Positions 1 to 64,000 of a stretch of 64,000 bases of DNA are shown here, in pieces. Each line of letters begins with the position of its first letter. Positions within the stretch are counted from its first letter, which is position 1. A program made the position numbers and the translations under genes. Source of the DNA: Limihaloglobus sulfuriphilus (GTDB taxonomy: Bacteria > Planctomycetota > Phycisphaerae > Sedimentisphaerales > Sedimentisphaeraceae); NCBI RefSeq assembly GCF_001999965.1, contig NZ_CP019646.1, positions 2,604,001 through 2,668,000 of the forward strand, read 5' to 3'. Below the pieces are notes generated by a model. The model made no database searches and was not told the origin of the DNA. It was given only the letters and a program-made list of their open reading frames with translations.

Positions 1-148
1 ACAGCTGGCCGTCAGGCTGATTTTCAGGGTCGGGGCCCACACCCCATTTGAGGGTATTTTCATCAACAAGGTACCCGTCAGCATACAGACCCGATAAAAC
101 CACAAAACCGAGAGTTAAAAACAACAGTGCGTAATTTAATTTACTCAT
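1..148 (-). CDS. Exported protein, C-terminus beyond window edge
   Basis: An open frame runs leftward from an ATG at 148 and leaves the window after 49 codons. The ATG is preceded by an AAGGAAA ribosome binding site about 6 bases away. The first 23 residues are a classic signal peptide: short Lys-containing start, then the hydrophobic core YALLFLTLGFVVLSG, then a likely cleavage after LYA. The visible mature part (DGYLVDENTLKWGVGPDPEN) has no recognisable domain. The product is expected outside the cytoplasmic membrane. Its function is unknown because most of the gene is not visible. Confidence 0.7.
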   Translation of the reverse strand, partial: MSKLNYALLFLTLGFVVLSGLYADGYLVDENTLKWGVGPDPENQPDGQL

Positions 149-282
149 TTTTGTTTCCTTTTGTTAATTACTATAGAAACATTTAATTAGTCATTCAAGG
201 CGCAAAATCCCCGCAACCTCAAAAACCAAACTAAAGTGATTCACAGAACCACTCATATAACTTTGTACCGCTGTAAATAAAC

Positions 283-306
283 ACGGGCAGATTTTACTCT
301 GCCCGT
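283..306 (-). terminator. Hairpin terminator of the PEP-CTERM gene
   Basis: A perfect 9-bp inverted repeat (ACGGGCAGA / TCTGCCCGT) with a 6-base loop lies 19 bases past the stop of the minus-strand PEP-CTERM gene. On the minus strand it is followed by a T-rich stretch, as in a Rho-independent terminator. Confidence 0.65.
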
Positions 307-324
307 ATGCGGATATTTCTGAAT

Positions 325-987
325 CTATTTTTTTCGTTTAACTAAGAACAGAGAACCCAAAGCCAGAACCGCCATTGAAGCCGGCTCCGGAACAGTCTCC
401 GTATTTAGATATATCGGCTGGGTATAATAAGCATTATTCGTACCCCAAAGATTATGGGCCTGGGTTGCATAAACTATAATCCGCAATGCATCGACATTAT
501 CGAATGTTGGATTATCCAGACCTTGATTTTGAATCCAGCCTCCTGCAGGACTTGCCGACCAAAGAACATTTTCGTTGACATCGGTAATGCGGATCTCCAT
601 TGAACCTGTCAGAAAGTTGAAATAACCCGGCAGCCAGGCACTGACAACCTCTTCGTTGACACCATCAGGAACACTCCACTCATAACCTGCCCAGGTACCT
701 GCCGGTATTGTATTTGGCGACGGTGAAGCCAAAGCCTCTACCCTCAGCCTTACATCATTCGATGTGCCATCGTAAGGGTCCAGGACATCGAGCGGGCTGT
801 CAACATTACTCACCAGGTTAAGATAGTTCTCGTAGCCGGCAGAACCTACTTTCGTCCAGTCATTGACCGTGGATTTTGTCCACTGATCCCAATGATAGGA
901 ATTGCCGACATTGACTCCGGCACCAAAAGACGTGCATACGAGAGATAAAAGACATGCGATTGAAGTTATAACGACTAACTTTCTCAT
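325..987 (-). CDS. PEP-CTERM sorting-domain protein
   Basis: This 220-residue protein has an N-terminal signal peptide (residues 1-22, core VITSIACLLSLVCTSFG). It ends in a PEP-CTERM tail: VPEPASM, a hydrophobic helix, then the basic end KRKK. In known systems such tails are cut by an exosortase, which releases or anchors the protein at the cell envelope. The central 170 residues are rich in Trp, Asn and Asp and match no domain I can name; a beta-sandwich is plausible. The gene lies downstream of, and on the same strand as, a GntR-type regulator, with three TATACATT boxes in between. Regulation by that neighbour is inferred. No exosortase gene is in the window. Confidence 0.85.
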   Translation of the reverse strand: MRKLVVITSIACLLSLVCTSFGAGVNVGNSYHWDQWTKSTVNDWTKVGSAGYENYLNLVSNVDSPLDVLDPYDGTSNDVRLRVEALASPSPNTIPAGTWAGYEWSVPDGVNEEVVSAWLPGYFNFLTGSMEIRITDVNENVLWSASPAGGWIQNQGLDNPTFDNVDALRIIVYATQAHNLWGTNNAYYTQPIYLNTETVPEPASMAVLALGSLFLVKRKK

Positions 988-1069
988 AATAAAAACTCCA
1001 CTTAAACAACATTACTTTATCAAAATCTTCAAACGATGGCTTAATTATAACACAACAACGAAACAATAC

Positions 1070-1187
1070 TATACATTTTATGAAATATTTAAAAAAAAAG
1101 TTTAAACATAAACATTCTTACATCTTAAATCACTAATATATAAAGACTTAAATAGCATTAAAATTTTACTATACATTTATATACATT
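1070..1187. promoter_or_regulatory. Three TATACATT boxes, candidate operator
   Basis: The octamer TATACATT (AATGTATA on the other strand) occurs at 1070-1077, 1170-1177 and 1180-1187. The last two are one helical turn apart. They sit in the 254-bp spacer between the end of the GntR-type regulator and the start of the PEP-CTERM gene, so they could bind that regulator. This is inferred from position and repetition only; the spacer is AT-rich, which raises the chance of coincidence. Confidence 0.4.
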
Positions 1188-1241
1188 TTGTCTTTTTTCG
1201 CTGATTCAGCCTTAAAAATAAACGTTTTTGAAGCAATTGCA

Positions 1242-2318
1242 TCATATCGGCCTGCAAGAATCACGCTCTATGAGCTTATTAGCGACGAAAGAAAGGCTCT
1301 GGTCAACGGCTTTTCCGCCGAGTTGTTTATCTATCATATCAATCGCCATCTCCCCCATAAGGTCGTAATCGAGCGATGTGGTCGTTATGCGGGGATAGGT
1401 AGATTCACAGATATCGAAATCGCCTGTACCCAGGACAGAAACATCTTCAGGGACATTTACGCCGATATTACGCAGGTGTGAGATTGCCCAGGCGGCGATT
1501 TTGTCATCAAGACACAGTATAGCAGTAGGTGCCGGCTGGGTTTTATGGACAAAGATACTGTTGAGCTCGGAAACGACACGATTGTATTCATACCGGCACT
1601 CTTTGACTGTAACATCAAGGTCTGCCGCTGTTTTCTCTTTTACATCACGCACGGCGTTTCGCACCTCTTCTATATAGGGCTTTGTGAGCATATCGTGAAA
1701 GATAAGTATCTTTTTATGGCCGATTTGCGGCAGATAGTTCAGGCCGTACTCAAGCCACGGCCTGCCCAGCACCGCATACTGGGCTATATCGCTGTACCTG
1801 TAATCATTAAGTGCTACATACGGAATGCGTGCGGGAAACTCCTTTATCTGATTGATATGCTCCGTACTGAAGTTACAGCTCACCATCGCGGTATCTTTGG
1901 AGTCTGTAGAGAAAAATTTCTCCCGGAATATCTCCATAGCGTTTTCGAATGATGCAATAGCGGTATCGTATCCCTTTGAATTAGCCGCCTTTACAACGCC
2001 GCGTATAATCCTGTACCGGAAATCCGATATCTCAAGTATGTCGTATATGAGAACTACCGTTTTGATGTTTTTCCGGGCAAACACACCGTCACTGAGCATC
2101 TCACGGTTTATAAAGGTGCCCGAGCCGGCAATCCGCTGAAGTATCCTGGCAGAAACCAGCTCCTCCATCGCCTTTCTAACCGTACCCCTGCTAACGCCCC
2201 ATTTAGCGCCTAAGGCCTGTTCTGTAGGGAGTTTGACCTGGCCGGCCTTAAACATCTCATCTATCATTTCACGCAGACGGGAGGTTACTTCCTGATATTT
2301 AGTAAAATTCGCTCTCAT
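1242..2318 (-). CDS. GntR-family regulator with sugar-binding-type sensor domain
   Basis: This 358-residue transcriptional regulator has two parts. Residues 1-70 form a GntR winged helix (LREMIDEMFKAGQVKLPTEQ, then WGVSRGTVRKAMEELVSARI and the wing GSGTFI). Residues 85-355 form a periplasmic-binding-protein fold of the LacI type, with motifs such as ILCLDDKIAAWAISHLRNIG and the closing SLDYDLMGEMAIDMI. This arrangement is that of AraR-like GntR regulators, which bind sugars and leave the operator when the ligand is present. The effector is not known. It is probably a local regulator of the downstream PEP-CTERM gene and perhaps itself. Length and domain order are normal for the group. Confidence 0.9.
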   Translation of the reverse strand: MRANFTKYQEVTSRLREMIDEMFKAGQVKLPTEQALGAKWGVSRGTVRKAMEELVSARILQRIAGSGTFINREMLSDGVFARKNIKTVVLIYDILEISDFRYRIIRGVVKAANSKGYDTAIASFENAMEIFREKFFSTDSKDTAMVSCNFSTEHINQIKEFPARIPYVALNDYRYSDIAQYAVLGRPWLEYGLNYLPQIGHKKILIFHDMLTKPYIEEVRNAVRDVKEKTAADLDVTVKECRYEYNRVVSELNSIFVHKTQPAPTAILCLDDKIAAWAISHLRNIGVNVPEDVSVLGTGDFDICESTYPRITTTSLDYDLMGEMAIDMIDKQLGGKAVDQSLSFVANKLIERDSCRPI

Positions 2319-2589
2319 TCAAGATACCGCTTCTATAAAATGTTAATCAAAACCGAAAAAACTATCGGCCAAGTAACTGCTGCGGCTTATTATAACAAAA
2401 CATTCCACACTTAAAAGAATCTTTAATGTTATCAAAGCACTCCGGAGTTAGTAACACATTGAAATACGGCAACAATCGCCATCGCCGAGTTTGAACCCTG
2501 CGAGTTCGTAGAAGCCCTCCCCGGAACAAAGTAAGACCGCTTTAGAAAGGCGCACTTTCTAAATACCAAAAAACTGACAAAATATCGTA

Positions 2590-2610
2590 GAGACGCAATG
2601 CTTGCGTCTC
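2590..2610. repeat. Palindrome GAGACGCAA/TTGCGTCTC
   Basis: A perfect 9-bp inverted repeat around TGC lies inside the repeat-rich spacer. It is not next to a gene end, so it is more likely a dispersed palindromic element than a terminator. No second copy was seen in the window. Confidence 0.55.
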
Positions 2611-2882
2611 TCAACTCTATGCAGATGATGGACTTAAAAACTGAGATACAGTCAAAATCGCCGCATGCAATGCAACTTTACGGGGGCGTAAAAAACACTT
2701 TGGAATGCGGTGGCAAGCGCCGGCGCGACACCGCTTTGAAAATGTTATACACCCAAATACACCGCTGTTTTATAAGATGCTGCTCAACGGAATAAAAGCG
2801 GCGCCGCCTCGCTTCGCTCATTGTCGCGCGCACTCCAAAATACCGCACATACTGCATTTACCGCATCAGAGCCGCGAGTAAT

Positions 2883-2933
2883 GTAGGTCGGGCTTCCAGC
2901 CTGACACTTTGTCGGGCTGGAAGCCCGACCTAC
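2883..2933. repeat. 51-bp palindrome with 19-bp perfect arms
   Basis: The left arm at 2883-2901 (GTAGGTCGGGCTTCCAGCC) is the exact reverse complement of 2915-2933. The inner TGACA/TGTCG is nearly complementary too. The element is far from both flanking gene ends and looks like a dispersed REP-type unit. Confidence 0.7.
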
Positions 2934-3124
2934 GGCGGCACTTGCCCGTAAAAAAACGGCAGGAATTTATACCCCTCACAGCAGACAGCGTTTATTACGG
3001 TATTTTGTCGTGATACGGCACATAGACTAACCGCTCATTGACATTCGCGGCTCTGAAATACACACAGGAGCGGTACCAGCGGCCATCGGGAGCTATTGGG
3101 CGTACAGATGGACAGCAGCGTCTG

Positions 3125-3146
3125 GAGCAAATTCGTGAATTTGCTC
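3125..3146. repeat. Dispersed palindrome, copy 1 (GAGCAAATTC-GT-GAATTTGCTC)
   Basis: Perfect 10-bp arms surround the dinucleotide GT and TAC follows. It shares its core with copies at 20727, 25559 and 44474. The CAGATGGAC upstream of it is also found upstream of the copy at 25559. Confidence 0.75.
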
Positions 3147-3179
3147 TACCCTACTGCCTGCGTTCTAAAAAAAATCCGG

Positions 3180-4331
3180 TTATTTCCAACTCTGTTCTTC
3201 GCGGCGGGCGAGGTATGCCATTTCAGCGGCTATGGGGATATTCTGGGTGCACTTGGCTTCACACTCTTTGCAGGCGGTGCATTCGGAGGGTTTTTTGGAG
3301 GCATTTTTGTTATTTTCGCCGGTCAGCCAGTCGTATTTCTCTTTTGCTATGCCGGGAACCTTCAATACCTTATCATGAAAAACCACATCCATCATTGCCG
3401 GTATATCGATCCCCGCCGGACAGGGCATACAGTATTTACATGACGTGCAAACTTTGGCATTATCGGGCGATAACTTGTTCATGGCTTTTTCAATGGCCGA
3501 GATCTGGGCGGCGTCAAAGGCGGGTTTCTTAAAATTGGCTATGGTTGACTCTATATCCTCCGGTTTTGTGATGCCGCAGATAATGGTATCGACATTCGGA
3601 TCGCTTTTGAGGTATCTGTGCCCTGCTTCCACCGCATCGCTTATGCCGACGGCGGATTTTACAGCATCGGCTATAACCGGGGAATTTTCCGCCAGCATGC
3701 CGCCGCAGGCGGGGTTCATGATTATCGTGCCGATACCCTTCTCATGAGCTTTGGCAACCACATCTTTGTATTTCTGGTTGAATATATTATACGTTAAAAG
3801 TATGACCTCGCACCAGTCAGCCTCGTCGATATAGCGGCTGATATTCTCCGGCTCATCATGGGTGGTAAAGCCGATATGGCCTACAAGCCCCTCGTCCACA
3901 GCGCGGCGGATACCATCGACCATCCCGCCTTTGCAGGTTGCCTTTTCGTAATTCTCGGGGCTGTTAATGTTCCATACCTGGTAGAAATCCAGATACTCGA
4001 CATCCAGCCGCCGCATCGACTCTAAAATACGCTTATACGTGCAGTCTGCCGAGCTGTCGTCGGTGTCCTCGGCCTTGAAAACCCACGGTGAGCATTTGGT
4101 CGAGAGGATCACCTTTTCACGGTAACCGTCCTTAAGTGCTTTGCCCAGCTTTATTTCACTGTCGCCGTAACCGCGGGAGGTGTCTATATATACCATACCG
4201 GCGTCAATTGCCTGCCTGATAAGGGGAATTGCCTTGTCCATTTCGGGAAATCTCATCGCTCCCATGCTGACGGGGTAAACTTCGAGACCGCTGCGTTTTC
4301 CAAAGTTTATTTTTTGAGTTTGTTTTATCAT
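3180..4331 (-). CDS. Aldo/keto reductase with C-terminal 4Fe-4S ferredoxin-like domain
   Basis: This 383-residue oxidoreductase has an aldo/keto reductase (TIM) barrel in residues 8-285, with the Asp/Tyr active-site segment DTSRGYGDSEIKLGKAL and the Lys in ILSTKCS. The C-terminal 90 residues carry two cysteine clusters, CTSCKYCMPCP near 294 and CTACKECEAKC near 350, as in the bacterial AKR subgroup that binds iron-sulfur clusters. It is expected to be cytoplasmic and to reduce or oxidise a carbonyl or sugar substrate with NAD(P)H, with electrons passing through the clusters. The physiological substrate is unknown. The gene stands alone between two repeat or mobile regions. Confidence 0.9.
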   Translation of the reverse strand: MIKQTQKINFGKRSGLEVYPVSMGAMRFPEMDKAIPLIRQAIDAGMVYIDTSRGYGDSEIKLGKALKDGYREKVILSTKCSPWVFKAEDTDDSSADCTYKRILESMRRLDVEYLDFYQVWNINSPENYEKATCKGGMVDGIRRAVDEGLVGHIGFTTHDEPENISRYIDEADWCEVILLTYNIFNQKYKDVVAKAHEKGIGTIIMNPACGGMLAENSPVIADAVKSAVGISDAVEAGHRYLKSDPNVDTIICGITKPEDIESTIANFKKPAFDAAQISAIEKAMNKLSPDNAKVCTSCKYCMPCPAGIDIPAMMDVVFHDKVLKVPGIAKEKYDWLTGENNKNASKKPSECTACKECEAKCTQNIPIAAEMAYLARREEQSWK

Positions 4332-4498
4332 AACGGCTATTGTAACGTAAAAACAGGTATTTGCAAGATTGCAGTTCTTTAGTCCGGCAACTCGCGTATC
4401 CTGAAACTAACAGGCCGGGAAAATGTACAAGCTCCTGTAAAGATACGCGGCATTTTTTGCCGGCGCGGCATCTACATTACCATCAACCACTGCGTCTT

Positions 4499-4518
4499 CC
4501 AGGGCAATCGCATCTAAA
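4499..4518 (+). repeat. Left terminal inverted repeat of the ISAs1-type element
   Basis: It is the exact reverse complement of 6009-6028 over 20 bases. It lies 10 bases beyond the stop of the passenger gene. Confidence 0.9.
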
Positions 4519-4528
4519 ATATCATTTT

Positions 4529-4807
4529 TTAGGCTTTTCGGTTATTTTTTCTTTCAAGGCGTGTTATCCGTATGATTTCGTCAGCATATTGTTGCACTAA
4601 GTCCATGAATTGGTTGTAACTATCTATGTCAGCCTGCAGTGCTTCAAGCTCATCCTTTGGGACATATCGCACAACATTGGCTCCATTTTTCCACGTTTGG
4701 TGGTTGAAATGCTGCCGGTTTTTCATCTGACATATTTTCCCTCGTTCCATTCGCTCTATTTTTGCGATTTTTTCTAATAATTTTATAGCTTTTTTTGTCT
4801 TTTTCAT
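4529..4807 (-). CDS. Small IS passenger protein, DUF6788-like
   Basis: This 92-residue basic protein lies wholly inside the insertion sequence and is divergent from the transposase, with 54 bp between the two ATGs. The N-terminal helix KKTKKAIKLLEKIAKIERM is followed by RGKICQM, NHQTWKNGANVVRYVPKDEL and a long C-terminal helix ending in RLERKNNRKA. The pattern (short Arg-Gly-Lys motif, aromatic-rich centre, RYVP, helical tail) resembles small proteins annotated DUF6788, which often occur beside transposases; the family link is from memory and not certain. The AT-rich spacer (TATAGTATAATATATAG) can hold promoters for both genes. A nucleic-acid-binding accessory or regulatory role is a guess. 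Confidence 0.65.
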   Translation of the reverse strand: MKKTKKAIKLLEKIAKIERMERGKICQMKNRQHFNHQTWKNGANVVRYVPKDELEALQADIDSYNQFMDLVQQYADEIIRITRLERKNNRKA

Positions 4808-4861
4808 TATAGTATAATATATAGTATTCTATATCTTTGCAACGTTAAAACGAGGAAAATT

Positions 4862-6013
4862 ATGAAAAAAGAACAAAACCAACGCAGATTAATGGACTAT
4901 TTTTCGACAATTGAAGACCCCAGAGTCGAGCGTACTCGCAAGCATGAGCTTAGCGATATTTTATCCATTGCAATTTGTGCAATAATTTGTGGCGCTGATG
5001 GATGGACACAGGTTGAAGAGTTCGCTCAGTGCAAAGAAGAGTGGTTTAAAAGTTTTCTTTCTTTGCCTAATGGCATTCCTTCTCACGACACATTTGGACG
5101 AGTATTTTCTTCTCTCAAACCCGACTCATTTGAACAATGCTTCCTCGAATGGGTCAATGCCTTAGCCCAAAAGAGTGAAGGCAGGCTCATAGCCATTGAC
5201 GGCAAGACTATGCGTAGAAGCGTTGATTATGCATCTGAAAAAGCGGCTGTTCACATGGTAAATGCCTGGTGCGACACCAACAAAATGGTCATTGGGCAGA
5301 TTGCAACAGAAACCAAGAGCAATGAGATAACGGCTATACCTAAGCTCTTGGAGTTAATTGATTTAGATGGTGCAGTTGTAACAACTGATGCTATGGGCTG
5401 CCAAAAGGAAATTGCTAATGCTGTAATTGAAAATGATGGGGACTATATCTTGCAGCTAAAGGCAAATCAGACCGGCCTGCATAAAAATGCAGTTACCCTT
5501 TTTGATGAATGTATAGACGATAATGTCTATAATATTCAATATACTGTTGCAAGTGAAACTGATGGAGGCCACGGCAGGGTTGAAGAACGCACATTGCGGG
5601 CTGTTTCAAATGTAGGATTCCTTAACTCTGAAAAGAAGAACTGGGTCGGGCTCAAGAGCCTGATATGTGTGGAGGCAAAGAGGAGCATAGGAGATGAAAC
5701 AAGCGTAGAGAAACGGTATTACATATCAAGCCTGACTTGCAAAAATCCGCCAAATTTACTCAAATATATCAGGGGCCACTGGGGGGTAGAGAACTCCTTG
5801 CACTGGTGTTTAGATATCAGCTTTGCCGACGATGAAAGGAGAATAAGAAAAGGTTATGGAACAGAAAATTTTGCAAGGCTCTCACGAATAGCACTGAATC
5901 TGCTAAAACAGCAAACCAAGCACAAGGTCGGCATAAAGACCAGAAGGCTGTGCTGCGGCTGGAACGAGCAATACCTATATCGCGTGCTGACACAACAAAA
6001 TAAAGGACTTTAG
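4862..6013 (+). CDS. ISAs1-family DDE transposase
   Basis: This is a 383-residue transposase of the ISAs1 family. The N-terminal part has the family's characteristic DYFSTIEDPRVERTRKHEL. The RNase-H-like DDE core follows: first Asp in LIAIDGKTMRRS, second Asp in VVTTDAMGCQKEI, and the Glu region in HWGVENSLHWCLDISFADDE. Length is normal and no stop or frameshift interrupts it, so it is probably active. It has a good GAGG ribosome site before the ATG. Its stop codon TAG overlaps the right terminal repeat. Confidence 0.95.
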   Translation: MKKEQNQRRLMDYFSTIEDPRVERTRKHELSDILSIAICAIICGADGWTQVEEFAQCKEEWFKSFLSLPNGIPSHDTFGRVFSSLKPDSFEQCFLEWVNALAQKSEGRLIAIDGKTMRRSVDYASEKAAVHMVNAWCDTNKMVIGQIATETKSNEITAIPKLLELIDLDGAVVTTDAMGCQKEIANAVIENDGDYILQLKANQTGLHKNAVTLFDECIDDNVYNIQYTVASETDGGHGRVEERTLRAVSNVGFLNSEKKNWVGLKSLICVEAKRSIGDETSVEKRYYISSLTCKNPPNLLKYIRGHWGVENSLHWCLDISFADDERRIRKGYGTENFARLSRIALNLLKQQTKHKVGIKTRRLCCGWNEQYLYRVLTQQNKGL

Positions 6014-6028
6014 ATGCGATTGCCCTGG
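6009..6028 (-). repeat. Right terminal inverted repeat of the ISAs1-type element
   Basis: It is the exact reverse complement of 4499-4518. Reading outward it contains the last codons of the transposase. Confidence 0.9.
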
Positions 6029-6089
6029 GCCTGGAAAGATGAAACAGTTTTTTACTTTCAAAGATCAATTTTTTTATATAATGTACTCT

Positions 6090-6578
6090 ATGGCAGAGAC
6101 AAACAACAAACCGCTGAATATAGAGATCCGTCCGGCGGCAATAGACGATTTGGCGGATATATTCCACCTTGGCGAGAAACTTTTTCTCCCGCGGGAAGTC
6201 TCCAACCTCTACCGCACATGGGACGAATACGAGGTTACCGGTCTGTTCAATTCCGAGCCCGAACACATGCTCGTAGCAGAATATGAGGGCAAATTAGTCG
6301 GCTTCGCGATGGGCACGGTTATCGAGAAAAACGCCACTGCATGGACCTACGGACATCTCGTATGGCTTGGTGTTGACAGCGATTACTCACGGCACGGCAT
6401 TGCCGGCACGCTGTTTGACGCGTTCAGCGAGCTGATGAGAAAGGCCGGCGTGCGGATACTGCTTATCGATACACAGAAGGACAACGACGCGGCGATCAGC
6501 TTCTTCGAGAAAAAGGGCTTTTCAAACCCCATAGACCACGTGTATATGAGCCTTAACCTTGACCTTGAGGATTCGTGA
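6090..6578 (+). CDS. GNAT-family N-acetyltransferase
   Basis: This acetyltransferase has the GNAT fold: an N-terminal strand and helix (NIEIRPAAIDDLADIFHL), the acetyl-CoA segment LVWLGVDSDYSRHGIAGTLF (a variant of the usual Q/R-x-x-G-x-G/A) and the C-terminal DAAISFFEKKGF. I chose the ATG at 6090 because a consensus TATAAT lies at 6077-6082, exactly 7 bases before it; this would suit a leaderless message. An in-frame ATG at 6039 would add 17 residues of poor quality. The gene is translationally coupled to the M20 peptidase behind it (TGATG). The insertion sequence ends 61 bases upstream. The substrate is not known. Confidence 0.85.
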   Translation: MAETNNKPLNIEIRPAAIDDLADIFHLGEKLFLPREVSNLYRTWDEYEVTGLFNSEPEHMLVAEYEGKLVGFAMGTVIEKNATAWTYGHLVWLGVDSDYSRHGIAGTLFDAFSELMRKAGVRILLIDTQKDNDAAISFFEKKGFSNPIDHVYMSLNLDLEDS

Positions 6579-7678
6579 TGCCCGGCAGGATAAACACAGA
6601 GCGGCTTCGCGAGCTTTTCAGGGACATGGTAAACATCTACAGCCCCACCGGCAAAGAGGGCCAGATTACCGAATATCTGGCACGCTATCTCTATGAAAAC
6701 GATCTTCCCGTCACCATGCGGGAGGTTACCGAGGGGCGGCGCAATATCGAGGTTGTTTTCGGACCCGGCTCTCCTGAGCTGGCGTTTATAGGCCATATTG
6801 ATACTGTGCCGGCATTTGATATAGAAAACTACGAGTACCAGGAAGAAAACGGCGAGGTCTTCGGCCTTGGAACCGCCGACATGAAAGGCGGATGCGCGGC
6901 GATGATAGAGGCGTTTGTATCGCATATCGAAAACGGCGGCAAGATCGAAAACACAGCCCTCTTTCTCGTCGTCGGCGAAGAAGACAACGGCGACGGCACA
7001 GCCGCAATGCTCGAGGCTATGAGTTTTCCCTGGGCGATAGTCGCCGAGCCGACAAACCTGGTTCCATGCTTCGACCATTTCGGCTATATCGAAATGCTTG
7101 TGCAGGCCTACGGCAGACGCCGGCACGCCTCCATGGCAGGACGCGACCAGAACGCGGTTTTCAGCCTTTTGCGGACGCTTCTGCGGCTGGCTGAGACAAT
7201 CGAGACCGAATTCCCCGAGACGGTAATGAACATACGCTCCGTTCACAGCTCCGAATCCGGCTTCGCGGTGCCCGGCAGCAGTGAGGCATGGCTGGATATG
7301 CACATAAAACCCGAACAGGACAGCCGCGAATTTGTAAGTACCCTGAAAAAACTTGCCGACGAGTGCCTCTGCGGCGGTGCGGTTACCAGCCATGAGATCA
7401 CGTTTCCAACCATTGCCGGCGGCTACAGCCTCGAGCAGTCGGGCAGATTGTGGGAAATACTCAAAAAAGCATACTCAAACCAGGGAATTGGCTGGAAACC
7501 CGGAACCTTCAAGAGCCATTCTGACGCGAATCTACTGCGGGATGCAGGCTGCAAACCGGTAATTCTCGGCCCCGGCAGACTGGCAAGGGCTCATACCAGG
7601 GACGAGGCCGTCTCGTTCGACGAGGTAGCCGCCTCCGCCGGGCTCTACCGCCAGATGCTCTCTATTATGCAGCCTTAA
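6578..7678 (+). CDS. M20-family metallopeptidase/deacylase (ArgE/DapE/LysK type)
   Basis: This zinc hydrolase of about 366 residues has all M20 landmarks: FIGHIDTVP with the metal-binding His and catalytic-side Asp near 73-75, GLGTADMKGG with the bridging Asp, VVGEEDNGDG with the catalytic Glu pair, VAEPTN, and the last metal His in FKSHSDANLLRDAG. The family removes acyl or peptide groups from amino acids (ArgE, DapE, LysK, carboxypeptidases). Pairing with an acetyltransferase suggests an N-acyl amino-acid cycle, but the substrate cannot be assigned. The ATG at 6578 overlaps the stop of the acetyltransferase; a GTG three bases earlier is an alternative. The 3' end overlaps the convergent gene by 4 bases. 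Confidence 0.9.
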   Translation: MPGRINTERLRELFRDMVNIYSPTGKEGQITEYLARYLYENDLPVTMREVTEGRRNIEVVFGPGSPELAFIGHIDTVPAFDIENYEYQEENGEVFGLGTADMKGGCAAMIEAFVSHIENGGKIENTALFLVVGEEDNGDGTAAMLEAMSFPWAIVAEPTNLVPCFDHFGYIEMLVQAYGRRRHASMAGRDQNAVFSLLRTLLRLAETIETEFPETVMNIRSVHSSESGFAVPGSSEAWLDMHIKPEQDSREFVSTLKKLADECLCGGAVTSHEITFPTIAGGYSLEQSGRLWEILKKAYSNQGIGWKPGTFKSHSDANLLRDAGCKPVILGPGRLARAHTRDEAVSFDEVAASAGLYRQMLSIMQP

Positions 7679-8214
7679 TCAAACAGGGGTGTGTCAAAAC
7701 TGCCGGCGTTTTCAAGGGTTTCGCGGCGTTTTTCCACAAAATCAACTGACACATCACAGCGAGAAGCAATTTTCTTCGCTGTGTCATCACTCTTGAGCAG
7801 CAACTCATCAACCCGTGGCTGTACGAGGAATTCCTTTTCGCGGCGGATTTTGTCCTGTTTTCTCACCTCGCGGCGCCAGTATTCCAGCTCTTTCTGGTAG
7901 AGTTTCTTGTCGCGGCGGATTTCATGGCCGTTTTTCTCTTTGCGAAACACTTTGATCTTTTTCGGCGTGGTAACGCTTAGCCTTATGCGGTTGTCATCAT
8001 CAGGCCCAAGATAAGAAACACGTATTTTGCCCAGTTTATTGCCGATAAGCACCGATTCGTCACGGTTAATGCTGAGGCTGGTTTCTTTTGTCTTTTCACC
8101 GGTGAGCGGCGCAACGTCCTGGCGGACATTATCCTTACGGAAAAACCGCTCATAAACGAGGTCAAAGCCGATAACCAGGACCCACATCCCGGCAAGTATT
8201 ATCAAAACCTGCAT
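7675..8214 (-). CDS. Membrane-anchored CsrA-like protein with helical tail
   Basis: The 179-residue product starts with one transmembrane helix (residues 2-20, VLIILAGMWVLVIGFDLV). Residues 46-95 read like CsrA: NRDESVLIGN matches R-x-x-G-E-x-x-x-I-G-D, then IRVSYLG, RIRLSVTTPKKIKVFRKE matches V-R-L-G-I-x-A-P-x-x-x-x-V-x-R-x-E, including the RNA-contacting Arg near 91. A long, highly charged helix follows (98-135), then TAKKIASRCDVSVDFVEKRR, which has the look of a small helix-turn-helix. CsrA itself is a free 60-residue RNA-binding dimer, so membrane attachment and the tail are unusual. RNA binding at the membrane is an inference; a CsrA-like fold without RNA binding is possible. Confidence 0.6.
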   Translation of the reverse strand: MQVLIILAGMWVLVIGFDLVYERFFRKDNVRQDVAPLTGEKTKETSLSINRDESVLIGNKLGKIRVSYLGPDDDNRIRLSVTTPKKIKVFRKEKNGHEIRRDKKLYQKELEYWRREVRKQDKIRREKEFLVQPRVDELLLKSDDTAKKIASRCDVSVDFVEKRRETLENAGSFDTPLFD

Positions 8215-8319
8215 AGTGCTGACTCACAAAACAGTTGAATATTATTACTACTTTTAAAGTTTGAGTTTACCAAAACGGGCGAACAGAAACACTGATCACG
8301 CCCCCTCACGGGGCAAGAT

Positions 8320-8931
8320 TTATTTACCTGTTGAGGGTGCCTTTGTGAGCACCTTATCAGCGAGACCGTAATTGATTGATTCCTGAGCCTCGAGCCAGAG
8401 ATTTCTGTCGCAGTCTTTCTCTATTTTTTCCGGTTTTACGCCGGAATGCTCCGAGAGTATTTCATAAATTAGCTTCCTCAAACGAATTATCTCTTTTGCC
8501 TCTATCTCGAGATCGCTTGCCGTGCCCTGCATAACTCCGCTTATCAGCGGCTGATGCAGCATTATCCGGCTGTTTGGCAGCATGTAGCGTTTGCCTTTTG
8601 TGCCGCCGGCGAAGAGAACCGCTCCCATGCTTGCCGCCTGGCCGATGCAGTATGTGGCTACCGGGCAGCGGAGAAAACGCATCGTGTCATAAATCGCCAA
8701 TCCGGCAGTAACCGAGCCGCCGGGAGAGTTTATATAAAAGTGAATATCGCTGCTGCTTTCCTCGTTGCTCAAAAACAGCATCTGGGCGATAATCAGATTC
8801 GCCGAGTTGTCATCCACAGGCCCGCCAAGGAATATGACCCTGTCTTTGAGAAGGCGCGAGTATATGTCAAAGGCCCGCTCTCCCCGGCCGGTCTTTTCAA
8901 TTACCATTGGAACAAGTTGGTTCGATATCAT
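8320..8931 (-). CDS. clpP: ATP-dependent Clp protease proteolytic subunit
   Basis: This is a 203-residue serine protease of the ClpP family. The catalytic Ser lies in [16 protein letters not shown], the His in [10 protein letters not shown] and the Asp in the CDRN segment. The oxyanion glycines are in [18 protein letters not shown]. Together with ClpX or ClpA it forms the barrel that degrades unfolded or tagged cytoplasmic proteins. Length is normal. No clpX lies beside it. The spacer behind the gene has a short GCCCC/GGGGC hairpin at about 8300-8315 but without a clear T-run. Confidence 0.95.
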
Positions 8932-9116
8932 TTCTTATCCATTTAACTCAATTATATCTCTAATTTAAAGCGGGTATTATATTCATAATTCGGCAAAAAG
9001 TGAAGAAAATCTTCTAACATATCTCTGAGTTCTTGTTAAAATGTAATTTTATAGAGTAATATATTAGATTTAAACGTAATTTTATTTAATGAAATTTCAA
9101 AAGGAAAGGTAATATT

Positions 9117-10061
9117 ATGAAACGCATCTTTTTATCAGCTTTGATTTTATCTGTATTTGTAGGTACTTCTGCCGCACAGGAGCCGGCATGGGGAATAAAC
9201 ATAGACATCGAAAAACTGCGTGAATCGAGCCTGTACAAATTCTTCGAGAAAGACGCCGACAGCGAGGGCCGGCAAAAGGATATTGCCGAATCTATCGGCC
9301 TTTCAGAAGAAGAGCTGGGATTTAATCCGATAGAAGACCTGACCAGTTTCACCGCGTACAACACGAGTTTCGGCAAAGAAGAGGGCGTTATGCTGCTCAA
9401 GGGCAAATTTAAAACCGAAAAAATTGAGCAGTTTCTCGAAAAAGAAAACACCCACAGCACATCAAAGCACGGCAAATACACAGTTCACGAGTGGACACAG
9501 GAAGATATGAAGCTGGCGGGCTCTATCATAAGCGAGAGCTTCATAGTTGCCGCCACGGACAAGGCAAAACTCACCCAGACACTCGACGGCCTGGATAAAA
9601 ACAGCCAGACACAGATGGCAAAGCTGATTGAGAAAGACAAAACCGCCGCGTCAAAGAATGCTTATTTTTATGTAACGGCCAAAGATATCGGCAAAAACAT
9701 GGACGAACAGCAGTCGCAGCAGAACCCCATGGCACGGCAGGTAAAGGATATAGTCATATCCGCCGGAGAGAACGGCGGGAATTTCTATGTGAATTCGCTC
9801 GTTACAGCCGTCTCGCCCGAGGCCGCCGCACAGCTTCAGCAGATGATTACCGGCATGACCGCGATGTTCAGTATGCAGGCTCAACAGCAGCCGGATTCTC
9901 CCGTTGCCAAAATGCTCCAGCCGCTGAAAATTTCAAACGACGGCAGCAAAATCAGTCTCTCGTATGAGTACCCGGCAGAAGAGCTGGCAGAGCTCATAAA
10001 AAAGGCGCAGCAGAGTTCAACACAAAAAATTGCACCGCAAATGCAGCCAGGGGAGAATTAA
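9117..10061 (+). CDS. Secreted protein of unknown function, tandem paralogue 1
   Basis: The 314-residue product has a signal peptide (residues 1-20, cleavage after SAA). The body is mixed alpha/beta and begins AWGINIDIEKLRESSLYKFF. The gene 126 bp downstream encodes a clear relative, with matching segments AWLVRMDAERL, SEEELG/CEEELS, LLKGKF/LLKGDF and VHEW/LHQC. Similar planctomycete proteins often have such long alternating sheet-helix bodies, but I know no function. A good AAAGG ribosome site precedes the ATG. The C-terminus is rich in Gln and ends MQPGEN. Confidence 0.8.
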   Translation: MKRIFLSALILSVFVGTSAAQEPAWGINIDIEKLRESSLYKFFEKDADSEGRQKDIAESIGLSEEELGFNPIEDLTSFTAYNTSFGKEEGVMLLKGKFKTEKIEQFLEKENTHSTSKHGKYTVHEWTQEDMKLAGSIISESFIVAATDKAKLTQTLDGLDKNSQTQMAKLIEKDKTAASKNAYFYVTAKDIGKNMDEQQSQQNPMARQVKDIVISAGENGGNFYVNSLVTAVSPEAAAQLQQMITGMTAMFSMQAQQQPDSPVAKMLQPLKISNDGSKISLSYEYPAEELAELIKKAQQSSTQKIAPQMQPGEN

Positions 10062-10187
10062 GAATTACGGTATCAGGCAAATGCCAAGTCTGCGGCTTTT
10101 GCCTTTTCCGGTTAATCTTGTAATCCTTTCAAAATAATAAATTTAAAATCACCGAAAATACATAGAATCACTTTATCAGGCTTTATT

Positions 10188-11063
10188 ATGAAACGCAGCT
10201 TAATCTTCTTTTTATTATCATCGCTTTTCTGCGGCCTGTGCCGCGGCGAGGTCGCCTGGCTGGTTCGTATGGACGCCGAAAGGCTCTACAGCTCACGGCT
10301 CAACGACGAATTTGAAAAACTCGCGGCTGACATGGAGGACGAGGAGACAGCGGTTTCCGAATTTCTCGGCCGCTGCGAAGAAGAACTCAGCGATGACCTC
10401 GAACGGATAACGATCTACAACAACGATTATTCCAGTGACGGGATCAGGGTCCTGCTAAAGGGCGATTTTGATCCGAAGCGGCTATTTTCGATTTTCAAGA
10501 GCTACAGGTCATACAGAACCGGCGAGCATGATGGCAAAGTGCTGCATCAATGCGTTGTCGATGACATGTCCGGGCTGAATGTGTACGGCGCTGCCTGCGA
10601 AGGCTGGGCGGTGGTATCTTTCGGCAGCGAAAAAGTCCTCGAGACGATCAGCCAGATAGAGGATAAGAGCCTGCTGAAATCTTTCAATCAGCTCAATCGG
10701 GTTTTTCCGCCGGAGGCAATGGTAGCCGGAGTTACACGCGGGCTTGGAGCCTCACTTGCAAAAAAGGGCATGAGAGACCCGGTGCTGAGCAATCTTGGAG
10801 ATGTGATCTTTACTGTAAGCGAAGCGGGCGATACGGTATATTTTAACTGCGATTCCGCAACTGCATCGTCCCGTGTCGCCGGCGGGCTTAAAGACGCGAT
10901 TATGGGTACCGTCGCCGCGGCGAAGATGCACGCCGACCAGGTGCCTCCGGCAGTGTTGAAATTCTTCTCATCGCTCAATACTTCTGTTTCCGGCGATATA
11001 TTCTCCGTATCGTTCAACATATCAGTGGACGATTTCGCGGCATTCATCGCGGAAATGGAATGA
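10188..11063 (+). CDS. Secreted protein of unknown function, tandem paralogue 2
   Basis: This 291-residue relative of the preceding gene product has its own signal peptide (FFLLSSLFCGLCRG). It keeps the same order of segments: AWLVRMDAERL, a short acidic region ending RCEEELSDDLERITIYN, RVLLKGDFDPKRLFSIF and a C-terminal FSVSFNISVDDFAAFIAEM. Three cysteines occur in the mature part, unlike paralogue 1. The two genes probably arose by tandem duplication and diverged far. The 69-bp inverted-repeat element begins 8 bases after the stop codon. Confidence 0.8.
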   Translation: MKRSLIFFLLSSLFCGLCRGEVAWLVRMDAERLYSSRLNDEFEKLAADMEDEETAVSEFLGRCEEELSDDLERITIYNNDYSSDGIRVLLKGDFDPKRLFSIFKSYRSYRTGEHDGKVLHQCVVDDMSGLNVYGAACEGWAVVSFGSEKVLETISQIEDKSLLKSFNQLNRVFPPEAMVAGVTRGLGASLAKKGMRDPVLSNLGDVIFTVSEAGDTVYFNCDSATASSRVAGGLKDAIMGTVAAAKMHADQVPPAVLKFFSSLNTSVSGDIFSVSFNISVDDFAAFIAEME

Positions 11064-11070
11064 TGTTGAT

Positions 11071-11139
11071 TCAGAGCCGTTCTTCACTTGTTTATCAATA
11101 TTACCAGAATGCGGAACAAGTAAAGAATTATGGAGCGGT
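11071..11139 (+). repeat. 69-bp dispersed element, copy 1
   Basis: It matches the reverse complement of 17136-17204 at 66 of 69 positions. Inside, TTCTTCACTTGTTT is almost the reverse complement of GGAACAAGTAAAGAA, so the transcript can form a long hairpin. Similarity to the other copy continues downstream through a GACAGGATTAACAAGAT segment at about 11165, with a diverged stretch between. Confidence 0.85.
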
Positions 11140-11282
11140 GAGCTCAGGCATAAGACAATAAATAGACAGGATTAACAAGATTAACATGATCTTATTTAAT
11201 TATTTTATATCCTGTAAATCCTGTAATCCTGTCAAATATTAATCTGAAATTTGAAATGACTTTAAATCAGGGAACCTAAAGC

Positions 11283-12371
11283 ATGGCAATAAATTTTGAC
11301 TCGCAGCGTTGGGAAACAATTAAACAGGACACAAACGCCTGGTGGGATGGTACACTTGGCAGGCCGCTGATTCTTGCCCGTCTGGCGGGCAGAGACCCCG
11401 GCCGAGAGAGGCCGCGGCACCCGTATCATCATTTCACATCATTCTATGATATGTCTATTTCGGCGGAGGAAGTCATCGACGCAATCGATTACTGGTTCTG
11501 CGGCACCGAATTCCTTGGAGACGCGTTTCCGGTATTCTTTCCCAATTTCGGCCCGGGCGTAATAGCCGCGTATATGGGCGCAGAGCTCGAAAACGGCGAC
11601 AATACCGCATGGTTTCACCCTGTGGGCAGCCCCGAACTCTCCCAGATAAAGTTTGATTACATCCCCGACAACCCGTGGTTCAAACGGACAAAGGAAATCA
11701 TCTCTGCCGGAGCGGAAAGATGGCAGGGAATCGTTGAAATCGCAATGACCGATCTTGGCGGCAATATGGATATCCTCTCGACATTCCGCCCGTCCGAAAA
11801 ACTTCTGCTCGATCTTTACGATGCGCCGGAGTTAGTCGAACAGCTCAACTGGCGGGCGCACGAGATGTGGTGGAAATATTTTGATGAGCTCAACACCATC
11901 ACACAGGATACTAACCCGGGCTATTCTACCTGGGCGGGCTTTTTCTCCGAAAAGCCGCACTATATGCTTCAGTGCGATTTCTGCTACATGATCGGGCCGG
12001 ACATGTTCGAGCGGTTCGTAAAGCCCGAGTTAGAGGCCACATCTGATAAACTCGACAACGCGTTTTATCACCTTGACGGCCCAGGCGAGCTTGTGCATCT
12101 TGAGAGCCTTCTGGAAATCGAATCGCTAAAGGGCATTCAGTGGATACCCGGCGCCGGCCAGAAACCGCTTGAGGACTGGCCCGAGGTGCATAAGAAAATC
12201 ACCGATGCCGGAAAAAAGATACAGCTTATCTCGCACCTGAGCGATAAACCGTATGAGCTTCTGGACAGGATAGCCGACCAGACAGGCAGGCTGGACAATA
12301 TAGTTTATTGTCTCAACGATAACATAGAGAACCGGGACAAGGCCGAAAAACTGATAGAGAAATTTACCTAA
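11283..12371 (+). CDS. UroD-family (uroporphyrinogen decarboxylase-like) protein
   Basis: This 362-residue protein has the UroD TIM-barrel fold, as judged by its overall pattern and the C-terminal segment FYHLDGPGELVHLESLLEIE, followed by IQWIPGAGQKP. Many planctomycetes carry numerous UroD-like genes that are not heme enzymes but probable corrinoid-linked methyltransferases. The present sequence lacks the Arg-rich N-terminal substrate signature of true HemE. It is probably a cytoplasmic methyltransferase or a related enzyme of unknown substrate. It lies 9 bp ahead of a cation/proton antiporter gene and may be co-transcribed with it. Confidence 0.7.
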   Translation: MAINFDSQRWETIKQDTNAWWDGTLGRPLILARLAGRDPGRERPRHPYHHFTSFYDMSISAEEVIDAIDYWFCGTEFLGDAFPVFFPNFGPGVIAAYMGAELENGDNTAWFHPVGSPELSQIKFDYIPDNPWFKRTKEIISAGAERWQGIVEIAMTDLGGNMDILSTFRPSEKLLLDLYDAPELVEQLNWRAHEMWWKYFDELNTITQDTNPGYSTWAGFFSEKPHYMLQCDFCYMIGPDMFERFVKPELEATSDKLDNAFYHLDGPGELVHLESLLEIESLKGIQWIPGAGQKPLEDWPEVHKKITDAGKKIQLISHLSDKPYELLDRIADQTGRLDNIVYCLNDNIENRDKAEKLIEKFT

Positions 12372-12380
12372 AAAGGGCTT

Positions 12381-13631
12381 ATGGCAATAGGAATCGCAGA
12401 GCTTATACTTCTTGGCCTTATTGTAGAATGGGCCGTTCGTAAAATAAAGCTGCCCGGACTGGTGGGCCTGCTGATACTGGGTGTGGCTATGGGGCCGCAT
12501 TTTTTCAACCAGATAAACCCCGAGACAAGGTCAGTCGCGGCAGACTGGCGAATGATTGCGCTGGTGGTGATACTGCTGCGGGCGGGGCTGGAGATGAGCA
12601 AAGAGGCACTGGCACGGGTTGGTTTCCGCGCGGCTTTGATGGCGTTTGTGCCGTGTATCTTTGAAGTCGCCGCTGTTACACTCTTTGCGCCGATGCTGCT
12701 GGGGATAACCCGTCTGGAAGCGGCTATGCTCGGAGCCGTACTCGGTGCCGTATCGCCTGCGGTGATCGTGCCGCTGATGATAAGGTTTATCCAAGAAGGC
12801 CGCGGCGATGACAAGGGAGCACCAACGCTGATTCTCGCCGGCGCATCATGCGATGACGCGGTCGCGATACTGCTGTGCGGCTCGTTTATCAGCATGTACA
12901 CAGGAGCCGGCGTGAGCATCGCAAAACAGGCCGCTCATCTGCCCATATCTATTATAACCGGAATCTGTGCAGGAATCGCGGCGGGGGTTCTGTTCTGCAG
13001 GTTCTTCGAGAAGTTCAATCCGCGGGCCACAAAACGCGTACTGATACTGCTGGGTGTCTCGGTAATTATCCTGAGCTTTCAGCGGTACATAGAGCGATAT
13101 TTCCCCTTCGCTTCACTTCTGGCGATAATGACTATGGGCTTTATTATACTGGAAAAACGCGAGCATTTCGCACATGAGCTCTCATCAAAACTGGGTAAAA
13201 TCTGGGTTTTCGCCCAGCTGCTTCTGTTTATATTCGTCGGCACAGAAGTAAACGTGCCCGTAGCCCTCAAGGCGGGCCTGGCAGGCGCTGCGGTTATCGG
13301 CATCGGCCTTATCGGACGCAGTATCGCCGTGCAGATTTGTATGCTCGGCAGCGGCTTTAACGCTAAAGAACGGGTTTTTCTCGGCGTTTCATACCTGCCC
13401 AAAGCCACGGTGCAGGCGGCAATCGGTGCGGCGCCTCTGGCGGCTATGAAAGCGGGAAATATGGATACCGGCCCGGGCGAGATTATACTGGCGGTCGCGG
13501 CGATGAGTATCCTCTTAACCGCCCCGCTGGGCTCGGTTGCTATTTCCTGGGCGGGCAGAAACCTGCTGACGGTATCAGAAAAGCCCCCCAACGATTCACC
13601 CGCAAGGTCAGCGGCGATGGAAAGCAGATAA
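12381..13631 (+). CDS. Cation/proton antiporter (CPA family)
   Basis: This 416-residue inner-membrane protein has about 12-13 hydrophobic helices and belongs to the monovalent cation:proton antiporter superfamily. The N-terminal VEWAVRKIKLPGLVGLLILG and MGPHFF are typical of helix 1-2. ALVVILLRAGLEM and the region ASCDDAVAILLCG contain the conserved Asp-Asp pair expected at the ion-binding site. It probably exchanges Na+ or K+ for protons. A short hydrophilic tail follows residue 395. Confidence 0.88.
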   Translation: MAIGIAELILLGLIVEWAVRKIKLPGLVGLLILGVAMGPHFFNQINPETRSVAADWRMIALVVILLRAGLEMSKEALARVGFRAALMAFVPCIFEVAAVTLFAPMLLGITRLEAAMLGAVLGAVSPAVIVPLMIRFIQEGRGDDKGAPTLILAGASCDDAVAILLCGSFISMYTGAGVSIAKQAAHLPISIITGICAGIAAGVLFCRFFEKFNPRATKRVLILLGVSVIILSFQRYIERYFPFASLLAIMTMGFIILEKREHFAHELSSKLGKIWVFAQLLLFIFVGTEVNVPVALKAGLAGAAVIGIGLIGRSIAVQICMLGSGFNAKERVFLGVSYLPKATVQAAIGAAPLAAMKAGNMDTGPGEIILAVAAMSILLTAPLGSVAISWAGRNLLTVSEKPPNDSPARSAAMESR

Positions 13632-13724
13632 AAACCGGCAGACGACAAGCAACACATTGCCCGCAAGAGAGCAATATAAAAAAAATGATGTAATCATTCC
13701 GGAATTTTGTTAGAATAGCCGCCT

Positions 13725-14180
13725 ATGATAATACGACAAGCAAAAACCAGTGATGCCGAGGCGATAAACGAGTTAATCTCTCGTTATGCCGAGCTTGACA
13801 AGATGCTTTTTAGAAGCATGGCAAGCATTTATGAGCTTATCCAGACCTTTGCCGTTGCCGAAGAAGACGGCCGGGTCCTCGGCTGCGGCGCGCTGAGCGT
13901 GGTCTGGAAAGACCTTGCAGAGATAAAATCACTCGCTGTCGCCGAAGGCTGCCAGGGCAAGGGCATCGGCCGCTCAATTGTTGAATTCTGTCTGGAAAAG
14001 GCGCGTTCTCTGGGAATAAAAGATGTTTTTGCCCTGACACTTGAGCCGCAATTTTTCGAGAAACTCGGCTTTCACCGTGTAAACCGTCTTGAGCTGCCCA
14101 TGAAGGTCTGGAGCGATTGCGCGATGTGCCCCAAACAGGACAACTGCGACGAAATCGCTTTGGTAATATCCCTCAAATAA
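13725..14180 (+). CDS. Short N-acetylglutamate synthase-like GNAT acetyltransferase
   Basis: This 151-residue GNAT protein has the acetyl-CoA loop CQGKGIGRSIVEFCLEKARS and the closing FFEKLGFHRV. The C-terminal motif KVWSDCAMCPKQDNCDEIA, with three cysteines, marks the stand-alone N-acetylglutamate synthases that replace classical ArgA in many bacteria. The reaction is acetyl transfer to L-glutamate, the first step of arginine synthesis. The cysteines may bind metal. TAGAAT at about 13712 could be its -10 box. No other arg gene is nearby. Confidence 0.75.
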   Translation: MIIRQAKTSDAEAINELISRYAELDKMLFRSMASIYELIQTFAVAEEDGRVLGCGALSVVWKDLAEIKSLAVAEGCQGKGIGRSIVEFCLEKARSLGIKDVFALTLEPQFFEKLGFHRVNRLELPMKVWSDCAMCPKQDNCDEIALVISLK

Positions 14181-14249
14181 CGGCTTGAAAGGCTCTGACC
14201 TCCCGCCGTAGCCGATACAAAACCTCGGAAAACATAGCTTTTCATAAAA

Positions 14250-14981
14250 TCACTTGAGCGATTCCGGTTTGTTCGGCATATCGGACTGCCTGATAGCCCG
14301 GGTAAGTGCTTCCATACCGGCAGGCACGATGTTGTAGCGGCCGCTGTATTTTTCGATCGAGCTGCCGGCAAGCTGCGCCGCCATTGACGGGCATATAATC
14401 TCGACTCCGTCGCCGCCGGCCCAGGAGCCGCGTATGCCTGTAAGGTTCATCATAAACACCTTGTGCACCATGACCTGGCCAGGCTCGATGCCGGAAATAT
14501 CGACGGGCAGAATCTTCGTTACCAGCTCAAGGGCTTTGGGACCGTAAAGGCCGAGCATAGCTGTCTTTGCCGAGATATCCCTGATACCGTCGCCGGAGCC
14601 GTTTACTGACTCAAGAACTGAGATTACGTACTGTGTATCCGCCGGCATTGTCAGCAGGGTATATTCCGAGATTTTGCGAATTACGCGTACGGGTTTTGCC
14701 TGTTCCCTGCCGGGAGTTACAACAGCGGTATAAGCCCAGCTGTTTTCATACATCATCGAGATATCAAGCTCTGTAATGCTGTTAAGTGCGTCTATTTCCG
14801 AGTCTTCTGTGATACTTACACGCCCGAACGCACTGAGATCAACCGCGGCGATTCCGTTTTGTATCGCGGCGTATTCGGTATCTACATCGCTGTAAACAGA
14901 GGGCACCAGCCAGTCGCCGTATTCATCGAATCTCGCGTTAAACGATATGTGGAGTTTCTCAAAAGCTGTGGTATTAGCCAT
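14250..14981 (-). CDS. GcvT/YgfZ-like folate-binding protein
   Basis: This 243-residue protein resembles the T-protein (aminomethyltransferase) family: NARFDEYGDWLVPSVYSDVD at the N-terminus, AAIQNGIAAVDLSAFGRVSI, MLGLYGPKALELV and GGDGVEIICP. It is about 120 residues shorter than true GcvT because the C-terminal barrel is absent, as in YgfZ-like or GcvT-domain proteins. Glycine cleavage is therefore unlikely as its own activity; a folate-linked repair or one-carbon role is possible. No gcvH or gcvP gene is nearby. Confidence 0.75.
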   Translation of the reverse strand: MANTTAFEKLHISFNARFDEYGDWLVPSVYSDVDTEYAAIQNGIAAVDLSAFGRVSITEDSEIDALNSITELDISMMYENSWAYTAVVTPGREQAKPVRVIRKISEYTLLTMPADTQYVISVLESVNGSGDGIRDISAKTAMLGLYGPKALELVTKILPVDISGIEPGQVMVHKVFMMNLTGIRGSWAGGDGVEIICPSMAAQLAGSSIEKYSGRYNIVPAGMEALTRAIRQSDMPNKPESLK

Positions 14982-15078
14982 TTGTTATTTCCTGAAATAT
15001 TCTGAAACCATAAAACGTGTTTTATTTTCCGTTTATCTTATCATAAATAAAAATATGATAATTGAAATGATGAAACAG

Positions 15079-15594
15079 TTAGAATTTTGATTTTCGTATG
15101 TCTGTTATTGTATCTGTTTCGATCTTCAGCGTATTGGCGCAGCACAGGGCGATTGAAATCGCGTCCGCCACGTCTGCCGGTTCGGGCATTTCGGCCAGCC
15201 CCAGCAGTGTTTGTATAGACCGCTGCATCTGCTGTTTTGTAGCTCTGCCGTTGCCGGTGATGGATTTTTTTATTCTTGTAGCCGAGAAGCCCTTCACCGG
15301 TACATTTGCCGCGGCCGCCCGCTGAAAAATTGTGCCGCGGGCATGTCCCATCAGTATGGCGGTCTTAGGGTGGGCATAATGCGAATACAGCTCTTCTACC
15401 GCCATCATATCCGGCTCGTAGCTTGATAAAATATTGTCAATATCCGTAGCGATCTGGTCGAGCCTCATCGCCAGCTCAAGTTTAGGGTCGGCGCGGAATG
15501 TACCCGCTTCGATGAGTTTTTCGCCGAGAATATCCGCGTCTATAACCGCGTATCCGCATATTCTCAGCCCGGGGTCTATGCCTAATAGTCTCAT
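15079..15594 (-). CDS. ruvC: Crossover junction endodeoxyribonuclease RuvC
   Basis: This 171-residue Holliday-junction resolvase has the four acidic active-site positions: LGIDPGLRICGYAVI (Asp 6), AVEELYSHYAHPKTAILMG (Glu near 66), and ADVADAISIALC (Asp pair near 140). It cuts four-way DNA junctions in complex with RuvAB. The start ATG overlaps the end of cysS by four bases, so the two genes are translated from one message. No ruvA or ruvB is in the window. Confidence 0.95.
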   Translation of the reverse strand: MRLLGIDPGLRICGYAVIDADILGEKLIEAGTFRADPKLELAMRLDQIATDIDNILSSYEPDMMAVEELYSHYAHPKTAILMGHARGTIFQRAAAANVPVKGFSATRIKKSITGNGRATKQQMQRSIQTLLGLAEMPEPADVADAISIALCCANTLKIETDTITDIRKSKF

Positions 15595-17069
15595 TTTATC
15601 TCGTAATCTGTTCCGGCGGGGGTGTCCTTGAAGGTAACACCGAAAGCCGCCATCTTATCACGGATTTCATCGGCTTTTGCCCAGTCTTTTTCTTCGCGGG
15701 CCTTTGCGCGCTGTTCTATGACCAGACCCATAAGATAATCCAGCAAATCCTGGTTTATGCCTGATTCCCGGGGGTATTCCTTGAGAACGATACCGAGAAC
15801 GTCTCCCCCGAGACAGTTGAACATATCGTTTACCGCCGCGAGCGTTTTTTTATTCGGCCTGCCCTTTTGCAGCAGTGTCGAGGTCATCTTCTCCATCTCG
15901 TATATCACCGAGAGCGCGACCGATGTATTTATATCGTCGTCCATCGCCTTGCGGAAACGATGCTGGAAACCTTCAAGCTGTTTTAGCACCTTGGCATCCG
16001 CCTCACCGTCGTCTGCCTTTTCCATTGCCTTTCGCAGAGACTTTACGCACTCGGTTATCCTGTCAAGCCCGCTTTGTGCGGCGGTCAGAGCCGAGTCGGA
16101 GAAATCCAGCGGACTGCGGTAATGGCTGTTGAGAACCAGCATACGCACCGCCAGCGGGTCATAGGCTCGGCTGAGGCGTTCATGCTCGCCGCTGAAAACC
16201 TGTTTTAGCAGGATAAAGTTATTCAGGCTCTTGCCCATCTTCGTCCCGTCAACGGTTACCATGTTGTTATGCAGCCAGTAGCGGACGAATTCTTTGCCGT
16301 TAGCCGCCTCGGACTGGGCGATTTCGCATTCATGATGGGGGAATTTGTTTTCCAGCCCGCCGCCGTGTATGTCGATAGTCTCGCCGAGATATTTCATGCT
16401 CATCACCGAGCATTCCAGGTGCCAGCCCGGATAGCCTTTGCCCCAGGGGCTGTCCCACTGCATGATATGGTTTGGCTCTGCCTTTTTCCACAGGGCAAAA
16501 TCCGCGGGGCTGCGTTTTTCGCTCTTAACGTCAACCCTTGTGCCGCTTCGCATATCTTCGAGGTTTCTGCCCGAGAGCTTTCCGTAGGCTTTGTGACTGG
16601 CGACGTCAAAATACACCGACCCGTTCACCTCGTATGCGTGCCCGTTGTCCATAAGTTTCTGTACCAGTGCTATCTGCTCGGGGATATGTCCCGAGGCCCT
16701 GGGCGAGATATCCGGCCGCAGGCAGTTGAGCCGGTCCATGTCCTCGAAATAGCTGGCGGTGTAGTGTTCGGCGAGCGACATCGGGTGGATGCGTTCTTTT
16801 TTCGCCGCGACCTGGAGCTTGTCCTCGCCCTCGTCCGCATCATCGGTGAGATGTCCAACATCAGTTATATTCTGGATATAGGTTACGCTGTAGCCGAGGT
16901 ATTTGAGATATCTGTATATGATGTCAAAGCTGATGTAGCTTTTTGCGTGGCCTAAGTGGGAATCCCCGTAAACCGTAGGCCCGCAAACGTACATGCTGAC
17001 ACGGCCCTCGTTGAGAGGGGTGAATACGTCTTTTTGTCTTGTAAGCGAGTTATAAAATTTTAAAGCCAT
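15591..17069 (-). CDS. cysS: Cysteinyl-tRNA synthetase
   Basis: This 492-residue class I synthetase has the zinc Cys in [19 protein letters not shown] (the HIGH-type motif is HLGH), the second metal-site residues in [17 protein letters not shown] and [11 protein letters not shown], and the KMSKS-type loop [10 protein letters not shown]. It charges tRNA-Cys in the cytoplasm. Length is normal, with a C-terminal anticodon-binding domain ending [20 protein letters not shown]. It is the first gene of a pair with ruvC. The spacer upstream holds copy 2 of the 69-bp hairpin element. Confidence 0.97.
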
Positions 17070-17135
17070 CTAAAATGCTTCCTGTTATCTTGTTAATCCT
17101 GTCTAATTATTGCATATTGTCTGCTGTCTAAACTA

Positions 17136-17204
17136 ACCGCTCCATAATTCTTCACTTGTTTCACATTCTGGTAATATTGATAAACAAGTGAAGAACGGCT
17201 CTGA
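17136..17204 (-). repeat. 69-bp dispersed element, copy 2
   Basis: This inverted copy matches 11071-11139 at 66 of 69 positions. Its 14-base arms TTCTTCACTTGTTT and AAACAAGTGAAGAA are perfect. It lies between ispF and cysS in a run of co-directional genes, so it would appear as a hairpin in any read-through message. The GTTAATCCTGTCTA segment at 17093-17106 corresponds to the segment beside copy 1. Confidence 0.85.
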
Positions 17205-17245
17205 TTGTTTTATACGCTATTGCCTTTTGCCTAATGCCTGTTATT

Positions 17246-17761
17246 TCAAAGCGTTCTCCGCTGTCTCTGTCGCAGCAGTACAACCGCCAGGGCTTCTACT
17301 GCTTCTTCGTGGCCGACCGCGTCGAGGCCTTCATTGGTCTTGGCCTTTACGTTTACCGCGGCAAAATCCATTCCCAGCAATGATGCCAGCGAGCGTTTCA
17401 TCTGGGGTTTATATTCCTTGAGCCGCGGCGCCTGCACCTTTACGGTCACATCAAGGTTAACCACCTCCCAGCGGTCTTCCTCGATCCTGCGGGTTACATT
17501 CGAGAGCATTACGCCGCTGTCCATGTCCTCAAATTCCGGGTCATCGTCCGGGAACACCTCGCCGATATCGCCCATACCGGTAGCTCCGAGGATCGCGTCT
17601 ATGACGGCATGTATGATGACATCGCCGTCACTGTGGGCGATCGGGCCGGAGTGGTGCTCGACGAAAACGCCCCCGAGCATCAGCCGGTTGCCTTTGGCAA
17701 GGGCGTGAATATCAGTGCCCAGGCCGACGCGGTATATGTATTTAAAATCGTCTGTTCTCAT
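17246..17761 (-). CDS. ispF: 2-C-methyl-D-erythritol 2,4-cyclodiphosphate synthase
   Basis: This 171-residue enzyme of the MEP isoprenoid pathway releases CMP and closes the cyclodiphosphate. Zinc ligands are visible in GLGTDIHAL (Asp, His) and the later His in HSDGDVIIHAVIDAILGA. The family signature continues GDIGEVFPDDDPEF, and KAKTNEGLDAVGHEEAVEAL closes the protein. Length is slightly above the usual 155-160 because of a short N-terminal lead. It follows hisB after 82 bp on the same strand. Confidence 0.95.
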   Translation of the reverse strand: MRTDDFKYIYRVGLGTDIHALAKGNRLMLGGVFVEHHSGPIAHSDGDVIIHAVIDAILGATGMGDIGEVFPDDDPEFEDMDSGVMLSNVTRRIEEDRWEVVNLDVTVKVQAPRLKEYKPQMKRSLASLLGMDFAAVNVKAKTNEGLDAVGHEEAVEALAVVLLRQRQRRTL

Positions 17762-17843
17762 TGCCGTATTCGGTTCATTTCATGATTTTATTGTTCAAAC
17801 ATCTCAACCCGAAAATTTGAAATTTGAGATATCATATTTCAGA

Positions 17844-18425
17844 TTACAGCGTGCCTTTCGTGCTGGGTATATCGTCGGATACCACCCTTACGGCCTTCCG
17901 CAGCGACTGGCCAAGGCTCTTAAAAACCGCCTCTGCGATGTGGTGGCTGTTGGTGCCGTACCGCACATTAACGTGGAGATTCAGTCTCGCGTTGTTGACC
18001 ATCGCCCGCAGAAACTCCTCGATAAGCTCTGTGTCGAAAGTGCCGATCTTCTCCGTCGGATACGCCGCGTTATACACACAAAACGGCCGCCCCGAAAGGT
18101 CTATCGCCGTTTCAGCCAGAGCATCTTCCATCGGCACAGCACTGAAACCGTACCTGCGGATACCCTTCTTGTCGCTGAGCGCCTTATCGATACAGCCGCC
18201 CAGTGCAATGCCGACATCCTCTACAGTGTGGTGGTCGTCTATCTCGTAATCGCCTTTGGCTGATATGTTTATATCAATGCCGCTGTGCTTGCTCAGATGC
18301 GCGATCATGTGGTCAAGAAAGCCGACACCGGTATTTATATCGTAGCGCCCCTCACCGTCAAGATTGATGTTGAGTTTTATATCTGTCTCGTTTGTCTTGC
18401 GTTTTATTTCTGCTGTTCTGTCCAT
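17844..18425 (-). CDS. hisB: Imidazoleglycerol-phosphate dehydratase
   Basis: This 193-residue monofunctional IGPD catalyses the sixth step of histidine synthesis. Metal-binding His clusters are visible in GFLDHMIAHLSKHSGIDI, DDHHTVEDVGIALG and HVNVRYGTNSHHIAEAVFK. It lies 32 bp behind hisC on the same strand, so both are probably expressed together. No phosphatase domain is fused to it. Confidence 0.97.
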   Translation of the reverse strand: MDRTAEIKRKTNETDIKLNINLDGEGRYDINTGVGFLDHMIAHLSKHSGIDINISAKGDYEIDDHHTVEDVGIALGGCIDKALSDKKGIRRYGFSAVPMEDALAETAIDLSGRPFCVYNAAYPTEKIGTFDTELIEEFLRAMVNNARLNLHVNVRYGTNSHHIAEAVFKSLGQSLRKAVRVVSDDIPSTKGTL

Positions 18426-18457
18426 TTTCTCACCTGTTTAACTTAACCGCTGAGGGT

Positions 18458-19507
18458 TTACAAGATATTTTTCAGTGCTTCTATAAGTTTTTCGTTCTGG
18501 CGGGCCGTGCCGACGGTGATTCGCAGCCGCTCGCTTATCTCCGGATCGCTGAAGTATCTGACATAGATATTTTTATCACATAATTTTTTATATATTGTTT
18601 CAGCGTCGCCGCCAGCGGGTTTTACAAACAGAAAATTGGTGCTGCTTTGCGGCACATCAAATCCCAGCCCCCGGAGCTGCTGCGCCAGCCATTCGCGCTG
18701 CTCTATTATCCCGGCTACATTCTTTTTGAAGTACTGCCGGTCCTGTATCGCCGCGTTTGCCGCGGTCTGGGCGAGGGTGTCAACGTTATAAGAATCCTTG
18801 ACCTTGAGCATACCGGAGATCAGTGATTCATCAGCGATGCCGAAGCCGAACCGTATTCCAGCCAGCGAATAACCCTTGCTCATGGAACGCAGTATTATTA
18901 CATTATTGTATTTTTTGACCAGCGAAACGCAGTTATCTTCGGCGAAATCCACATAAGCCTCGTCAACAAGCAGCACAGAGCGGCCATTGAGCTTTTGGGC
19001 AAGCTCCTCTATCTGTGCCGGCGGGATAAACGCCCCCGTCGGCGCGTTGGGGTTGCAGACGATCACCATTCCGGCGTTTTGCGAGGCGAGCTGCTCTGTC
19101 TGCAGACCGCCCTTGTCTGTGAACGGCACCTCAATTACCCTGCAATCCTGTATCTGCGCCAGCACACGGTAAAGCGTGTATGTCGGCGAGGCATAGACCA
19201 GCGGCCGCCCGCCGTCACAGAAGCTCCGCAGGCATATCGTCAGCAGATCATCACCGCCGTTGGTGCAGATTATGTTTTCCGGCTTGACATCAAGTACCGC
19301 CGCGGCGGATTTACGGAATTCATCGCCCAGCGGCCTGGGGTATCTTCGCAGTTTTTCCGGATCTATTGCCGCCAGCGCCTCGAGCACCTTCGGCGATGGA
19401 GGATAGGGGTTCTCATTGGTATTGAGCTTAACGACATCCGGATTTTCCGGCTGAAAACCGGGCACATATCCGGCGGCCGCCTCGATATTGCTGCGGAAAT
19501 ACGCCAT
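18458..19507 (-). CDS. hisC: Histidinol-phosphate aminotransferase
   Basis: This 349-residue PLP-dependent class I/II aminotransferase transfers an amino group between glutamate and imidazole-acetol phosphate. The PLP lysine lies in ILRSMSKGYSLAGIRFGFGI, preceded by VDEAYVDF. The N-terminal LNTNENPYPPSPKVLEAL and the C-terminal RITVGTARQNEKLIEAL are typical. Its start overlaps the accD stop (TGATG), showing translational coupling of a histidine gene to a fatty-acid gene. Confidence 0.96.
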   Translation of the reverse strand: MAYFRSNIEAAAGYVPGFQPENPDVVKLNTNENPYPPSPKVLEALAAIDPEKLRRYPRPLGDEFRKSAAAVLDVKPENIICTNGGDDLLTICLRSFCDGGRPLVYASPTYTLYRVLAQIQDCRVIEVPFTDKGGLQTEQLASQNAGMVIVCNPNAPTGAFIPPAQIEELAQKLNGRSVLLVDEAYVDFAEDNCVSLVKKYNNVIILRSMSKGYSLAGIRFGFGIADESLISGMLKVKDSYNVDTLAQTAANAAIQDRQYFKKNVAGIIEQREWLAQQLRGLGFDVPQSSTNFLFVKPAGGDAETIYKKLCDKNIYVRYFSDPEISERLRITVGTARQNEKLIEALKNIL

Positions 19508-20358
19508 CAGTAGCCCTTCCCGAAATAGTCGATGAGCCGGGCTATCTCGCCGCGGAGCTCACGCCGGTCAACGATCATATCCACAAAACCGTGCTCCAGC
19601 AGGAACTCACTTGTCTGGAAACCCTCCGGCAGGTCAACATTTATCGTCTGTTTGATTACACGCGGGCCGGCAAAGCCGATAAGCGCTTTTGGCTCGGCGA
19701 TTATCACATCGCCCAGCATCGCGAAACTGGCGCTCACGCCGCCGGTTGTCGGGTCTGAGAGCACGCTTATAAACAGCCCCTTAGCCTCATCGAGCCTGGC
19801 AAGTGCGGCGGAGGTTTTCGCCATCTGCTGAACGGAGATTACGCCCTCGTGCATTCTCGCACCGCCGGAACATGAAACGCAAATAAAGGGCAGGTTCTTT
19901 TCCATCGCGGCATCAACCGCACGGCAGAATTTCTCGCCGACAACCTCACCCATTGAGCCCATAAGGTAGCTGGGGTCCATAACTGCCAGTATGACGCGGC
20001 GGCCGCGGATAAACGCCCGTCCGGTCCTGATTGCCTCGATAGAGCCTGTTTTTTCGCGGTCCTGGGCGGCACGTTCGGCGTAGGTGGTGCCGCGGAAGTG
20101 GAAATTCAGTGGGTCTGAAGTGGTCAGCATCGCGTCAAATTCCTCGAAACTACCCTCATCGGCAAGCTGGCTGATACGGGTTTTCGCGTCGATACGGAAA
20201 TGATACGCGCAGTGGAGGCATACCTCTCTATTTTCCTTAACCTTCTTGCGGAAAAGGGTTTCCTTGCATTGCGGGCATTGAATCCATACGCCCTGAGGCA
20301 TTTCTTTACGCGGCTGCAGCGAAAAGCCGCTCCATGTCATTTTTGCCTTTTTAGCCAT
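19507..20358 (-). CDS. accD: Acetyl-CoA carboxylase carboxyltransferase subunit beta
   Basis: This 283-residue subunit of acetyl-CoA carboxylase moves the carboxyl group from biotin to acetyl-CoA in fatty-acid synthesis. The N-terminal zinc finger is intact (QCPQCKETLFRKKV, then CLHCAYHFR). The crotonase-like carboxyltransferase core contains CVSCSGGARMHEGVISVQQM and DPTTGGVSASFAMLGD. It heads the run accD-hisC-hisB-ispF. accA is not in the window. Confidence 0.97.
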   Translation of the reverse strand: MAKKAKMTWSGFSLQPRKEMPQGVWIQCPQCKETLFRKKVKENREVCLHCAYHFRIDAKTRISQLADEGSFEEFDAMLTTSDPLNFHFRGTTYAERAAQDREKTGSIEAIRTGRAFIRGRRVILAVMDPSYLMGSMGEVVGEKFCRAVDAAMEKNLPFICVSCSGGARMHEGVISVQQMAKTSAALARLDEAKGLFISVLSDPTTGGVSASFAMLGDVIIAEPKALIGFAGPRVIKQTINVDLPEGFQTSEFLLEHGFVDMIVDRRELRGEIARLIDYFGKGY

Positions 20359-20726
20359 ATATGTTTATCCCAGTGTTTACTGTTTTTCGTCTTTTTATAT
20401 ACAATAAGCACAAAATTATACGCATTTTCACTCAAATTTCGAGACAAAACCGGCTCATGCGAAAATTTTGTACGCGGCATTATCTCTGAAGTGCGGCGGC
20501 AAGCGTCAGCGCTGCACGGATTTCTAATGCTGTTGCGGCGAAACATAGTATTTGAAGGACAAAAGCTGACGCTCCGCGATTAGCTCTCTGTCAAACATTC
20601 ACCGACAATAACTAGTATAATTCTATTGACAATAAGGGGTTTACGTGTAATAATCCTGGCAATGTATTATTATGCTAAAAAGAATCTGTTATCTGAATTT
20701 CCACTTCTGGCTGGCTTGCAGTTTTT

Positions 20727-20746
20727 AGAGAATTCGTGAATTCTCT
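20727..20746. repeat. Dispersed palindrome, copy 2 (AGAGAATTC-GT-GAATTCTCT)
   Basis: Arms of 9 bp surround GT, and CTAC follows shortly after as in the other copies. The arms differ from copy 1 (GAGCAAATTC), yet both sides have changed together so pairing is kept. Confidence 0.75.
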
Positions 20747-20840
20747 CTACGGTTTGGGCAAAGCAAAGTCTGGTCCCGCAGCACCAACGGTGCGAAATAT
20801 CATAGCATAGGGCACCGCCCTATGTGTATATGCGTTAATG

Positions 20841-20889
20841 TCCCTTGCCTGACCCGCACCGCCGCCGCCAGTGCGGGTCAGGCAAGGGA
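20841..20889. repeat. 49-bp palindrome with 19-bp perfect arms
   Basis: The left arm TCCCTTGCCTGACCCGCAC is the exact reverse complement of 20871-20889. The loop is the short GC run CGCCGCCGCCA. It is too far from any gene end to be an obvious terminator. Confidence 0.75.
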
Positions 20890-20908
20890 TGTACGGCGAT
20901 TCAGCTCC

Positions 20909-20953
20909 CCAGGGCGTTGCCCTGGGCTATGATATTCAAGCCCTTCAGGCTTG
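20909..20953 (+). repeat. GGGCTATG-type dispersed element, copy 1
   Basis: The 45-base unit runs CCAGGGCGTTGCCCTGGGC, TATGATATTCAAGCC, CTTCAGGCTTG. It contains CCAGGGC/GCCCTGG and CAAGCC/GGCTTG hairpins. A diverged inverted copy lies at 21954-21997. Confidence 0.65.
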
Positions 20954-21034
20954 AGAAAGTCTTGTTATTAGATAATATACATGATGTACTTAAGAAAAAG
21001 ATCTTTCACCCCTTTCATCCCCCCTTTACTTTAC

Positions 21035-21797
21035 TCAGGACCAGGTGACTTTGATATAGACAGTTCCGGTTTCATCGTCAATGATAACATTGCCCCAATT
21101 ATGAGAATCCTTTGCAGGGATTTCATATCGGCGGCCTTTCTTTCTGATCATCGGTCTATACCACTGCGGCAAATGACCACCTATATGGCAAATGACCACC
21201 TATATGGTAATATGAATGTTTACAATGTTCCAAAAACTCCTGGTCGGTCTCAAAATCATCTTTTTCGGGATAAGGCATATATTGTTTTTCAGGAGAAAAC
21301 AGTTCCGGCTCAATGCCTTTTAAGCTTGGAGAATCTGCTATAAATTTTTCTATATCTTCCGGGTCGGCTTTGAACATCATGTAGTCATCCCCGGTAAACA
21401 TACTGCTCCAGCCTTCAGCTTTTACGCCAAAAGCTGATTCAGGAAGTTGAGCCAGTCTTCCGTCTTCGATTATAGATTGCGGGTCTCTATCTTTTAAACC
21501 AGATGGAAACGCTACCAAGAACATGAACACAATAAATAAGATAAATCTGAGAAAACTTATTGAGGATGTCACAATTCCGGCTATTGCAAAACCGCGGCCG
21601 GCGAATATCCCTGCACTCTTTTTTATTTTTCTCAGTGCAATGATTCCGGCAATCAGCCCAGATATGGCCAACAGAAAGTCTAAAAAAGGAATAAAAAGAA
21701 CAAAAAACACTAAGGATAACACCCCAAGTATCATTGAAATAATAGAAAGTTTCAGGGTATTCTTTTGTGGTTTAGGCTCGAGTTCAATGCTTTCCAT
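21035..21797 (-). pseudogene. DUF4190-like membrane protein, C-terminus frameshifted by a 19-bp duplication
   Basis: The intact frame starts at 21797 and stops at 21156 after 213 residues. It has two or three membrane helices (residues 17-52 and 68-95; IFAGRGFAIAGIVTSS is DUF4190-like), then a soluble part ending ...YYHIGGHLPYRWSFAAVV. A tandem 19-bp duplication at 21168-21205 shifts the frame. Removing one copy continues the protein as HLPQWYRPMIRKKG, then RYEIPAKDSHNWGNVIIDDE and TGTVYIKVTWS, stopping at 21035. The restored protein would have 247 residues. So the present gene has probably lost its last 39 genuine residues. Function is unknown. The shortened form may still be made. Confidence 0.75.
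21168..21205. repeat. 19-bp perfect tandem duplication
   Basis: GGCAAATGACCACCTATAT occurs at 21168-21186 and again at 21187-21205, followed by GG that would begin a third unit. Its length is not a multiple of three, so it shifts the reading frame of the gene that contains it. Confidence 0.95.
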
Positions 21798-21953
21798 ATT
21801 TTTCCTTTGTAAATATATATAAAAGATTTACATCTCTTCTTATTATAGAAAGTAATATATGCAAAACTGTAAACAAAGTAAAGCCTAAAACCACAGAAAA
21901 CAACCCCTGCGGCTGTAAAGAATATCGCCGATTGATATTTGAGGCATATTCCC

Positions 21954-21997
21954 CAAGTCTGTAAGGCTTGAATAACATAGCCCCGGCGACGCCCTGG
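21954..21997 (-). repeat. GGGCTATG-type dispersed element, copy 2
   Basis: Read on the minus strand this is CCAGGGCGTCGCCGGGGC, TATGTTATTCAAGCC, TTACAGACTTG. It matches 20909-20953 with about seven differences. It lies between the glycosyltransferase end and the DUF4190-like gene. Confidence 0.6.
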
Positions 21998-22010
21998 AAA
22001 TCCGTTTCGT

Positions 22011-22721
22011 TTAAATTCGGCGGAATTTCCAAAGCGAAATCAATGTTTTGAATCCATCCCTTATGACCGAGACGCTTGAGCGGGGATCGTTGTGCCAGGT
22101 AACGGGTTTTTCCTGAATCTTAAGCCCCAGATGTGCCGCTCTTACGAGTATTTCGATATCAAACTCGAATCCTTTTGATATCAGAGGCTCAAAAAGCGAT
22201 CTGGCGGCGTCGGCAGTAAAAAATTTAAACCCGCACTGCGTGTCATGATAGGGCAGATGGTCTATCCAGAGTGTGCACAGATAAAAACACTTGCCCAGCA
22301 GCCAGCGGTAAAACGGCTGGCGGCGGGTTATGTTAGATTCGGGCAGACTCCGGGAACCTATAACTACATCCGCCCTGCTCTCGGTTAGAATTTGCGTGAA
22401 AAGGGGAATCTCTTCCAACGATGTCGAACCGTCAGCATCCATAAAACCGATAATCTCGCCCTTTGCTGCCAGTACGCCGGTGCGTACAGCGAAGCCCTTG
22501 CCCTGATTCTTTGCATAACTTATTGTAGATACAATACTTGAATCGATAGAAGTCTTTACCTTCTCCTCGGTGTTGTCGCTGCAGCCGTCGCAAACAACGA
22601 TCACCTCCGTCAGGTTGACGGCAGGATTTGCAGCGGCAAACTCGAGCAGCTCACTCACCGTTCGGACGATGCGGTCACTTTCGTTGTATGCCGGTATTAT
22701 GATTGAGAGCTTTGCCTGCAT
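22011..22721 (-). CDS. Family 2 glycosyltransferase (polyprenyl-phosphate type)
   Basis: This 236-residue GT-A glycosyltransferase begins SIIIPAYNESDRIVRTVSEL. It contains the nucleotide-sugar motif GFMDADGSTSLEEIPLF and the acceptor segment DTQCGFKFFTADAA. The pattern matches dolichyl- or polyprenyl-phosphate sugar transferases. Unlike many of them it lacks C-terminal membrane helices. It probably loads a lipid carrier with hexose for envelope glycan or protein glycosylation. No partner gene is adjacent. Confidence 0.88.
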   Translation of the reverse strand: MQAKLSIIIPAYNESDRIVRTVSELLEFAAANPAVNLTEVIVVCDGCSDNTEEKVKTSIDSSIVSTISYAKNQGKGFAVRTGVLAAKGEIIGFMDADGSTSLEEIPLFTQILTESRADVVIGSRSLPESNITRRQPFYRWLLGKCFYLCTLWIDHLPYHDTQCGFKFFTADAARSLFEPLISKGFEFDIEILVRAAHLGLKIQEKPVTWHNDPRSSVSVIRDGFKTLISLWKFRRI

Positions 22722-22900
22722 TTTTGATATTATAAAATCAAATCAGCTCTATGCAAGCAAATAGCAGATGCCGCCGCCTGTCACCACCGCCTGCCGCGGA
22801 CCGACAGCCCTGAAAGGGCAGGAAATATGAAAAACACAATTTCAAAATAGCCAATATTTGATATACTTGCCGCAACTGGAGTTTTTATGAAAGGTATTTT

Positions 22901-25483
22901 ATGGCAAGAACAGCGGGCACCGGTTTTCCCGGTCTTGATAAAGTATTATGCAACCTGATGATAGGCGACAATGTCGTCTGGCAGGTTGACAGTGTGGACG
23001 ACTACCGCCGGTTCGCGGTGCCGTTCGTGGAGGAGTCCCTCGCCCAAAAACGCAGGGTAATCTACATACGTTTCGCCACGCATGAACCGATAATTCCCGA
23101 CCGGCCCGATGTCGAAAGGCACACCATGAATGCCGCCGAGGGGTTCGAGACGTTCACATCACGCATCCACAATATCATAAAAGATGCCGGCATAGGGGCT
23201 TACTACGTTTTTGACTGTCTTTCAGAGCTTCAGGATCCCTGGGCGACGGACCTTATGATCGGCAATTTTTTCAAGGCGACCTGCCCGTATCTCTACGAGC
23301 TGGATACTATCGCCTATTTCGGAATCCTCCGCGATTCACATTCGCACGAAACTGTCGCCAAAATCCGCGACACCACCCAGCTGCTGCTGGATCTGCACCA
23401 CTTCGAGGGCAGCTACTACATACACCCGGTAAAGGTCTGGAACCGCCACTCGCCCACAATGTTTCTGCCGCACAAAAAGGAGGGAGACAATTTCAACGCG
23501 GTCACCTCCAGTGTTGACTGCTCGCGGCTGTTTGAACATATCTCCGCCAACACCGCCACTCTGACCCAATCAAGCATTGACTACTTTGACAAGCTCTTTC
23601 TCGATGCGCAGGAGCTTCTGGAGAATCCTTCCGCCGCGTCGGAGCAGATCCGCGAAACCAGACAAAAGCTCTGCGAAATCATGATCGGCAGGGAGTCGCG
23701 AATCCTCAAGCTGGCGGTTGAGTATTTCTCGCTTGAGCAGCTTTTGACGATAAAATCCCGCCTTATCGGCTCCGGTTATATCGGCGGCAAGGCGGCGGGA
23801 ATGCTGCTCGCGCAGAACATTCTCCTGCGAAGCGATGATTTCGCATGGTCAGAGTATATCGAGCCGCACGATTCGTATTATATCGGCTCGGATGTCTTTT
23901 ATACGTATATCGTGGACAACGGCTGCTGGAAACTGCGTATGGATCAGAAAACGCCCGAGGGATACTTCAAACTCGCCGCTGCTCTGCGTGAAGAACTTTT
24001 AAACGGCAGATTCCCCAACAGCGTTCGCGACAGTTTTCAGCAGATGATGGATTCGTTCGGCCAGTCTCCGATAATCGTCCGATCCAGCAGTCTGCTGGAA
24101 GACTCGTTCGGCAACGCCTTCGCCGGCAAGTATGAGAGTGTATTTCTGGTAAATCAGGGCAGCCCCGAAGAGCGTTTCGCGGCGTTCGAGGCGGCAGTTA
24201 AATATATCTACGCCAGTACTATGAGCGATAACGCGCTGAGCTACCGCAAACGCCGCGGCCTTGATCAGGAAGACGAGCAGATGGCAATCCTCGTCCAGAG
24301 GGTCTCCGGCTCATACCGCGGCGATTTCTTCTTCCCCGATATGGCGGGCGTTGGAATCTCGTACAACACTTTTGTCTGGAAGCCTCACCTTGACCCTAAG
24401 GCCGGTATGCTGCGGCTGGTGACGGGGCTTGGAACCCGGGCGGTTGACCGTGTTGAAGACGACTATCCCAGAATAATCGCTCTCGATGACCCGCTGCTGC
24501 GTCCGCAGGCTGATATTGAGGATATCCGCAAATTCTCCCAGCGAAAGGTTGATATTCTCGACTTCCAGACGAACACTCATCGAACGATAAAGGCTAACTC
24601 CCTGCTTCACCGCTGCCCCGAGCTGAATATTGATATGATGGCAGAACACGACCTCGAAGCCGAAAAGATGCTGCGGGAGAGAAATATAAAGCCGCAGACT
24701 TCATACGTGCTTACGTTCAAAAAACTGCTCAGCGAAACGCAATTTTGCGCCCTTATGCAGAGGATGCTCAAAACCATTGAAAAGGTTTATAACTACCCTG
24801 TTGATATGGAATTTACGGTTAATTTCAACGGTCCCAAGAGCTTCAGGGTAAACCTCGTTCAGTGCCGCCCTCTACAGGCAAAAGGCATCGCGGCGAACGT
24901 AAAAATACCCGAATCTCTCGAAAAGGATAAAATCCTGTTAGAGACAACCGGCTCCAGCATGGGCGGGAGCATTTCACAGAAAATTGACAAGATAATCTAC
25001 ATACATCCGGCAAAGTTTATCGGCCTGGACAACAGCGAAAAATACACCCTTGCCCGTGAAATCGGCCGCGTAAACCGCCGGCTCGACCGGTCAGACTCGG
25101 TAAATATGCTTATGGGCCCGGGCAGATGGGGCACGACCACGCCGAGCCTGGGTGTGCCGGTGAGCTTCTCCGAGATAAACAACACATCGGTGCTGGTTGA
25201 GATGGCGTATGAGGGCAGCAACCTCATGCCCGAGCTCTCGTTCGGGACGCACTTTTTCCAGGACCTTGTAGAAACGGGAATCTTTTATCTGGCACTTTTC
25301 CCAAAAGCAGAGGGAGTTACCTTCAACCGGCAGCGGCTGCTCTCTGAGCCGAACATCATAAACGAGATTCTCGGCGAGCAGAGCAGATTCGGCGATATAA
25401 TCCACGTCATAGACTGCACCAAAAACCGGTTAAACTTTATGAGCGATGTTGTCTCACAGCGGGCGGTATGCTTTTTCAACTGA
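22901..25483 (+). CDS. KaiC/RecA-like domain fused to PEP-synthase-type ATP-binding domain
   Basis: This 860-residue cytoplasmic protein has an N-terminal part (1-230) that resembles the RecA/KaiC fold: TGFPGLDKVL matches the usual start, followed by RRVIYIRFATHE and AYYVFDCLSEL (Walker B-like). The phosphate loop is degenerate; MIGDNVVWQVDSVDDYRRF has no GKT. From about residue 290 a pyruvate-phosphate dikinase/PEP synthase ATP-binding domain follows, with GYIGGKAAGMLLAQN, IIVRSSSLLEDSFGNAFAGK, MAILVQRV and VNLVQCRPLQ. The last 200 residues include LMGPGRWGTTTPSLGVPVSF. No phosphohistidine swivel or PEP-binding barrel is seen, so classical PEP synthase activity is unlikely. A phosphotransfer or ATP-dependent regulatory role is possible. 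Confidence 0.7.
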   Translation: MARTAGTGFPGLDKVLCNLMIGDNVVWQVDSVDDYRRFAVPFVEESLAQKRRVIYIRFATHEPIIPDRPDVERHTMNAAEGFETFTSRIHNIIKDAGIGAYYVFDCLSELQDPWATDLMIGNFFKATCPYLYELDTIAYFGILRDSHSHETVAKIRDTTQLLLDLHHFEGSYYIHPVKVWNRHSPTMFLPHKKEGDNFNAVTSSVDCSRLFEHISANTATLTQSSIDYFDKLFLDAQELLENPSAASEQIRETRQKLCEIMIGRESRILKLAVEYFSLEQLLTIKSRLIGSGYIGGKAAGMLLAQNILLRSDDFAWSEYIEPHDSYYIGSDVFYTYIVDNGCWKLRMDQKTPEGYFKLAAALREELLNGRFPNSVRDSFQQMMDSFGQSPIIVRSSSLLEDSFGNAFAGKYESVFLVNQGSPEERFAAFEAAVKYIYASTMSDNALSYRKRRGLDQEDEQMAILVQRVSGSYRGDFFFPDMAGVGISYNTFVWKPHLDPKAGMLRLVTGLGTRAVDRVEDDYPRIIALDDPLLRPQADIEDIRKFSQRKVDILDFQTNTHRTIKANSLLHRCPELNIDMMAEHDLEAEKMLRERNIKPQTSYVLTFKKLLSETQFCALMQRMLKTIEKVYNYPVDMEFTVNFNGPKSFRVNLVQCRPLQAKGIAANVKIPESLEKDKILLETTGSSMGGSISQKIDKIIYIHPAKFIGLDNSEKYTLAREIGRVNRRLDRSDSVNMLMGPGRWGTTTPSLGVPVSFSEINNTSVLVEMAYEGSNLMPELSFGTHFFQDLVETGIFYLALFPKAEGVTFNRQRLLSEPNIINEILGEQSRFGDIIHVIDCTKNRLNFMSDVVSQRAVCFFN

Positions 25484-25558
25484 TATTCCACAAGCCCTGC
25501 AGAGAAATTGAACATAAGTTAATGTATTTGTTTAAATCTGTTGCAGATGGACGGTTTT

Positions 25559-25580
25559 GAGCAAATTCGTGAATTTGCTC
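25559..25580. repeat. Dispersed palindrome, copy 3
   Basis: It is identical to copy 1 over arms and core (GAGCAAATTC-GT-GAATTTGCTC, then TACC), and CAGATGGAC also lies upstream. It sits in the 246-bp spacer between the dikinase-like gene and the GH4 gene. Confidence 0.75.
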
Positions 25581-25729
25581 TACCAAAATTAACTTCAAAC
25601 ACGTGCAGAGTTGCACTTTAGCGGCAAATAATCCGATTGACAATCCGGTTATTTGCCGCAATAATACAAATGACCGCAGCAGTAAAAGCTGTTAAAACCA
25701 GAATAAAGTTTTATACAGGGCTTTTTAAC

Positions 25730-27037
25730 ATGGTGAAGATTACACTTTTAGGGGCCGGCAGTCTTTTTTCACAGCCGCTGGTTACCGATATATTGAACAT
25801 TGAGGGCCTGGATGAGGGCGTTATAAATCTTGTCGATATTGATAAACGGCGCCTGGATATCAGCACCAATCTGGCAAAGAAGATTGCAGAGCTGACCGGC
25901 AGAAAGGGCTGGAAGATCAAATCAAGCGTTGACCGGAGAAGGGTTTTGCCCGATTCAGATTATGTAATCAATTCCATCGAGGTCTCGGGCACAAAATGCG
26001 TGCGCTGGGATAACGATATTCCGCTCAAGTACGGTATTGACCAGTGCATCGGCGATACGATCGGCCCCGGCGGCATCATGAAGGCGCTGAGGACTCTGCC
26101 TTCGATTCTGGATATACTGGCCGACTGCGAAAAGCTCTGCCCCGATGCCCTGTTTATGAATTATACGAACCCGATGTCAATAATTATGCAGGCGGCACTG
26201 CTCTCAAGCCCTATGCAGATGGTCGGGCTGTGCCACTCCGTCCAGGCCACGTCCAAAGCCCTCGCATCGTATCTGGATATACCCTATGAGCAGCTGCTTT
26301 ACCGCTGCGGAGGCATCAATCATGTTGCGTGGATGACCGAGCTAAAGGCCGAAGGCAAAGACCTCTACCCCGACCTGTTCGCGGCGATGAAGAAGAAAAA
26401 AATATACGAGAAAGACCCGGTAAGGTTCGACGTCATGAAACATCTGGGCTATTTTGTAACCGAGTCCAGCGGCCATTTCTCGGAATATGTGCCGTGGTAC
26501 CGCAAGAGAAAAGAGCTTATCAAGAAATTCTGCCGCGGCGGCTACCTTGGCGGCAGCGGCTTTTACCGCACGCAATGGCCAAAATGGCGCAAACAGCAAG
26601 ATGAAGATAAGAAGAAAATGCTTGCCGGCACGAAAGAGATACCGCTGCAGCGAGGGCATGAATACGCATCTTATATTATCGAGGCGCACCGTCTTAACAG
26701 GCCGTTTACCTGCAATGCAACCGTTGCTAATACCGGCCTGATCGATAATCTGCTCCAGACATGCGTTGCCGAGGTGCCGGTGCTGGTTGACAGACGCGGT
26801 TATCTGCCCACCTATTTCGGCCCGCTGCCCGAGCAGCTCGCGGCGGTGTGCAGGTCACATCAGTCTGTGTACCAGTTATGCGCACAGGGAATAATTGAGC
26901 AGAACCGTGAGATGATTATTCACGCCATGATGTTCGACCCGCTCAGCGCGGCAGTATGCTCACCCGAAGAGATACGAAAAATGGCGGCAGAGCTGTTCCG
27001 GGCAGAGAGAAATTATATACCTAATTGGTGCAGCTGA
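25730..27037 (+). CDS. Glycoside hydrolase family 4 (alpha-glucosidase/galacturonidase type)
   Basis: This NAD- and Mn-dependent glycosidase of about 435 residues has the N-terminal Rossmann motif ITLLGAGSLFSQPLVTDIL, the NYTNPMS substrate loop, the metal-binding Cys in MVGLCHSVQ, and the metal-binding His in RCGGINHVAWM. GH4 enzymes cleave glycosides by an oxidation-elimination mechanism in the cytoplasm. ESSGHFSEYVPWYRKRKELI is typical. The ATG at 25730 is chosen because the Rossmann strand starts there; a longer frame from 25637 adds 31 residues with no homology. A cupin gene follows after 39 bp and may be co-transcribed. Confidence 0.9.
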   Translation: MVKITLLGAGSLFSQPLVTDILNIEGLDEGVINLVDIDKRRLDISTNLAKKIAELTGRKGWKIKSSVDRRRVLPDSDYVINSIEVSGTKCVRWDNDIPLKYGIDQCIGDTIGPGGIMKALRTLPSILDILADCEKLCPDALFMNYTNPMSIIMQAALLSSPMQMVGLCHSVQATSKALASYLDIPYEQLLYRCGGINHVAWMTELKAEGKDLYPDLFAAMKKKKIYEKDPVRFDVMKHLGYFVTESSGHFSEYVPWYRKRKELIKKFCRGGYLGGSGFYRTQWPKWRKQQDEDKKKMLAGTKEIPLQRGHEYASYIIEAHRLNRPFTCNATVANTGLIDNLLQTCVAEVPVLVDRRGYLPTYFGPLPEQLAAVCRSHQSVYQLCAQGIIEQNREMIIHAMMFDPLSAAVCSPEEIRKMAAELFRAERNYIPNWCS

Positions 27038-27076
27038 AATGATAACTGAGATTTCATATTTAAGGAGAACAAACTG

Positions 27077-27415
27077 ATGAAAACGATAAACGCAAAACAG
27101 GCCCAAACAATTGAGAACCCGCACAAGGTTGATGTGAGCAAACTTTACGACACTGAAAACGCGCAGGTGATGCATATCACATTAAAGCCGGGCGAGTCGC
27201 TGAAGAAACATATCACTCCCGTAGATGTATTCTTTTACGTTCTCGAGGGAGTCGGGGTGGTTGAAATCGGCGATGAGAAACAGCAGGCCGCGGCTGACAC
27301 GCTGATCGAAAGCCCCGCAAAAATACCCCACTGCTGGCACAACGAAACCGACGCGGTTGTCCGAATATTAGTAGTCAAGGTCCCCCGCCCGACAGAAACC
27401 ACAAGGCTGTTATAG
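27077..27415 (+). CDS. Single-domain cupin
   Basis: This 112-residue small beta-barrel protein has cupin motif 1 as KPGESLKKHITPVDVFFYVLEG, with only part of the usual His pair, and motif 2 as IPHCWHNETDA. A strong TAAGGAG site lies 11 bases before the ATG. Such proteins often bind sugar or metal and act as isomerases or sensors. The proximity to the GH4 gene suggests a role in sugar metabolism, but no reaction can be assigned. Confidence 0.8.
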   Translation: MKTINAKQAQTIENPHKVDVSKLYDTENAQVMHITLKPGESLKKHITPVDVFFYVLEGVGVVEIGDEKQQAAADTLIESPAKIPHCWHNETDAVVRILVVKVPRPTETTRLL

Positions 27416-27456
27416 CTGATCATGCAGTGAAAGCGTTTGGATCAGTTGCAAGAGTT

Positions 27457-27475
27457 CACACTTTAGTGTGTTTTC
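27457..27475 (+). terminator. Weak hairpin after the cupin gene
   Basis: CACAC-TTTA-GTGTG is followed by TTTTC. The stem is only 5 bp. It lies between two converging genes and could end the GH4-cupin message. Confidence 0.35.
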
Positions 27476-27480
27476 AAAGT

Positions 27481-28638
27481 TTATCCGCGGTGAAGTGACG
27501 AGTCGCCGAATTTGTTTCTGATTTTATCAAGCGTTGTATCCAGTCGCAGGCGTTTTTCCTCCGAGCCGTCCTCGAACAGCTCTTTTGCCGGCGGTGTTTC
27601 AGAGAGGTTTGAGACGCCGAAGCCCAGCAGGCGGATCGGGCCCTTGCGGGTTTTCTGCCACGTTTCAAACAGCTCAAACGCCGCGCCGCGGAAGGTATCT
27701 GTGGCCTGGGAGGCCCGGCCGAGTGTGCGGCTGCGGGTTATGGTCTCAAAGTCGGCATACCTGAATTTCAGGGTGAGTGTCCGTGCAAACATGTTATGCC
27801 TTCGCAAAATCGCCGTCACCTCTTCTATCTGAGAGCTGAGTATATCTCTGAGCCTTTCCAATGAGCTGATATCTTTGGCAAAAGTCTCTTCGCTTGAAAA
27901 GCTCTTGGGCCTCTCTTCGCTTATAACCGGCCGGTCGTCGATTCCGTTTGCAAGCTGCTGGATCTTCCCGGCCTGGTCGGTTATCGCCGCCAGGTGCACC
28001 GCCGGATAATTTCGCAAATCATAAATCGTTTTTATGCCGAACTCCTGGAGCCGTTTTGCCGCCGCCTCACCGATTCCCCATATACGCCTTACCGGCAGCG
28101 GGTCAAGAATCGCCTGCTTGTTATCATCTGTGATTACCACCAGTCCGTCCGGCTTTTCCAGATCAGAGGCGAGCTTTGCCAGAAATTTATTCGGAGCCAG
28201 GCCCACCGAGGCGGTCAGTCCGGTTTGTTCGCGTATCCGCTCTTTTATCATCACTGCGATTTGACGGGCGGGCCCGAAGAGCTTTTCGCAGCCGGTAATA
28301 TCCAGGAACGCCTCATCGATAGAGAGCGGCTCGACCTGCGGCGTAAACTCGTGGAAAATCGCGTGAATCCTGCGGGAAATCTCTTTGTACCTTTTCATGC
28401 GAACCGGCATTATAACAAGCTCTTTGCACTGCCGCACTGCCCGGCTCATAGGCATGGCACTCCTGATGCCGAAACGCCTCGCCTCGTACGACGCCGCCGC
28501 GACAACGCCTCTCTGCTCGGCGAGTGAGCCGACAACTACCGGCCTGCCCCGAAGCTGCGGGTTATCAAGCTGTTCCACAGACGCGTAAAACGCATCCATA
28601 TCAACGTGTAAAATGTGCCTGACGGGTTTCATGTTCAA
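27481..28638 (-). CDS. dinB: DNA polymerase IV (Y-family)
   Basis: This 385-residue translesion polymerase has catalytic acids in HVDMDAFYASVEQ and SIDEAFLDITG. The thumb and helix-hairpin-helix segment is RRIWGIGEAAAKRLQEFGI. The little-finger domain follows (SFSSEETFAKDI). It copies damaged DNA with low fidelity. The C-terminus lacks an obvious clamp-binding Q-L-x-L-F motif. No LexA-type operator was recognised upstream. Confidence 0.95.
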   Translation of the reverse strand: MNMKPVRHILHVDMDAFYASVEQLDNPQLRGRPVVVGSLAEQRGVVAAASYEARRFGIRSAMPMSRAVRQCKELVIMPVRMKRYKEISRRIHAIFHEFTPQVEPLSIDEAFLDITGCEKLFGPARQIAVMIKERIREQTGLTASVGLAPNKFLAKLASDLEKPDGLVVITDDNKQAILDPLPVRRIWGIGEAAAKRLQEFGIKTIYDLRNYPAVHLAAITDQAGKIQQLANGIDDRPVISEERPKSFSSEETFAKDISSLERLRDILSSQIEEVTAILRRHNMFARTLTLKFRYADFETITRSRTLGRASQATDTFRGAAFELFETWQKTRKGPIRLLGFGVSNLSETPPAKELFEDGSEEKRLRLDTTLDKIRNKFGDSSLHRG

Positions 28639-28711
28639 CCGCTTGCCCGTTAATATTTCACAACAGATCGTTTACCACTCCGACAAGCCTTACTGTACCG
28701 GTAAAAATCGG

Positions 28712-29749
28712 TTATTCTGGTTTCAGCTCCCGCTGCATCAATGCATCCAGTGCCTGCTGAATATTCATGCGGCCGTGGATGATATTATATACAGCGTTTA
28801 TAATCGGCATATCAACATTGACCTTTTCAGCAAGCTGGCTGACCGACTCACAGGTCGCCACGCCCTCGACAACGCTGTTTGTCGCGGCAAGGGCATCTTT
28901 TGCGCTCATTCCCGAGCCGAGCCGCTGGCCGAATGAGCGGTTTCTGCCCTTTGGCGAGATGCAGGTTGTAATCAGATCTCCCACGCCGCTGAGCCCGTAG
29001 AAAGTATCGTTTTCCGCTCCGAGCTCTCTGCCCAGCCGGCTGATCTCCACGATTCCTCGGGCGACCAGTGCGGCCTTAGCGTTGTCGCCGAGTTTGAGCC
29101 CGTCGATGATACCGGCGGCAATCGCAATGACGTTTTTCAGCGCCCCCGCAAGCTCAACTCCCATCACATCATGATTGTAGTACACGCGGAAGTGCGGCGT
29201 GCTGAAGGTCTGCTGAACCCTGCGGGCGAAGACTTCACTGCTGCCCGCGGCACACGCCGAGGCCGGCAGATTCTGCGCCAGCTCATCGGCAATAGTCGGG
29301 CCAGAGAGCACGCCGATATCTTCGGTTGATTCAAGTACCTGCCTGATTACCTGTGTCGGCAGAAGCAGCGTTGAGTTTTCAATACCCTTGGCTACTGATA
29401 CGATGCCCAGGCCGTCAGGATAATGCGGTTTGAGCCGCTTGAATACGCCGCGTACATACTGACACGGCACCGCAGAGAGCACCAGCTCGCAGCCGTTGAA
29501 GGCGGCATCGTCTTCATAGCAGAATCTGATCGAATCAAGTATTTTGTAGCCGGGCAGAAAACGCACGTTTTCGCGGTTTTGCTCGAACTGCCGGAGCTGA
29601 TCCTTGTCGTGGCCCCAGATTTTTACATCAACGCCGTTGGATGCCAAAATCATAGAACAGACCGTCGCCATCGCGCCGTCGCCGATTATTGAAACTGATT
29701 TATATGTCTTTGGTGTATCATTCATAATTGCATTAGATGCGAATTTCAC
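28712..29749 (-). CDS. gpsA: Glycerol-3-phosphate dehydrogenase (NAD(P)+)
   Basis: This 345-residue enzyme reduces dihydroxyacetone phosphate to glycerol 3-phosphate for phospholipid synthesis. It has the Rossmann start VSIIGDGAMATVCSMILASN (Gly-x-Gly-x-x-Ala), the catalytic Lys in GALKNVIAIAAGI and SGVGDLITTC. Length is normal. It is the middle gene of a minus-strand trio with hflX and dinB, separated by 60-73 bp, so co-transcription is possible. Confidence 0.95.
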   Translation of the reverse strand: MKFASNAIMNDTPKTYKSVSIIGDGAMATVCSMILASNGVDVKIWGHDKDQLRQFEQNRENVRFLPGYKILDSIRFCYEDDAAFNGCELVLSAVPCQYVRGVFKRLKPHYPDGLGIVSVAKGIENSTLLLPTQVIRQVLESTEDIGVLSGPTIADELAQNLPASACAAGSSEVFARRVQQTFSTPHFRVYYNHDVMGVELAGALKNVIAIAAGIIDGLKLGDNAKAALVARGIVEISRLGRELGAENDTFYGLSGVGDLITTCISPKGRNRSFGQRLGSGMSAKDALAATNSVVEGVATCESVSQLAEKVNVDMPIINAVYNIIHGRMNIQQALDALMQRELKPE

Positions 29750-29809
29750 TAAAAAGCCGGCCTGCTTTCCGCGAAATCCGCGTTTCTACCTTTTTGTAAT
29801 TGTTCTCTG

Positions 29810-31126
29810 TTATTTGACCAGCTCGACGCTTTCCGGCTTCATCGACTGAACGACGGGCAGGGTCTTTTCGCCGAGCCTGACTACAAAGTCAACATAATTA
29901 TCATTGTAATCCTGCGAGACTATCTCGCTGTTGGCGTGAAGATAGCTCTGGAGTTTTCCGTTTGCCACGCCGATACGGATTCTTGCCGTTACCGACTCGC
30001 CGCGGATAAATCCTGTGATTCTCTCGATGACCGGCTCAATCCCCTCGCCTCTCGAAGCGCTGACCGGTATCGCGTCGGGGTGTATCGTGGTCAGGGCCTC
30101 CAGAACCGAGATGTTCTTTATAGCGTCTATCTTGTTGAGGATGATCAGCATTTTCTTTTTCTCGCAGCCGATTTCCTTGAGCACCGTGTTGACACTCTTT
30201 ATCTGCTCGAACACCTCATCCGAGCTGACATCGACAATATGCAGCAGCAGGTCCGCGTTTACCGCCTCGGCCAGTGTCGCTTTGAACGATTCCACAAGCT
30301 GGTGCGGCAGATGGCGTACAAACCCGACTGTATCGCTGAGCAGCACCTCTGTTGTGCCGTCGAGCTTCCACTTGCGGGTTCGGGTATCGAGAGTTGCGAA
30401 GAGCCTGTCCTCGGCGAAGACCCCTGCATTTGTTACCGCGTTCATAAAGGTGCTTTTGCCGGCATTTGTATAGCCGACAAGACAGGCCTTATAAACGTTC
30501 TTGCGCGATTCGATCTGGCGTTCGCGGCGTTTTTCGATCACAGCGAGCTCACGTTTGAGGTCAGTTATCCGCTTATTGACGAGCCGCCGGTCGATTTCGA
30601 GCTGTTTCTCGCCGGTACCCCTGGTACCTACGCCGCCTACAGCGCCGGCAGCCGTTCCGCCGCCCGCTCCTGCGACAGAGTCGAGGTGGCTCCACATGCG
30701 CGTCAATCTCGGGTAGGTGTACTCAAGCTGGGCAAGTTCTACCTGGAGTTTGGCCTGGCGTGTCTGGGCGGTCGAGGCAAAAATATCAAGAATCAGCTCA
30801 CTTCTGTCGAGAACCTTAACCTCGAGGATCGCCTCTAATTCGCGTATCTGGTTTGGGGACAGGTCGTTATCGAAAATCACCATGTCGGCCCTGTTTATCT
30901 GCACGCGCTGCGCAAGCATCTCGGCCTTGCCCCTGCCAATGTAGGTTGCCGGGTTGATTTCCTTAATTTTCTGCTGAAAGCGGTCAACAATTATTACTTC
31001 AGCGGTCTTTGCCAGGCTGGTCAGCTCGGCCAGATCGTCATTGTAATAATCCGCGGTTTTCGGATGCGCCGCGACGAGCACCGCTCTTTCTCCTGCGACT
31101 TGTAGCTGATCTCGTATTTTTTCCAA
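29810..31126 (-). CDS. hflX: Ribosome-associated GTPase HflX
   Basis: This 438-residue protein has the N-terminal HflX domain (YIGRGKAEMLAQRVQ, VIFDNDLSPNQIRELE), a Gly-rich linker (AGAGGGTAAGAVGGVGTRG) and a TrmE-Era type GTPase domain: G1 in VGYTNAGKSTFMNAV, G3 in LSDTVGFVRHLPH, G4 in ILNKIDA. HflX splits stalled or hibernating 70S ribosomes. The C-terminal extension is of normal length. Confidence 0.96.
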   Translation of the reverse strand: MEKIRDQLQVAGERAVLVAAHPKTADYYNDDLAELTSLAKTAEVIIVDRFQQKIKEINPATYIGRGKAEMLAQRVQINRADMVIFDNDLSPNQIRELEAILEVKVLDRSELILDIFASTAQTRQAKLQVELAQLEYTYPRLTRMWSHLDSVAGAGGGTAAGAVGGVGTRGTGEKQLEIDRRLVNKRITDLKRELAVIEKRRERQIESRKNVYKACLVGYTNAGKSTFMNAVTNAGVFAEDRLFATLDTRTRKWKLDGTTEVLLSDTVGFVRHLPHQLVESFKATLAEAVNADLLLHIVDVSSDEVFEQIKSVNTVLKEIGCEKKKMLIILNKIDAIKNISVLEALTTIHPDAIPVSASRGEGIEPVIERITGFIRGESVTARIRIGVANGKLQSYLHANSEIVSQDYNDNYVDFVVRLGEKTLPVVQSMKPESVELVK

Positions 31127-31467
31127 TTATTATCGTTTAGAGAAACTCCAGGCGGGTTTCTCAGTTTAAAATCCCGTTATTCTGCTCTTTTCACGGCGGG
31201 CCGCCCCCGCCGGCATTCAAAGATTATAACACATCAGTCATGGGCTGGAAAGCAAAAACTAAAACCATATAATTTTGCGTTTATCATAAATAAGTTCAAG
31301 ATTGAACAGCGGGAGTTTCGCTCCGGATTATAAAATCAACACGCTGCTTGAATTGCACAAACTGCTGATCAGGATACGGTGCCGCCGCTTAAGAGCAGTG
31401 AAAAGACGAGAGTGCGGCACTCAAACGGCAAAGGAGAAGTACAGTTAATACAAGGGGTAAAAAAAGG

Positions 31468-31499
31468 AGGCCGCCCTGGGGGGGAAGATAGGGCGGCCT
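31468..31499 (-). terminator. Strong Rho-independent terminator
   Basis: AGGCCGCCCT and AGGGCGGCCT form a perfect 10-bp stem with a 12-base loop. On the minus strand the stem is followed by CC and then TTTTTTT. It would end transcripts from the minus-strand gene at 31746-32255. Confidence 0.75.
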
Positions 31500-31547
31500 G
31501 AGTACAAGATGAAAAGGGGTCTAATTAGTGTTTCTATAGAGAAAAAA

Positions 31548-31588
31548 GGAGAAGAAACGAAATCGGTTCTAAAACCTGTTTCGTCTCC
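31548..31588 (-). terminator. Second hairpin with T-run, imperfect stem
   Basis: On the minus strand GGAGACGAAACAGG pairs with CCGATTTCG...TTCTCC through an internal bulge and is followed by TTTTTTC. It precedes the stronger terminator by about 50 bases in the direction of transcription. Confidence 0.5.
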
Positions 31589-31745
31589 GTTCTCATTCGC
31601 TATTAACTGTTTTTTAAAGAGCTTTGTTTGATATATTATACGAAAAAAAGTACCAGTTGTTTAGAAAAAGTCAATTTTTTTTCGGCATTTTTCTATTTTT
31701 TGCTATCTGCTTATCATTCAAGAAGATAAATACAGTAAAAAACTG

Positions 31746-32255
31746 TTATATTTCTTTTTTTTCTTCATTTTTCATTTTTTGGGACGACGGAACAATGCCA
31801 ATAACGAAAATATAGGCAGTTAATATCAATGCCGCTCCGGCCAAAATAAGAACGTTTCTAACGTCTTTGCGGTTGAGCCGGTGTATGATTTCAGGCACCT
31901 CGGGCATATTGGACTCGGGCAGCTCCATAATTTTAGCCAGAGCCTGCTGTGCGGCGGCTTTTTTGGCTATGTCAACCGCCGGAAACATAATCTCCTCGGT
32001 ATTCTCGGGATTGAGTCCAAGCTGCGACTCATAGAGTATATTTATTACATCCTGATCTTTAGACGCCCGGCTTATAAACTGATTAAACTCAAAGAGCCGC
32101 TCCTTGATCGCGGCGATCTCGGCCTGGGTCTGCGCAAGCCTGATTTTGTTCTGGTAATAAGTCTCTATCTCCGGGGCAAGTATAGACAGAAATACCGCCA
32201 TGATGCCCACGGCAATGCAGATACAGTAAAAAGTTGTCTTCAACAAAGTAGCCAT
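31746..32255 (-). CDS. Two-helix membrane protein of unknown function
   Basis: The 169-residue product has a transmembrane helix near each end: FYCICIAVGIMAVFLSILA (9-27) and VLILAGAALILTAYIFVIGI (135-154). The middle is hydrophilic and largely helical, with IRLAQTQAEIAAIKERLFEF likely to form a coiled coil. It ends with the charged tail KMKNEEKKEI. No family is recognised. It stands alone and is followed by two terminators. Confidence 0.7.
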   Translation of the reverse strand: MATLLKTTFYCICIAVGIMAVFLSILAPEIETYYQNKIRLAQTQAEIAAIKERLFEFNQFISRASKDQDVINILYESQLGLNPENTEEIMFPAVDIAKKAAAQQALAKIMELPESNMPEVPEIIHRLNRKDVRNVLILAGAALILTAYIFVIGIVPSSQKMKNEEKKEI

Positions 32256-32407
32256 ATACAGAGATTATGCCTGCCAAAGCATTAAATGTCAACGCCTTTT
32301 AGCCGCGATAAAACAAGAAAAACACCGCCGAGATAAAACATCTCTGCAAAAGCCGCCTTGATGCTCATTTAAACATAAATCGGCAGCTGTCAATTACGAA
32401 GACGTCT

Positions 32408-32788
32408 TTATTCTTTGACGGTTATCGTATCTGATACTTTGAACAGGCTGCCGTCTGCCAGTTCTCCCGAAAGCGTTAGAACTGCCTGACCCGGCTCAAC
32501 TACACCCTTTACGTCGGCTCTTTCAAATTTAACTACAAGGTCACCGCAGGCATCTGCCTTGGTATAGGTCGCGGCGATATCGTCAAGAGTCAGACTCTCA
32601 CAAACAACCAGACCGTAGGGAATATTTGAATGAACAGTTACAATTGTGTCCGGACTGCTCAGCACCAGTGTCTTTGGCGAGACTGTAATGCAATAACCTT
32701 CGCCCGAACTGGCTTTGTTGGCGGCTACAAAACTCGCGGTCAACGCCATCGCGGCTAATACAGCAATAATAAGGAATGACTTTTTCAT
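32408..32788 (-). CDS. Small secreted protein of unknown function
   Basis: The 126-residue product begins with a clear signal peptide (KKSFLIIAVLAAMALTASF). The mature part looks like a single beta-sandwich: YCITVSPKTLVLSSPDTIVT, then VHSNIPYGLVV, and a final VSDTITVKE. Three cysteines are present. The ATG at 32788 was chosen because AAGGAG lies 9 bases upstream; a frame from 32824 would place that site inside the gene. Function is unknown. Confidence 0.75.
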   Translation of the reverse strand: MKKSFLIIAVLAAMALTASFVAANKASSGEGYCITVSPKTLVLSSPDTIVTVHSNIPYGLVVCESLTLDDIAATYTKADACGDLVVKFERADVKGVVEPGQAVLTLSGELADGSLFKVSDTITVKE

Positions 32789-33297
32789 TGTAAAACTCCT
32801 TGAATTGTTAATCTTACTACACATAAGACCATATAAGTATTATACGTCCGAAATCATCAGGATGCTCAAAAATAATTATTTTCCCACAGTTGCTGTGCGA
32901 TATTTATTTGCAAAACCTTTCGGCTGCTTGCCTACAAAAAAGTATCTTTATTGAATTTTAATACATTTTTGTATCTTTTTCTCCATGGTGAACATTTTTG
33001 AAGTTATACGACCTGCCTTTTTTAATGAGAAATGTCTAATATAAGAGCAGTATCTTAAATACTTTACAATTTTCATGAAGATGCCCGCAAAAAAATGGCA
33101 CGGGTTTTGTATTAAGACGCCCATAAAGAATGCTCGACTTTTAAAAAGTTAATACGGCGGCTTACTTGAGAAACACACATAAACAACAACTTTTAAGGAG
33201 ACAAAATGAAAAACAGAAAAACGTCTTAAATCAGAAGTCTCATACTAAACAGGAAATTTAAACCAATAAAACATTACCAAAATTTATGGAGAATAAA
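32789..33297. other. Long divergent intergenic region upstream of the nitrogen locus
   Basis: These 509 AT-rich bases separate a secreted-protein gene from the outer-membrane-protein gene. No coding frame is credible. The region carries a sigma-54-type promoter at 33096-33111, about 190 bases before the first gene, which leaves a long leader. The leader contains a second purine-rich TAAGGAGACAAAATG sequence (33195-33209) followed by only six codons, which may be a tiny leader peptide or chance. Confidence 0.5.
33096..33111 (+). promoter_or_regulatory. Sigma-54-type promoter candidate 1
   Basis: TGGCACGGGTTTTGTA fits the -24/-12 consensus TGGCAY-R-N4-TTGCW with one mismatch (T for C in TTGC) and correct spacing. 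It lies upstream of the outer-membrane protein, amt and PII genes. Sigma-54 control of ammonium transport genes is well known elsewhere; here it is inferred. Confidence 0.6.
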
Positions 33298-34056
33298 ATG
33301 AACAAGAAAACAATCACGGCAGCGTTAATTATCACAGCAATTCTTTCACCAGCTTTAATGGCCGGGGAAAAACCTGAATTCGGCGTTGGAGCGGACTTTA
33401 TGAGCAAATACATCTGGCGAGGCATCCTGGTCAATGACGACTACTCTATCCAGCCCTGGGCGGAAGTGTCATACATGGGCATCACTGCCGGCTGGTGGTC
33501 AAGCTGGGACACAACTGACTACACCGGCAACGAAAGTGAATTCATCGAGCATGACTTCTATCTGGACTACACAATGGAGGCAACAGAGGGAATCGACGTA
33601 TCGCTGGGTTACATCTACTACGCGTTCCCAAGTCTGCCGGACACACAGGAAGTCTATGCCGGCGCAGCGTTTGACGTATTCCTCTCGCCCTATGTGACTG
33701 TTTATTACGACTTTGACGCGGTTAATTCCACCTACGCCACTGCCGGCATCGGATACACAGTAGATGAGGTGGCAAAGCTCTCTGATGACATTGCTGTCTC
33801 AATGGAGCTGGGGGCAAGCCTTGGCTGGGGCTCAAGCGGCTACAACAAAGACTACTGGGGCGTAACCGACAGTGAATTCAGTGATTATACGCTTTCAGCG
33901 GCGTTTCCGTTCGCGATTGGAAACTGGACGCTTACTCCAAGCGTGAATTATGTCGGGCTGATTGGCGATATAGACGATGCTTCGCCGGCGGCCTTCGGAA
34001 CAAACGCCGACGGTGACTACTTCTTCACGGGAATTGGCGTATCTACAAGTTTTTAA
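33298..34056 (+). CDS. Outer-membrane beta-barrel protein (TorF/porin-like)
   Basis: The 252-residue product has a signal peptide (ITAALIITAILSPALMAG). Its body is made of alternating hydrophobic/polar strands rich in Tyr, Trp and Gly: SKYIWRGILVNDDYSIQPWA, VSLGYIYYAF, VTVYYDFDAV, and the terminal FTGIGVSTSF ends in Phe as outer-membrane barrels do. The SKYIWRG start is shared with a family of putative porins often found near ammonium transporter genes. The ATG at 33298 has GGAG 8 bases upstream; the track-like longer frame from 33286 would bury that site. It may let ammonium or other small solutes cross the outer membrane. Confidence 0.75.
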   Translation: MNKKTITAALIITAILSPALMAGEKPEFGVGADFMSKYIWRGILVNDDYSIQPWAEVSYMGITAGWWSSWDTTDYTGNESEFIEHDFYLDYTMEATEGIDVSLGYIYYAFPSLPDTQEVYAGAAFDVFLSPYVTVYYDFDAVNSTYATAGIGYTVDEVAKLSDDIAVSMELGASLGWGSSGYNKDYWGVTDSEFSDYTLSAAFPFAIGNWTLTPSVNYVGLIGDIDDASPAAFGTNADGDYFFTGIGVSTSF

Positions 34057-34089
34057 GAATCAACGAACAGCAAAACAAGAGGTTATTAT

Positions 34090-35472
34090 ATGAAACTAAT
34101 CAAATACTTACTGTTTATCCTGCTTCTGCTGGGGCCCGCCGCCCTTGCCCAGGAGCCTGCCCCGGCAGGGTATGAGGCGGCAATTGAGGCGATGAAGTCA
34201 GAGCTTCAGAACAACCTTAACATTGTATGGACATGCGTGGCGGCTTTTCTGGTATTCTTCATGCAGGCCGGTTTCGCCATGGTTGAGGCAGGTTTTACAA
34301 GAGCAAAGAATGCGGTAAACATTCTCATGAAGAACCTGATGGACTTCTCTATAGGCTCTCTGGCGTTTTTCTTTATAGGATTCGGCCTGATGTTCGGTGC
34401 CTCGAACGGCCTTTTCGGGACAACAGACTTTATGATCAGCGATGTGGTAAAAAACGGCGAAAGTGCTTCGTGGAACTACACTTTCCTTATATTTCAGACC
34501 GTATTTGCCGGCACCGCGGCGACTATCGTATCCGGCGCAATGGCAGGACGCACCAAATTCAAATCATACATAGTTTACAGCGTGCTGATCTGCTCATTCA
34601 TCTATCCGATTTTCGGCTCATGGGCCTGGGGCGGACTCCACAACGGCGGCGGCTGGCTCGAGGACATCATGGGAACGGCACTGACAGACTTTGCCGGCTC
34701 GACCGTCGTCCATTCAATCGGCGGCTGGCTGGCACTTGCCGGAGCTATAGTTCTTGGCCCGCGCCTTGGCAAATACGGCCCTGACGGCAGAGCAAAGGCG
34801 ATTCCAGGACACAACATAACACTGGCGGCGCTTGGCGTGTTTATCCTCTGGTTCGGCTGGTTCGGGTTCAACCCGGGCTCAACCACACTCGGTGACGGTG
34901 AGATCGGCCGCGTAGCAGTGACCACGAACCTTGCCGCAGCGACCGGAGCCATCACAGCTATGATCGTATCGTGGTTTATCGGAAAAAAACCGGATGCATC
35001 TATGTCGCTCAACGGCGGGCTGGCAGGACTTGTAGCCATAACCGCGGGATGCTACACTGTAACCCCGATGGGCTCTGTCATTATCGGCGGGCTTGCGGGC
35101 ATAATTGTTGTCTTGAGCGTAATCTTTATAGATACCAAACTCAAAATCGACGACCCGGTTGGTGCGGTTTCCGTACACGGCGTATGCGGGGCGTTCGGCA
35201 CCTTGATGTGCGGGCTTTTCAACGCCGAGGCATACACCTGCGGGGGCGATTCCACAGGACTGTTTTACGGCGGCGGAATCAACCAGCTGATGGTACAGAT
35301 AATCGGAGTTGCCGCGGGATTTGCCTGGGCATTCATCATCGGCCTGATAATGTTCTTTGCTATAAAATCTGTCTTCGGGCTCAGAGCCTCTGCAGAGGAA
35401 GAAATCAAAGGACTCGACATTACAGAACACGGAATGGAAGCCTATGCGGGATTCCAGGTGTTCAACTCCTGA
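34090..35472 (+). CDS. amt: Ammonium transporter, paralogue 1
   Basis: This 460-residue Amt protein has a signal peptide-like first segment (KYLLFILLLLGPAALAQE), as do many bacterial Amt proteins, followed by 11 membrane helices. Typical motifs are [20 protein letters not shown], the first pore His in VVHSIGGWLALAG, FGWFGFNPGS, and the second pore His in SVHGVCGAFGTLM. It conducts ammonium into the cytoplasm and is gated by PII. It follows the outer-membrane protein after 33 bp and precedes a PII gene by 71 bp. Confidence 0.95.
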   Translation: MKLIKYLLFILLLLGPAALAQEPAPAGYEAAIEAMKSELQNNLNIVWTCVAAFLVFFMQAGFAMVEAGFTRAKNAVNILMKNLMDFSIGSLAFFFIGFGLMFGASNGLFGTTDFMISDVVKNGESASWNYTFLIFQTVFAGTAATIVSGAMAGRTKFKSYIVYSVLICSFIYPIFGSWAWGGLHNGGGWLEDIMGTALTDFAGSTVVHSIGGWLALAGAIVLGPRLGKYGPDGRAKAIPGHNITLAALGVFILWFGWFGFNPGSTTLGDGEIGRVAVTTNLAAATGAITAMIVSWFIGKKPDASMSLNGGLAGLVAITAGCYTVTPMGSVIIGGLAGIIVVLSVIFIDTKLKIDDPVGAVSVHGVCGAFGTLMCGLFNAEAYTCGGDSTGLFYGGGINQLMVQIIGVAAGFAWAFIIGLIMFFAIKSVFGLRASAEEEIKGLDITEHGMEAYAGFQVFNS

Positions 35473-35543
35473 TAATTAAAGCAATTATGTTTTAGCGAAA
35501 ATTTTAAACAGCTATAGCTGAAAAAAAATACGGAGAATAACAA

Positions 35544-35885
35544 ATGAAACTAATAATAGCTTACATACAGCCGCACAAGCTCGAAGAGGTAAAAAAAGCT
35601 CTCGCCGAGGCAAATGTGGCCAAGATGAGTGTGACAAACTCGCTTGGATGCGGAGCGCAGGCAGGCTACCACGAGAGCTACCGCGGCGTAGAATTTGATG
35701 TTAATCTTTTGAAAAAGATTCGACTTGAAATAGCCGTAAACGAAGAGTACGCCAAAAAGACAATAGAAACTATTGTTAATTCCGCAAAGACCGGCAATAT
35801 CGGCGACGGAAAGATATTTGTATTACCTCTCGAGGAATGCATCAGGATCAGAACTGGCGAGACCGGTCATGACGCGATCGGATAA
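35544..35885 (+). CDS. glnK: PII nitrogen regulatory protein, paralogue 1
   Basis: This 113-residue PII protein starts [20 protein letters not shown]. The T-loop contains [20 protein letters not shown] with the Tyr at the usual uridylylation position (ESYRG). The C-terminal PII signature [20 protein letters not shown] follows. It senses 2-oxoglutarate, ATP and ADP and blocks Amt when nitrogen is plentiful. Its place directly after amt supports the GlnK subtype. RBS GGAG precedes the ATG. Confidence 0.95.
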
Positions 35886-35918
35886 TCTATAAAAACCCCA
35901 ACAACGAAGACCATTGCG

Positions 35919-35998
35919 GAGTTTTGATTTTCTGACCACTACATTTGTAGTTCTCAAAACTCTGAGAAGGACGCTTTCGTAACTGATCGCGTCCTTCT
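35919..35998 (+). terminator. Nested hairpins after the first PII gene
   Basis: GAGTTTTGA/TCAAAACTC (35919-35962) encloses CTACATTTGTAG, and is followed by AGAAGGACGC/GCGTCCTTCT (35965-35998) and then a T-containing stretch. One or both may terminate the first amt-PII message. The poly-T run is weak. Confidence 0.5.
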
Positions 35999-36065
35999 GG
36001 TCTTTCAATTTTGTAGCTAAAACCCATTCTGCATACGTTTTTGTATTAAAATTTCAACGCATTAC

Positions 36066-36079
36066 GTTTTAGTTAAAAC
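36066..36079. promoter_or_regulatory. Palindrome GTTTTAGTTAAAAC, candidate activator site
   Basis: The perfect palindrome lies about 167 bases upstream of the -12 region of the second sigma-54-like promoter, a normal distance for an enhancer. Related CTAAAAC words occur near 36014 and 36139. Which protein would bind is unknown. Confidence 0.35.
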
Positions 36080-36245
36080 TTGCATTGCTTTACAATCTAA
36101 AAAATATAAACCGGCAGCAAGAAATAAGGACTAAACGACCTAAAACGTATATCCTTATAAAACAAAAACTTACAAGAATCGCACTAAAAACAAAATATCA
36201 TTCCTAAAGCATTTTTCAGACTCTTCCTTCATTGCTGTCAAATAC

Positions 36246-36261
36246 TGGCATGTTTTGTGCA
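36246..36261 (+). promoter_or_regulatory. Sigma-54-type promoter candidate 2
   Basis: TGGCATGTTTTGTGCA matches TGGCAY-R-N4-TTGCW with one mismatch and correct spacing. It lies 80 bases before the ATG of the second amt. Confidence 0.6.
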
Positions 36262-36340
36262 ATACATCTTCATGAATTAGTTTCCCTTTAATATCAAAGT
36301 TTCAAGAAATAAAATTAGAGTTTTGAGAAAGGTCTTTAAA

Positions 36341-37690
36341 ATGAAGGAAGGAAAACAATCCTCCGCCCGTATAGGTTTTATGCTGATAGCTTTAACAGCA
36401 ATCCTGACAATGAACGGCAACGCCCTGGCAGGCGAAGAAATCCCGGGATCTGATCTCGGTTCAGTAATCCGGGGCATTGACACTCTCTGGGTGCTTCTTG
36501 GAGCGTTTCTGGTCTTCTTCATGCAGGCAGGTTTCGGCATGATTGAAGCCGGCTTTATTCGCGCAAAAAACACATGCAACATACTTACCAAAAACTTCCT
36601 TGACTTCTGCATGGCCTCAATCGGCTTTTTCATAATGGGTTACGCCATCATGTTCGGAACGGGAAACGCTTTTATGGGCTTCGAAGGATGGTTTTTGATA
36701 AACGCTGAATCGGGAGCTGATATACCAATGTTCGCATTCTGGCTTTTCCAGGCAGCATTCTGCGGTGCGGCGGCAACGATTGTAGCAGGAGGAATGGCTG
36801 AAAGGATGAAGTTTGTTGCCTACATCGTTTATTCATTCATTATCTCGGCACTTATCTATCCCATAGTAGGGCACTGGATATGGGGCGGCGGTTGGCTGGC
36901 AGGGATGGGGTTTGCCGATTTCGCCGGATCAGCTGTTGTTCACACGGTCGGAGGAGTCGCAGCTCTGGTCGGCACCTACATACTAAAACCCCGTAACGGC
37001 AAATACAGCCTCGATGGCAAACCAAACGCAATACCCGCACACAGCATCCCTCTTGCATCCCTTGGCCTTTTTATACTGTGGTTTGGCTGGTTCGGTTTTA
37101 ATTCCTGTTCGAGTCTCTCTGTCGGCAATGGCGACCTTATCGCGCGTGTCGCGATTAACACTAACATAGCGGCAGCGGCCGGCGGTATCGCCGCGATCAC
37201 AACGGTATGGAAGCGGTTCGGAAAACCTGACCTGTCTATGGGAATGAACGGCTCTCTTGCCGGCCTTGTTTCAATAACAGCACCGTGTGCTTTTGTTGAC
37301 CCATGGGCCGCTATAGTTATCGGAGTAATCGGCGGCGTATTAGTTGTATTTGGTGTTGAACTGCTTGATAAACTGCAGATTGATGATCCGGTCGGAGCGT
37401 TCCCTGTGCACGGCATAGGCGGCATATTCGGCACACTCGCAGTAGGAATCTTTGGCAAACCTGAGCTTGGAATCGAGGGCTTTTTATACACCGGAAATCC
37501 TATGCAGCTTGGCACACAGCTGATAGGTATCATCGCAGTAGTTATATTCATTGCTTTTTCCATGGGACTGGTGTTTAAAGTCATTGACAAGACCATAGGA
37601 CTAAGAGCAAGCGAAACAGAGGAGCTTCGAGGCCTGGACATTTGTGAACATGGAATGGAATCTTATGGCGGGTTCCAGATTTTCAGTTAG
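36341..37690 (+). CDS. amt: Ammonium transporter, paralogue 2
   Basis: This Amt protein of about 449 residues has an N-terminal signal-like segment ([20 protein letters not shown]) and 11 predicted membrane helices. Landmarks are [33 protein letters not shown] with the first pore His, [13 protein letters not shown] and [13 protein letters not shown] with the second His. It is a divergent paralogue of the first Amt, not a recent copy. The ATG at 36341 is preferred over a TTG at 36323 because GAGAAAGG lies at the right distance. It is followed by its own PII gene 25 bp later. Confidence 0.95.
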
Positions 37691-37715
37691 AATAAAGATA
37701 AAAGGACACATTACA

Positions 37716-38057
37716 ATGAAATTAATTATAGCATATATTCAGCCTCACAGGCTTGAAAATGTAAAAAAATGCCTCGCTGAGCAAGACGTTGCAAAGATGA
37801 GTGTTACTAACTCGCTGGGATGCGGAGCTCAGGCAGGCTATCACGAAAGCTACAGGGGCGTCCAGTTCGACGTAAACCTGCTGAAAAAAGTGCGTATTGA
37901 AATAGCCGTTAACGATGAATTCGTAAAAAAGACCATAGACGCTATTATCAAAGGCGCCAAAACCGGAAACATAGGCGACGGCAAGATTTTTATCATCAAC
38001 CTCGAAGAATGTATCCGCATTAGAACCGGCGAAACCGGAAACGACGCGATAGGCTGA
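37716..38057 (+). CDS. glnK: PII nitrogen regulatory protein, paralogue 2
   Basis: This 113-residue PII protein is closely related to paralogue 1: the T-loop [20 protein letters not shown] keeps the modification Tyr, and [20 protein letters not shown] matches the C-terminal signature. The ATG at 37716, preceded by AAAAGGA, is the true start; a longer frame from 37644 overlaps the amt end. Each PII gene follows its own amt gene, which suggests that pair members interact. Confidence 0.95.
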
Positions 38058-38110
38058 TAAATACCCTTTCCACGCTGCCCTTTAAAGGCATAAGAACTCT
38101 GCCTGAAGGC

Positions 38111-38128
38111 CCCTTCGCCCGAAGGGGT
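38111..38128 (+). terminator. Hairpin after the second PII gene
   Basis: CCCCTTCG-CC-CGAAGGGG forms a perfect 8-bp stem 53 bases after the stop, followed by TCTTCCCGACTTT. A plausible end of the nitrogen operon. Confidence 0.55.
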
Positions 38129-38134
38129 CTTCCC

Positions 38135-38280
38135 GACTTTGGCGGTTTTGATGTAGAATCTGTCTAAAATCTTTTTTGGAGTTCTGATTGCAGTTCTTTC
38201 CTGATAAGTGCTTTGTAGTGACTAAAGAAAAACTCCAGTTCTTTATTTACAAGGACTTACGTCAATTTACCGCCGAAGTC
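38135..38280. repeat. Imperfect 146-bp inverted repeat
   Basis: GACTTTGGCGGT (38136-38147) pairs with ACCGCCGAAGTC (38269-38280) except for one G-U position. The inner arms TGGAGTT (38177-38183) and AACTCCA (38231-38237) pair again. It could be a degenerate miniature element or a structured RNA tail behind the nitrogen operon. It shares the GGAGTT/AACTC arm theme with the hairpin after the first PII gene. Confidence 0.45.
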
Positions 38281-38299
38281 AGGATGCAGTAGGAATTAA

Positions 38300-38318
38300 A
38301 AGGGTGTCTGACACCCTT
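38300..38318. repeat. AAGGGTGT-CTG-ACACCCTT hairpin, copy 1
   Basis: A perfect 8-bp-arm palindrome preceded by GGAATTAAA. A near-identical unit with the same lead GGAATTAAAA lies at 40225-40247. Confidence 0.65.
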
Positions 38319-38584
38319 GTACAATCCGAACATGTCACAGACGTTTTCGGCAATTATACTTTTCAAAACACATGTAACTCATTGCAATAAAACATGTTGT
38401 ATCTTAAAAGAGATCAAACCCTTTTAATTCTTCAAATTTCTTTTCTTTATACACGTATAATCCGCCTGTTAAAAGAGCATAAATCAGATACAGACTAATT
38501 GTTATCAGAAATATGATTTTAAGTTTTTTCATTTGCAGCCGCCTCCATTGTCTGGTGGAAAAACAGGAAAAACAGGGAAAAACA
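38319..38584. other. AT-rich spacer, nothing recognised
   Basis: No gene with a ribosome binding site is seen. A GGAAAAACAG unit is repeated three times in tandem just before the first long repeat (38556-38587). Confidence 0.5.
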
Positions 38585-38860
38585 GGGGACAGTTACCAAT
38601 TAAATTTGTATTTTTATTCTTTTTTTGCATCCTTGCCTTTCTTTTTAAGTATCTTTGGCCTGCCGACGGTAATGGCCGCAGCCGACTGCCTGCCTGCTTT
38701 TCCATTTTACTCTTAAACGAATCTGAGACAATCCTGCATTTGCGTCACAAACTCACCACTGCAATTTTAATACTTTATAAACCTATACTTAGAATACCAC
38801 GCCCGCGGCCCGTGTCAATAAAAAACGCGGCAAACCGCTTCTAAAAGGGTAACTGTCCCC
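38585..38860. mobile_element. MITE-like element, copy A
   Basis: The 276-bp unit has 13-bp perfect inverted ends GGGGACAGTTACC and GGTAACTGTCCCC. It is about 95 percent identical by eye to copy B at 39535-39811, in the same orientation. It has no intact transposase; a short frame on the minus strand reads RPLPSAGQRYLKRKARMQKK but has no clear meaning. Ends of this type occur on repeats mobilised by REP-associated (RAYT) or similar transposases; the link is uncertain. Confidence 0.75.
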
Positions 38861-38879
38861 TATTTAACATCCTAATATA

Positions 38880-39497
38880 CTAAGGCAGGGACTCATATTT
38901 CAAAAATACTCCAGGTTTTACTTCGTCACATCGAATTGTGCTATCAGTTAGTAGTGTACTTTTGTCTATTCCAACATCGGTAATTATCAGTTCCCAGTTT
39001 ACTTGAATTATGCCGGAGGACCACCACATAGATAGAAATCTAACATTATTGTTTTCATAAATGTTGACATTACCGAATTTGACGAACTTCAAAGAAGAAG
39101 GTAAACATCCATTAAAACCGGCTGGACTGTCATTTAGACTGACTGTGTTTATCCAATTTCTTATATTATCATAATTAGCTATCTTATAACGACAGTAAAG
39201 ACCAAAGAAAGTAGTTGGATTAATATATAAGACCAATGAAAACAGCAAGATTATTGAAAGTATTAGCCGCGTGATTATTATCCCGAATTTGTCTTTTCTG
39301 ATACAGCTAACAACCACCATTGCAATCAATAGAATCGGGGAAGTCACAACTAATACAAAAACACTTACAAAAACAAAAGAGTACCACATAAAAACTAAAG
39401 ACGGTTGAATAATAGCCAATACAAAAGGTGTCCAGATTAAAATCAGGATTAAACAAATAAAATATTGGTTGCCACCTTTCAAGAATGTTGCTTTCAT
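38880..39497 (-). CDS. Membrane protein of unknown function, lone gene between repeats
   Basis: The 205-residue product has three or four strongly hydrophobic helices in its first 115 residues (FICLILILIWTPFVLAIIQP, FVFVSVFVLVVTSPILLIAM, LILSIILLFSLVLYI). A soluble C-terminal part of about 85 residues contains FNGCLPSSLKFVKFGNVNIY. A strong AGGAGG site precedes the ATG. It lies between two direct repeats and just downstream of an Rhs/YD-repeat remnant on the same strand, so it may be an orphan immunity gene for a lost Rhs toxin; this is speculation. The gene is AT-rich compared with its chromosomal neighbours. Confidence 0.6.
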   Translation of the reverse strand: MKATFLKGGNQYFICLILILIWTPFVLAIIQPSLVFMWYSFVFVSVFVLVVTSPILLIAMVVVSCIRKDKFGIIITRLILSIILLFSLVLYINPTTFFGLYCRYKIANYDNIRNWINTVSLNDSPAGFNGCLPSSLKFVKFGNVNIYENNNVRFLSMWWSSGIIQVNWELIITDVGIDKSTLLTDSTIRCDEVKPGVFLKYESLP

Positions 39498-39534
39498 ATG
39501 TTTCCTCCTAAACTTTTTGCAGCCTGGGAAAACA

Positions 39535-39811
39535 GGGGACAGTTACCTATTAAATTTGTATTTTTATTCTTTTTATGCATCCTTGCCTTTCTTTTTAAGT
39601 ATCTTTGGCCTGCCGACGGTAATGGCCGCAGCCGACTGCCTGCCTGCTTTTCCATTTTACTCTTAAACGAATCTGAGACAATCCTGCATTTGCGTCACAA
39701 ACTCATCACTGCAATTCTAATACTTTTATAAACCGAAACTTAGACTGCCACGTCCGCCGGCCCGTGTCAATAAAAAACGCGCCAAATCGCTTCTAAAAGG
39801 GTAACTGTCCC
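39535..39811. mobile_element. MITE-like element, copy B
   Basis: Same 276-277-bp unit as copy A, in direct orientation; the right end has lost one C (GGTAACTGTCCC). Similarity extends a few bases beyond each end (GGGAAAACA on the left, TATTTA on the right). It cuts off the 3' end of the Rhs-type remnant. Confidence 0.75.
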
Positions 39812-40217
39812 TATTTATTTTTATCCCGCCGGAGAGTCCTCTTTGAGGGTAGTTACAGCACACCAGCTCACCCGAGGCTCCGTAAACGTAGTCACGGGCC
39901 CATGTTATACTGCCTGTCCCAATCTGTTCGTACTCTGCTATCACGCCGCCCATTTTATCATAGACGAACCACGTTGTCAACGAGCCAACGGTTTTCTTTA
40001 TCCGCCTACCGAGCATGTCGTATGTGTAGCCTGCAACATCGCCGGAGGAATCATCTACGTCAACGACCCTGTTTTCAGCGTTAACGCCGTAGAAAAGCCC
40101 GTCATCAGCGGCATTGGTCGGGTTGCCGAGGTAATCATAGGAATACGCCGCACCGTCGCGGCTGTGATGGTGTATTTCGCAGCAATCCGAGCCGCGAATG
40201 TGAATGAGCGGTAATGA
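39812..40217 (-). pseudogene. Rhs/YD-repeat protein remnant
   Basis: About 135 codons on the minus strand carry YD-repeat motifs: YSYDYLGNPTNAADDGLFYG, VAGYTYDMLGRRIKK, WFVYDKMGGVIAEYE and ARDYVYGASGELVC. This is the shell region normally found just before the variable C-terminal toxin of Rhs proteins. The rest of the gene, usually thousands of bases, is missing. The 3' end runs into MITE copy B, and the 5' end stops at the hairpin at 40225. The piece has no start codon of its own with a ribosome site. It is a degraded fragment. Confidence 0.8.
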
Positions 40218-40224
40218 CGGAATT

Positions 40225-40247
40225 AAAAAGGTGTCTGACACCCTTTT
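40225..40247. repeat. GGTGTCTGACACC hairpin, copy 2
   Basis: AAAAGG-TGTCTGACA-CCCTTTT closely matches the palindrome at 38300-38318, including the GGAATTAAAA lead. The two copies bracket the island that holds the MITEs, the lone membrane gene and the Rhs remnant. Confidence 0.6.
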
Positions 40248-40688
40248 CTTGTATTTTTAATTTAAACCCTTCTTATTAAATACTTTACATGGATTTATAA
40301 AAGAGTAAATTCGTGAATATGATTTGCAATTGCATTTTGATAGGTACAAAGAAAAATGTTGCGAATAAATGACTTCCGTTCTCTCTTTTGACCTATGTTA
40401 TGATATTTTGCTTCCCTGGTGCTTTGGCAGAATGGTTAGAAAAATTAAATTATTCTTGAACTTAAAAGTTTTAAGGATATAACCCCCCTTGTAAAAGCCG
40501 CTGATTTAAAATCTCTATGCTTGAATATTCAGGAGCAGAGATTATAATGCGGTTTGATATTTATGTATCACATTTTTTTTAAAAGCGTTGTTTATATAAA
40601 TTTATACTTTTTTGTGCTGATTATGAAATATATCCCGTCTGAGAGTGCGGCGGGTTTTAATTGTTTTTGATTTACGGATAAATACTAA
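40248..40688. other. AT-rich intergenic region upstream of the CorC-like gene
   Basis: No gene was recognised. AAATTCGTGAAT at 40307-40318 is a degenerate member of the dispersed AAATTCGTGAATTT palindromes. The stretch around 40427-40450 (TTTGGCAGAATGGTTAGA) looks like a tRNA D-arm, but no complete tRNA can be folded. Confidence 0.5.
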
Positions 40689-41975
40689 GTGGACGATGTT
40701 GGATGGCTATTAGTTAGCCTTGTTACAGCTTCATTCTTGTCGTTGTTTTTTTCTGTTGTAAGTTTTGCGCTTGCGACATATTCTTCGCTTAAACTTAATG
40801 AGGCGTTTCGTGTAAAGAACAGGGAAGATGAGTTTCTGGAGTTTTCCGAGCGGGCACCAAACTACCTCTTTGTAATGTTCTCGCTGGGAATCATCTTTAA
40901 TATAATTACGATCCTTTGTGTGGATATGCTTTTTGGCGGCATATCCGATGCAATGCTAAAGAGCGTACTTGTAATTGTCATTTCGTTTTTGATTTTGTTT
41001 AATTTCTCACTGGCAATAGCCTATCCCGTCAGCAAATACGTCGGCGAGAGGATGCTTGTACGGATAACCCCCCTTGTAAAAACAATTTACATCATCTTCT
41101 GGCCTCCTGTTATCGGAGTTATGCAGGTTTATGACCTGTTTATAAAACGGCTCAGCGGCCATATCGAACAGAGCCACGAAGAGGCGCATGAAGAAAAACA
41201 GGATGAACTTCTTAATGTGGTTGAGCAAAGCCGGATGGACGGCGTTGTTGACGCCGAGGAGCTGGCGATGATCGAGAATGTGCTTGACCTGACCGAGGCA
41301 ACCGCCGCCGAGATTATAACCCCCAGAACCGAGCTTGTGGCAATCGATATAGAAAGCGACCGCGACTCTATCGTCGATACCGTTATAAAGGCCGGCCACT
41401 CGCGGCTGCCTGTCTATAAAAAGACTATCGACCACATTGTCGGGCTGCTCTACGCCAAGGACCTCCTGTGCGAGATCGCCCGCGGTGATGATAATTTCAA
41501 TATAAAAAATATCATGCGAAAAGCGTATTTTGTGCCCGAATCAAAACCCCTTCGCGACCTCCTTCACGATTTCCAGGACGCCAAACAGCATATCGCCGTC
41601 GTGCTGGATGAATACGGCGGCACAGCGGGTATCGTAACAATTGAAGATATCCTCGAGGAGCTTGTCGGCGAGATTCGCGATGAATACGAGAAAAAGCCGC
41701 CGGTAAGTTTCCGCCTCAGCGCAGAGGATGTCGCGGAGATGGATGGCAAGGTATATATAGACGACCTCAACGCCGATTTCAAAATCAAACTGCCCGAGGA
41801 CGAGGATTATGAGACTGTCGGCGGTTTTGTATTCTCACACCTGGGCTATATACCCAATTCCGGCGAGAGTTTTATGTACGGCAATCTCAAGTTTACGGTA
41901 ATATCGGCGACTGAGCGGCAGATAAAACGCCTTCGCATTGAAAAAATGCAGATAACAGAAGAAGAGAAGATCTAA
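40689..41975 (+). CDS. CorC/HlyC-type CNNM-family transporter
   Basis: This 428-residue membrane protein has the three parts of the family: an N-terminal DUF21/CNNM membrane domain with about four helices (residues 5-135), two CBS domains (IITPRTELVAIDIES..., SRLPVYKKTIDHIVGLLYAK; IAVVLDEYGGTAGIVTIEDI) and a C-terminal CorC domain (DDLNADFKIKLPEDEDYETV). Family members are linked to magnesium or cobalt efflux. The start is a GTG at 40689 with no strong ribosome site. recO begins 1 base after the stop. Confidence 0.92.
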   Translation: MDDVGWLLVSLVTASFLSLFFSVVSFALATYSSLKLNEAFRVKNREDEFLEFSERAPNYLFVMFSLGIIFNIITILCVDMLFGGISDAMLKSVLVIVISFLILFNFSLAIAYPVSKYVGERMLVRITPLVKTIYIIFWPPVIGVMQVYDLFIKRLSGHIEQSHEEAHEEKQDELLNVVEQSRMDGVVDAEELAMIENVLDLTEATAAEIITPRTELVAIDIESDRDSIVDTVIKAGHSRLPVYKKTIDHIVGLLYAKDLLCEIARGDDNFNIKNIMRKAYFVPESKPLRDLLHDFQDAKQHIAVVLDEYGGTAGIVTIEDILEELVGEIRDEYEKKPPVSFRLSAEDVAEMDGKVYIDDLNADFKIKLPEDEDYETVGGFVFSHLGYIPNSGESFMYGNLKFTVISATERQIKRLRIEKMQITEEEKI

Positions 41976-41976
41976 A

Positions 41977-42780
41977 ATGCAGCTCAAGGATACAGGCCTC
42001 TGCATACGCAAGATGGACTACTCCGAGACTTCGCAGATATTAACCTTTTTCACACGCGGCGCAGGTGTTATTGGCGGCATTGCCAAGGGCTCGCGGCGTA
42101 ATAAATCCGCTTTTGGCGGGGCTGTAGAGCTGTTTGCCGCCGGCGAAATTATTTATATCCCATCAAAAAGCGGCGGGCTGGCGACAATAACCGATTTTGC
42201 TCCCAAGCCGCTGTTCAGCACAGCCCGCACCAGCAGCACCGGACTTAACGGGGCGTATTTTGCCGCGGAGATGCTTGCCGCGTTTATCTCGAACAACGAC
42301 CCTCACCCGCAGCTCTTTGACAGGGTGATGCGCTTTCTGGTCAATATTCAGCAGAACAAAACCCCGGAAGCGGTCCTGCGTCTGCTGATACGGTTTCAGA
42401 TGAACCTGCTAAAAGATGTAGGGCTGGGCCTGGATATCGGCAGATGCGCGAATTGTTCGGCTGCTTTTGATAAAATTATGCAGCCGCAATCACCAGCCGC
42501 TGAAGGCCAAAGTAGTAATAATTTTACGGCGAACCCCTCGGGTATATACTTTGCCAGCGACGCCGGCGGCATGGTATGCAGAGACTGTGAACAGGCGTTT
42601 GTAAACAAGATACCGGTTTCCAGGACGTGTTTTTCTCTGCTGCGAAATGAATCAGAGCTTGATACGGCACCGCTGCGGCCGCTGCTTGAGGCTCAGCGGC
42701 TGATAATCAACCACATAACCCACATCCGCAACAAGCCGCCCCGCTCCGCCGCGTTTTTCCTTGATTTTAAAATTCGATAA
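41977..42780 (+). CDS. recO: DNA repair protein RecO
   Basis: The 267-residue product has the N-terminal OB fold of RecO (GLCIRKMDYSETSQILTFFT, GAGVIGGIAKGSRR) and a C-terminal helical domain with a zinc site (GRCANCSAAF, then VCRDCEQAF). It loads RecA onto SSB-coated DNA with RecR in gap repair. An insertion of some 20 low-complexity residues (PQSPAAEGQSSNN) separates the zinc half-sites. It follows the CorC-like gene directly, so they are co-transcribed. Confidence 0.92.
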   Translation: MQLKDTGLCIRKMDYSETSQILTFFTRGAGVIGGIAKGSRRNKSAFGGAVELFAAGEIIYIPSKSGGLATITDFAPKPLFSTARTSSTGLNGAYFAAEMLAAFISNNDPHPQLFDRVMRFLVNIQQNKTPEAVLRLLIRFQMNLLKDVGLGLDIGRCANCSAAFDKIMQPQSPAAEGQSSNNFTANPSGIYFASDAGGMVCRDCEQAFVNKIPVSRTCFSLLRNESELDTAPLRPLLEAQRLIINHITHIRNKPPRSAAFFLDFKIR

Positions 42781-42826
42781 AGACTTGCCCTGTATCACCT
42801 GTGCTGAATTGGGGACAGCAGCCCTC

Positions 42827-43846
42827 TCACGCTCGCCTGGGAAGGTGAAAACCTCCGATATGGATAAAAATTCCCGGCAGGGTGCCGGCGATCAGCAGTG
42901 CCCGCTGGGCAAAAGCTATCATAAGACCCTGCTCAATAGAGACTTCCGGCAGTGCCGCGAACATAGCCGTTACACTGCCCTCCATCAGGCCGATCCCGCC
43001 CGGACTGACCGGAACACTCGAGGCGAACCACGATAGCGGCAGAATCACATAATAATATTTGACAGGAGCCTCAACTCCGAGAGCCTTGCCAACGATGTAA
43101 ACCCCCGTGATGCAGGTTATCTGTGCCGCGGCGGAGAAAAAAAGAGCACCGCAAAGATAGGCTCGTTTGTTTGCGTATATCTTTACCGCTGCCGCAATCC
43201 GGTGAAAATACTCCTTTATAAGCGATAGACCGGATTTTATGTGGCCTCGGGAGAAAAACGCCGCCGCTGCAAGAGCCGCCGCGAGTGCCAGAGCGATAAA
43301 AACAGCCGTTCTGCCGCTCAGTGCTTCTTGCAAGCCGCTTACAGTAATTTTTTCATTGGAATAGCCCAGTTCAAATACTTCACGATTTACCAGCAGCATA
43401 CCGCCTATGCAGAAGAAAATCAACACAGCCACGCCTGCCAAACGGTCAACTACAATCGAAAAAACGGACTCAACCTTCTTTTCTGAATATTCGGTTACAT
43501 ACCACGCCCTCAAGAGGTCTCCGCCGAGACTGCTGAACAGAATATTGTTGTAAAACAGTCCTAAATACTCGATGGCAAATACTTTAGACGTTGGTATTAT
43601 TATGTCCTGCGCACGCAGAAGTACCTGCCACCGCGCCGCGAGAAACAACCCCTGAACCAGATAGAGCAGCAGCGAAAGTAAAATCACCGTAAGACTAAGC
43701 TGCGATGTGAGCTCTGCAACCCTTTCAAAATCGGTCATCAATAACAGAGCGGCTATAACGGCTATGCCGACGGCAAACCGCAGAATAGTCAACACTTGCG
43801 CCTTGATTTTTTTATTCATCAGCGTATTATTGTGTAAATAGCTCAT
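42827..43846 (-). CDS. Flippase-like membrane protein (LPG synthase TM/UPF0104 family)
   Basis: A membrane protein of about 339 residues with eight or so helices. Motifs are ARWQVLLRAQDIIIPTSKVF, YLGLFYNNILFSSLGGDLLR and VVDRLAGVAVLIF, and near the end PVSPGGIGLMEGSVTAMFAA. These mark the lysylphosphatidylglycerol synthetase transmembrane-region/UPF0104 family, linked to lipid flipping or lipid-linked glycan transport. The start is uncertain; the frame opens at 43885, but that would overlap divergent hisI, so MSYLH at 43846 or MNKK at 43819 is preferred. Confidence 0.85.
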   Translation of the reverse strand: MSYLHNNTLMNKKIKAQVLTILRFAVGIAVIAALLLMTDFERVAELTSQLSLTVILLSLLLYLVQGLFLAARWQVLLRAQDIIIPTSKVFAIEYLGLFYNNILFSSLGGDLLRAWYVTEYSEKKVESVFSIVVDRLAGVAVLIFFCIGGMLLVNREVFELGYSNEKITVSGLQEALSGRTAVFIALALAAALAAAAFFSRGHIKSGLSLIKEYFHRIAAAVKIYANKRAYLCGALFFSAAAQITCITGVYIVGKALGVEAPVKYYYVILPLSWFASSVPVSPGGIGLMEGSVTAMFAALPEVSIEQGLMIAFAQRALLIAGTLPGIFIHIGGFHLPRRA

Positions 43847-43872
43847 AAAAACAAAGAAAAAACGAGAACTAA

Positions 43873-44298
43873 ATGGCAATATCAAATAATAACACGGAAA
43901 ATATTGAGAACGGCCTTGATTTTCAGCCGCGATTCAACGCTGACGGCCTGATAACCGCTATCAGCCAGGAAGCCGATACCGGCGAGATTCTCATGGTTGC
44001 CTTTATGAACCAACAGGCTCTTGATGAGACGATAAAGACCGGAAATGCGGTGTTTTACAGCAGAAGCCGCAAGAAACTCTGGCGAAAGGGTGAACAGAGC
44101 GGCCACTTCCAGAAAGTGCTCGATATACTCGTTGACTGTGACCAGGATTGTTTGATACTCAAAGTCGAGGTTGATCAGGGCCAGTGCCATGTAGGCTACA
44201 AATCCTGTTTTTACAGAACTTTGGATAAAAACGACCCCAAGAAGCTCAGATTCAACGCAGAAAAGGTGTACGATCCGAAAGAGGCCTACGGCAAATAA
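43873..44298 (+). CDS. hisI: Phosphoribosyl-AMP cyclohydrolase
   Basis: This 141-residue enzyme opens the purine ring of phosphoribosyl-AMP, the third step of histidine synthesis. Visible motifs are AFMNQQALDETIKTGNAVFY, SRSRKKLWRKGEQSGHFQKV and the zinc cysteines in LVDCDQDCLILKVE and CHVGYKSCFYRTLD. No phosphoribosyl-ATP pyrophosphohydrolase (HisE) domain is fused. It is separate from hisB/hisC in this window. Confidence 0.96.
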   Translation: MAISNNNTENIENGLDFQPRFNADGLITAISQEADTGEILMVAFMNQQALDETIKTGNAVFYSRSRKKLWRKGEQSGHFQKVLDILVDCDQDCLILKVEVDQGQCHVGYKSCFYRTLDKNDPKKLRFNAEKVYDPKEAYGK

Positions 44299-44704
44299 TA
44301 GCAGAACCCACTGCGGCTGTTTCAGGCGGTTAAGATTTTTGTATAAGATGTTTATAATCCGGCGGATAAACGCAGGCTTTGGCAGGTTATATAAAGCGGC
44401 GTATTGTCTTGAAACAACGGAAAAAGCCGGCAGGATATTTATTTACATTATTTTTTGCAGCATTCGGCGTTTTGAGAAAATTCGTGAATTTTCTCTACGG
44501 GGGCAATTTTTGCAGTGTAAATGCAGTCTTGTCATCTCTTTTTTTTAAAAACTCTGAATAGAATTAAACCTATATCGTTAATAATTATAGACTTAGAGAT
44601 ATTTAAAGTAATATTATTTTAAATTAATTGTAATTAAGAAATCTAAATTGTATAATTATCTGCCATGAATTTACAATTGATAATTATTTTAGAAGGAATG
44701 AAAA
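44299..44704. other. Intergenic region before the modular exoprotein
   Basis: No gene was recognised. It contains dispersed-palindrome copy 4 at 44474-44495 and a long AT-rich stretch (44520-44700) with TATAAT-like words that should hold the promoter of the exoprotein gene; GAAGGAATG precedes that gene's ATG. Confidence 0.55.
44474..44495. repeat. Dispersed palindrome, copy 4 (GAGAAAATTC-GT-GAATTTTCTC)
   Basis: Perfect 10-bp arms around GT, followed by TACGG. Compared with copies 1 and 3, the C of the left arm and the matching G of the right arm have both changed to A/T, so the hairpin is preserved. Confidence 0.75.
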
Positions 44705-46645
44705 ATGAACAAGATGCTTCACTTTCTGCTGGCGGTATCAATCTTTTTGTCAATAGGTGTTTTGTATGCCGAGGACCCGGATTACGGCAGTACGTATGAC
44801 ACTGCCGAACCGATCACCGCGGACGGAACACCATTACAGGGGGTTCTCACCTCTGGCGATGAAGACTGGTTTACGTGCAGCGCCGCCGGCGTTACGATGT
44901 ACCGTGTAACCCTGACAAACCAGAACTCAAACTACAAGTATGTTAAAGCTTACCAGATAGACGAGTTCGGCGATCTGATTGAAGCCATGTATTTTAATGC
45001 TTACAACAACCAGAATTCCCAGACAATGTTTCTCCAGAGCACCTACGATATATACCTTGAGGTATATAACTCCGATGGAGTGTATTCTATAAGCATAGAG
45101 GCTATAGGGACTTATCCGGAAGACGCTCACTCTGCCAACTGCGTTGATGCCACCCCGATAGTTATCGATGACCTCGCTGTTGAGGCTACAATAACCCGCG
45201 CCGACCCTTCGCAGGGCCTGCCGCTGGATGAGGACTGGTTCGTTTTCACGCCGACCCCGCTTCACAAATACCGCATTCTGCTAACACACAGTAACAATGC
45301 CAATGTGGATTTCAAGATTTACAGCGGTGACTGCACCACTGAGCTCCGCGGCTGGGATACAGACGCCACAATCGTGTCGTGGTTTGGCGAAGATGTGAAG
45401 ATATATGTATCAGGCGATGACGACAAGCTCGGTGAATACTATACTCTTGAGGTCATAGATATGGGCGGTTATCCTGATGACCACGGCAATATCCCAGAAC
45501 AAGCTACGGGTATTACGGACGACGGCACCCAGATATACGGCAGTCTTGACTACGATGCAGATATAGGCGAAGATGAAGACTGGTTTGCCTTTACCCCGCA
45601 GGAAAACTGCCTTTATAATGTTACTCTATCTAATTCCGACTCCAACTATAAGTTCATAAAAATATTCCAGGAAGATGAATTCGGAGAGCTCATCGAGACT
45701 TACTACTTCAACAGCTACAACAAAACCAATACAAATCAGCTTTTCTTTGAAAAGAGCGGAGATGTTTACGCAATTGTGTATAACAATTCAGGCGGCTACT
45801 GGATATCATTTGACCAGGCTGGTATCTATCCGCCTGATCAATATTCGAATGACTGCGGCTCTGCAAACTCTATAATGGTAGATGAAGCACCGATCGAGGC
45901 GACCATCACCCGCGGGCCGCCGCTTGATACGGACTGGTTCGTCTTCGAGACTCAGGCGCTGCATCATTACCAGGTTAAACTGACACATTCAGCGAATTCC
46001 AACGTTGACTTCAAGATATTCAGCGGCGACTGCGGCACAGAGCTTCGCGGCTGGGATACTGATATGAATTTCGTATCCTGGTACGGCGATGACTATAAGA
46101 TTTATGTGTGCGGCGACGACAACAGGTTAGGAGAATATTACACATTGCAGGTTCTGGATATCAATTCCTATACAGATGATTACCCAAATACCTGGGACCA
46201 GGCAGCATCAATCCCCAAGGACGGCACCATGGTCGCAGGTGAAATAGAGTATATGGGCGATTTCGGCAGTGATGAGGACTGGTTTACTTTCGTTGCCGGC
46301 CAGGATGGCGATTATGTCTTCCAGCTTGAAAATCCCGATTCCAACTATAAGTATATGAAGATTTATCGGGAAGATATGCCCGGACACCTTATAGAGCTTT
46401 TATACTTCAACTGCTACAATAATCTGGCTGAAAGAACTCAGTATATAGAAGCCGGCACCTGCTACATACAGTTGTATAACTCCATGGGCGATTACCAGTT
46501 CAGCGTGCTCTCTCCTGAGCCCCGATGCGGCGATCTGGACCACCCGTATCCGCCCGGCGATGCCAACAAGGACTGCGTAACAGATATCCTCGATATCGCC
46601 CAAATGGCAACCGGCTGGCTGCAGGATAACCGCCCGGCGCAGTAA
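44705..46645 (+). CDS. Secreted five-module protein with dockerin-like C-terminus
   Basis: This 646-residue exported protein has a signal peptide (FLLAVSIFLSIGVLYA) followed by five modules, each marked by D-x-D-W-F (GDEDWF, LDEDWF, EDEDWF, LDTDWF, SDEDWF), a pattern like bacterial pre-peptidase C-terminal (PPC) domains. Modules 1, 3 and 5 share NSNYKYVKAYQIDEFGDLIE-type segments; modules 2 and 4 share SGDCTTELRGWDTD and GEYYTLEV, giving the order A-B-A-B-A. The end (GDANKDCVTDILDIAQMATG) is a single dockerin-like calcium loop with helix. It is probably a cell-surface or matrix protein; its partner is unknown. Confidence 0.85.
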   Translation: MNKMLHFLLAVSIFLSIGVLYAEDPDYGSTYDTAEPITADGTPLQGVLTSGDEDWFTCSAAGVTMYRVTLTNQNSNYKYVKAYQIDEFGDLIEAMYFNAYNNQNSQTMFLQSTYDIYLEVYNSDGVYSISIEAIGTYPEDAHSANCVDATPIVIDDLAVEATITRADPSQGLPLDEDWFVFTPTPLHKYRILLTHSNNANVDFKIYSGDCTTELRGWDTDATIVSWFGEDVKIYVSGDDDKLGEYYTLEVIDMGGYPDDHGNIPEQATGITDDGTQIYGSLDYDADIGEDEDWFAFTPQENCLYNVTLSNSDSNYKFIKIFQEDEFGELIETYYFNSYNKTNTNQLFFEKSGDVYAIVYNNSGGYWISFDQAGIYPPDQYSNDCGSANSIMVDEAPIEATITRGPPLDTDWFVFETQALHHYQVKLTHSANSNVDFKIFSGDCGTELRGWDTDMNFVSWYGDDYKIYVCGDDNRLGEYYTLQVLDINSYTDDYPNTWDQAASIPKDGTMVAGEIEYMGDFGSDEDWFTFVAGQDGDYVFQLENPDSNYKYMKIYREDMPGHLIELLYFNCYNNLAERTQYIEAGTCYIQLYNSMGDYQFSVLSPEPRCGDLDHPYPPGDANKDCVTDILDIAQMATGWLQDNRPAQ

Positions 46646-46675
46646 ACATTATTTTCTCCGAATAATTGAAACAAA

Positions 46676-46706
46676 AACGGCTCCGCTTCGGCGGGGCCGT
46701 TTTTTT
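46676..46706. terminator. Bidirectional terminator
   Basis: AACGGCTCCGC-TTCG-GCGGGGCCGTT is followed by T6 on the plus strand and by a T-run on the minus strand. It ends both the exoprotein gene and the converging glycosidase operon. Confidence 0.85.
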
Positions 46707-46745
46707 AGTAATGAATATCGTGTAATTTCTTTTTCTGTTCCAGGC

Positions 46746-48614
46746 TCATCTTTCCAGAAGCATACATATTACACCCGCGGCACAGAAACTCATGTGAGCT
46801 GTACAAACGGGGCCGTCCTTAACCCTTCCAAGTTTATACTCAACAGGGTTGAAGCACTCAAATACGCCGGGGAAATCAACCAATGTTTTGATAACTGCAT
46901 CCAGCACCTTATCAGCCAATTCACGGCAACCGGCAGAGGTGAGTCCTTTGTGTACCATGTAATTCATAAACGGCCAAACTGATCCTCGTGCGTAAACATC
47001 AGGATTAAAACATTCTTCCTTCATGGAAACGCTGGTCATTCCGCACCTGGTCAAAAATTCAGATTCGAGTACCCGGGCAACTTTTTTGATCTTATCACTA
47101 TCAAGCACACCGACATATAACGCAGGATAGATATCAGATGTTTTGATATCTACTTTTTTCAGTTCATAGGTTAACGGATAACAAAAACTATCCTTTTCGT
47201 GCCACATATTCTCCAGCATGAATTTGCGGGTGGTTTTCTGTTTTTCCTGCCAATCTTTGGCCTGGTCTTCTTGTCCCAGAACTGAAGCGAATGCTGCCAT
47301 TGCTCCTTCAAAAGAGAATTTCGCGGAATTTATACCGACTGAATAGACCGGCCCGTTATCATAGATCGGACAGTCATCCATACCGGATTCGGGGCCGTAA
47401 AAATACGGAGCTCTTTTATCGTCTATTCCCCAAAGCGGGACATTGTCATTGGGTTTTCTGCTGCTCTCAAACCACTGATAATTGAAACTGAACGATTCAT
47501 AGCACTTTTTCGCAAATACAAGATCTTTTGAAATTTTGAAAACGTCCCATGCGGCTTTGGCGACAAGAGGTATCTGGGTGATATCATCTTTTTGCTGTTC
47601 TGGCTGCATATAGCCTAAGATGGCGTGCAAAGGCATCATGCCGGATGTTTTTATAGATTTTAGTTGATCCAATATCATCCCCTGGACAAGTCCCGGATCG
47701 AAACTCATATATGCATCGGCTACGAAAGGAGATGTGTCCCAGACCCAAATCGAGGGGAATCTAAGACCGGCTATAACCCAGTCAACACCTCGTCTGTGTA
47801 CCTCATTTGAAAACAGAACGTGCCAGGACTTATAATAAACGAATTTCTCCTGTTCGTTTTTGAATTCAGGAACGGGGAGTTTTTCAACAAAATCTGACCA
47901 CTCCTTTCCAACATAGCCGGGTTTGTAAGTTTCAAGGCTTGCTGAAAGATTTAATTTAACATCAAACACATAGGTTTGGCCTGATTTGATCATTGCTTTA
48001 TGCAAAACCCGGCTGCCCTGCGAAACTACAACTTCCTGCTCGGCGAGAATTTGCTTGTTAGAGAGCAGGCTTGTCTCACTTTGAGGGTATTCGATGGAAA
48101 TTTGAAAATCTTTGTTTTCAATATACCACTCGAAAAGATAGGAAAAGTCACTTATGCCCTGGCCTGGTTTTACATCTTTTTTGTTCAGATCGTAGAAAAG
48201 CCTGGTAGATCGGCTGTCTTTTTCTACCTTCTCCAGCTTGCGGTCAGAGAGGAAATTGAATGCCAGAGTAACTTCTTTGTCCTCGTGCGCCCTGTTGCGG
48301 AGGGTGTACCGCAGCCGATAAGATTCACCGCCGGCAGCTGTCAACTCTTCTTCAAAGCTAATGAAAGGGCATATAAAATTTTTGAACTCGGTATGCATCC
48401 GCCCGGGTGAATAATCGAACTGACGGTACATTGTCGCATCATCTTTGGTTTTGACCACCTTGCCGTCAACTTCAAAATGCTTTAGCCCGATCTCATCAAG
48501 AAACGGACCTTTCAGCAGGCCGGTGTTTTGTTTGGGCAAAAGATATAAAATTGACCCGTAATTCTTAACGGGGCATGCGTTCCAGTAAGTCTTTTCTTTG
48601 AAATCATAACTCAT
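46746..48614 (-). CDS. GH63/MGH1-like glycoside hydrolase
   Basis: This 622-residue enzyme has an N-terminal beta-sandwich (1-230) and a C-terminal (alpha/alpha)6 barrel. Barrel motifs are FPSIWVWDTSPFVADAYMSF, GPESGMDDCPIYDNGPVY, which carries the likely catalytic Asp, and ARGSVWPFMNYMVHKGL. These match the trehalase-like/GH63/mannosylglycerate-hydrolase clan. No signal peptide is present, so it probably acts in the cytoplasm on an imported oligosaccharide. Its start overlaps the upstream FG-GAP gene by four bases. Confidence 0.85.
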   Translation of the reverse strand: MSYDFKEKTYWNACPVKNYGSILYLLPKQNTGLLKGPFLDEIGLKHFEVDGKVVKTKDDATMYRQFDYSPGRMHTEFKNFICPFISFEEELTAAGGESYRLRYTLRNRAHEDKEVTLAFNFLSDRKLEKVEKDSRSTRLFYDLNKKDVKPGQGISDFSYLFEWYIENKDFQISIEYPQSETSLLSNKQILAEQEVVVSQGSRVLHKAMIKSGQTYVFDVKLNLSASLETYKPGYVGKEWSDFVEKLPVPEFKNEQEKFVYYKSWHVLFSNEVHRRGVDWVIAGLRFPSIWVWDTSPFVADAYMSFDPGLVQGMILDQLKSIKTSGMMPLHAILGYMQPEQQKDDITQIPLVAKAAWDVFKISKDLVFAKKCYESFSFNYQWFESSRKPNDNVPLWGIDDKRAPYFYGPESGMDDCPIYDNGPVYSVGINSAKFSFEGAMAAFASVLGQEDQAKDWQEKQKTTRKFMLENMWHEKDSFCYPLTYELKKVDIKTSDIYPALYVGVLDSDKIKKVARVLESEFLTRCGMTSVSMKEECFNPDVYARGSVWPFMNYMVHKGLTSAGCRELADKVLDAVIKTLVDFPGVFECFNPVEYKLGRVKDGPVCTAHMSFCAAGVICMLLER

Positions 48615-51600
48615 TTTTGTTCCTCATTTTTGATTTGGATCACGGTTGGAGCCGGTCCGTCGATATAAGCTCTTGAAAAATAGAATATTCTGCCGGATTC
48701 TGAGCCGACAAACAGATCCAGGCTGCCGTCATTGTCCCAATCGACTAAAGCAGGCCCGGCGTTGTGGTTAGTCAAACGTTCTTTAACCAGATCGCCCCTG
48801 TCAACCCATAGAGGTCTTTGGTTATCTCTGGTGTTTTCATAATATCTGGCATTGACATTATCATAAACCAGGTCATAGTCGCCATCTTTATCCCAGTCTG
48901 TTATATTTATAATAGTTCTGCCCGAGCGTCCCCGAGTCGCGTTTTCAGGCCTGTTCCAAACCAGTCCCTGACTGTATGGACCGTCAATCTCAAAGATGTT
49001 TTTGCCCGGCTTCAAGATTAGTTTCCCATTTGGGTCTTCAGCCCGCAGATACAGTGCCATAGCCCCTTTATGATCCAGGGTTATATAATCGCAAAGACCG
49101 TCATTGTTCCAGTCCATCGCAACCGGCTTAGTTCGCCAAACGGTTATCAGTTCATTTCCCACCGGCTGAAACGGCAGCCAGGCCGGTTTTAACGGTTCAC
49201 CCTGCCAATCAACTTTTATGAGCTGTCCTTTCGCCAGACGAGGGGAACCTTTTCGGCCAATATTTTTAAAGAAGTGGTGTTCGCCCCTGATTCCACTCAT
49301 GATTAGATCCTTTAATCCATCGCCATCCCAGTCGGCGACTTCAGGATTATTGTATTGCCAACCCAATTCCTCAATCCCCTGCACAGAGCCGTCATCACCT
49401 GCCGGCAACCATATCGGGAAACCGCCCGCAGTCATATCTTCTCCCCACTTCCAGAGAGGCCGATCATCGCTGCCCTGGTTCTCAAAATAGACAATCGCGT
49501 TACTGGCTCCGGCAATGATATCCTTATCACCATCATCATCCCAGTCCACGAGCTTGGGAATATTGATGGCGCCGGCATCTAATATCGGCCTTACCTGCTG
49601 GAGGTAAACGGTATTTCGAAGAACAGGCATTCTGCCGGGGCCGGCAATATTTTCGACAAACCCTATACAACCCGCCTCGGAACCCCACAGAATATCCATA
49701 TCGCCATCCTGGTCCTTGTCCGCTATTTTAATTGTAACTACGGAATTGGGAATCGTTATCTCCCTGCGATCCATGGTTTTAAGACGCTTTGCAGCAGCAA
49801 ATTTTGGGGCTGTTTTTGTGCCGCCGATATTCTCGTGAAAATACATTTCGTGTGTAAAGCCTGAAGAGATGAAATCAATATCCCCGTCACAGTCCCAGTC
49901 AACGGGAATATAGCACCACTGCAGATCTACTTTATCAACAGCGATATCCTGAGGATTATTGGTATCTATTGCCGGATTTTCTTTTGTGCCGACATTTCTG
50001 TACACCCGAACGATCGGCGTGACTTCATCTTTGCCGATATTTGGAAGTTCACTTGTAATGACATCTCCCAGACCATCGCCATCCCAGTCAAACCAGAATG
50101 TCTTTATTTCCGTATCCAGCACAGGCCCTTCAAACCGGAGTTTATGAATTTTTGTAACAACCGGCTTATCATTTATAAATTCCCATTCCCACCACTCCTG
50201 ACATGAGCGGCCAAGCATCAGCAGGTCATCTTTTCCATCATGATTTATGTCAGCAATTACAGGGATAACAACTCCGGAAATGTAACCTGTCGGAGTATTA
50301 TCCCGAATAATCAGTTTAGCCGGAGCATAAATATTTTCTACACCGGTTTCATTGGAAATATTCTCATAGAAATAATGCCCTGTCATCAGATCGCTGCATT
50401 TTGGAGTTCTTACTGTACCTGAATTGAGCCAAATATCCAAATCGCCATCACCATCAATGTCTCCTACATCGAAAACACCCGCGATCGTCCCTGCCAGGTT
50501 TCCTATGCTTGTTTTTAAGCCGATCCGGAGCCTGTCACCGTTTCCTACCATAGGTATCTCAAGCGGGAAGGGTGAATCGTAAACATGATTTAGATCATAG
50601 CAGAAACTGTAGCCGGCTTCTTCGGTTCCGGCGTGAACAAATCGCAGTACCGCCTTACTTGCTGAATAGATTTCCGAGGTAACAGTAAAAGGCCTAAAGT
50701 ACTTTTTATGGCCGTCTAATTTTTCATCATAGACAACCGGCCGGCCTGTCCGGGTGTCAAACCGAACGAGACGGAAATTATTGATTGCCGCCCTTTTCCG
50801 CTGCGGCGAGAGCTTTTTCCAATCAAGGCCCAAATCAATATCGGATTTAACAGGAACATTCTGCCACTGGCTTGATTCAGGTTTTACATAAAAATTGAGT
50901 CTTTGTGAATTTTCGCTTACCCAATCAGGTTGAGCAGTAACATGAGACGGCAATTTAGGTTTCTTCGCTTTCGGTTTTATTTGAGGTTTGTCTCTGACAA
51001 GCCATTCATCGAAAATATAAACCTCGTCTATTACGCCGTCGAAATGCTCCATTTGGAAAACACGGCTCTGCTTGGAATTGGTCCCGAAAAACATATCGTA
51101 AAGCATCGCTTCGGGCATAAGGGGAAGATGAGCATCTTCTGCTGCTACCGGTTTTTGGTCATCAACTGCCAGAGCAAGTCTGCCCGGCTGCTTCCATGAG
51201 ATCATTATCTGATGCCACTGATCTTTTTGCCAGCCGGGAATATCAATATTGATATTGCTTTTCTTGTTATTATCTCCTCCGGTCATGAGCCGGAGTCTGG
51301 GCGCGGTTTTGTCATTTATCAATCGAAGCTGGATCAGATGATCTGTCCTGATCCTGATACTAAACAGTGCCTGCATCTCCCGGCCGAACTCTTGCCTGAA
51401 CCTTGGGGGGGTATAATTTGGTTTTACCCAAAAAAGAATTGTTCCTTCTTCCAGGCTGATATTTTCGTCTGTTTCGAATCTAATATACTCGTTTGGTTTG
51501 CACCATATACCCTGTCCAGTTTTACCCTCAACCGGTTTGAGCATATCATGATAGAGAGCCTTGGCAGTACCGGCGGCATAATCCGCTTCAAATTCCGGAT

Positions 51601-51700
51601 TTTCAAATGAGTTATAGAACAGTACCTGACCGCTGCAGCTCAACGCCAAAAGGGCGCAGAATAAAAGTAGAATTTGTTTGTTTGCGGGTATGCAACTCAT
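48611..51700 (-). CDS. Secreted LamG plus FG-GAP/VCBS repeat protein
   Basis: This 1029-residue exported protein has a signal peptide (ILLLFCALLALSCSG), then a concanavalin/LamG-type domain (25-230; YNSFENPEFEADYAAGT, FHQ-like MISWKQPGRLALAVDDQ, GVIDEVYIFDEWL). From about 390 many FG-GAP/VCBS repeats follow, each with D-x-D-x-D-G-D-x-D loops: DVGDIDGDGDLDIWL, DINHDGKDDLLML, DWDGDGLGDVIT, DWDDDGDKDIIAG, DWDNDGSLDLFVG. The repeats fold as a calcium-binding beta-propeller. It may bind polysaccharide at the surface. It sits between a glycosidase and a beta-helix protein in one operon. Confidence 0.88.
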   Translation of the reverse strand: MSCIPANKQILLLFCALLALSCSGQVLFYNSFENPEFEADYAAGTAKALYHDMLKPVEGKTGQGIWCKPNEYIRFETDENISLEEGTILFWVKPNYTPPRFRQEFGREMQALFSIRIRTDHLIQLRLINDKTAPRLRLMTGGDNNKKSNINIDIPGWQKDQWHQIMISWKQPGRLALAVDDQKPVAAEDAHLPLMPEAMLYDMFFGTNSKQSRVFQMEHFDGVIDEVYIFDEWLVRDKPQIKPKAKKPKLPSHVTAQPDWVSENSQRLNFYVKPESSQWQNVPVKSDIDLGLDWKKLSPQRKRAAINNFRLVRFDTRTGRPVVYDEKLDGHKKYFRPFTVTSEIYSASKAVLRFVHAGTEEAGYSFCYDLNHVYDSPFPLEIPMVGNGDRLRIGLKTSIGNLAGTIAGVFDVGDIDGDGDLDIWLNSGTVRTPKCSDLMTGHYFYENISNETGVENIYAPAKLIIRDNTPTGYISGVVIPVIADINHDGKDDLLMLGRSCQEWWEWEFINDKPVVTKIHKLRFEGPVLDTEIKTFWFDWDGDGLGDVITSELPNIGKDEVTPIVRVYRNVGTKENPAIDTNNPQDIAVDKVDLQWCYIPVDWDCDGDIDFISSGFTHEMYFHENIGGTKTAPKFAAAKRLKTMDRREITIPNSVVTIKIADKDQDGDMDILWGSEAGCIGFVENIAGPGRMPVLRNTVYLQQVRPILDAGAINIPKLVDWDDDGDKDIIAGASNAIVYFENQGSDDRPLWKWGEDMTAGGFPIWLPAGDDGSVQGIEELGWQYNNPEVADWDGDGLKDLIMSGIRGEHHFFKNIGRKGSPRLAKGQLIKVDWQGEPLKPAWLPFQPVGNELITVWRTKPVAMDWNNDGLCDYITLDHKGAMALYLRAEDPNGKLILKPGKNIFEIDGPYSQGLVWNRPENATRGRSGRTIINITDWDKDGDYDLVYDNVNARYYENTRDNQRPLWVDRGDLVKERLTNHNAGPALVDWDNDGSLDLFVGSESGRIFYFSRAYIDGPAPTVIQIKNEEQK

Positions 51701-51725
51701 GTTCTCTCCAATATAAACCAGTTTA

Positions 51726-54332
51726 TTATCTCAACAGCGGAATAAGACGGTAGTGAGATTGTTCATCTTGCGTAATACTCGTACAAAGCCAGAAGATTGG
51801 ATAAGATTCACTCAATTTGAATTCCGGCAAGACCGCCAGGTGGTCACCCCAGTTATCAATTTCAGCAAAAAAATCTTCTTCTGAAATATTTTCAAGAGTC
51901 TCATATTTATTCAATTTCTCATCAACGATGAACTTGCCTGAAACGACAGAGGCGGGTTTTAAGCTCAGCGATTTTGAACGGGAAACTTTAAACGGGACAT
52001 CACTTCGCAGCGCAAAGTAAGCTATTTCATAAATCCCATTCACCGGCGTATCTGAAATTAGTGCAATTTCATCTTTTGCTCTGAGGGCTCCGTCAAAATT
52101 GCCTGCTGCACATAGAATCCATTTGCGGCCGGTATTTCCGGCGGCAGCATGGTGGCTGTCTGAACCAGCCCGATAAATCAGGGCGGGGCCCGGCGAGGCT
52201 GTAACAGCCGCTACTTCTGAATCTAAAGAATCGCCGTCGAAGTCCCCCGCCGTGATGCCGGTAATATCGGTCGCAGCATTGCGGGAAACCGCAGACCAGG
52301 CGGTATTACTCGGCTTTGCATAGCGAATGGTATCAGTCCCTTCGAGTTTATATGCGATTTCCTGATATTCATCTGAACCGTCGTCAAAATCACCGCCGAC
52401 AATATCTGCGAACGGAATTGTATTGTCTTCCAGCAGAACAACTGCGGGTTCGGCAAAACCTTTTCTAAAAATATACAACGGATAGCAGCCATTCGTATCG
52501 GGAACGGTTGGGACTGCGGCAATCTCGTAATTGTCATTTTCTTTGATATAGCCGGTATCCGGCAGGAAATTGCCCGCTGCAATCTTTGCCCATCTCGTTT
52601 CACTCCTAGCGCATCGGTCCAATTCAACCCCGTCTTGATTATAAATTATCACGGTGAAATAGTCCGTGCTGTTAATTCTTGAAACAGGCCGGTTCCATAT
52701 CACCGCAATCTCGTCACCGGGTTCATATTTGGCCATATTCCCTGTAGCTATATCAACGGGTTTTCCGCCGGAGGCGTACGCATCAATCTTATCGTTTTCT
52801 TTGTGCCATCCTTTTCCGCAATAAACCAAATCACCAGAGTTTACAATACCTGATGAGTTTATATCTGTGGACATTCGGGAAAACGGGATAGAACTGCCGG
52901 AACTGAGCCAATCGGATGCGAGTAAATTAAAGTCTGCCAGGTTGACGATTGTGTCACTATTGATATCACATTCTTGAGGCACTAACAATGTCTCCGCAAC
53001 GAGCAGCTCAGCCTGGCCGTCATAGTGAAAATCAGGATACTGCCCCGGACAGATAACATGATAGAATTTCTCCCAGGCAGGTATCCCGGCGCCGGCATTG
53101 GCGTAAGGAATGTATTGTGCATAATCTTCGTAATCGCTGTCAACAGACCACAGCCACACATCCGTTCCCGGCTGATCTATTGTGTTATGGTGCATCGAAT
53201 AAAAGACATTATGCATAACTATTTCTTTTGGAACGTTCAAAAAAGTATTGTTAAGTATTTTGTTGTAATTATTCCTTAAGAGGACTCCTATTTTACAATT
53301 CTCAAAAGTATTGTTTTCTATTGTATTGTATGCAGTATAGCATCTTGTCTCGCCGGACTGATCCAGCCAATGGTCCCAGCCGGTTCTAGGGGCATGATCG
53401 ACAGCTATATTATAGCCGGTGAAAGAATTGTCTTTTATTAAAATATTTCTTGCGGCAAACTCCCGGATATCCTCCTGTTCACCGGCATTTCGGTACAAAG
53501 AAATAGAGGTGTGATAATATGTGCCAAAAGACGATTGGGTGGCATAACGGGCACCCAGAAATTCATTATCGGAAACAACATAATTGTAACAGGCATCCAG
53601 CGCCATATCGCCATACGAGCGGATACCATTTGTATTGTTGTCCCGAAATGTATTATTAGTGAAGACCCAGTTTCGTGAATTGTACTCGCCGTATAACCCG
53701 CCCAATACATTTTCAGCTATATAACTGTTGGTAACAGCAGCATTTGCACCTCGCGGAAACAATCCCCAGATGTTTCGCTCCAGCGTTACATTTTCCACAT
53801 AAACATCCCGGAGATGAAAATGATTTGCCGCAATTCCATGAACAAAACCTTTCAACGTCAGATTTTTAATCGTGCTGCCCCGGCTGTTATTATCAATCGG
53901 ATCAGACTGGGCAAGATAGACACCCACCGTTCTGTCATAATCCTGCGTCGTGTCAACAACATTGCTGTAAAGATCCTGCAAAGACCAGCTTTTTATACGG
54001 GGTTTACGGCTGTCAATAGTGACATTGTTTCCGTCAAGGACAATATCCGCATCTGCGGAAAGAACAAGCAATTGCGGCTGATTGCCTTGATAAGGATTTA
54101 AATTGCCTGTATCAACTTCCCACGGCTCGCTTCTGGCCTTAAAAGTAACAGACATGTCAATGATGAATGGTTCAACAAGAATGCCGTTTTCGTACCAGCC
54201 TGCCCACCTTTGCTGGTTCCAGGGGTCAAAATCAGTACCATCGCTGCCAAGTACAGCCGAAACATTCAACGCGGATGAAATTGATGCGCAAAGCAAGCTA
54301 ATAATGCAGATCAAAATGATTTTGGCCTTCAT
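51726..54332 (-). CDS. Secreted parallel beta-helix protein with dockerin and FG-GAP-like region
   Basis: This exported protein of about 868 residues has a signal peptide (IILICIISLLCASISSA), a right-handed parallel beta-helix (about 90-400; repeats such as NTFRDNNTNGIRSYG, NTIENNTFENCKIGVLLRNN), a two-loop dockerin (CDINSDTIVNLADFNLLASD and TDINSSGIVNSGDLVYCG; about 455-520), and a final part with GDFDDGSDEYQEIAYK and AGDFDGDSLDSEVAAVT, like FG-GAP repeats. Parallel beta-helix proteins are often polysaccharide lyases or hydrolases, but no catalytic residues can be named. The ATG at 54332 is preferred over an in-frame TTG at 54344. Confidence 0.85.
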   Translation of the reverse strand: MKAKIILICIISLLCASISSALNVSAVLGSDGTDFDPWNQQRWAGWYENGILVEPFIIDMSVTFKARSEPWEVDTGNLNPYQGNQPQLLVLSADADIVLDGNNVTIDSRKPRIKSWSLQDLYSNVVDTTQDYDRTVGVYLAQSDPIDNNSRGSTIKNLTLKGFVHGIAANHFHLRDVYVENVTLERNIWGLFPRGANAAVTNSYIAENVLGGLYGEYNSRNWVFTNNTFRDNNTNGIRSYGDMALDACYNYVVSDNEFLGARYATQSSFGTYYHTSISLYRNAGEQEDIREFAARNILIKDNSFTGYNIAVDHAPRTGWDHWLDQSGETRCYTAYNTIENNTFENCKIGVLLRNNYNKILNNTFLNVPKEIVMHNVFYSMHHNTIDQPGTDVWLWSVDSDYEDYAQYIPYANAGAGIPAWEKFYHVICPGQYPDFHYDGQAELLVAETLLVPQECDINSDTIVNLADFNLLASDWLSSGSSIPFSRMSTDINSSGIVNSGDLVYCGKGWHKENDKIDAYASGGKPVDIATGNMAKYEPGDEIAVIWNRPVSRINSTDYFTVIIYNQDGVELDRCARSETRWAKIAAGNFLPDTGYIKENDNYEIAAVPTVPDTNGCYPLYIFRKGFAEPAVVLLEDNTIPFADIVGGDFDDGSDEYQEIAYKLEGTDTIRYAKPSNTAWSAVSRNAATDITGITAGDFDGDSLDSEVAAVTASPGPALIYRAGSDSHHAAAGNTGRKWILCAAGNFDGALRAKDEIALISDTPVNGIYEIAYFALRSDVPFKVSRSKSLSLKPASVVSGKFIVDEKLNKYETLENISEEDFFAEIDNWGDHLAVLPEFKLSESYPIFWLCTSITQDEQSHYRLIPLLR

Positions 54333-54360
54333 AACAGATTCCAAACTGGATAGTTAAAAA

Positions 54361-54384
54361 AAGGGGAGGATCAAACCTCCCCTT
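54361..54384 (-). terminator. Hairpin terminator of the upstream exoprotein pair
   Basis: AAGGGGAGG-ATCAAA-CCTCCCCTT is perfect over 9 bp. On the minus strand it is followed by TTTTTTT, so it ends the message of the two genes at 54408-56997. The three genes below should have their own promoter. Confidence 0.8.
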
Positions 54385-54407
54385 ATTAAGTTCTACTTAG
54401 ATTAAGG

Positions 54408-56096
54408 TCAGTAAGTTTTAACCTGGAGCCATTCCCGGGCCAGGACCCCAAAATCCTGAATGTCCACAGTGCAGTCACCATTGAGGTCACTAACCAGAGC
54501 ACCAGGCCGGCAAGGATGAATTCCGATATCATCAAAGTACACCTCGCCGGAACCAAATGAACCGCCGGTAAATCCGATAGTGAATTTTCTTACATCCGTC
54601 AGGTCAACGCCGCTGAACTCGCTGAGGTCTATGTGCCAGACCCTCCAGGTTTCATCGGTTAAATCAGCCGAGTTTGGATAGTTAACAGTTGCACTGCCGG
54701 TCGAATCCTCTACAGTGACATACATAGTTTCATCAGTCGAATTACCTGCTGTGCCTCTGAACCAGATGTCCATCACGAGCATGATACCGCCCATATCCCA
54801 GTCCTGAGCTGAAAGATACACTAAATCCGCGTAGGAATCGCCGTACTGGCTTTCATAAGTGTACATCATAGAACCGGTTCCGTTATTTGAGACTGTAGAA
54901 TACTCAGTCGTTGCACCTGAATCATTGACAATATAATCCTGCCATACTTCTCTGAGCTGAGCAGTATCTGCATAGCTTTCGAAATCATCGATTGAGATAT
55001 TTGCAAGTGTCCAGAAGTCCCATACATAACCTTTGTTGACACCCGATGAAGTTACTTCGTCAACACGCCAGAAATATCTGGTTGCTGTTTCCATACCTGT
55101 CGGTGAGTATTGAGCCGCGTCAAACTGGCCCATATAAACCCCCATCGGATCAGATGTAGTTGCGTTGGTAACTGCATCACGGTCAGTTCCGAAGTAAACC
55201 TGGTGGGCTGTCGCATCAGTTCCGGCTGTCCAGGTCAGTTCGGCAGTGGGTTTAACATCACTTTCACCCCAGAACGGACTTGGCTCTCTTGCTTCTGTCT
55301 CGTCCGGAATTACATCCTGAATGCTCATGCCGTACCGCAATTCATCGAAATAGTAGCCAAATGTATCGCCCTGACTATTGGCCAGAAGCAGATAAGCAGA
55401 ATCCAGAGCATCGAGTTTCCTGTTTGCGTGCGGATCCTGCGCGATTAGATAAGCATTGTCGGCCAGTTCATCTTCTGTGATCAGCCCATCGGCCGCCATC
55501 GCATCGTAGCCGGCTTCCTCGAGGACCCACATCACAGCAAATTTGCCGTCAGCGGTACCAATATCACCGAATCTGCAAAGGAACAGGTAGGTTCTGCCGT
55601 CCTGTACATTCTCTGAGGCTGAATTACTGGCATCACTGTCGTAAGCAATCCTGACACCCTGGGAATTCGTTCCTTTGGGCGCCATTCGCAATTTTGTTGT
55701 ACCAACTGTCGGCCCGTGGCGAAATTCAGCTGTCCGGCTTGCATTGTCAGGCTCAGGCTGGTCAATTCTTGCCAAAAAACTAACCCACAAATCCGCACCT
55801 GTTGGAAAATCAAAACCTAACTGCCTTCTGACACCGACAACGCTCCAGGCAGGATCAGTGTCCACCAGCTTCAAGGCACCGCCGCTTACAGGTAAATCGC
55901 TAAATAAGAGGCTCTCAGCGACTACTTCCTGCGTGCCGCTTGTCGAGGGGAAAGTCCAGGCATCGCCCCAGCCTGTTCCGCCGTTTTGCCCTTCCAGGCT
56001 TCCGACAGGGTAGTCAAACGGCTCTGTACAAATAGTTGCTGCTAAGCCCGGAATCGTCGTTATTAGTATAAGTATTGAAATTACTGATTTTTTCAT
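54408..56096 (-). CDS. Secreted modular protein with dockerin-like C-terminus
   Basis: The 562-residue product has a signal peptide (SILILITTIPGLAA). An N-terminal module (19-270) starts EPFDYPVGSLEGQNGGTGWG and ends FGYYFDELRYGMSIQDV. A fibronectin-like segment follows (HQVYFGTDRDAV, TRYFWRVDEVTSSGVNKGYV), then a carbohydrate-binding-type beta-sandwich (MLVMDIWFRGTAG, GSGEVYFDDIGIHP). The end SDLNGDCTVDIQDFGVLARE is a single-loop dockerin-like tail. The N-terminal module is shared with the neighbour at 56119, which instead ends in a PEP-CTERM tail. Surface carbohydrate binding is likely but unproven. Confidence 0.85.
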   Translation of the reverse strand: MKKSVISILILITTIPGLAATICTEPFDYPVGSLEGQNGGTGWGDAWTFPSTSGTQEVVAESLLFSDLPVSGGALKLVDTDPAWSVVGVRRQLGFDFPTGADLWVSFLARIDQPEPDNASRTAEFRHGPTVGTTKLRMAPKGTNSQGVRIAYDSDASNSASENVQDGRTYLFLCRFGDIGTADGKFAVMWVLEEAGYDAMAADGLITEDELADNAYLIAQDPHANRKLDALDSAYLLLANSQGDTFGYYFDELRYGMSIQDVIPDETEAREPSPFWGESDVKPTAELTWTAGTDATAHQVYFGTDRDAVTNATTSDPMGVYMGQFDAAQYSPTGMETATRYFWRVDEVTSSGVNKGYVWDFWTLANISIDDFESYADTAQLREVWQDYIVNDSGATTEYSTVSNNGTGSMMYTYESQYGDSYADLVYLSAQDWDMGGIMLVMDIWFRGTAGNSTDETMYVTVEDSTGSATVNYPNSADLTDETWRVWHIDLSEFSGVDLTDVRKFTIGFTGGSFGSGEVYFDDIGIHPCRPGALVSDLNGDCTVDIQDFGVLAREWLQVKTY

Positions 56097-56118
56097 AATT
56101 ATATTACTCCTGATTTAA

Positions 56119-56997
56119 TTAACTTTTTTTTCTTAAAACAGCTAAACCGCCAAAGCCGAGTAAAAGCATGGTCATGGGCTCAGGTATTACCAAAACATCG
56201 CTTAGACTTGTGCCGTAACGAAGTTCATCGAAGTAGTACCCAAAATTTGGGTCCTGGCTATCCGAAAGATTGATGTAAACCGAATCCAATGAATTTAGAG
56301 TTCTGTTTTCATGCGGATCCTGAGCATTTAAGTAGTAATTCTGGTTCAATTCATCTTCTGTGATGATGCCGTCGGCGATCATTGCGTTGTACCCGGCTTC
56401 CTCGAAAGTCCACATGACAGCAAATTTGCCATCGGCGGTTCCTATATCTCCAAATCTTACGATGTTGAGATATGTTCTGCCGTCCTGAGCACTTTTAGCC
56501 GCCGAATTACTAGCCGAACCGTCATAAGCAACCATAATGCCCTGGGATCCTGAACCTTTGGGGCGTATTCTTAATTTGGTAGTCCCGAGAGTTGCTCCAT
56601 GCCTTACTTCAGCCGTTCTGCTGGCCATAGCCGAAAGTTCACCATCAGATTTTGATAGGAAACTGACCCAAACATCATCGCCTGCGGTGAAGTCAAAGCC
56701 AAGCTGACGACGTACACCTACACTGACAAAAGTCCCTGGGTCGGCTTGTTTTACCAGCTTCAACGCCCCGCCGCTGGTTTGATAGCTGCTGAAGCTGAGA
56801 CTTTCAGCCGTTACTTCCTGGGTTCCATTTGTCGAGGGCATATTCCAGGAACCGCCCCAGCCCTGACCGCCGTTTTGACCGACCAGGCTGCCCGCTTCGT
56901 AATCAAATGATTCATAGATGATAGATCCAAAACTGGCCGAGCCGGCCAAAGCTACCACTAACATTGAGGTTAAAACTGTACAGATTTTTGCTCTCAT
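56119..56997 (-). CDS. PEP-CTERM protein sharing the N-terminal module of its neighbour
   Basis: The 292-residue product has a signal peptide (ICTVLTSMLVVALAGSASFG). One module follows (YESFDYEAGSLVGQNGGQGW to FGYYFDELRYGTSL), over half identical by eye to that of the next gene. It ends with the PEP-CTERM tail VIPEPMTMLLLGFGGLAVLR and the basic end KKS. The start at 56997 has GGAGG nine bases upstream; a longer frame from 57012 would bury that site. The two adjacent genes thus put one module on two different export or anchoring routes. Confidence 0.88.
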   Translation of the reverse strand: MRAKICTVLTSMLVVALAGSASFGSIIYESFDYEAGSLVGQNGGQGWGGSWNMPSTNGTQEVTAESLSFSSYQTSGGALKLVKQADPGTFVSVGVRRQLGFDFTAGDDVWVSFLSKSDGELSAMASRTAEVRHGATLGTTKLRIRPKGSGSQGIMVAYDGSASNSAAKSAQDGRTYLNIVRFGDIGTADGKFAVMWTFEEAGYNAMIADGIITEDELNQNYYLNAQDPHENRTLNSLDSVYINLSDSQDPNFGYYFDELRYGTSLSDVLVIPEPMTMLLLGFGGLAVLRKKS

Positions 56998-57143
56998 TTT
57001 TGGTTCCTCCAAAAAATAAACTTTCTTTCTCTATAAACGTCTCTGTAAACGTTCATGCATTGTCCCCACTGAACAATTATTCTTTCTGTAGAATCAGTTT
57101 AGCAAATACGGCCTCTGACCGCAATCCCACTTTGCGTTTTAAA

Positions 57144-57160
57144 TTTCACATTTTGCGCAT
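57144..57160. promoter_or_regulatory. Shared 17-bp word, copy 1 (TTTCACATTTTGCGCAT)
   Basis: This exact word occurs again at 62476-62492. Here it lies 147 bases upstream of the PEP-CTERM/dockerin gene pair. It is a candidate operator for a regulator of the glycan locus. Confidence 0.5.
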
Positions 57161-57212
57161 TGCCGCGAACAAAATATTAGATAAAACAAGGAACAAAGAC
57201 CCTGTACCGCTA

Positions 57213-58805
57213 TCAGTTATATACTTTTTCCTGACGCTGCGTTTCTGAATCAATGTCTTCTTCTAACACTTCAGATTTGGATTTGAAAAAGATGTTATAC
57301 ACTCCAAATCCTACGAAAAACATGATCAGATTTCCAAATATAGTAGTATAGTATAGATCGTATCTGAAACTGATAGCATCGGGCAGCAGGTCCTTCGAAG
57401 AAAGGACTGTCCAGACCGTAAAACTGAGAGTTGTGGCGATACCGGCCCAAACGCTTCTGACTCCCCTGATTTTTGTGAAAAATCCCAGTATGTAGATTCC
57501 AAGCATACCGCCGGAAACAACCGAAGCAAGTATCAGTCCCGTATCCTGCAATGTATTCGTATCTGTATGGGAGATTATTAAAGCTCCGCCTATCATAACG
57601 ACAGAAGCTAACGAGGCGAAAAACCAGGCGGCTTTGAGGTAATGTTTGTCCGCTTTTTTTGTAACGAAAACTCTTTTATAAATATCAACCACGCTAACCG
57701 TCGAGATCGCATTGATACCTGAGTCAAGGGATGACATAGCCGCCGCCAAAGTTGCCGCTATTACAATTCCAGTCACTCCCGAGGGCAGATAATTTATTAT
57801 AAAGAACGGCAGTACCTGTTCGGCCTTTCTTTCGCCGGCAAGTATCTGTTGGGTTTCTTCCGTGGGGAAATGATGAAAGAAAGCAAACAGAGCCGTGCCA
57901 AGGAACATAAAAAATGCCCATATCGGCAAACTCGACCATACGCAAACCCACATCGCTTTTTTAGTTTCTTTCAGATCCCTTGTGGCGCAGTATCTCTGAA
58001 TTATGTTCTGGTTGGAACTATAACTTGTCATCCATGTTGTGAAGCCAACCAGTATCAGCATGAAAATTGTTTTCTCGCTCAACGGTCCGAAAAAATCCAG
58101 ATTCTGCAAAGTGCCGTTGATGTTTTCTGAGAAACTGAATTTATTGTTTTCGAGTCCTACCCGGAAAACTTCCGCTATGCCGCCGGGAACTTTAGCAACA
58201 ACCATCGCCAGGCAGAGTATTCCTCCGCCAACCAGAACCAGCGTCTGCAGAACGTCTGTCCAGATTACAGCATCAATTCCCCCGACAATGGTATAGATTG
58301 AAACGAACCCGCCTGCGACGATAATACAAAGATCTATTGGCAAACCTGTTAATTCGTGCACTATCAGGGAAGTCAGGTAGAGAACAATACCCAGTCTGAT
58401 CGATTCGGCTACAATAAAGGCCATTGTAGCGTAAATTCTGATCGAAGTGCCAAATCTGGCTTCCAGAAATTGATAAGCAGAAGTGGTTCTTTTGTCCCTG
58501 AAAAACTTTAGAAAAGTTCTCGAAGCGATCAGGACTGCGATAGGCAAAGCAATATTGGGCAGATACCGAATCCAGGAAGTTTTAAAAGAATCGGCCGGAT
58601 AGGCAAGAAAAGAGATTGAGCTGATGGAGGTTCCTACTAAACTTAGTCCGATTACCCAGCCGCCAAAAGATCTGCCGCCTACAAAATACTCTTCCGTGGA
58701 CTTATTTTTTCGGGAACAAATGTAACCTATCACTGCCATCACCACGAAATACCCTACGATGGCTATCGTATCTATATATCCGATCTTAATATCCAAATTA
58801 GTCAC
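57213..58805 (-). CDS. Sodium:solute symporter (SSS family)
   Basis: This 530-residue transporter has about 13-14 membrane helices. SSS motifs are STEEYFVGGRSFGGWVIGLS, VGTSISSISFLAYPADSF, the sodium-site segment GGIDAVIWTDVLQTLVLVGG and AATLAAAMSSLDSGINAIST. It probably brings a sugar, sugar acid or similar organic solute into the cell with Na+. It overlaps the UroD-like gene upstream by 8 bases, so both are co-translated. It lies in the same run as the aldolase and dehydrogenase. Confidence 0.93.
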   Translation of the reverse strand: MTNLDIKIGYIDTIAIVGYFVVMAVIGYICSRKNKSTEEYFVGGRSFGGWVIGLSLVGTSISSISFLAYPADSFKTSWIRYLPNIALPIAVLIASRTFLKFFRDKRTTSAYQFLEARFGTSIRIYATMAFIVAESIRLGIVLYLTSLIVHELTGLPIDLCIIVAGGFVSIYTIVGGIDAVIWTDVLQTLVLVGGGILCLAMVVAKVPGGIAEVFRVGLENNKFSFSENINGTLQNLDFFGPLSEKTIFMLILVGFTTWMTSYSSNQNIIQRYCATRDLKETKKAMWVCVWSSLPIWAFFMFLGTALFAFFHHFPTEETQQILAGERKAEQVLPFFIINYLPSGVTGIVIAATLAAAMSSLDSGINAISTVSVVDIYKRVFVTKKADKHYLKAAWFFASLASVVMIGGALIISHTDTNTLQDTGLILASVVSGGMLGIYILGFFTKIRGVRSVWAGIATTLSFTVWTVLSSKDLLPDAISFRYDLYYTTIFGNLIMFFVGFGVYNIFFKSKSEVLEEDIDSETQRQEKVYN

Positions 58806-59952
58806 CTTTCCTGGTCAAATAAGTTTTCGCCGCATCAACCATAGCCTTTATATTTGATTCACTGCAATCACGCGGGACTACACACCCGCTGCTGAGAATA
58901 TATCTGCCGTTTTCCCCTCCCTGCTCAATACAATCCACAGCTTCAGCTTTTATTTCCTGAGGCTTTTTATTCAAAAGCGAGAGCGTGTCAACTCCCCCCA
59001 TCAAGGCAATATCGCTACCAACCCTGTTGCGGATCTGCTTGACAGTAAAACCGCCCAGAGGATCCAGAGGCCCGATACAGTCAAGCCCCGTCTCTACCAG
59101 ATCTTCAGCTATATCCAGGATATCACCGCAGATATGACAATAGATCAAAGCGTCTTTGTTGTAGCTGTGAAGCTCATCACAAACATCTTTGATGTGAGGG
59201 TAGATAAACTCCCGCCAGTGCCCGGCGGAGATCAAACTCAAGTTCCCTGTAGAATCGTTCAGCCTTAACACCCTGAATCCCTTGTCCAGCCAGTACTTAC
59301 CTCTTTGGATAGCTATCGCCGCGCCCTTTTCCATAACCGCGTGAACAAGACCGGGATTCTCGATCAAATCGAACATGGCATTTTCGATTCCCCGAAGAAC
59401 CACATAAAATGACATTGTCGCAGAATTACAGTCCGCAACGTAGCAAAGCTGCGGATATCTATCCATTACTTCTTTCTGATTAGAATACCATTTCAGTTCA
59501 TCGAAAATTTTTGCATCCGGAACCGCGATGTTTTCGGCATCCTGTTTGGATCTGACCGGCGGAATTGATGGTTTGTAAAACTGAAAATAACTCATCATGA
59601 CAGGGTCATTTATGTTGTAGTCTTCACTTTCAAACAAAAGCGTCGAAAGTCCCCCCTGAAGATCTATCACACCGATCTTTTTATTTCTATTATCTACTTC
59701 GAACAGCTTTGCGTCTTCTTTAATTATTTTTTTAGCAGGAAACGGGAACTGCCTAACGGCATCAAAATCAAGCTGCTGCCCTGCCCTGGCGATGACATCT
59801 AAAGCGGTCACAGGATTTTCGATGACTTCTCTGATGTCAGTGCCGGTGACTTTAGCTGAAAAATCAACCCAGATTTTCGGCATTACCGGTATCCGGTCTA
59901 TTTCACCGCCGGTCAGAGATGCAACAATCCTTTGTTCTTTCAAGTTATCCAT
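58798..59952 (-). CDS. UroD-family cobalamin-type methyltransferase (MtaA-like)
   Basis: The 384-residue product has the UroD/MtaA barrel. The metal-site motif H-x-C is present in LIYCHICGDILDIAEDLVE, as in MtaA/MtbA methylcobamide methyltransferases, and the C-terminal GGVDTLSLLNKKPQEIKAEA and YILSSGCVVPRDC supply the usual later Cys. This suggests a zinc-dependent methyltransferase that moves methyl groups to or from a corrinoid, not heme synthesis. Placement with an SSS transporter, a dehydrogenase and an aldolase suggests a methylated or methoxylated sugar as source, which is an inference. An ATG at 59952 is preferred; a TTG at 59961 has a closer GGAG. Confidence 0.8.
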   Translation of the reverse strand: MDNLKEQRIVASLTGGEIDRIPVMPKIWVDFSAKVTGTDIREVIENPVTALDVIARAGQQLDFDAVRQFPFPAKKIIKEDAKLFEVDNRNKKIGVIDLQGGLSTLLFESEDYNINDPVMMSYFQFYKPSIPPVRSKQDAENIAVPDAKIFDELKWYSNQKEVMDRYPQLCYVADCNSATMSFYVVLRGIENAMFDLIENPGLVHAVMEKGAAIAIQRGKYWLDKGFRVLRLNDSTGNLSLISAGHWREFIYPHIKDVCDELHSYNKDALIYCHICGDILDIAEDLVETGLDCIGPLDPLGGFTVKQIRNRVGSDIALMGGVDTLSLLNKKPQEIKAEAVDCIEQGGENGRYILSSGCVVPRDCSESNIKAMVDAAKTYLTRKGD

Positions 59953-60125
59953 AGTATGCAAAAGCTCCTGTTCCTATATTCCTGATTTTCATTTCGCGAA
60001 CCATTCTGAAATATCTGGCTTTGTCTCTATATCAAAGCAATGATCGAAATAACTGCCGGCAGTTCTACAAGTGTAAAACCAGTTCTCTTTTTCATAACCA
60101 GCCGCCTATAGTTGATTTTTCACGA

Positions 60126-61382
60126 TTATTCAAAAATAATCACTTTGTCTTCTATTCTCGACATTTCAGCCGCAAAGACGATCCTGTGCGATTCCAGGGT
60201 TTCATCGGGTCCTGAAAGAACCAGAGTTCTATCGTTTTTCTGCACTGCGGCCGTGAATCTCTCCATTAGCCCCTGATCGCCTCCGCCGTGTCCGCCAACA
60301 ATACCGTTAGAGGAAGCGTCTGTATTGATAACTTCGGTCTGATCTGTCACAAAATCATAAACCTCAATTTTGGAACCGTTGCCTTCAATTTGTCCTTTCG
60401 TCCCGAAAATTCTGGTTTTCCTGTGATCAAATTTTGTAAATGCGGTCATCGTAAACGAAGCTGTTACGCCGTTTTCAAAAAGGAGATTTACAACCTGATG
60501 ATCAACCACATCATTATTACAGTCATAAACACAGACACCGTAAGGCCCTTCTCGCAGTGCTTTTTTCAGCCCATCAAGTGTCACATCAGATGTAATGTAG
60601 GAGACGGGCCAAATGGTATGGCCGGCTTTAAACATCCCGATATAATTTTTGACTGCCGAGTACGGGCACTGTTTTTCTATTTCGCAATCCAGACACCGCC
60701 CGGCAGCTTTGGCGGGCTTATTTTCTTTTCGAAAATGCTTCAAATTGCCGAACGAACTGACCTTTCTGCATTTCGAGCCGGCTATATATCTTATCCAATC
60801 TATATCATGACATGACTTGGACATCAGCATAAAAGTCGAATCAGTTTCTTTGCACCAGTTTCCCCTGACATATGAGTGGGCCTGATGCCAGTAACCGACC
60901 GGCTCGAGGTGCTGAATACTAACAATCTCGCCGATTCTGCCGGAATCAAGTATTTGCTTGAATTTTATTGTGTAGGGAGTGTACCGAAGAACATGTCCTA
61001 CTGCAAAAATCACTTTATTCTTCTTAATCGCGTGAATTATGGCCCGGCAGTCCTGCTCGTTCACCGCCATCGGCTTTTCGAGAAGGATGTGATAGCCTTT
61101 ACTTGTAAAAGCCTCTGCCGGCGCCCTATGCATCTGGTCCTGAGTGGCAATTATCACTGCATCTGCGAATTTTTCCCGCTGAGCCAAGTGCTGCCAGTCA
61201 GTGCAAAGATTATCCCGGGCGATATTATGCTCATCCCCCAGTTTTCTGCGGTAGAAATCTCGGGGTTCAGCAACCCCCACAAGTTCAGCTTTATCAGGGT
61301 TGTTGAGGATAAACTGGGCATAACCCCGGCCTCTCTGGCCTGCACCGACCACAATGTATCTTACTTTATTCACCAAAAGCAT
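60126..61382 (-). CDS. Gfo/Idh/MocA-family oxidoreductase
   Basis: This 418-residue NAD(P)-dependent sugar dehydrogenase has the Rossmann start YIVVGAGQRGRGYAQFILNN, the conserved ILLEKPMAVNEQDCRAI with the EKP Lys, and the C-terminal sheet domain with SKSCHDIDWIRYIAG (His/Asp of the active site). An insertion, CLDCEIEKQCPYSAVKNYIG, has closely spaced cysteines and could bind metal. It probably oxidises or reduces a sugar taken up by the neighbouring transporter. It overlaps the aldolase gene by 17 bases. Confidence 0.9.
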   Translation of the reverse strand: MLLVNKVRYIVVGAGQRGRGYAQFILNNPDKAELVGVAEPRDFYRRKLGDEHNIARDNLCTDWQHLAQREKFADAVIIATQDQMHRAPAEAFTSKGYHILLEKPMAVNEQDCRAIIHAIKKNKVIFAVGHVLRYTPYTIKFKQILDSGRIGEIVSIQHLEPVGYWHQAHSYVRGNWCKETDSTFMLMSKSCHDIDWIRYIAGSKCRKVSSFGNLKHFRKENKPAKAAGRCLDCEIEKQCPYSAVKNYIGMFKAGHTIWPVSYITSDVTLDGLKKALREGPYGVCVYDCNNDVVDHQVVNLLFENGVTASFTMTAFTKFDHRKTRIFGTKGQIEGNGSKIEVYDFVTDQTEVINTDASSNGIVGGHGGGDQGLMERFTAAVQKNDRTLVLSGPDETLESHRIVFAAEMSRIEDKVIIFE

Positions 61383-62385
61383 CCCTTGCTAAACCGCATC
61401 CCGCACCACTAAAGCTGCTCCTTGCCGAGGCGGTATTCTGAATTTTAACCTTCTGCCTGTCTTCCAGTTTTAGAATGCCCGCTCTGACAAGATTTTCCTG
61501 AATAGCTTCTCTTTCGGCGCTGCTGCATCGGCCAAACGGTTCGGCCATGAAATCACTGCATATTCCAAACAAAGAAAGTGCACATTTGAGACCCTTCAAG
61601 TAAGCCGAGCCGCTGCTGCATACACTATAAACCGACATCGAAACATCCATCACCTGCTTGTGCAGAGCCTGAACAGCCCTCTCATCGCCTTCCATAACTT
61701 TATTATACAGAGCCACATAGAGCTGAGGCAGCAGATTAGCTCCACCGTTTACTCCGCCATGTGCACCAGATATAAGCGATTCGGCTAACAGCTCTTCAGG
61801 CCCAACTAAAAGTGAAAACTCGGGATCATTTCTAAATATTCTCTGGAGTTTATGAAAATAGACCATATCTGCGGAACTGTCTTTTATGCCCCAGACCCCC
61901 GGAATTTTTGAAGCCCTGGCAACTGTGTCAGGTTCAATAAAAACTTTAGTTTGAAACGGCATATTGTACAAATACACCGGCAAAGGCAGCTCCGGCACAA
62001 GATGCTCTATATAACTAAGCAGTTCTTTCTGGTTAGCCGCAAAATAATAAGGCGGCGCAAGGACCAAACCATTGGCACCATTTAACTGAGCAGTCCGGGC
62101 CACACTCACCGATTCTTCAAAAGCAGTATCAGTTATGCCTGCAAGAACAGGAACTCTTCCCGCATTGAATTTGCAGGTCAATTCTATCATTTCAGTACGG
62201 AGCCGATAACTAAGACCGGGCCCCTCTCCGGTAGTGCCGAGTATGAAAATACCTGACACCCCGCCCTTAATGACACGGCTGACAAGTCTTTCCAAACCGT
62301 TAACATCTATACTGTCCCTGCCCGAAAGCGGTGTTACCAGCGGTACAATTATGCCTCGAAGCGGTTTTGGCAAATTTCTGTTCAT
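61366..62385 (-). CDS. Dihydrodipicolinate synthase/N-acetylneuraminate lyase family aldolase
   Basis: This 339-residue class I aldolase of the DapA/NanA family has the family signature GIFILGTTGEGPGLSYRLRT. The Tyr lies in PVYLYNMPFQTK and the Schiff-base Lys in PGVWGIKDSSADMVYF. It is some 40 residues longer than DapA because of a C-terminal extension. In this context a 2-keto-sugar acid or sialic-acid-like substrate is more likely than lysine synthesis. It is the first gene of the minus-strand catabolic run and is divergent from the sulfatase. Confidence 0.88.
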   Translation of the reverse strand: MNRNLPKPLRGIIVPLVTPLSGRDSIDVNGLERLVSRVIKGGVSGIFILGTTGEGPGLSYRLRTEMIELTCKFNAGRVPVLAGITDTAFEESVSVARTAQLNGANGLVLAPPYYFAANQKELLSYIEHLVPELPLPVYLYNMPFQTKVFIEPDTVARASKIPGVWGIKDSSADMVYFHKLQRIFRNDPEFSLLVGPEELLAESLISGAHGGVNGGANLLPQLYVALYNKVMEGDERAVQALHKQVMDVSMSVYSVCSSGSAYLKGLKCALSLFGICSDFMAEPFGRCSSAEREAIQENLVRAGILKLEDRQKVKIQNTASARSSFSGAGCGLARDAFGE

Positions 62386-62475
62386 TTTCGTTCTCAATTC
62401 AAAATAACTGTTCTCTAACTTTAGCTTATCTTACAGATTAGAGCAACTGTTTAAAACATCATTTTATGCATTTGT

Positions 62476-62492
62476 TTTCACATTTTGCGCAT
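62476..62492. promoter_or_regulatory. Shared 17-bp word, copy 2
   Basis: TTTCACATTTTGCGCAT lies in the 238-bp divergent spacer between the aldolase and sulfatase genes, identical to 57144-57160. TTATGC and GCATAA half-sites flank the longer region (62464-62494), giving an imperfect palindrome. Confidence 0.5.
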
Positions 62493-62623
62493 AAAAATGG
62501 ATGGGCACTGCTTGAAATGAGCCGTATTTGTGAAATAAAATTCGCAATATGTTATTTCTTTCTTGCTGTATTAGACTATATTATTGTTTTGACAATATCC
62601 AGCAGATTTCAGAGGAATCAAAA

Positions 62624-64000
62624 TGAACAAACCAAACGTTGTCTTGATCATGACAGATCAACAAAGATTCGATTCGCTAAGTTGTTATGGGAACAAAGCC
62701 ATCCAAACCCCAAACTTGGATTTAATGGCAAAAGAAGGGGTTTTATTCGAAAATTGTTATGTAAATTGCCCCATCTGTACCCCTTCCAGATCAAGCATAA
62801 TGACAGGTAAACATATGCAAGATCACGGGGTTTATAAAGTTTACGACAACTTGCCCAAAGACGAAATACTTTTCACAAAACACCTCAAAGACACCGGATA
62901 CAAAACCGCCCTTTTCGGCAAACTCCATGTCAGCAGTAATCATTACGAAGCAGAAAAAAGACACCCTAACGACGGTTTCGATATTTACGAATGGTGTAAC
63001 GAATCCGCATTACGTATGGATTCTCAATATCATGGTTATAAAAAATGGCTCTTGGAAAAGGATCCTCATTTCTGCAGGCAGCTTGAAAAAAAGAAACGCT
63101 CCATAGGCCATATTCCGCCGCATCTTCACATGTCGTTCTGGGCAGCGGAAAAAGCGGTGGAGTTCATAAACACCAGCGAGAGGGATCAGCCGTTCTTTTG
63201 TAAATTGAGTCTATTCGACCCGCACGATCCTTATGAAAATTATCCGGAGCAGATGGAAGATAAAGTGGATCAGTCCGCTATACCTGCCCCGATTGCAACC
63301 GACCCGAAAACCGACCACATCCGCGGCGTAGATTTGGAAAGAAACCATTCCTACCTCGGCAGCTTCAGTGATTTCAGCAAAAAAGATATTCACAAAATCA
63401 GAGTGGGATACAATGCCGCGGTAGCTTTCATAGATGAACAGATCGGAAAGGTGACCGCAGCCCTGGAAAAGAAAGGAATATCAGAAAACACCCTCATTAT
63501 ATTCACAAGCGATCACGGCGACTGCCTGGGAGATCACGGCCTGATGGTAAAGGGAGCTTTTTTTTATGACCAGGCCGTCAAGGTGCCTCTCATAATAAAA
63601 TGGCCCGCTCAATTAAAACCGTTCAAAACAAAAACCCTGATCCAGCCACATGATATTGCCGCTACCATTCTGCAGGCGGCTGGATTTGGAGAAGATCAAT
63701 TGCAATCCATCATGCCTGACTCCAAAAGCCTGCTTTCTCTGGCCCAGGATTCTACCAGAACCATTCACGATTTTGCGGTTTGCTGTTATCGAAACAGCGG
63801 GATAAATTCTTCAAACAGCCCCTGGGACCCGCCCGTTTTAGGCACAATGCTGCGATCCGGCAATTATAAACTAAACATCTATCACGAAAAGACTAATGAT
63901 AATTACCCTAAAAACGGCCAACTGTTTAATATGGAAAAGGACCCTTCCGAACTGAATGACCTTTGGGACGACCCTGATTCAGCGCAACTGAAAAATGAAC
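62624..64000 (+). CDS. Cys-type sulfatase, C-terminus beyond window edge
   Basis: At least 459 residues of a type I sulfatase are visible. The N-terminus NKPNVVLIMTDQQRFDSLSC carries the calcium-binding Asp. The formylglycine motif CTPSRSS (Cys 52) is converted by a maturase into the catalytic aldehyde. GKLHVSS and TSDHGDCLGDHGL hold further active-site His/Asp/Lys. No clear signal peptide is present, so it may be cytoplasmic or use another route. It is divergent from the aldolase operon and likely removes sulfate from a sulfated glycan. CAGAGGAATC precedes the ATG. Confidence 0.93.

Follow-up and report, generated by a model that had tools for sequence, protein, structure and literature searches.

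A genuine CsrA-type domain, which would be cytoplasmic, is joined to a membrane anchor in a protein encoded within the window (the whole 64,000-nucleotide stretch of DNA analysed here). We refer to this protein as TM-CsrA, and we give about even chances to the interpretation that it is a membrane-tethered dimer scaffold, derived from CsrA, that presents a helical arm and a docking tail.

Organization of TM-CsrA and its relationship to CsrA

The features discussed below are as follows.

7675–8214, minus strand: TM-CsrA coding sequence, a membrane-anchored CsrA-domain protein of 179 aa (open reading frame at these coordinates; orthologues 43–44% identical)
8149–8211, minus strand: transmembrane helix, residues 2–22 (hydropathy; AlphaFold2 helix at 2–28)
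7930–8079, minus strand: CsrA-type domain, residues 46–95 (Pfam PF02599; hhalign; strand order b1–b5)
7942–7944, minus strand: codon for R91, which corresponds to CsrA R44 and is replaced by Ser in G003 (alignment)
7792–7929, minus strand: long charged helix, residues 96–141, with the invariant pattern LYQKEL..WR.E.R..D..RR..E (alignment and AlphaFold2)
7705–7779, minus strand: C-terminal helix pair, residues 146–170, loosely winged-HTH-like (AlphaFold2 and structure comparison)
7678–7704, minus strand: conserved C-terminal tail, residues 171–179, GSF(D/E)TPLFD (alignment)
8320–8931, minus strand: clpP-like protease gene, 105 bp upstream of the TM-CsrA gene (identity by inspection)

Ordinary CsrA is a small, soluble, stand-alone protein of about 60–75 aa, in contrast to the 179 aa and membrane helix of TM-CsrA. 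The transmembrane helix that the preliminary description placed ahead of the domain is well supported: residues 3–21 have a mean Kyte-Doolittle hydropathy of 2.4 (2.9–3.0 in the orthologues), the segment is hydrophobic in all three proteins, and it has no positive charge before it and Arg/Lys residues (R23/R26/K27) just after. A hydropathy scan of the rest of the protein gave no second stretch above 0.8, indicating a single membrane helix, and the positive-inside rule predicts an N-out/C-in topology with the remainder of the protein in the cytoplasm.

Residues 46–95 constitute a genuine CsrA-type domain, as first described. PF02599 matches residues 47–93 with 25.4 bits (E 1.4e-5) in the full protein, just below its cut-off of 27 bits, and with 28.4 bits (E 1.6e-6), over the cut-off, when the domain is isolated; a search of the genome with this model gives 26.9 bits, or 27.5 bits with the neighbouring residues in frame included, and the CsrA models of NCBIfam and PHROGs match weakly. 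Profile-profile comparison (hhalign) of the three orthologues with 15 CsrA sequences aligns residues 46–95 with a probability of 95% (E 2.6e-8), and the real alignment scores 49.8, while none of 200 column-shuffled controls goes above 24.1. TM-CsrA is 44% identical to a planctomycete CsrA over positions 4–55, and shares the signature LSxx(R/K)DES with the ordinary CsrA proteins of the Sedimentisphaerales. One motif requires correction, in that the sequence given as R-x-x-E-x-x-x-I-G-N is actually R-x-E-x-x-x-I-G-N (R51-D-E53), and R51 corresponds to CsrA position 8, not to an Arg critical for RNA binding.

AlphaFold2 predicts a helix at residues 2–28, strands at 43–50, 53–57, 65–71, 76–83 and 89–93, a helix at 96–141 and then two short helices, with a mean pLDDT of 80 (about 90 at residues 1–20). 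The soluble part was also modelled from an alignment of the window protein and its orthologues without canonical CsrA, and this second model likewise has b1–b5 followed by a 46-residue helix. The CsrA order b1-b2-b3-b4-b5-helix is thus predicted in both models; together with the significant profile match this supports the proposed fold, and both models include the long charged helix anticipated after the domain.

The CsrA-type match found by Foldseek is to RsmN/RsmF (probability 0.91–0.98, with weak E-values), and no other CsrA structure was recovered in structure comparisons of the monomer models. We do not read this dearth as a difference in fold, since only monomer models were compared, and monomer modelling may also account for the RsmN/RsmF match.

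Distribution and conservation

The arrangement of membrane helix, CsrA domain, long helix and tail is present in the genome containing the window and in two genomes of its sister genus, G003, where the gene is complete, and G001, where it is split across two contig ends. A full-length profile found these three orthologues together with ordinary CsrA among 397 genomes of the class, and the window's own gene but no further relative among 392 genomes of the phylum, such that about 790 genomes yield only two with this order beyond the window's own. Scans of GTDB contigs and of IMG/VR gave no relative (other than G001 and G003 in the former), the C-terminal half alone gave no clear relative in the five genomes of the family outside these three, and no membrane helix was seen by eye in twelve long-frame or weak-scoring CsrA regions of the order, some of which have no readable CsrA frame. 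A search of the open-access literature found no described membrane-anchored CsrA and no described protein with this order of parts, in agreement with the preliminary description.

A comparison of G001 with G003 gives a dN of 0.17, a saturated dS and an overall dN/dS of about 0.07, indicating that the gene is under purifying selection. Identity between the genera is about 50% in the CsrA domain and long helix, 12–18% in the linker, and 89% in the tail GSF(D/E)TPLFD, the best-conserved part of the protein; the difference between tail and linker suggests that the tail is a docking motif.

The RNA-contact surface

In the account of Mercante et al. given in PMC6692469, the strongest RNA-binding positions of E. 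coli CsrA are R44, V42, L2, I47, V40, L4, R6 and R7; the same paper calls the salt bridge between R6 and E46 indispensable. We compared these by CsrA position in the three sequences, in the order window's genome (G000), G003 and G001. Core features are present (L4, E10, hydrophobic strand positions, P37, V40, V42 and E46), with positions 4, 40, 42 and 46 retained or conservatively substituted. Four others are replaced in all three proteins, position 2 being T/T/K, position 6 Ile throughout, position 36 T/S/S and position 47 K/R/R. Position 7 is Asn, where most local CsrA proteins have Gln, and position 44 is R/S/R, the window residue being R91. L2, R6, A36 and R44 are all present in 14 of 14 ordinary CsrA proteins sampled from the order.

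With Ile at position 6 the R6-E46 salt bridge is gone, even though E46 itself is kept. Because all three proteins have lost L2, R6, A36 and I47, and one has also lost R44, canonical CsrA activity of TM-CsrA is doubtful, and RNA binding through the known contacts, as originally supposed, is not supported by these sequences; for the window protein itself canonical binding is possible, if doubtful. The RNA-contacting Arg proposed earlier is present in the window protein and in G001, but it is Ser in G003, a loss in orthologues that had been named beforehand as grounds for refuting the proposal.

Gene neighbourhood and the history of ordinary csrA

The TM-CsrA gene lies 105 bp after the clpP-like gene on the same strand, with no minus-strand terminator in the gap and a promoter-like site (9004–8976, minus strand) near the clpP-like gene, and it is possible that the two are co-transcribed. 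An M20-peptidase-like gene is also a neighbour in the window. In G003 (L056:207-3602) the TM-CsrA gene heads a closely packed cluster on one strand, followed by genes for malic enzyme and an mnmE-like protein with gaps of about 35 bp. The neighbours are therefore not conserved, and do not help in assigning function. Elsewhere in the window, an Rfam Acido-Lenti-1 RNA matches at 20780–20824 on the minus strand (38 bits, gathering score 37), and there is an open reading frame at 4862–6013 on the plus strand whose product resembles an ISAs1-type transposase.

Of the order's 118 genomes, 104, that of the window among them, have PF02599 matches, most of which are ordinary CsrA proteins with scores close to 90 bits. 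By this search ordinary csrA is missing from the window's genome (one contig, 99.97% complete), and the tethered domain is the sole CsrA-type domain there. The sister genus has ordinary csrA alongside TM-CsrA, and both there and in genus g3 ordinary csrA is near rny, encoding RNase Y (loci L053, L054); rny is present in the window's genome, and the gap upstream of it contains neither csrA nor a visible remnant. It appears that TM-CsrA arose beside ordinary CsrA before the two genera split, and that ordinary CsrA was later lost in the window's lineage, a history deduced from which of the family's five sampled genomes carry each gene. Since the sister genus also has ordinary CsrA, the tethered form was not born as a replacement for it. 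FHIPEP, of the flagellar/type III export family, is absent from the window's genome, although a joint loss of csrA and flagella does not serve as an explanation, as genus g3 also lacks FHIPEP yet has csrA. FliW was considered as a partner and rejected, being absent from all five genomes of the family.

Comparison with known systems

TM-CsrA resembles ordinary CsrA/RsmA/RsmE (PF02599), especially that of the Sedimentisphaerales, in its significant profile match, b1–b5 and C-terminal helix, LSxx(R/K)DES hairpin, P37, V40/V42, E46 and often R44, but it adds an N-terminal membrane helix, a 46-residue helix and a C-terminal tail, has about four extra loop residues, and differs at the four replaced contact positions. 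RsmN/RsmF of Pseudomonas (PDB 4KRW, 4K59) is similarly an enlarged relative of CsrA with changed topology; its helix is inserted between b2 and b3, with none at the C-terminus and no membrane helix, whereas neither AlphaFold2 model of TM-CsrA has a helix between b2 and b3.

Other planctomycetes also have CsrA within a larger protein, as a fusion to a receiver domain (L076, L077, L078, L079 and L080, with L075 similar). These proteins, of roughly 250 aa, begin with CsrA and continue with a His-kinase-like helix and then a REC domain; they have no membrane helix, and their CsrA score (about 52–58 bits) is much above that of TM-CsrA; the two tested against Pfam score 52–54 bits for CsrA and 61–70 bits for Response_reg. 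They are possibly phosphorylation-controlled CsrA proteins, and their existence indicates that multidomain CsrA arose more than once in the phylum. One further genome, with 17 CsrA matches in all, has a 99-aa frame that contains two tandem, partial matches to CsrA (L085, G465:C1:89070-89324). FlgV, formerly Hfq in Borrelia, is a small membrane protein once tied to RNA binding and has a conserved C-terminal peptide (PMC11607428). It differs in having two membrane helices, a disordered tail and a gene within a flagellar superoperon, and in lacking a CsrA domain, and we rejected it as the identity of TM-CsrA, which has one membrane helix and whose host genome is without FHIPEP.

Possible functions of TM-CsrA

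We favour, in order, a dimer scaffold, RNA control at the membrane as its main rival, and a tethered DNA-binding protein. For the scaffold, we envisage that a duplicated CsrA domain gained a membrane anchor at its N-terminus and a helical arm at its C-terminus to become a single-pass inner-membrane protein. The CsrA fold would be kept mainly as a platform for dimerization in the cytoplasm beside the membrane, a protein partner may dock onto the paired long helices and GSF(D/E)TPLFD tail, and canonical control through ANGGA RNA would be lost or strongly altered. This is consistent with retention of the core CsrA features while the contact residues changed, with the conservation of the tail and the low dN/dS, and with a predicted CsrA order that does not depend on canonical CsrA in the alignment. 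Against it, R44, L4, V40, V42 and E46 are kept or conservatively replaced in the window protein and G001, leaving part of the RNA-contact face, the region of the long helix has a net positive charge (+2 to +5) that would suit RNA too, and there are three sequences in all, with no conserved gene partner.

It is possible, though we hold this only tentatively, that TM-CsrA is a true post-transcriptional regulator at the membrane that binds RNA, perhaps with altered specificity, holds mRNAs there, and replaces the lost soluble CsrA. Its position as the sole CsrA-type domain of a complete single-contig genome, when nearly all relatives have ordinary CsrA, and the retention of R91 in two of the three proteins are in keeping with this, as is RsmN, which illustrates that the family tolerates rearrangement and whose R62A mutant keeps some functions (PMC3791407). 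The four contact residues gone from all three proteins, the Ser in G003 and the ordinary CsrA of the sister genus argue against it. The fuller version, in which everything that CsrA does now takes place at the membrane, with a lone tethered CsrA of re-specified RNA binding controlling translation or decay of mRNA at the inner membrane, we consider unlikely.

Less likely again is a membrane-tethered DNA-binding protein, in which the C-terminal helices would form an Lrp/AsnC-type winged helix-turn-helix and the CsrA domain would merely dimerize. Residues 129–175 resemble Lrp-like and TrpR structures (VIA-align, Z about 6), and R.SI...CGVS..FV.KR...LE..GSF looks by eye like an AsnC-type motif, but Z values under 8 are in the range of common arrangements, and the isolated C-terminus of every orthologue searched has no Pfam or NCBIfam helix-turn-helix match. 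The possible helix-turn-helix noted earlier thus stands as a weak structural resemblance and not as a profile match. That TM-CsrA is a chance similarity or a decaying, functionless gene is scarcely credible, for the full-protein Pfam score slightly under the cut-off is outweighed by the shuffled controls, the orthologues in another genus with their low dN/dS, and the identity and signature shared with planctomycete CsrA, which for practical purposes refute it.

Known CsrA proteins are small, soluble dimers that bind RNA, and here a membrane-anchored version with several RNA-contact residues changed has been maintained by selection. TM-CsrA is a reuse of the CsrA fold in a species that lacks ordinary CsrA, and it raises the question of whether the fold serves as a dimer scaffold at the membrane, or whether RNA control has been relocated there.

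Follow-up and report, generated by a model that had tools for sequence, protein, structure and literature searches.

The window analysed here, a 64,000-nt stretch of the Limihaloglobus sulfuriphilus genome, contains a minus-strand gene for a small membrane protein of 213 residues, and a 19-bp sequence near its stop codon is doubled. The locus thus raises the question of whether the stop codon marks the natural end of the protein or is set by the doubling and, in the latter case, whether the doubling is a single lesion or a device for turning the end of the protein on and off. The original prediction proposed a recent truncation of a membrane protein and suggested that the repeat could act as such a switch.

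Structure and uniqueness of the repeat

Analysis of the sequence confirmed the exact doubling at 21168-21205: GGCAAATGACCACCTATAT (plus-strand reading) is present as two letter-perfect, head-to-tail copies, at 21168-21186 and 21187-21205, with no gap between them. The periodicity runs for 2 further bases (GG, 21206-21207), giving a total of 40 bp. In TRF, the pair had a score of 80, the highest among 25 rows for the window, with 100% matches and 2.1 copies. A scan of the whole genome (3,868,357 bases, up to 2 mismatches) returned two matches to the 19-bp unit, both in the pair, which ruled out a dispersed repeat. Chance was ruled out using shuffled sequences: at up to 3 mismatches, the expectation for the window was 0.05 matches (mean of 100 dinucleotide shuffles), and 5 mononucleotide shuffles of the window were free of exact tandem duplications with periods of 14-59.

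We also surveyed tandem duplications in 464 kb of the genome, comprising the window and 20 segments of 20 kb each taken from elsewhere (400 kb). Four exact tandem duplications of period 10-300 were found, two of which had a period of at least 15: the 19-bp pair and a 25-bp duplication at L062:8075. Short tandem duplications are therefore sporadic in the 464 kb examined, and no class of switching loci is present there. The 25-bp duplication (L062:8075-8133) spans the stop codon of an MscS-like gene, named from reading its translation, and apparently leaves the protein unchanged.

Effect on the reading frame

Because 19 is not divisible by three, the gene changes frame where it passes through the two adjacent exact copies, which lie inside its coding sequence. 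The features of the gene are as follows.

21803-21808, minus strand: AAAGGA, a putative Shine-Dalgarno-like sequence 5 nt ahead of the ATG
21156-21797, minus strand: present open frame, 213 aa and a stop codon, starting with ATG at 21797-21795; encodes the truncated membrane protein
21537-21746, minus strand: DUF4190 (PF13828) membrane domain, residues 18-87; E 9.6e-13, 48.1 bits, cut-off 35
21186-21470, minus strand: N-terminal portion of the unnamed C-terminal domain (residues 110-204); E 5.5e-21 over profile positions 2-87
21187-21205, minus strand: first of the two repeat copies in the reading direction of the gene; HIGGHLP in the head frame
21168-21186, minus strand: second exact copy in that direction, with the frame displaced by 19 nt; HIGGHLP in the tail frame
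21159-21185, minus strand: novel nine-residue end YRWSFAAVV in the shifted frame; stop at 21156-21158
21038-21166, minus strand: detached native tail of 43 codons, QWYRP...KVTWS, open and out of frame; stop at 21035-21037

The N-terminal part of the protein belongs to DUF4190, scoring above the curated Pfam cut-off. The head and tail frames each read HIGGHLP, one per repeat copy. After the HIGGHLP of the second copy, the tail frame gives 43 residues, QWYRPMIRKKGRRYEIPAKDSHNWGNVIIDDETGTVYIKVTWS, and its stop codon accounts for the boundary at 21035 in the original prediction. With the repeat counted once, the head (204 residues) and the tail (43) make up 247 residues, as predicted; the accompanying figure of 39 extra residues needs correction, as 43 tail residues are lost and replaced by 9, a net change of 34 with respect to the 213-residue form. 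In alignment A1, YRWSFAAVV had little in common with the homologues except for an aligner-matched RW. A promoter and terminator scan yielded 10 promoter-like sites, as compared to 3.0 in shuffles, and 1 terminator-like site, as compared to 1.5; these sites were given no weight.

The displaced tail is a family C-terminus

The head and the tail were searched separately in 59 genomes, consisting of the window's own and 58 relatives. The head matched 28 of the 59 genomes, its own included (27 of the 58 others). In G025, a genome of the same order and another family, the match had 31% identity over residues 19-207 in a gapped alignment; G052 and G037 were matched over the C-terminal part. The other head matches listed were confined to query residues 4-122, for the most part the DUF4190 segment; they were not treated as orthologues.

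The tail matched the C-terminus of the G025 protein with 64% identity (E 6.3e-18), and this match adjoins the head match inside one intact open frame of 284 codons. The match to G052 was weak (37%, E 6.6e-4). Using the tail as a single query, G037 was not found even at E 1; its tail was recognised from its own reading frame and from alignment alone. At E ≤1, 19 of the 59 genomes matched the tail, own included, with G025 and G052 the only others below 0.001. The remaining matches were taken for chance, except that in G058, which was also found by the profile described below. From the KH/GH before the repeat to the WYRP after it, the window protein and the G025 protein each have 17 residues, ungapped, when the repeat is counted once (the alignment being read across two window rows).

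The tails of the window gene and G025 were further compared over 38 codons in two ungapped blocks, leaving out HIGGHLP, PAKD, and the last S. In this comparison, 27 residues were identical, 16 of them through different codons, and the differences at first, second, and third codon positions numbered 10, 7, and 23, respectively. These values indicate that selection maintained the tail during most of the period since the window gene and G025 diverged. The tail is still open and carries no second lesion; on the basis of one genome, this is compatible alike with a recent event, with an artefact, and with a tail still used at times.

Distribution of the C-terminal domain

The C-terminal domain is also present in other genomes of the same class. 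A profile, A2, was built from the G025, G052, and G037 proteins, which match it by construction, and was run on the window's own genome and 297 others of the class (298 in all); in some of them, scoring was limited to 14 of the first-look candidates. Fourteen genomes, including the window's own, had a match. The own genome gave two matches, one from the head frame (profile positions 2-87) and one from the tail frame (positions 90-135, E 1.8e-11). Outside it, 14 matches occurred in 13 of 297 genomes. Eleven of these (10 genomes) contain at least part of the domain together with the tail in a single open frame, reaching at least position 131; 9 begin at positions 1-4, one (G288) at 25, and one (the second G052 gene) at 45. 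Eight of the 11 are independent of the profile, the other three being G025, G052, and G037. The tail consensus is W.....R..GRRYEI..D.....GEVIVDDE.N.VYV.

The other three outside matches comprise a pair of short variants and a tail fragment. The variants, in G134 and G040, are short ORFs of 149 and 156 codons whose final residues are tail-like by eye. The fragment, in G058 (L048:148-297), is the tail alone: its frame of 50 codons follows immediately on an in-frame stop, and no head was identifiable in the upstream contig sequence of 147 bases. It may be the remnant of a further broken copy.

Exact tandem duplications of period 8-100 were absent from all 14 homologous frames, and the same test on the window gene found the 19-bp pair only. 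Relatives thus hold the downstream part in frame without the duplication. Indeed, the tail match in G025 and the single-frame profile matches rule out the possibility that the orthologues end at the 213-residue form. The claim that the duplication truncates a membrane protein was accordingly borne out: a gene with a DUF4190 domain is frameshifted, and its out-of-frame tail is the C-terminus of a family.

The unnamed domain spans approximately 135 residues (window 21038-21470; loci L036-L046 without L044, and L050) and, by eye, is attached to N-terminal segments of different kinds in 10 of the other genomes in the class. While the window protein shares its N-terminal domain with DUF4190 proteins, its C-terminal domain is below all Pfam and NCBIfam cut-offs (searched with NCBIfam for the window pieces, G025, G052, and G037 only). 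Profile A3 gave three weak matches to solved structures (best E 0.27), and the best PADLOC match was to a 2TM effector model (E 0.012, membrane segment only); neither was credited. No named homologue of the window protein or the G025 protein was found in genome contigs, a collection that may lack records close to the window's own genome; neither there nor among the 59 genomes did a second isolate turn up. The plasmid collection contained no match, and we found no literature on DUF4190 together with planctomycetes. A by-product of the analysis is thus an unnamed domain spread thinly over the class (13 of 297 other genomes).

Finally, the window gene had no match in the four genomes of the same family that were searched, two of which are single-contig and 98-99% complete. 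For this reason the gene looks accessory and there is no close relative with which to date the duplication.

Origin of the truncated form

We consider it probable that one slippage-type duplication of 19 bp recently truncated an accessory gene, yielding a loss-of-function (pseudogenising) allele. The duplication would have arisen in the 3' part of a gene for a small membrane protein composed of DUF4190 and the unnamed C-terminal domain. In the ancestral state, GG would have stood on either side of the single unit, a homology of 2 bp, and the likely route is strand slippage or a template switch over these 2 bp during replication. The frameshift would have swapped the conserved 43-residue tail for nine unrelated residues and, judging from the loss of the conserved tail only, very probably destroyed or strongly impaired the function of the C-terminal domain. 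The 213-residue form might still be made and working.

Replication slippage that gives rise to short tandem-duplication frameshifts is a general class of bacterial mutation. The 19-bp pair shares with this class the exact head-to-tail copy, short end homology (GG), frame-shifting length, and origin in a single event, and has no noteworthy difference from it. The mutation is thus of a well-known kind, and the best reading is one of ordinary gene decay or a strain-level allele. As to its age, the identical copies from which a recent event had been proposed, together with the open tail and the lack of a second lesion, make recency plausible rather than established.

The same open tail, free of other lesions, would be expected of an assembly or culture artefact, in which the strain itself would carry a single copy or the duplication would have been born in the sequenced culture. 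We judge this unlikely: the genome is one contig, 99.97% complete, and an extra exact 19-bp copy in otherwise unique sequence is untypical of sequencing errors.

We also weighed the proposal of a reversible phase switch, in which expansion and contraction of the 19-bp unit would maintain a selectively favoured population of tail-on and tail-off cells. In phase-variable contingency loci with simple sequence repeats, the number of repeats decides the frame; the known bacterial loci of this type are many-copy short tracts. The 19-bp pair is similar in that repeat number sets the frame, and its frame-shifting unit length, its perfectly identical copies, and a tail that stays open without added lesions would suit a switch. 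However, it differs in consisting of only two copies of a long unit rather than a multi-copy hypermutable tract, no second such locus occurs in the 464 kb, and no variant was seen. Moreover, none of the 14 homologous frames has a tandem duplication, and as reversion at some rate is open to any exact tandem duplication, reversibility alone is insufficient.

Tandem duplications in ssp1 of fission yeast offer a comparison. A review on fungi describes these as reversible, microhomology-mediated tandem duplications inside the gene that cause a premature stop (PMC13207564). As presented there, they resemble the 19-bp pair in lying within coding sequence, in producing a premature stop, and in being reversible in principle. 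They differ in that the organism is a eukaryote and reversal is described, whereas the homology at the 19-bp pair is 2 bp only and reversal was not seen. The review leaves room for a switch while lending no support to one at this locus. Overall, none of our results supported the predicted on/off function, and we regard a selected phase switch as improbable. The specific version, a low-copy, microhomology-born reversible switch toggling a conserved tail in a free-living bacterium, appears more improbable still. If it were true that the pair toggles, the switch would be built from just two copies.

It is very improbable that the truncated 213-residue protein is a functional, selected version in this lineage with a dispensable tail: although the frame still covers the membrane domain and the greater part of the C-terminal domain, the tail is better kept with respect to G025 than the head (64% versus 31%), tail and domain share one frame in most outside matches (11/14), and the nine new residues share little but RW with the homologues.

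The gene should be annotated as frameshifted, and its short product should not be taken as a natural form. The locus is a clean case in which relatives reveal that a tandem duplication, and not a natural end, sets the stop.

Genomic surroundings

The neighbours of the window gene appear to be housekeeping genes. They are as follows, with names based on reading of the translations, not on family searches.

17844-18425: hisB-like
18458-19507: hisC-like
19507-20358: accD-like
22011-22721: glycosyltransferase-like

Intergenic, imperfect palindromic elements flank the gene on both sides, at 20770-20965 and 21915-22050, in partly inverted orientation. The first of these contains a hairpin at 20841-20889 with two 24-base arms that are 92% complementary and separated by 1 base. 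Stretches similar to the elements occur at L068:8280-8467 (95% over 57 bp, part of the element) and L065:17510-17573 (77%). The elements look like REP-type repeats. The genome has five matches to Y1_Tnp (PF01797) over the cut-off, and a connection between these genes and the flanking elements would be a guess. Elsewhere in the window, a 10-bp unit, GGAAAAACAG, is present in 3.2 tandem copies at 38557-38587.
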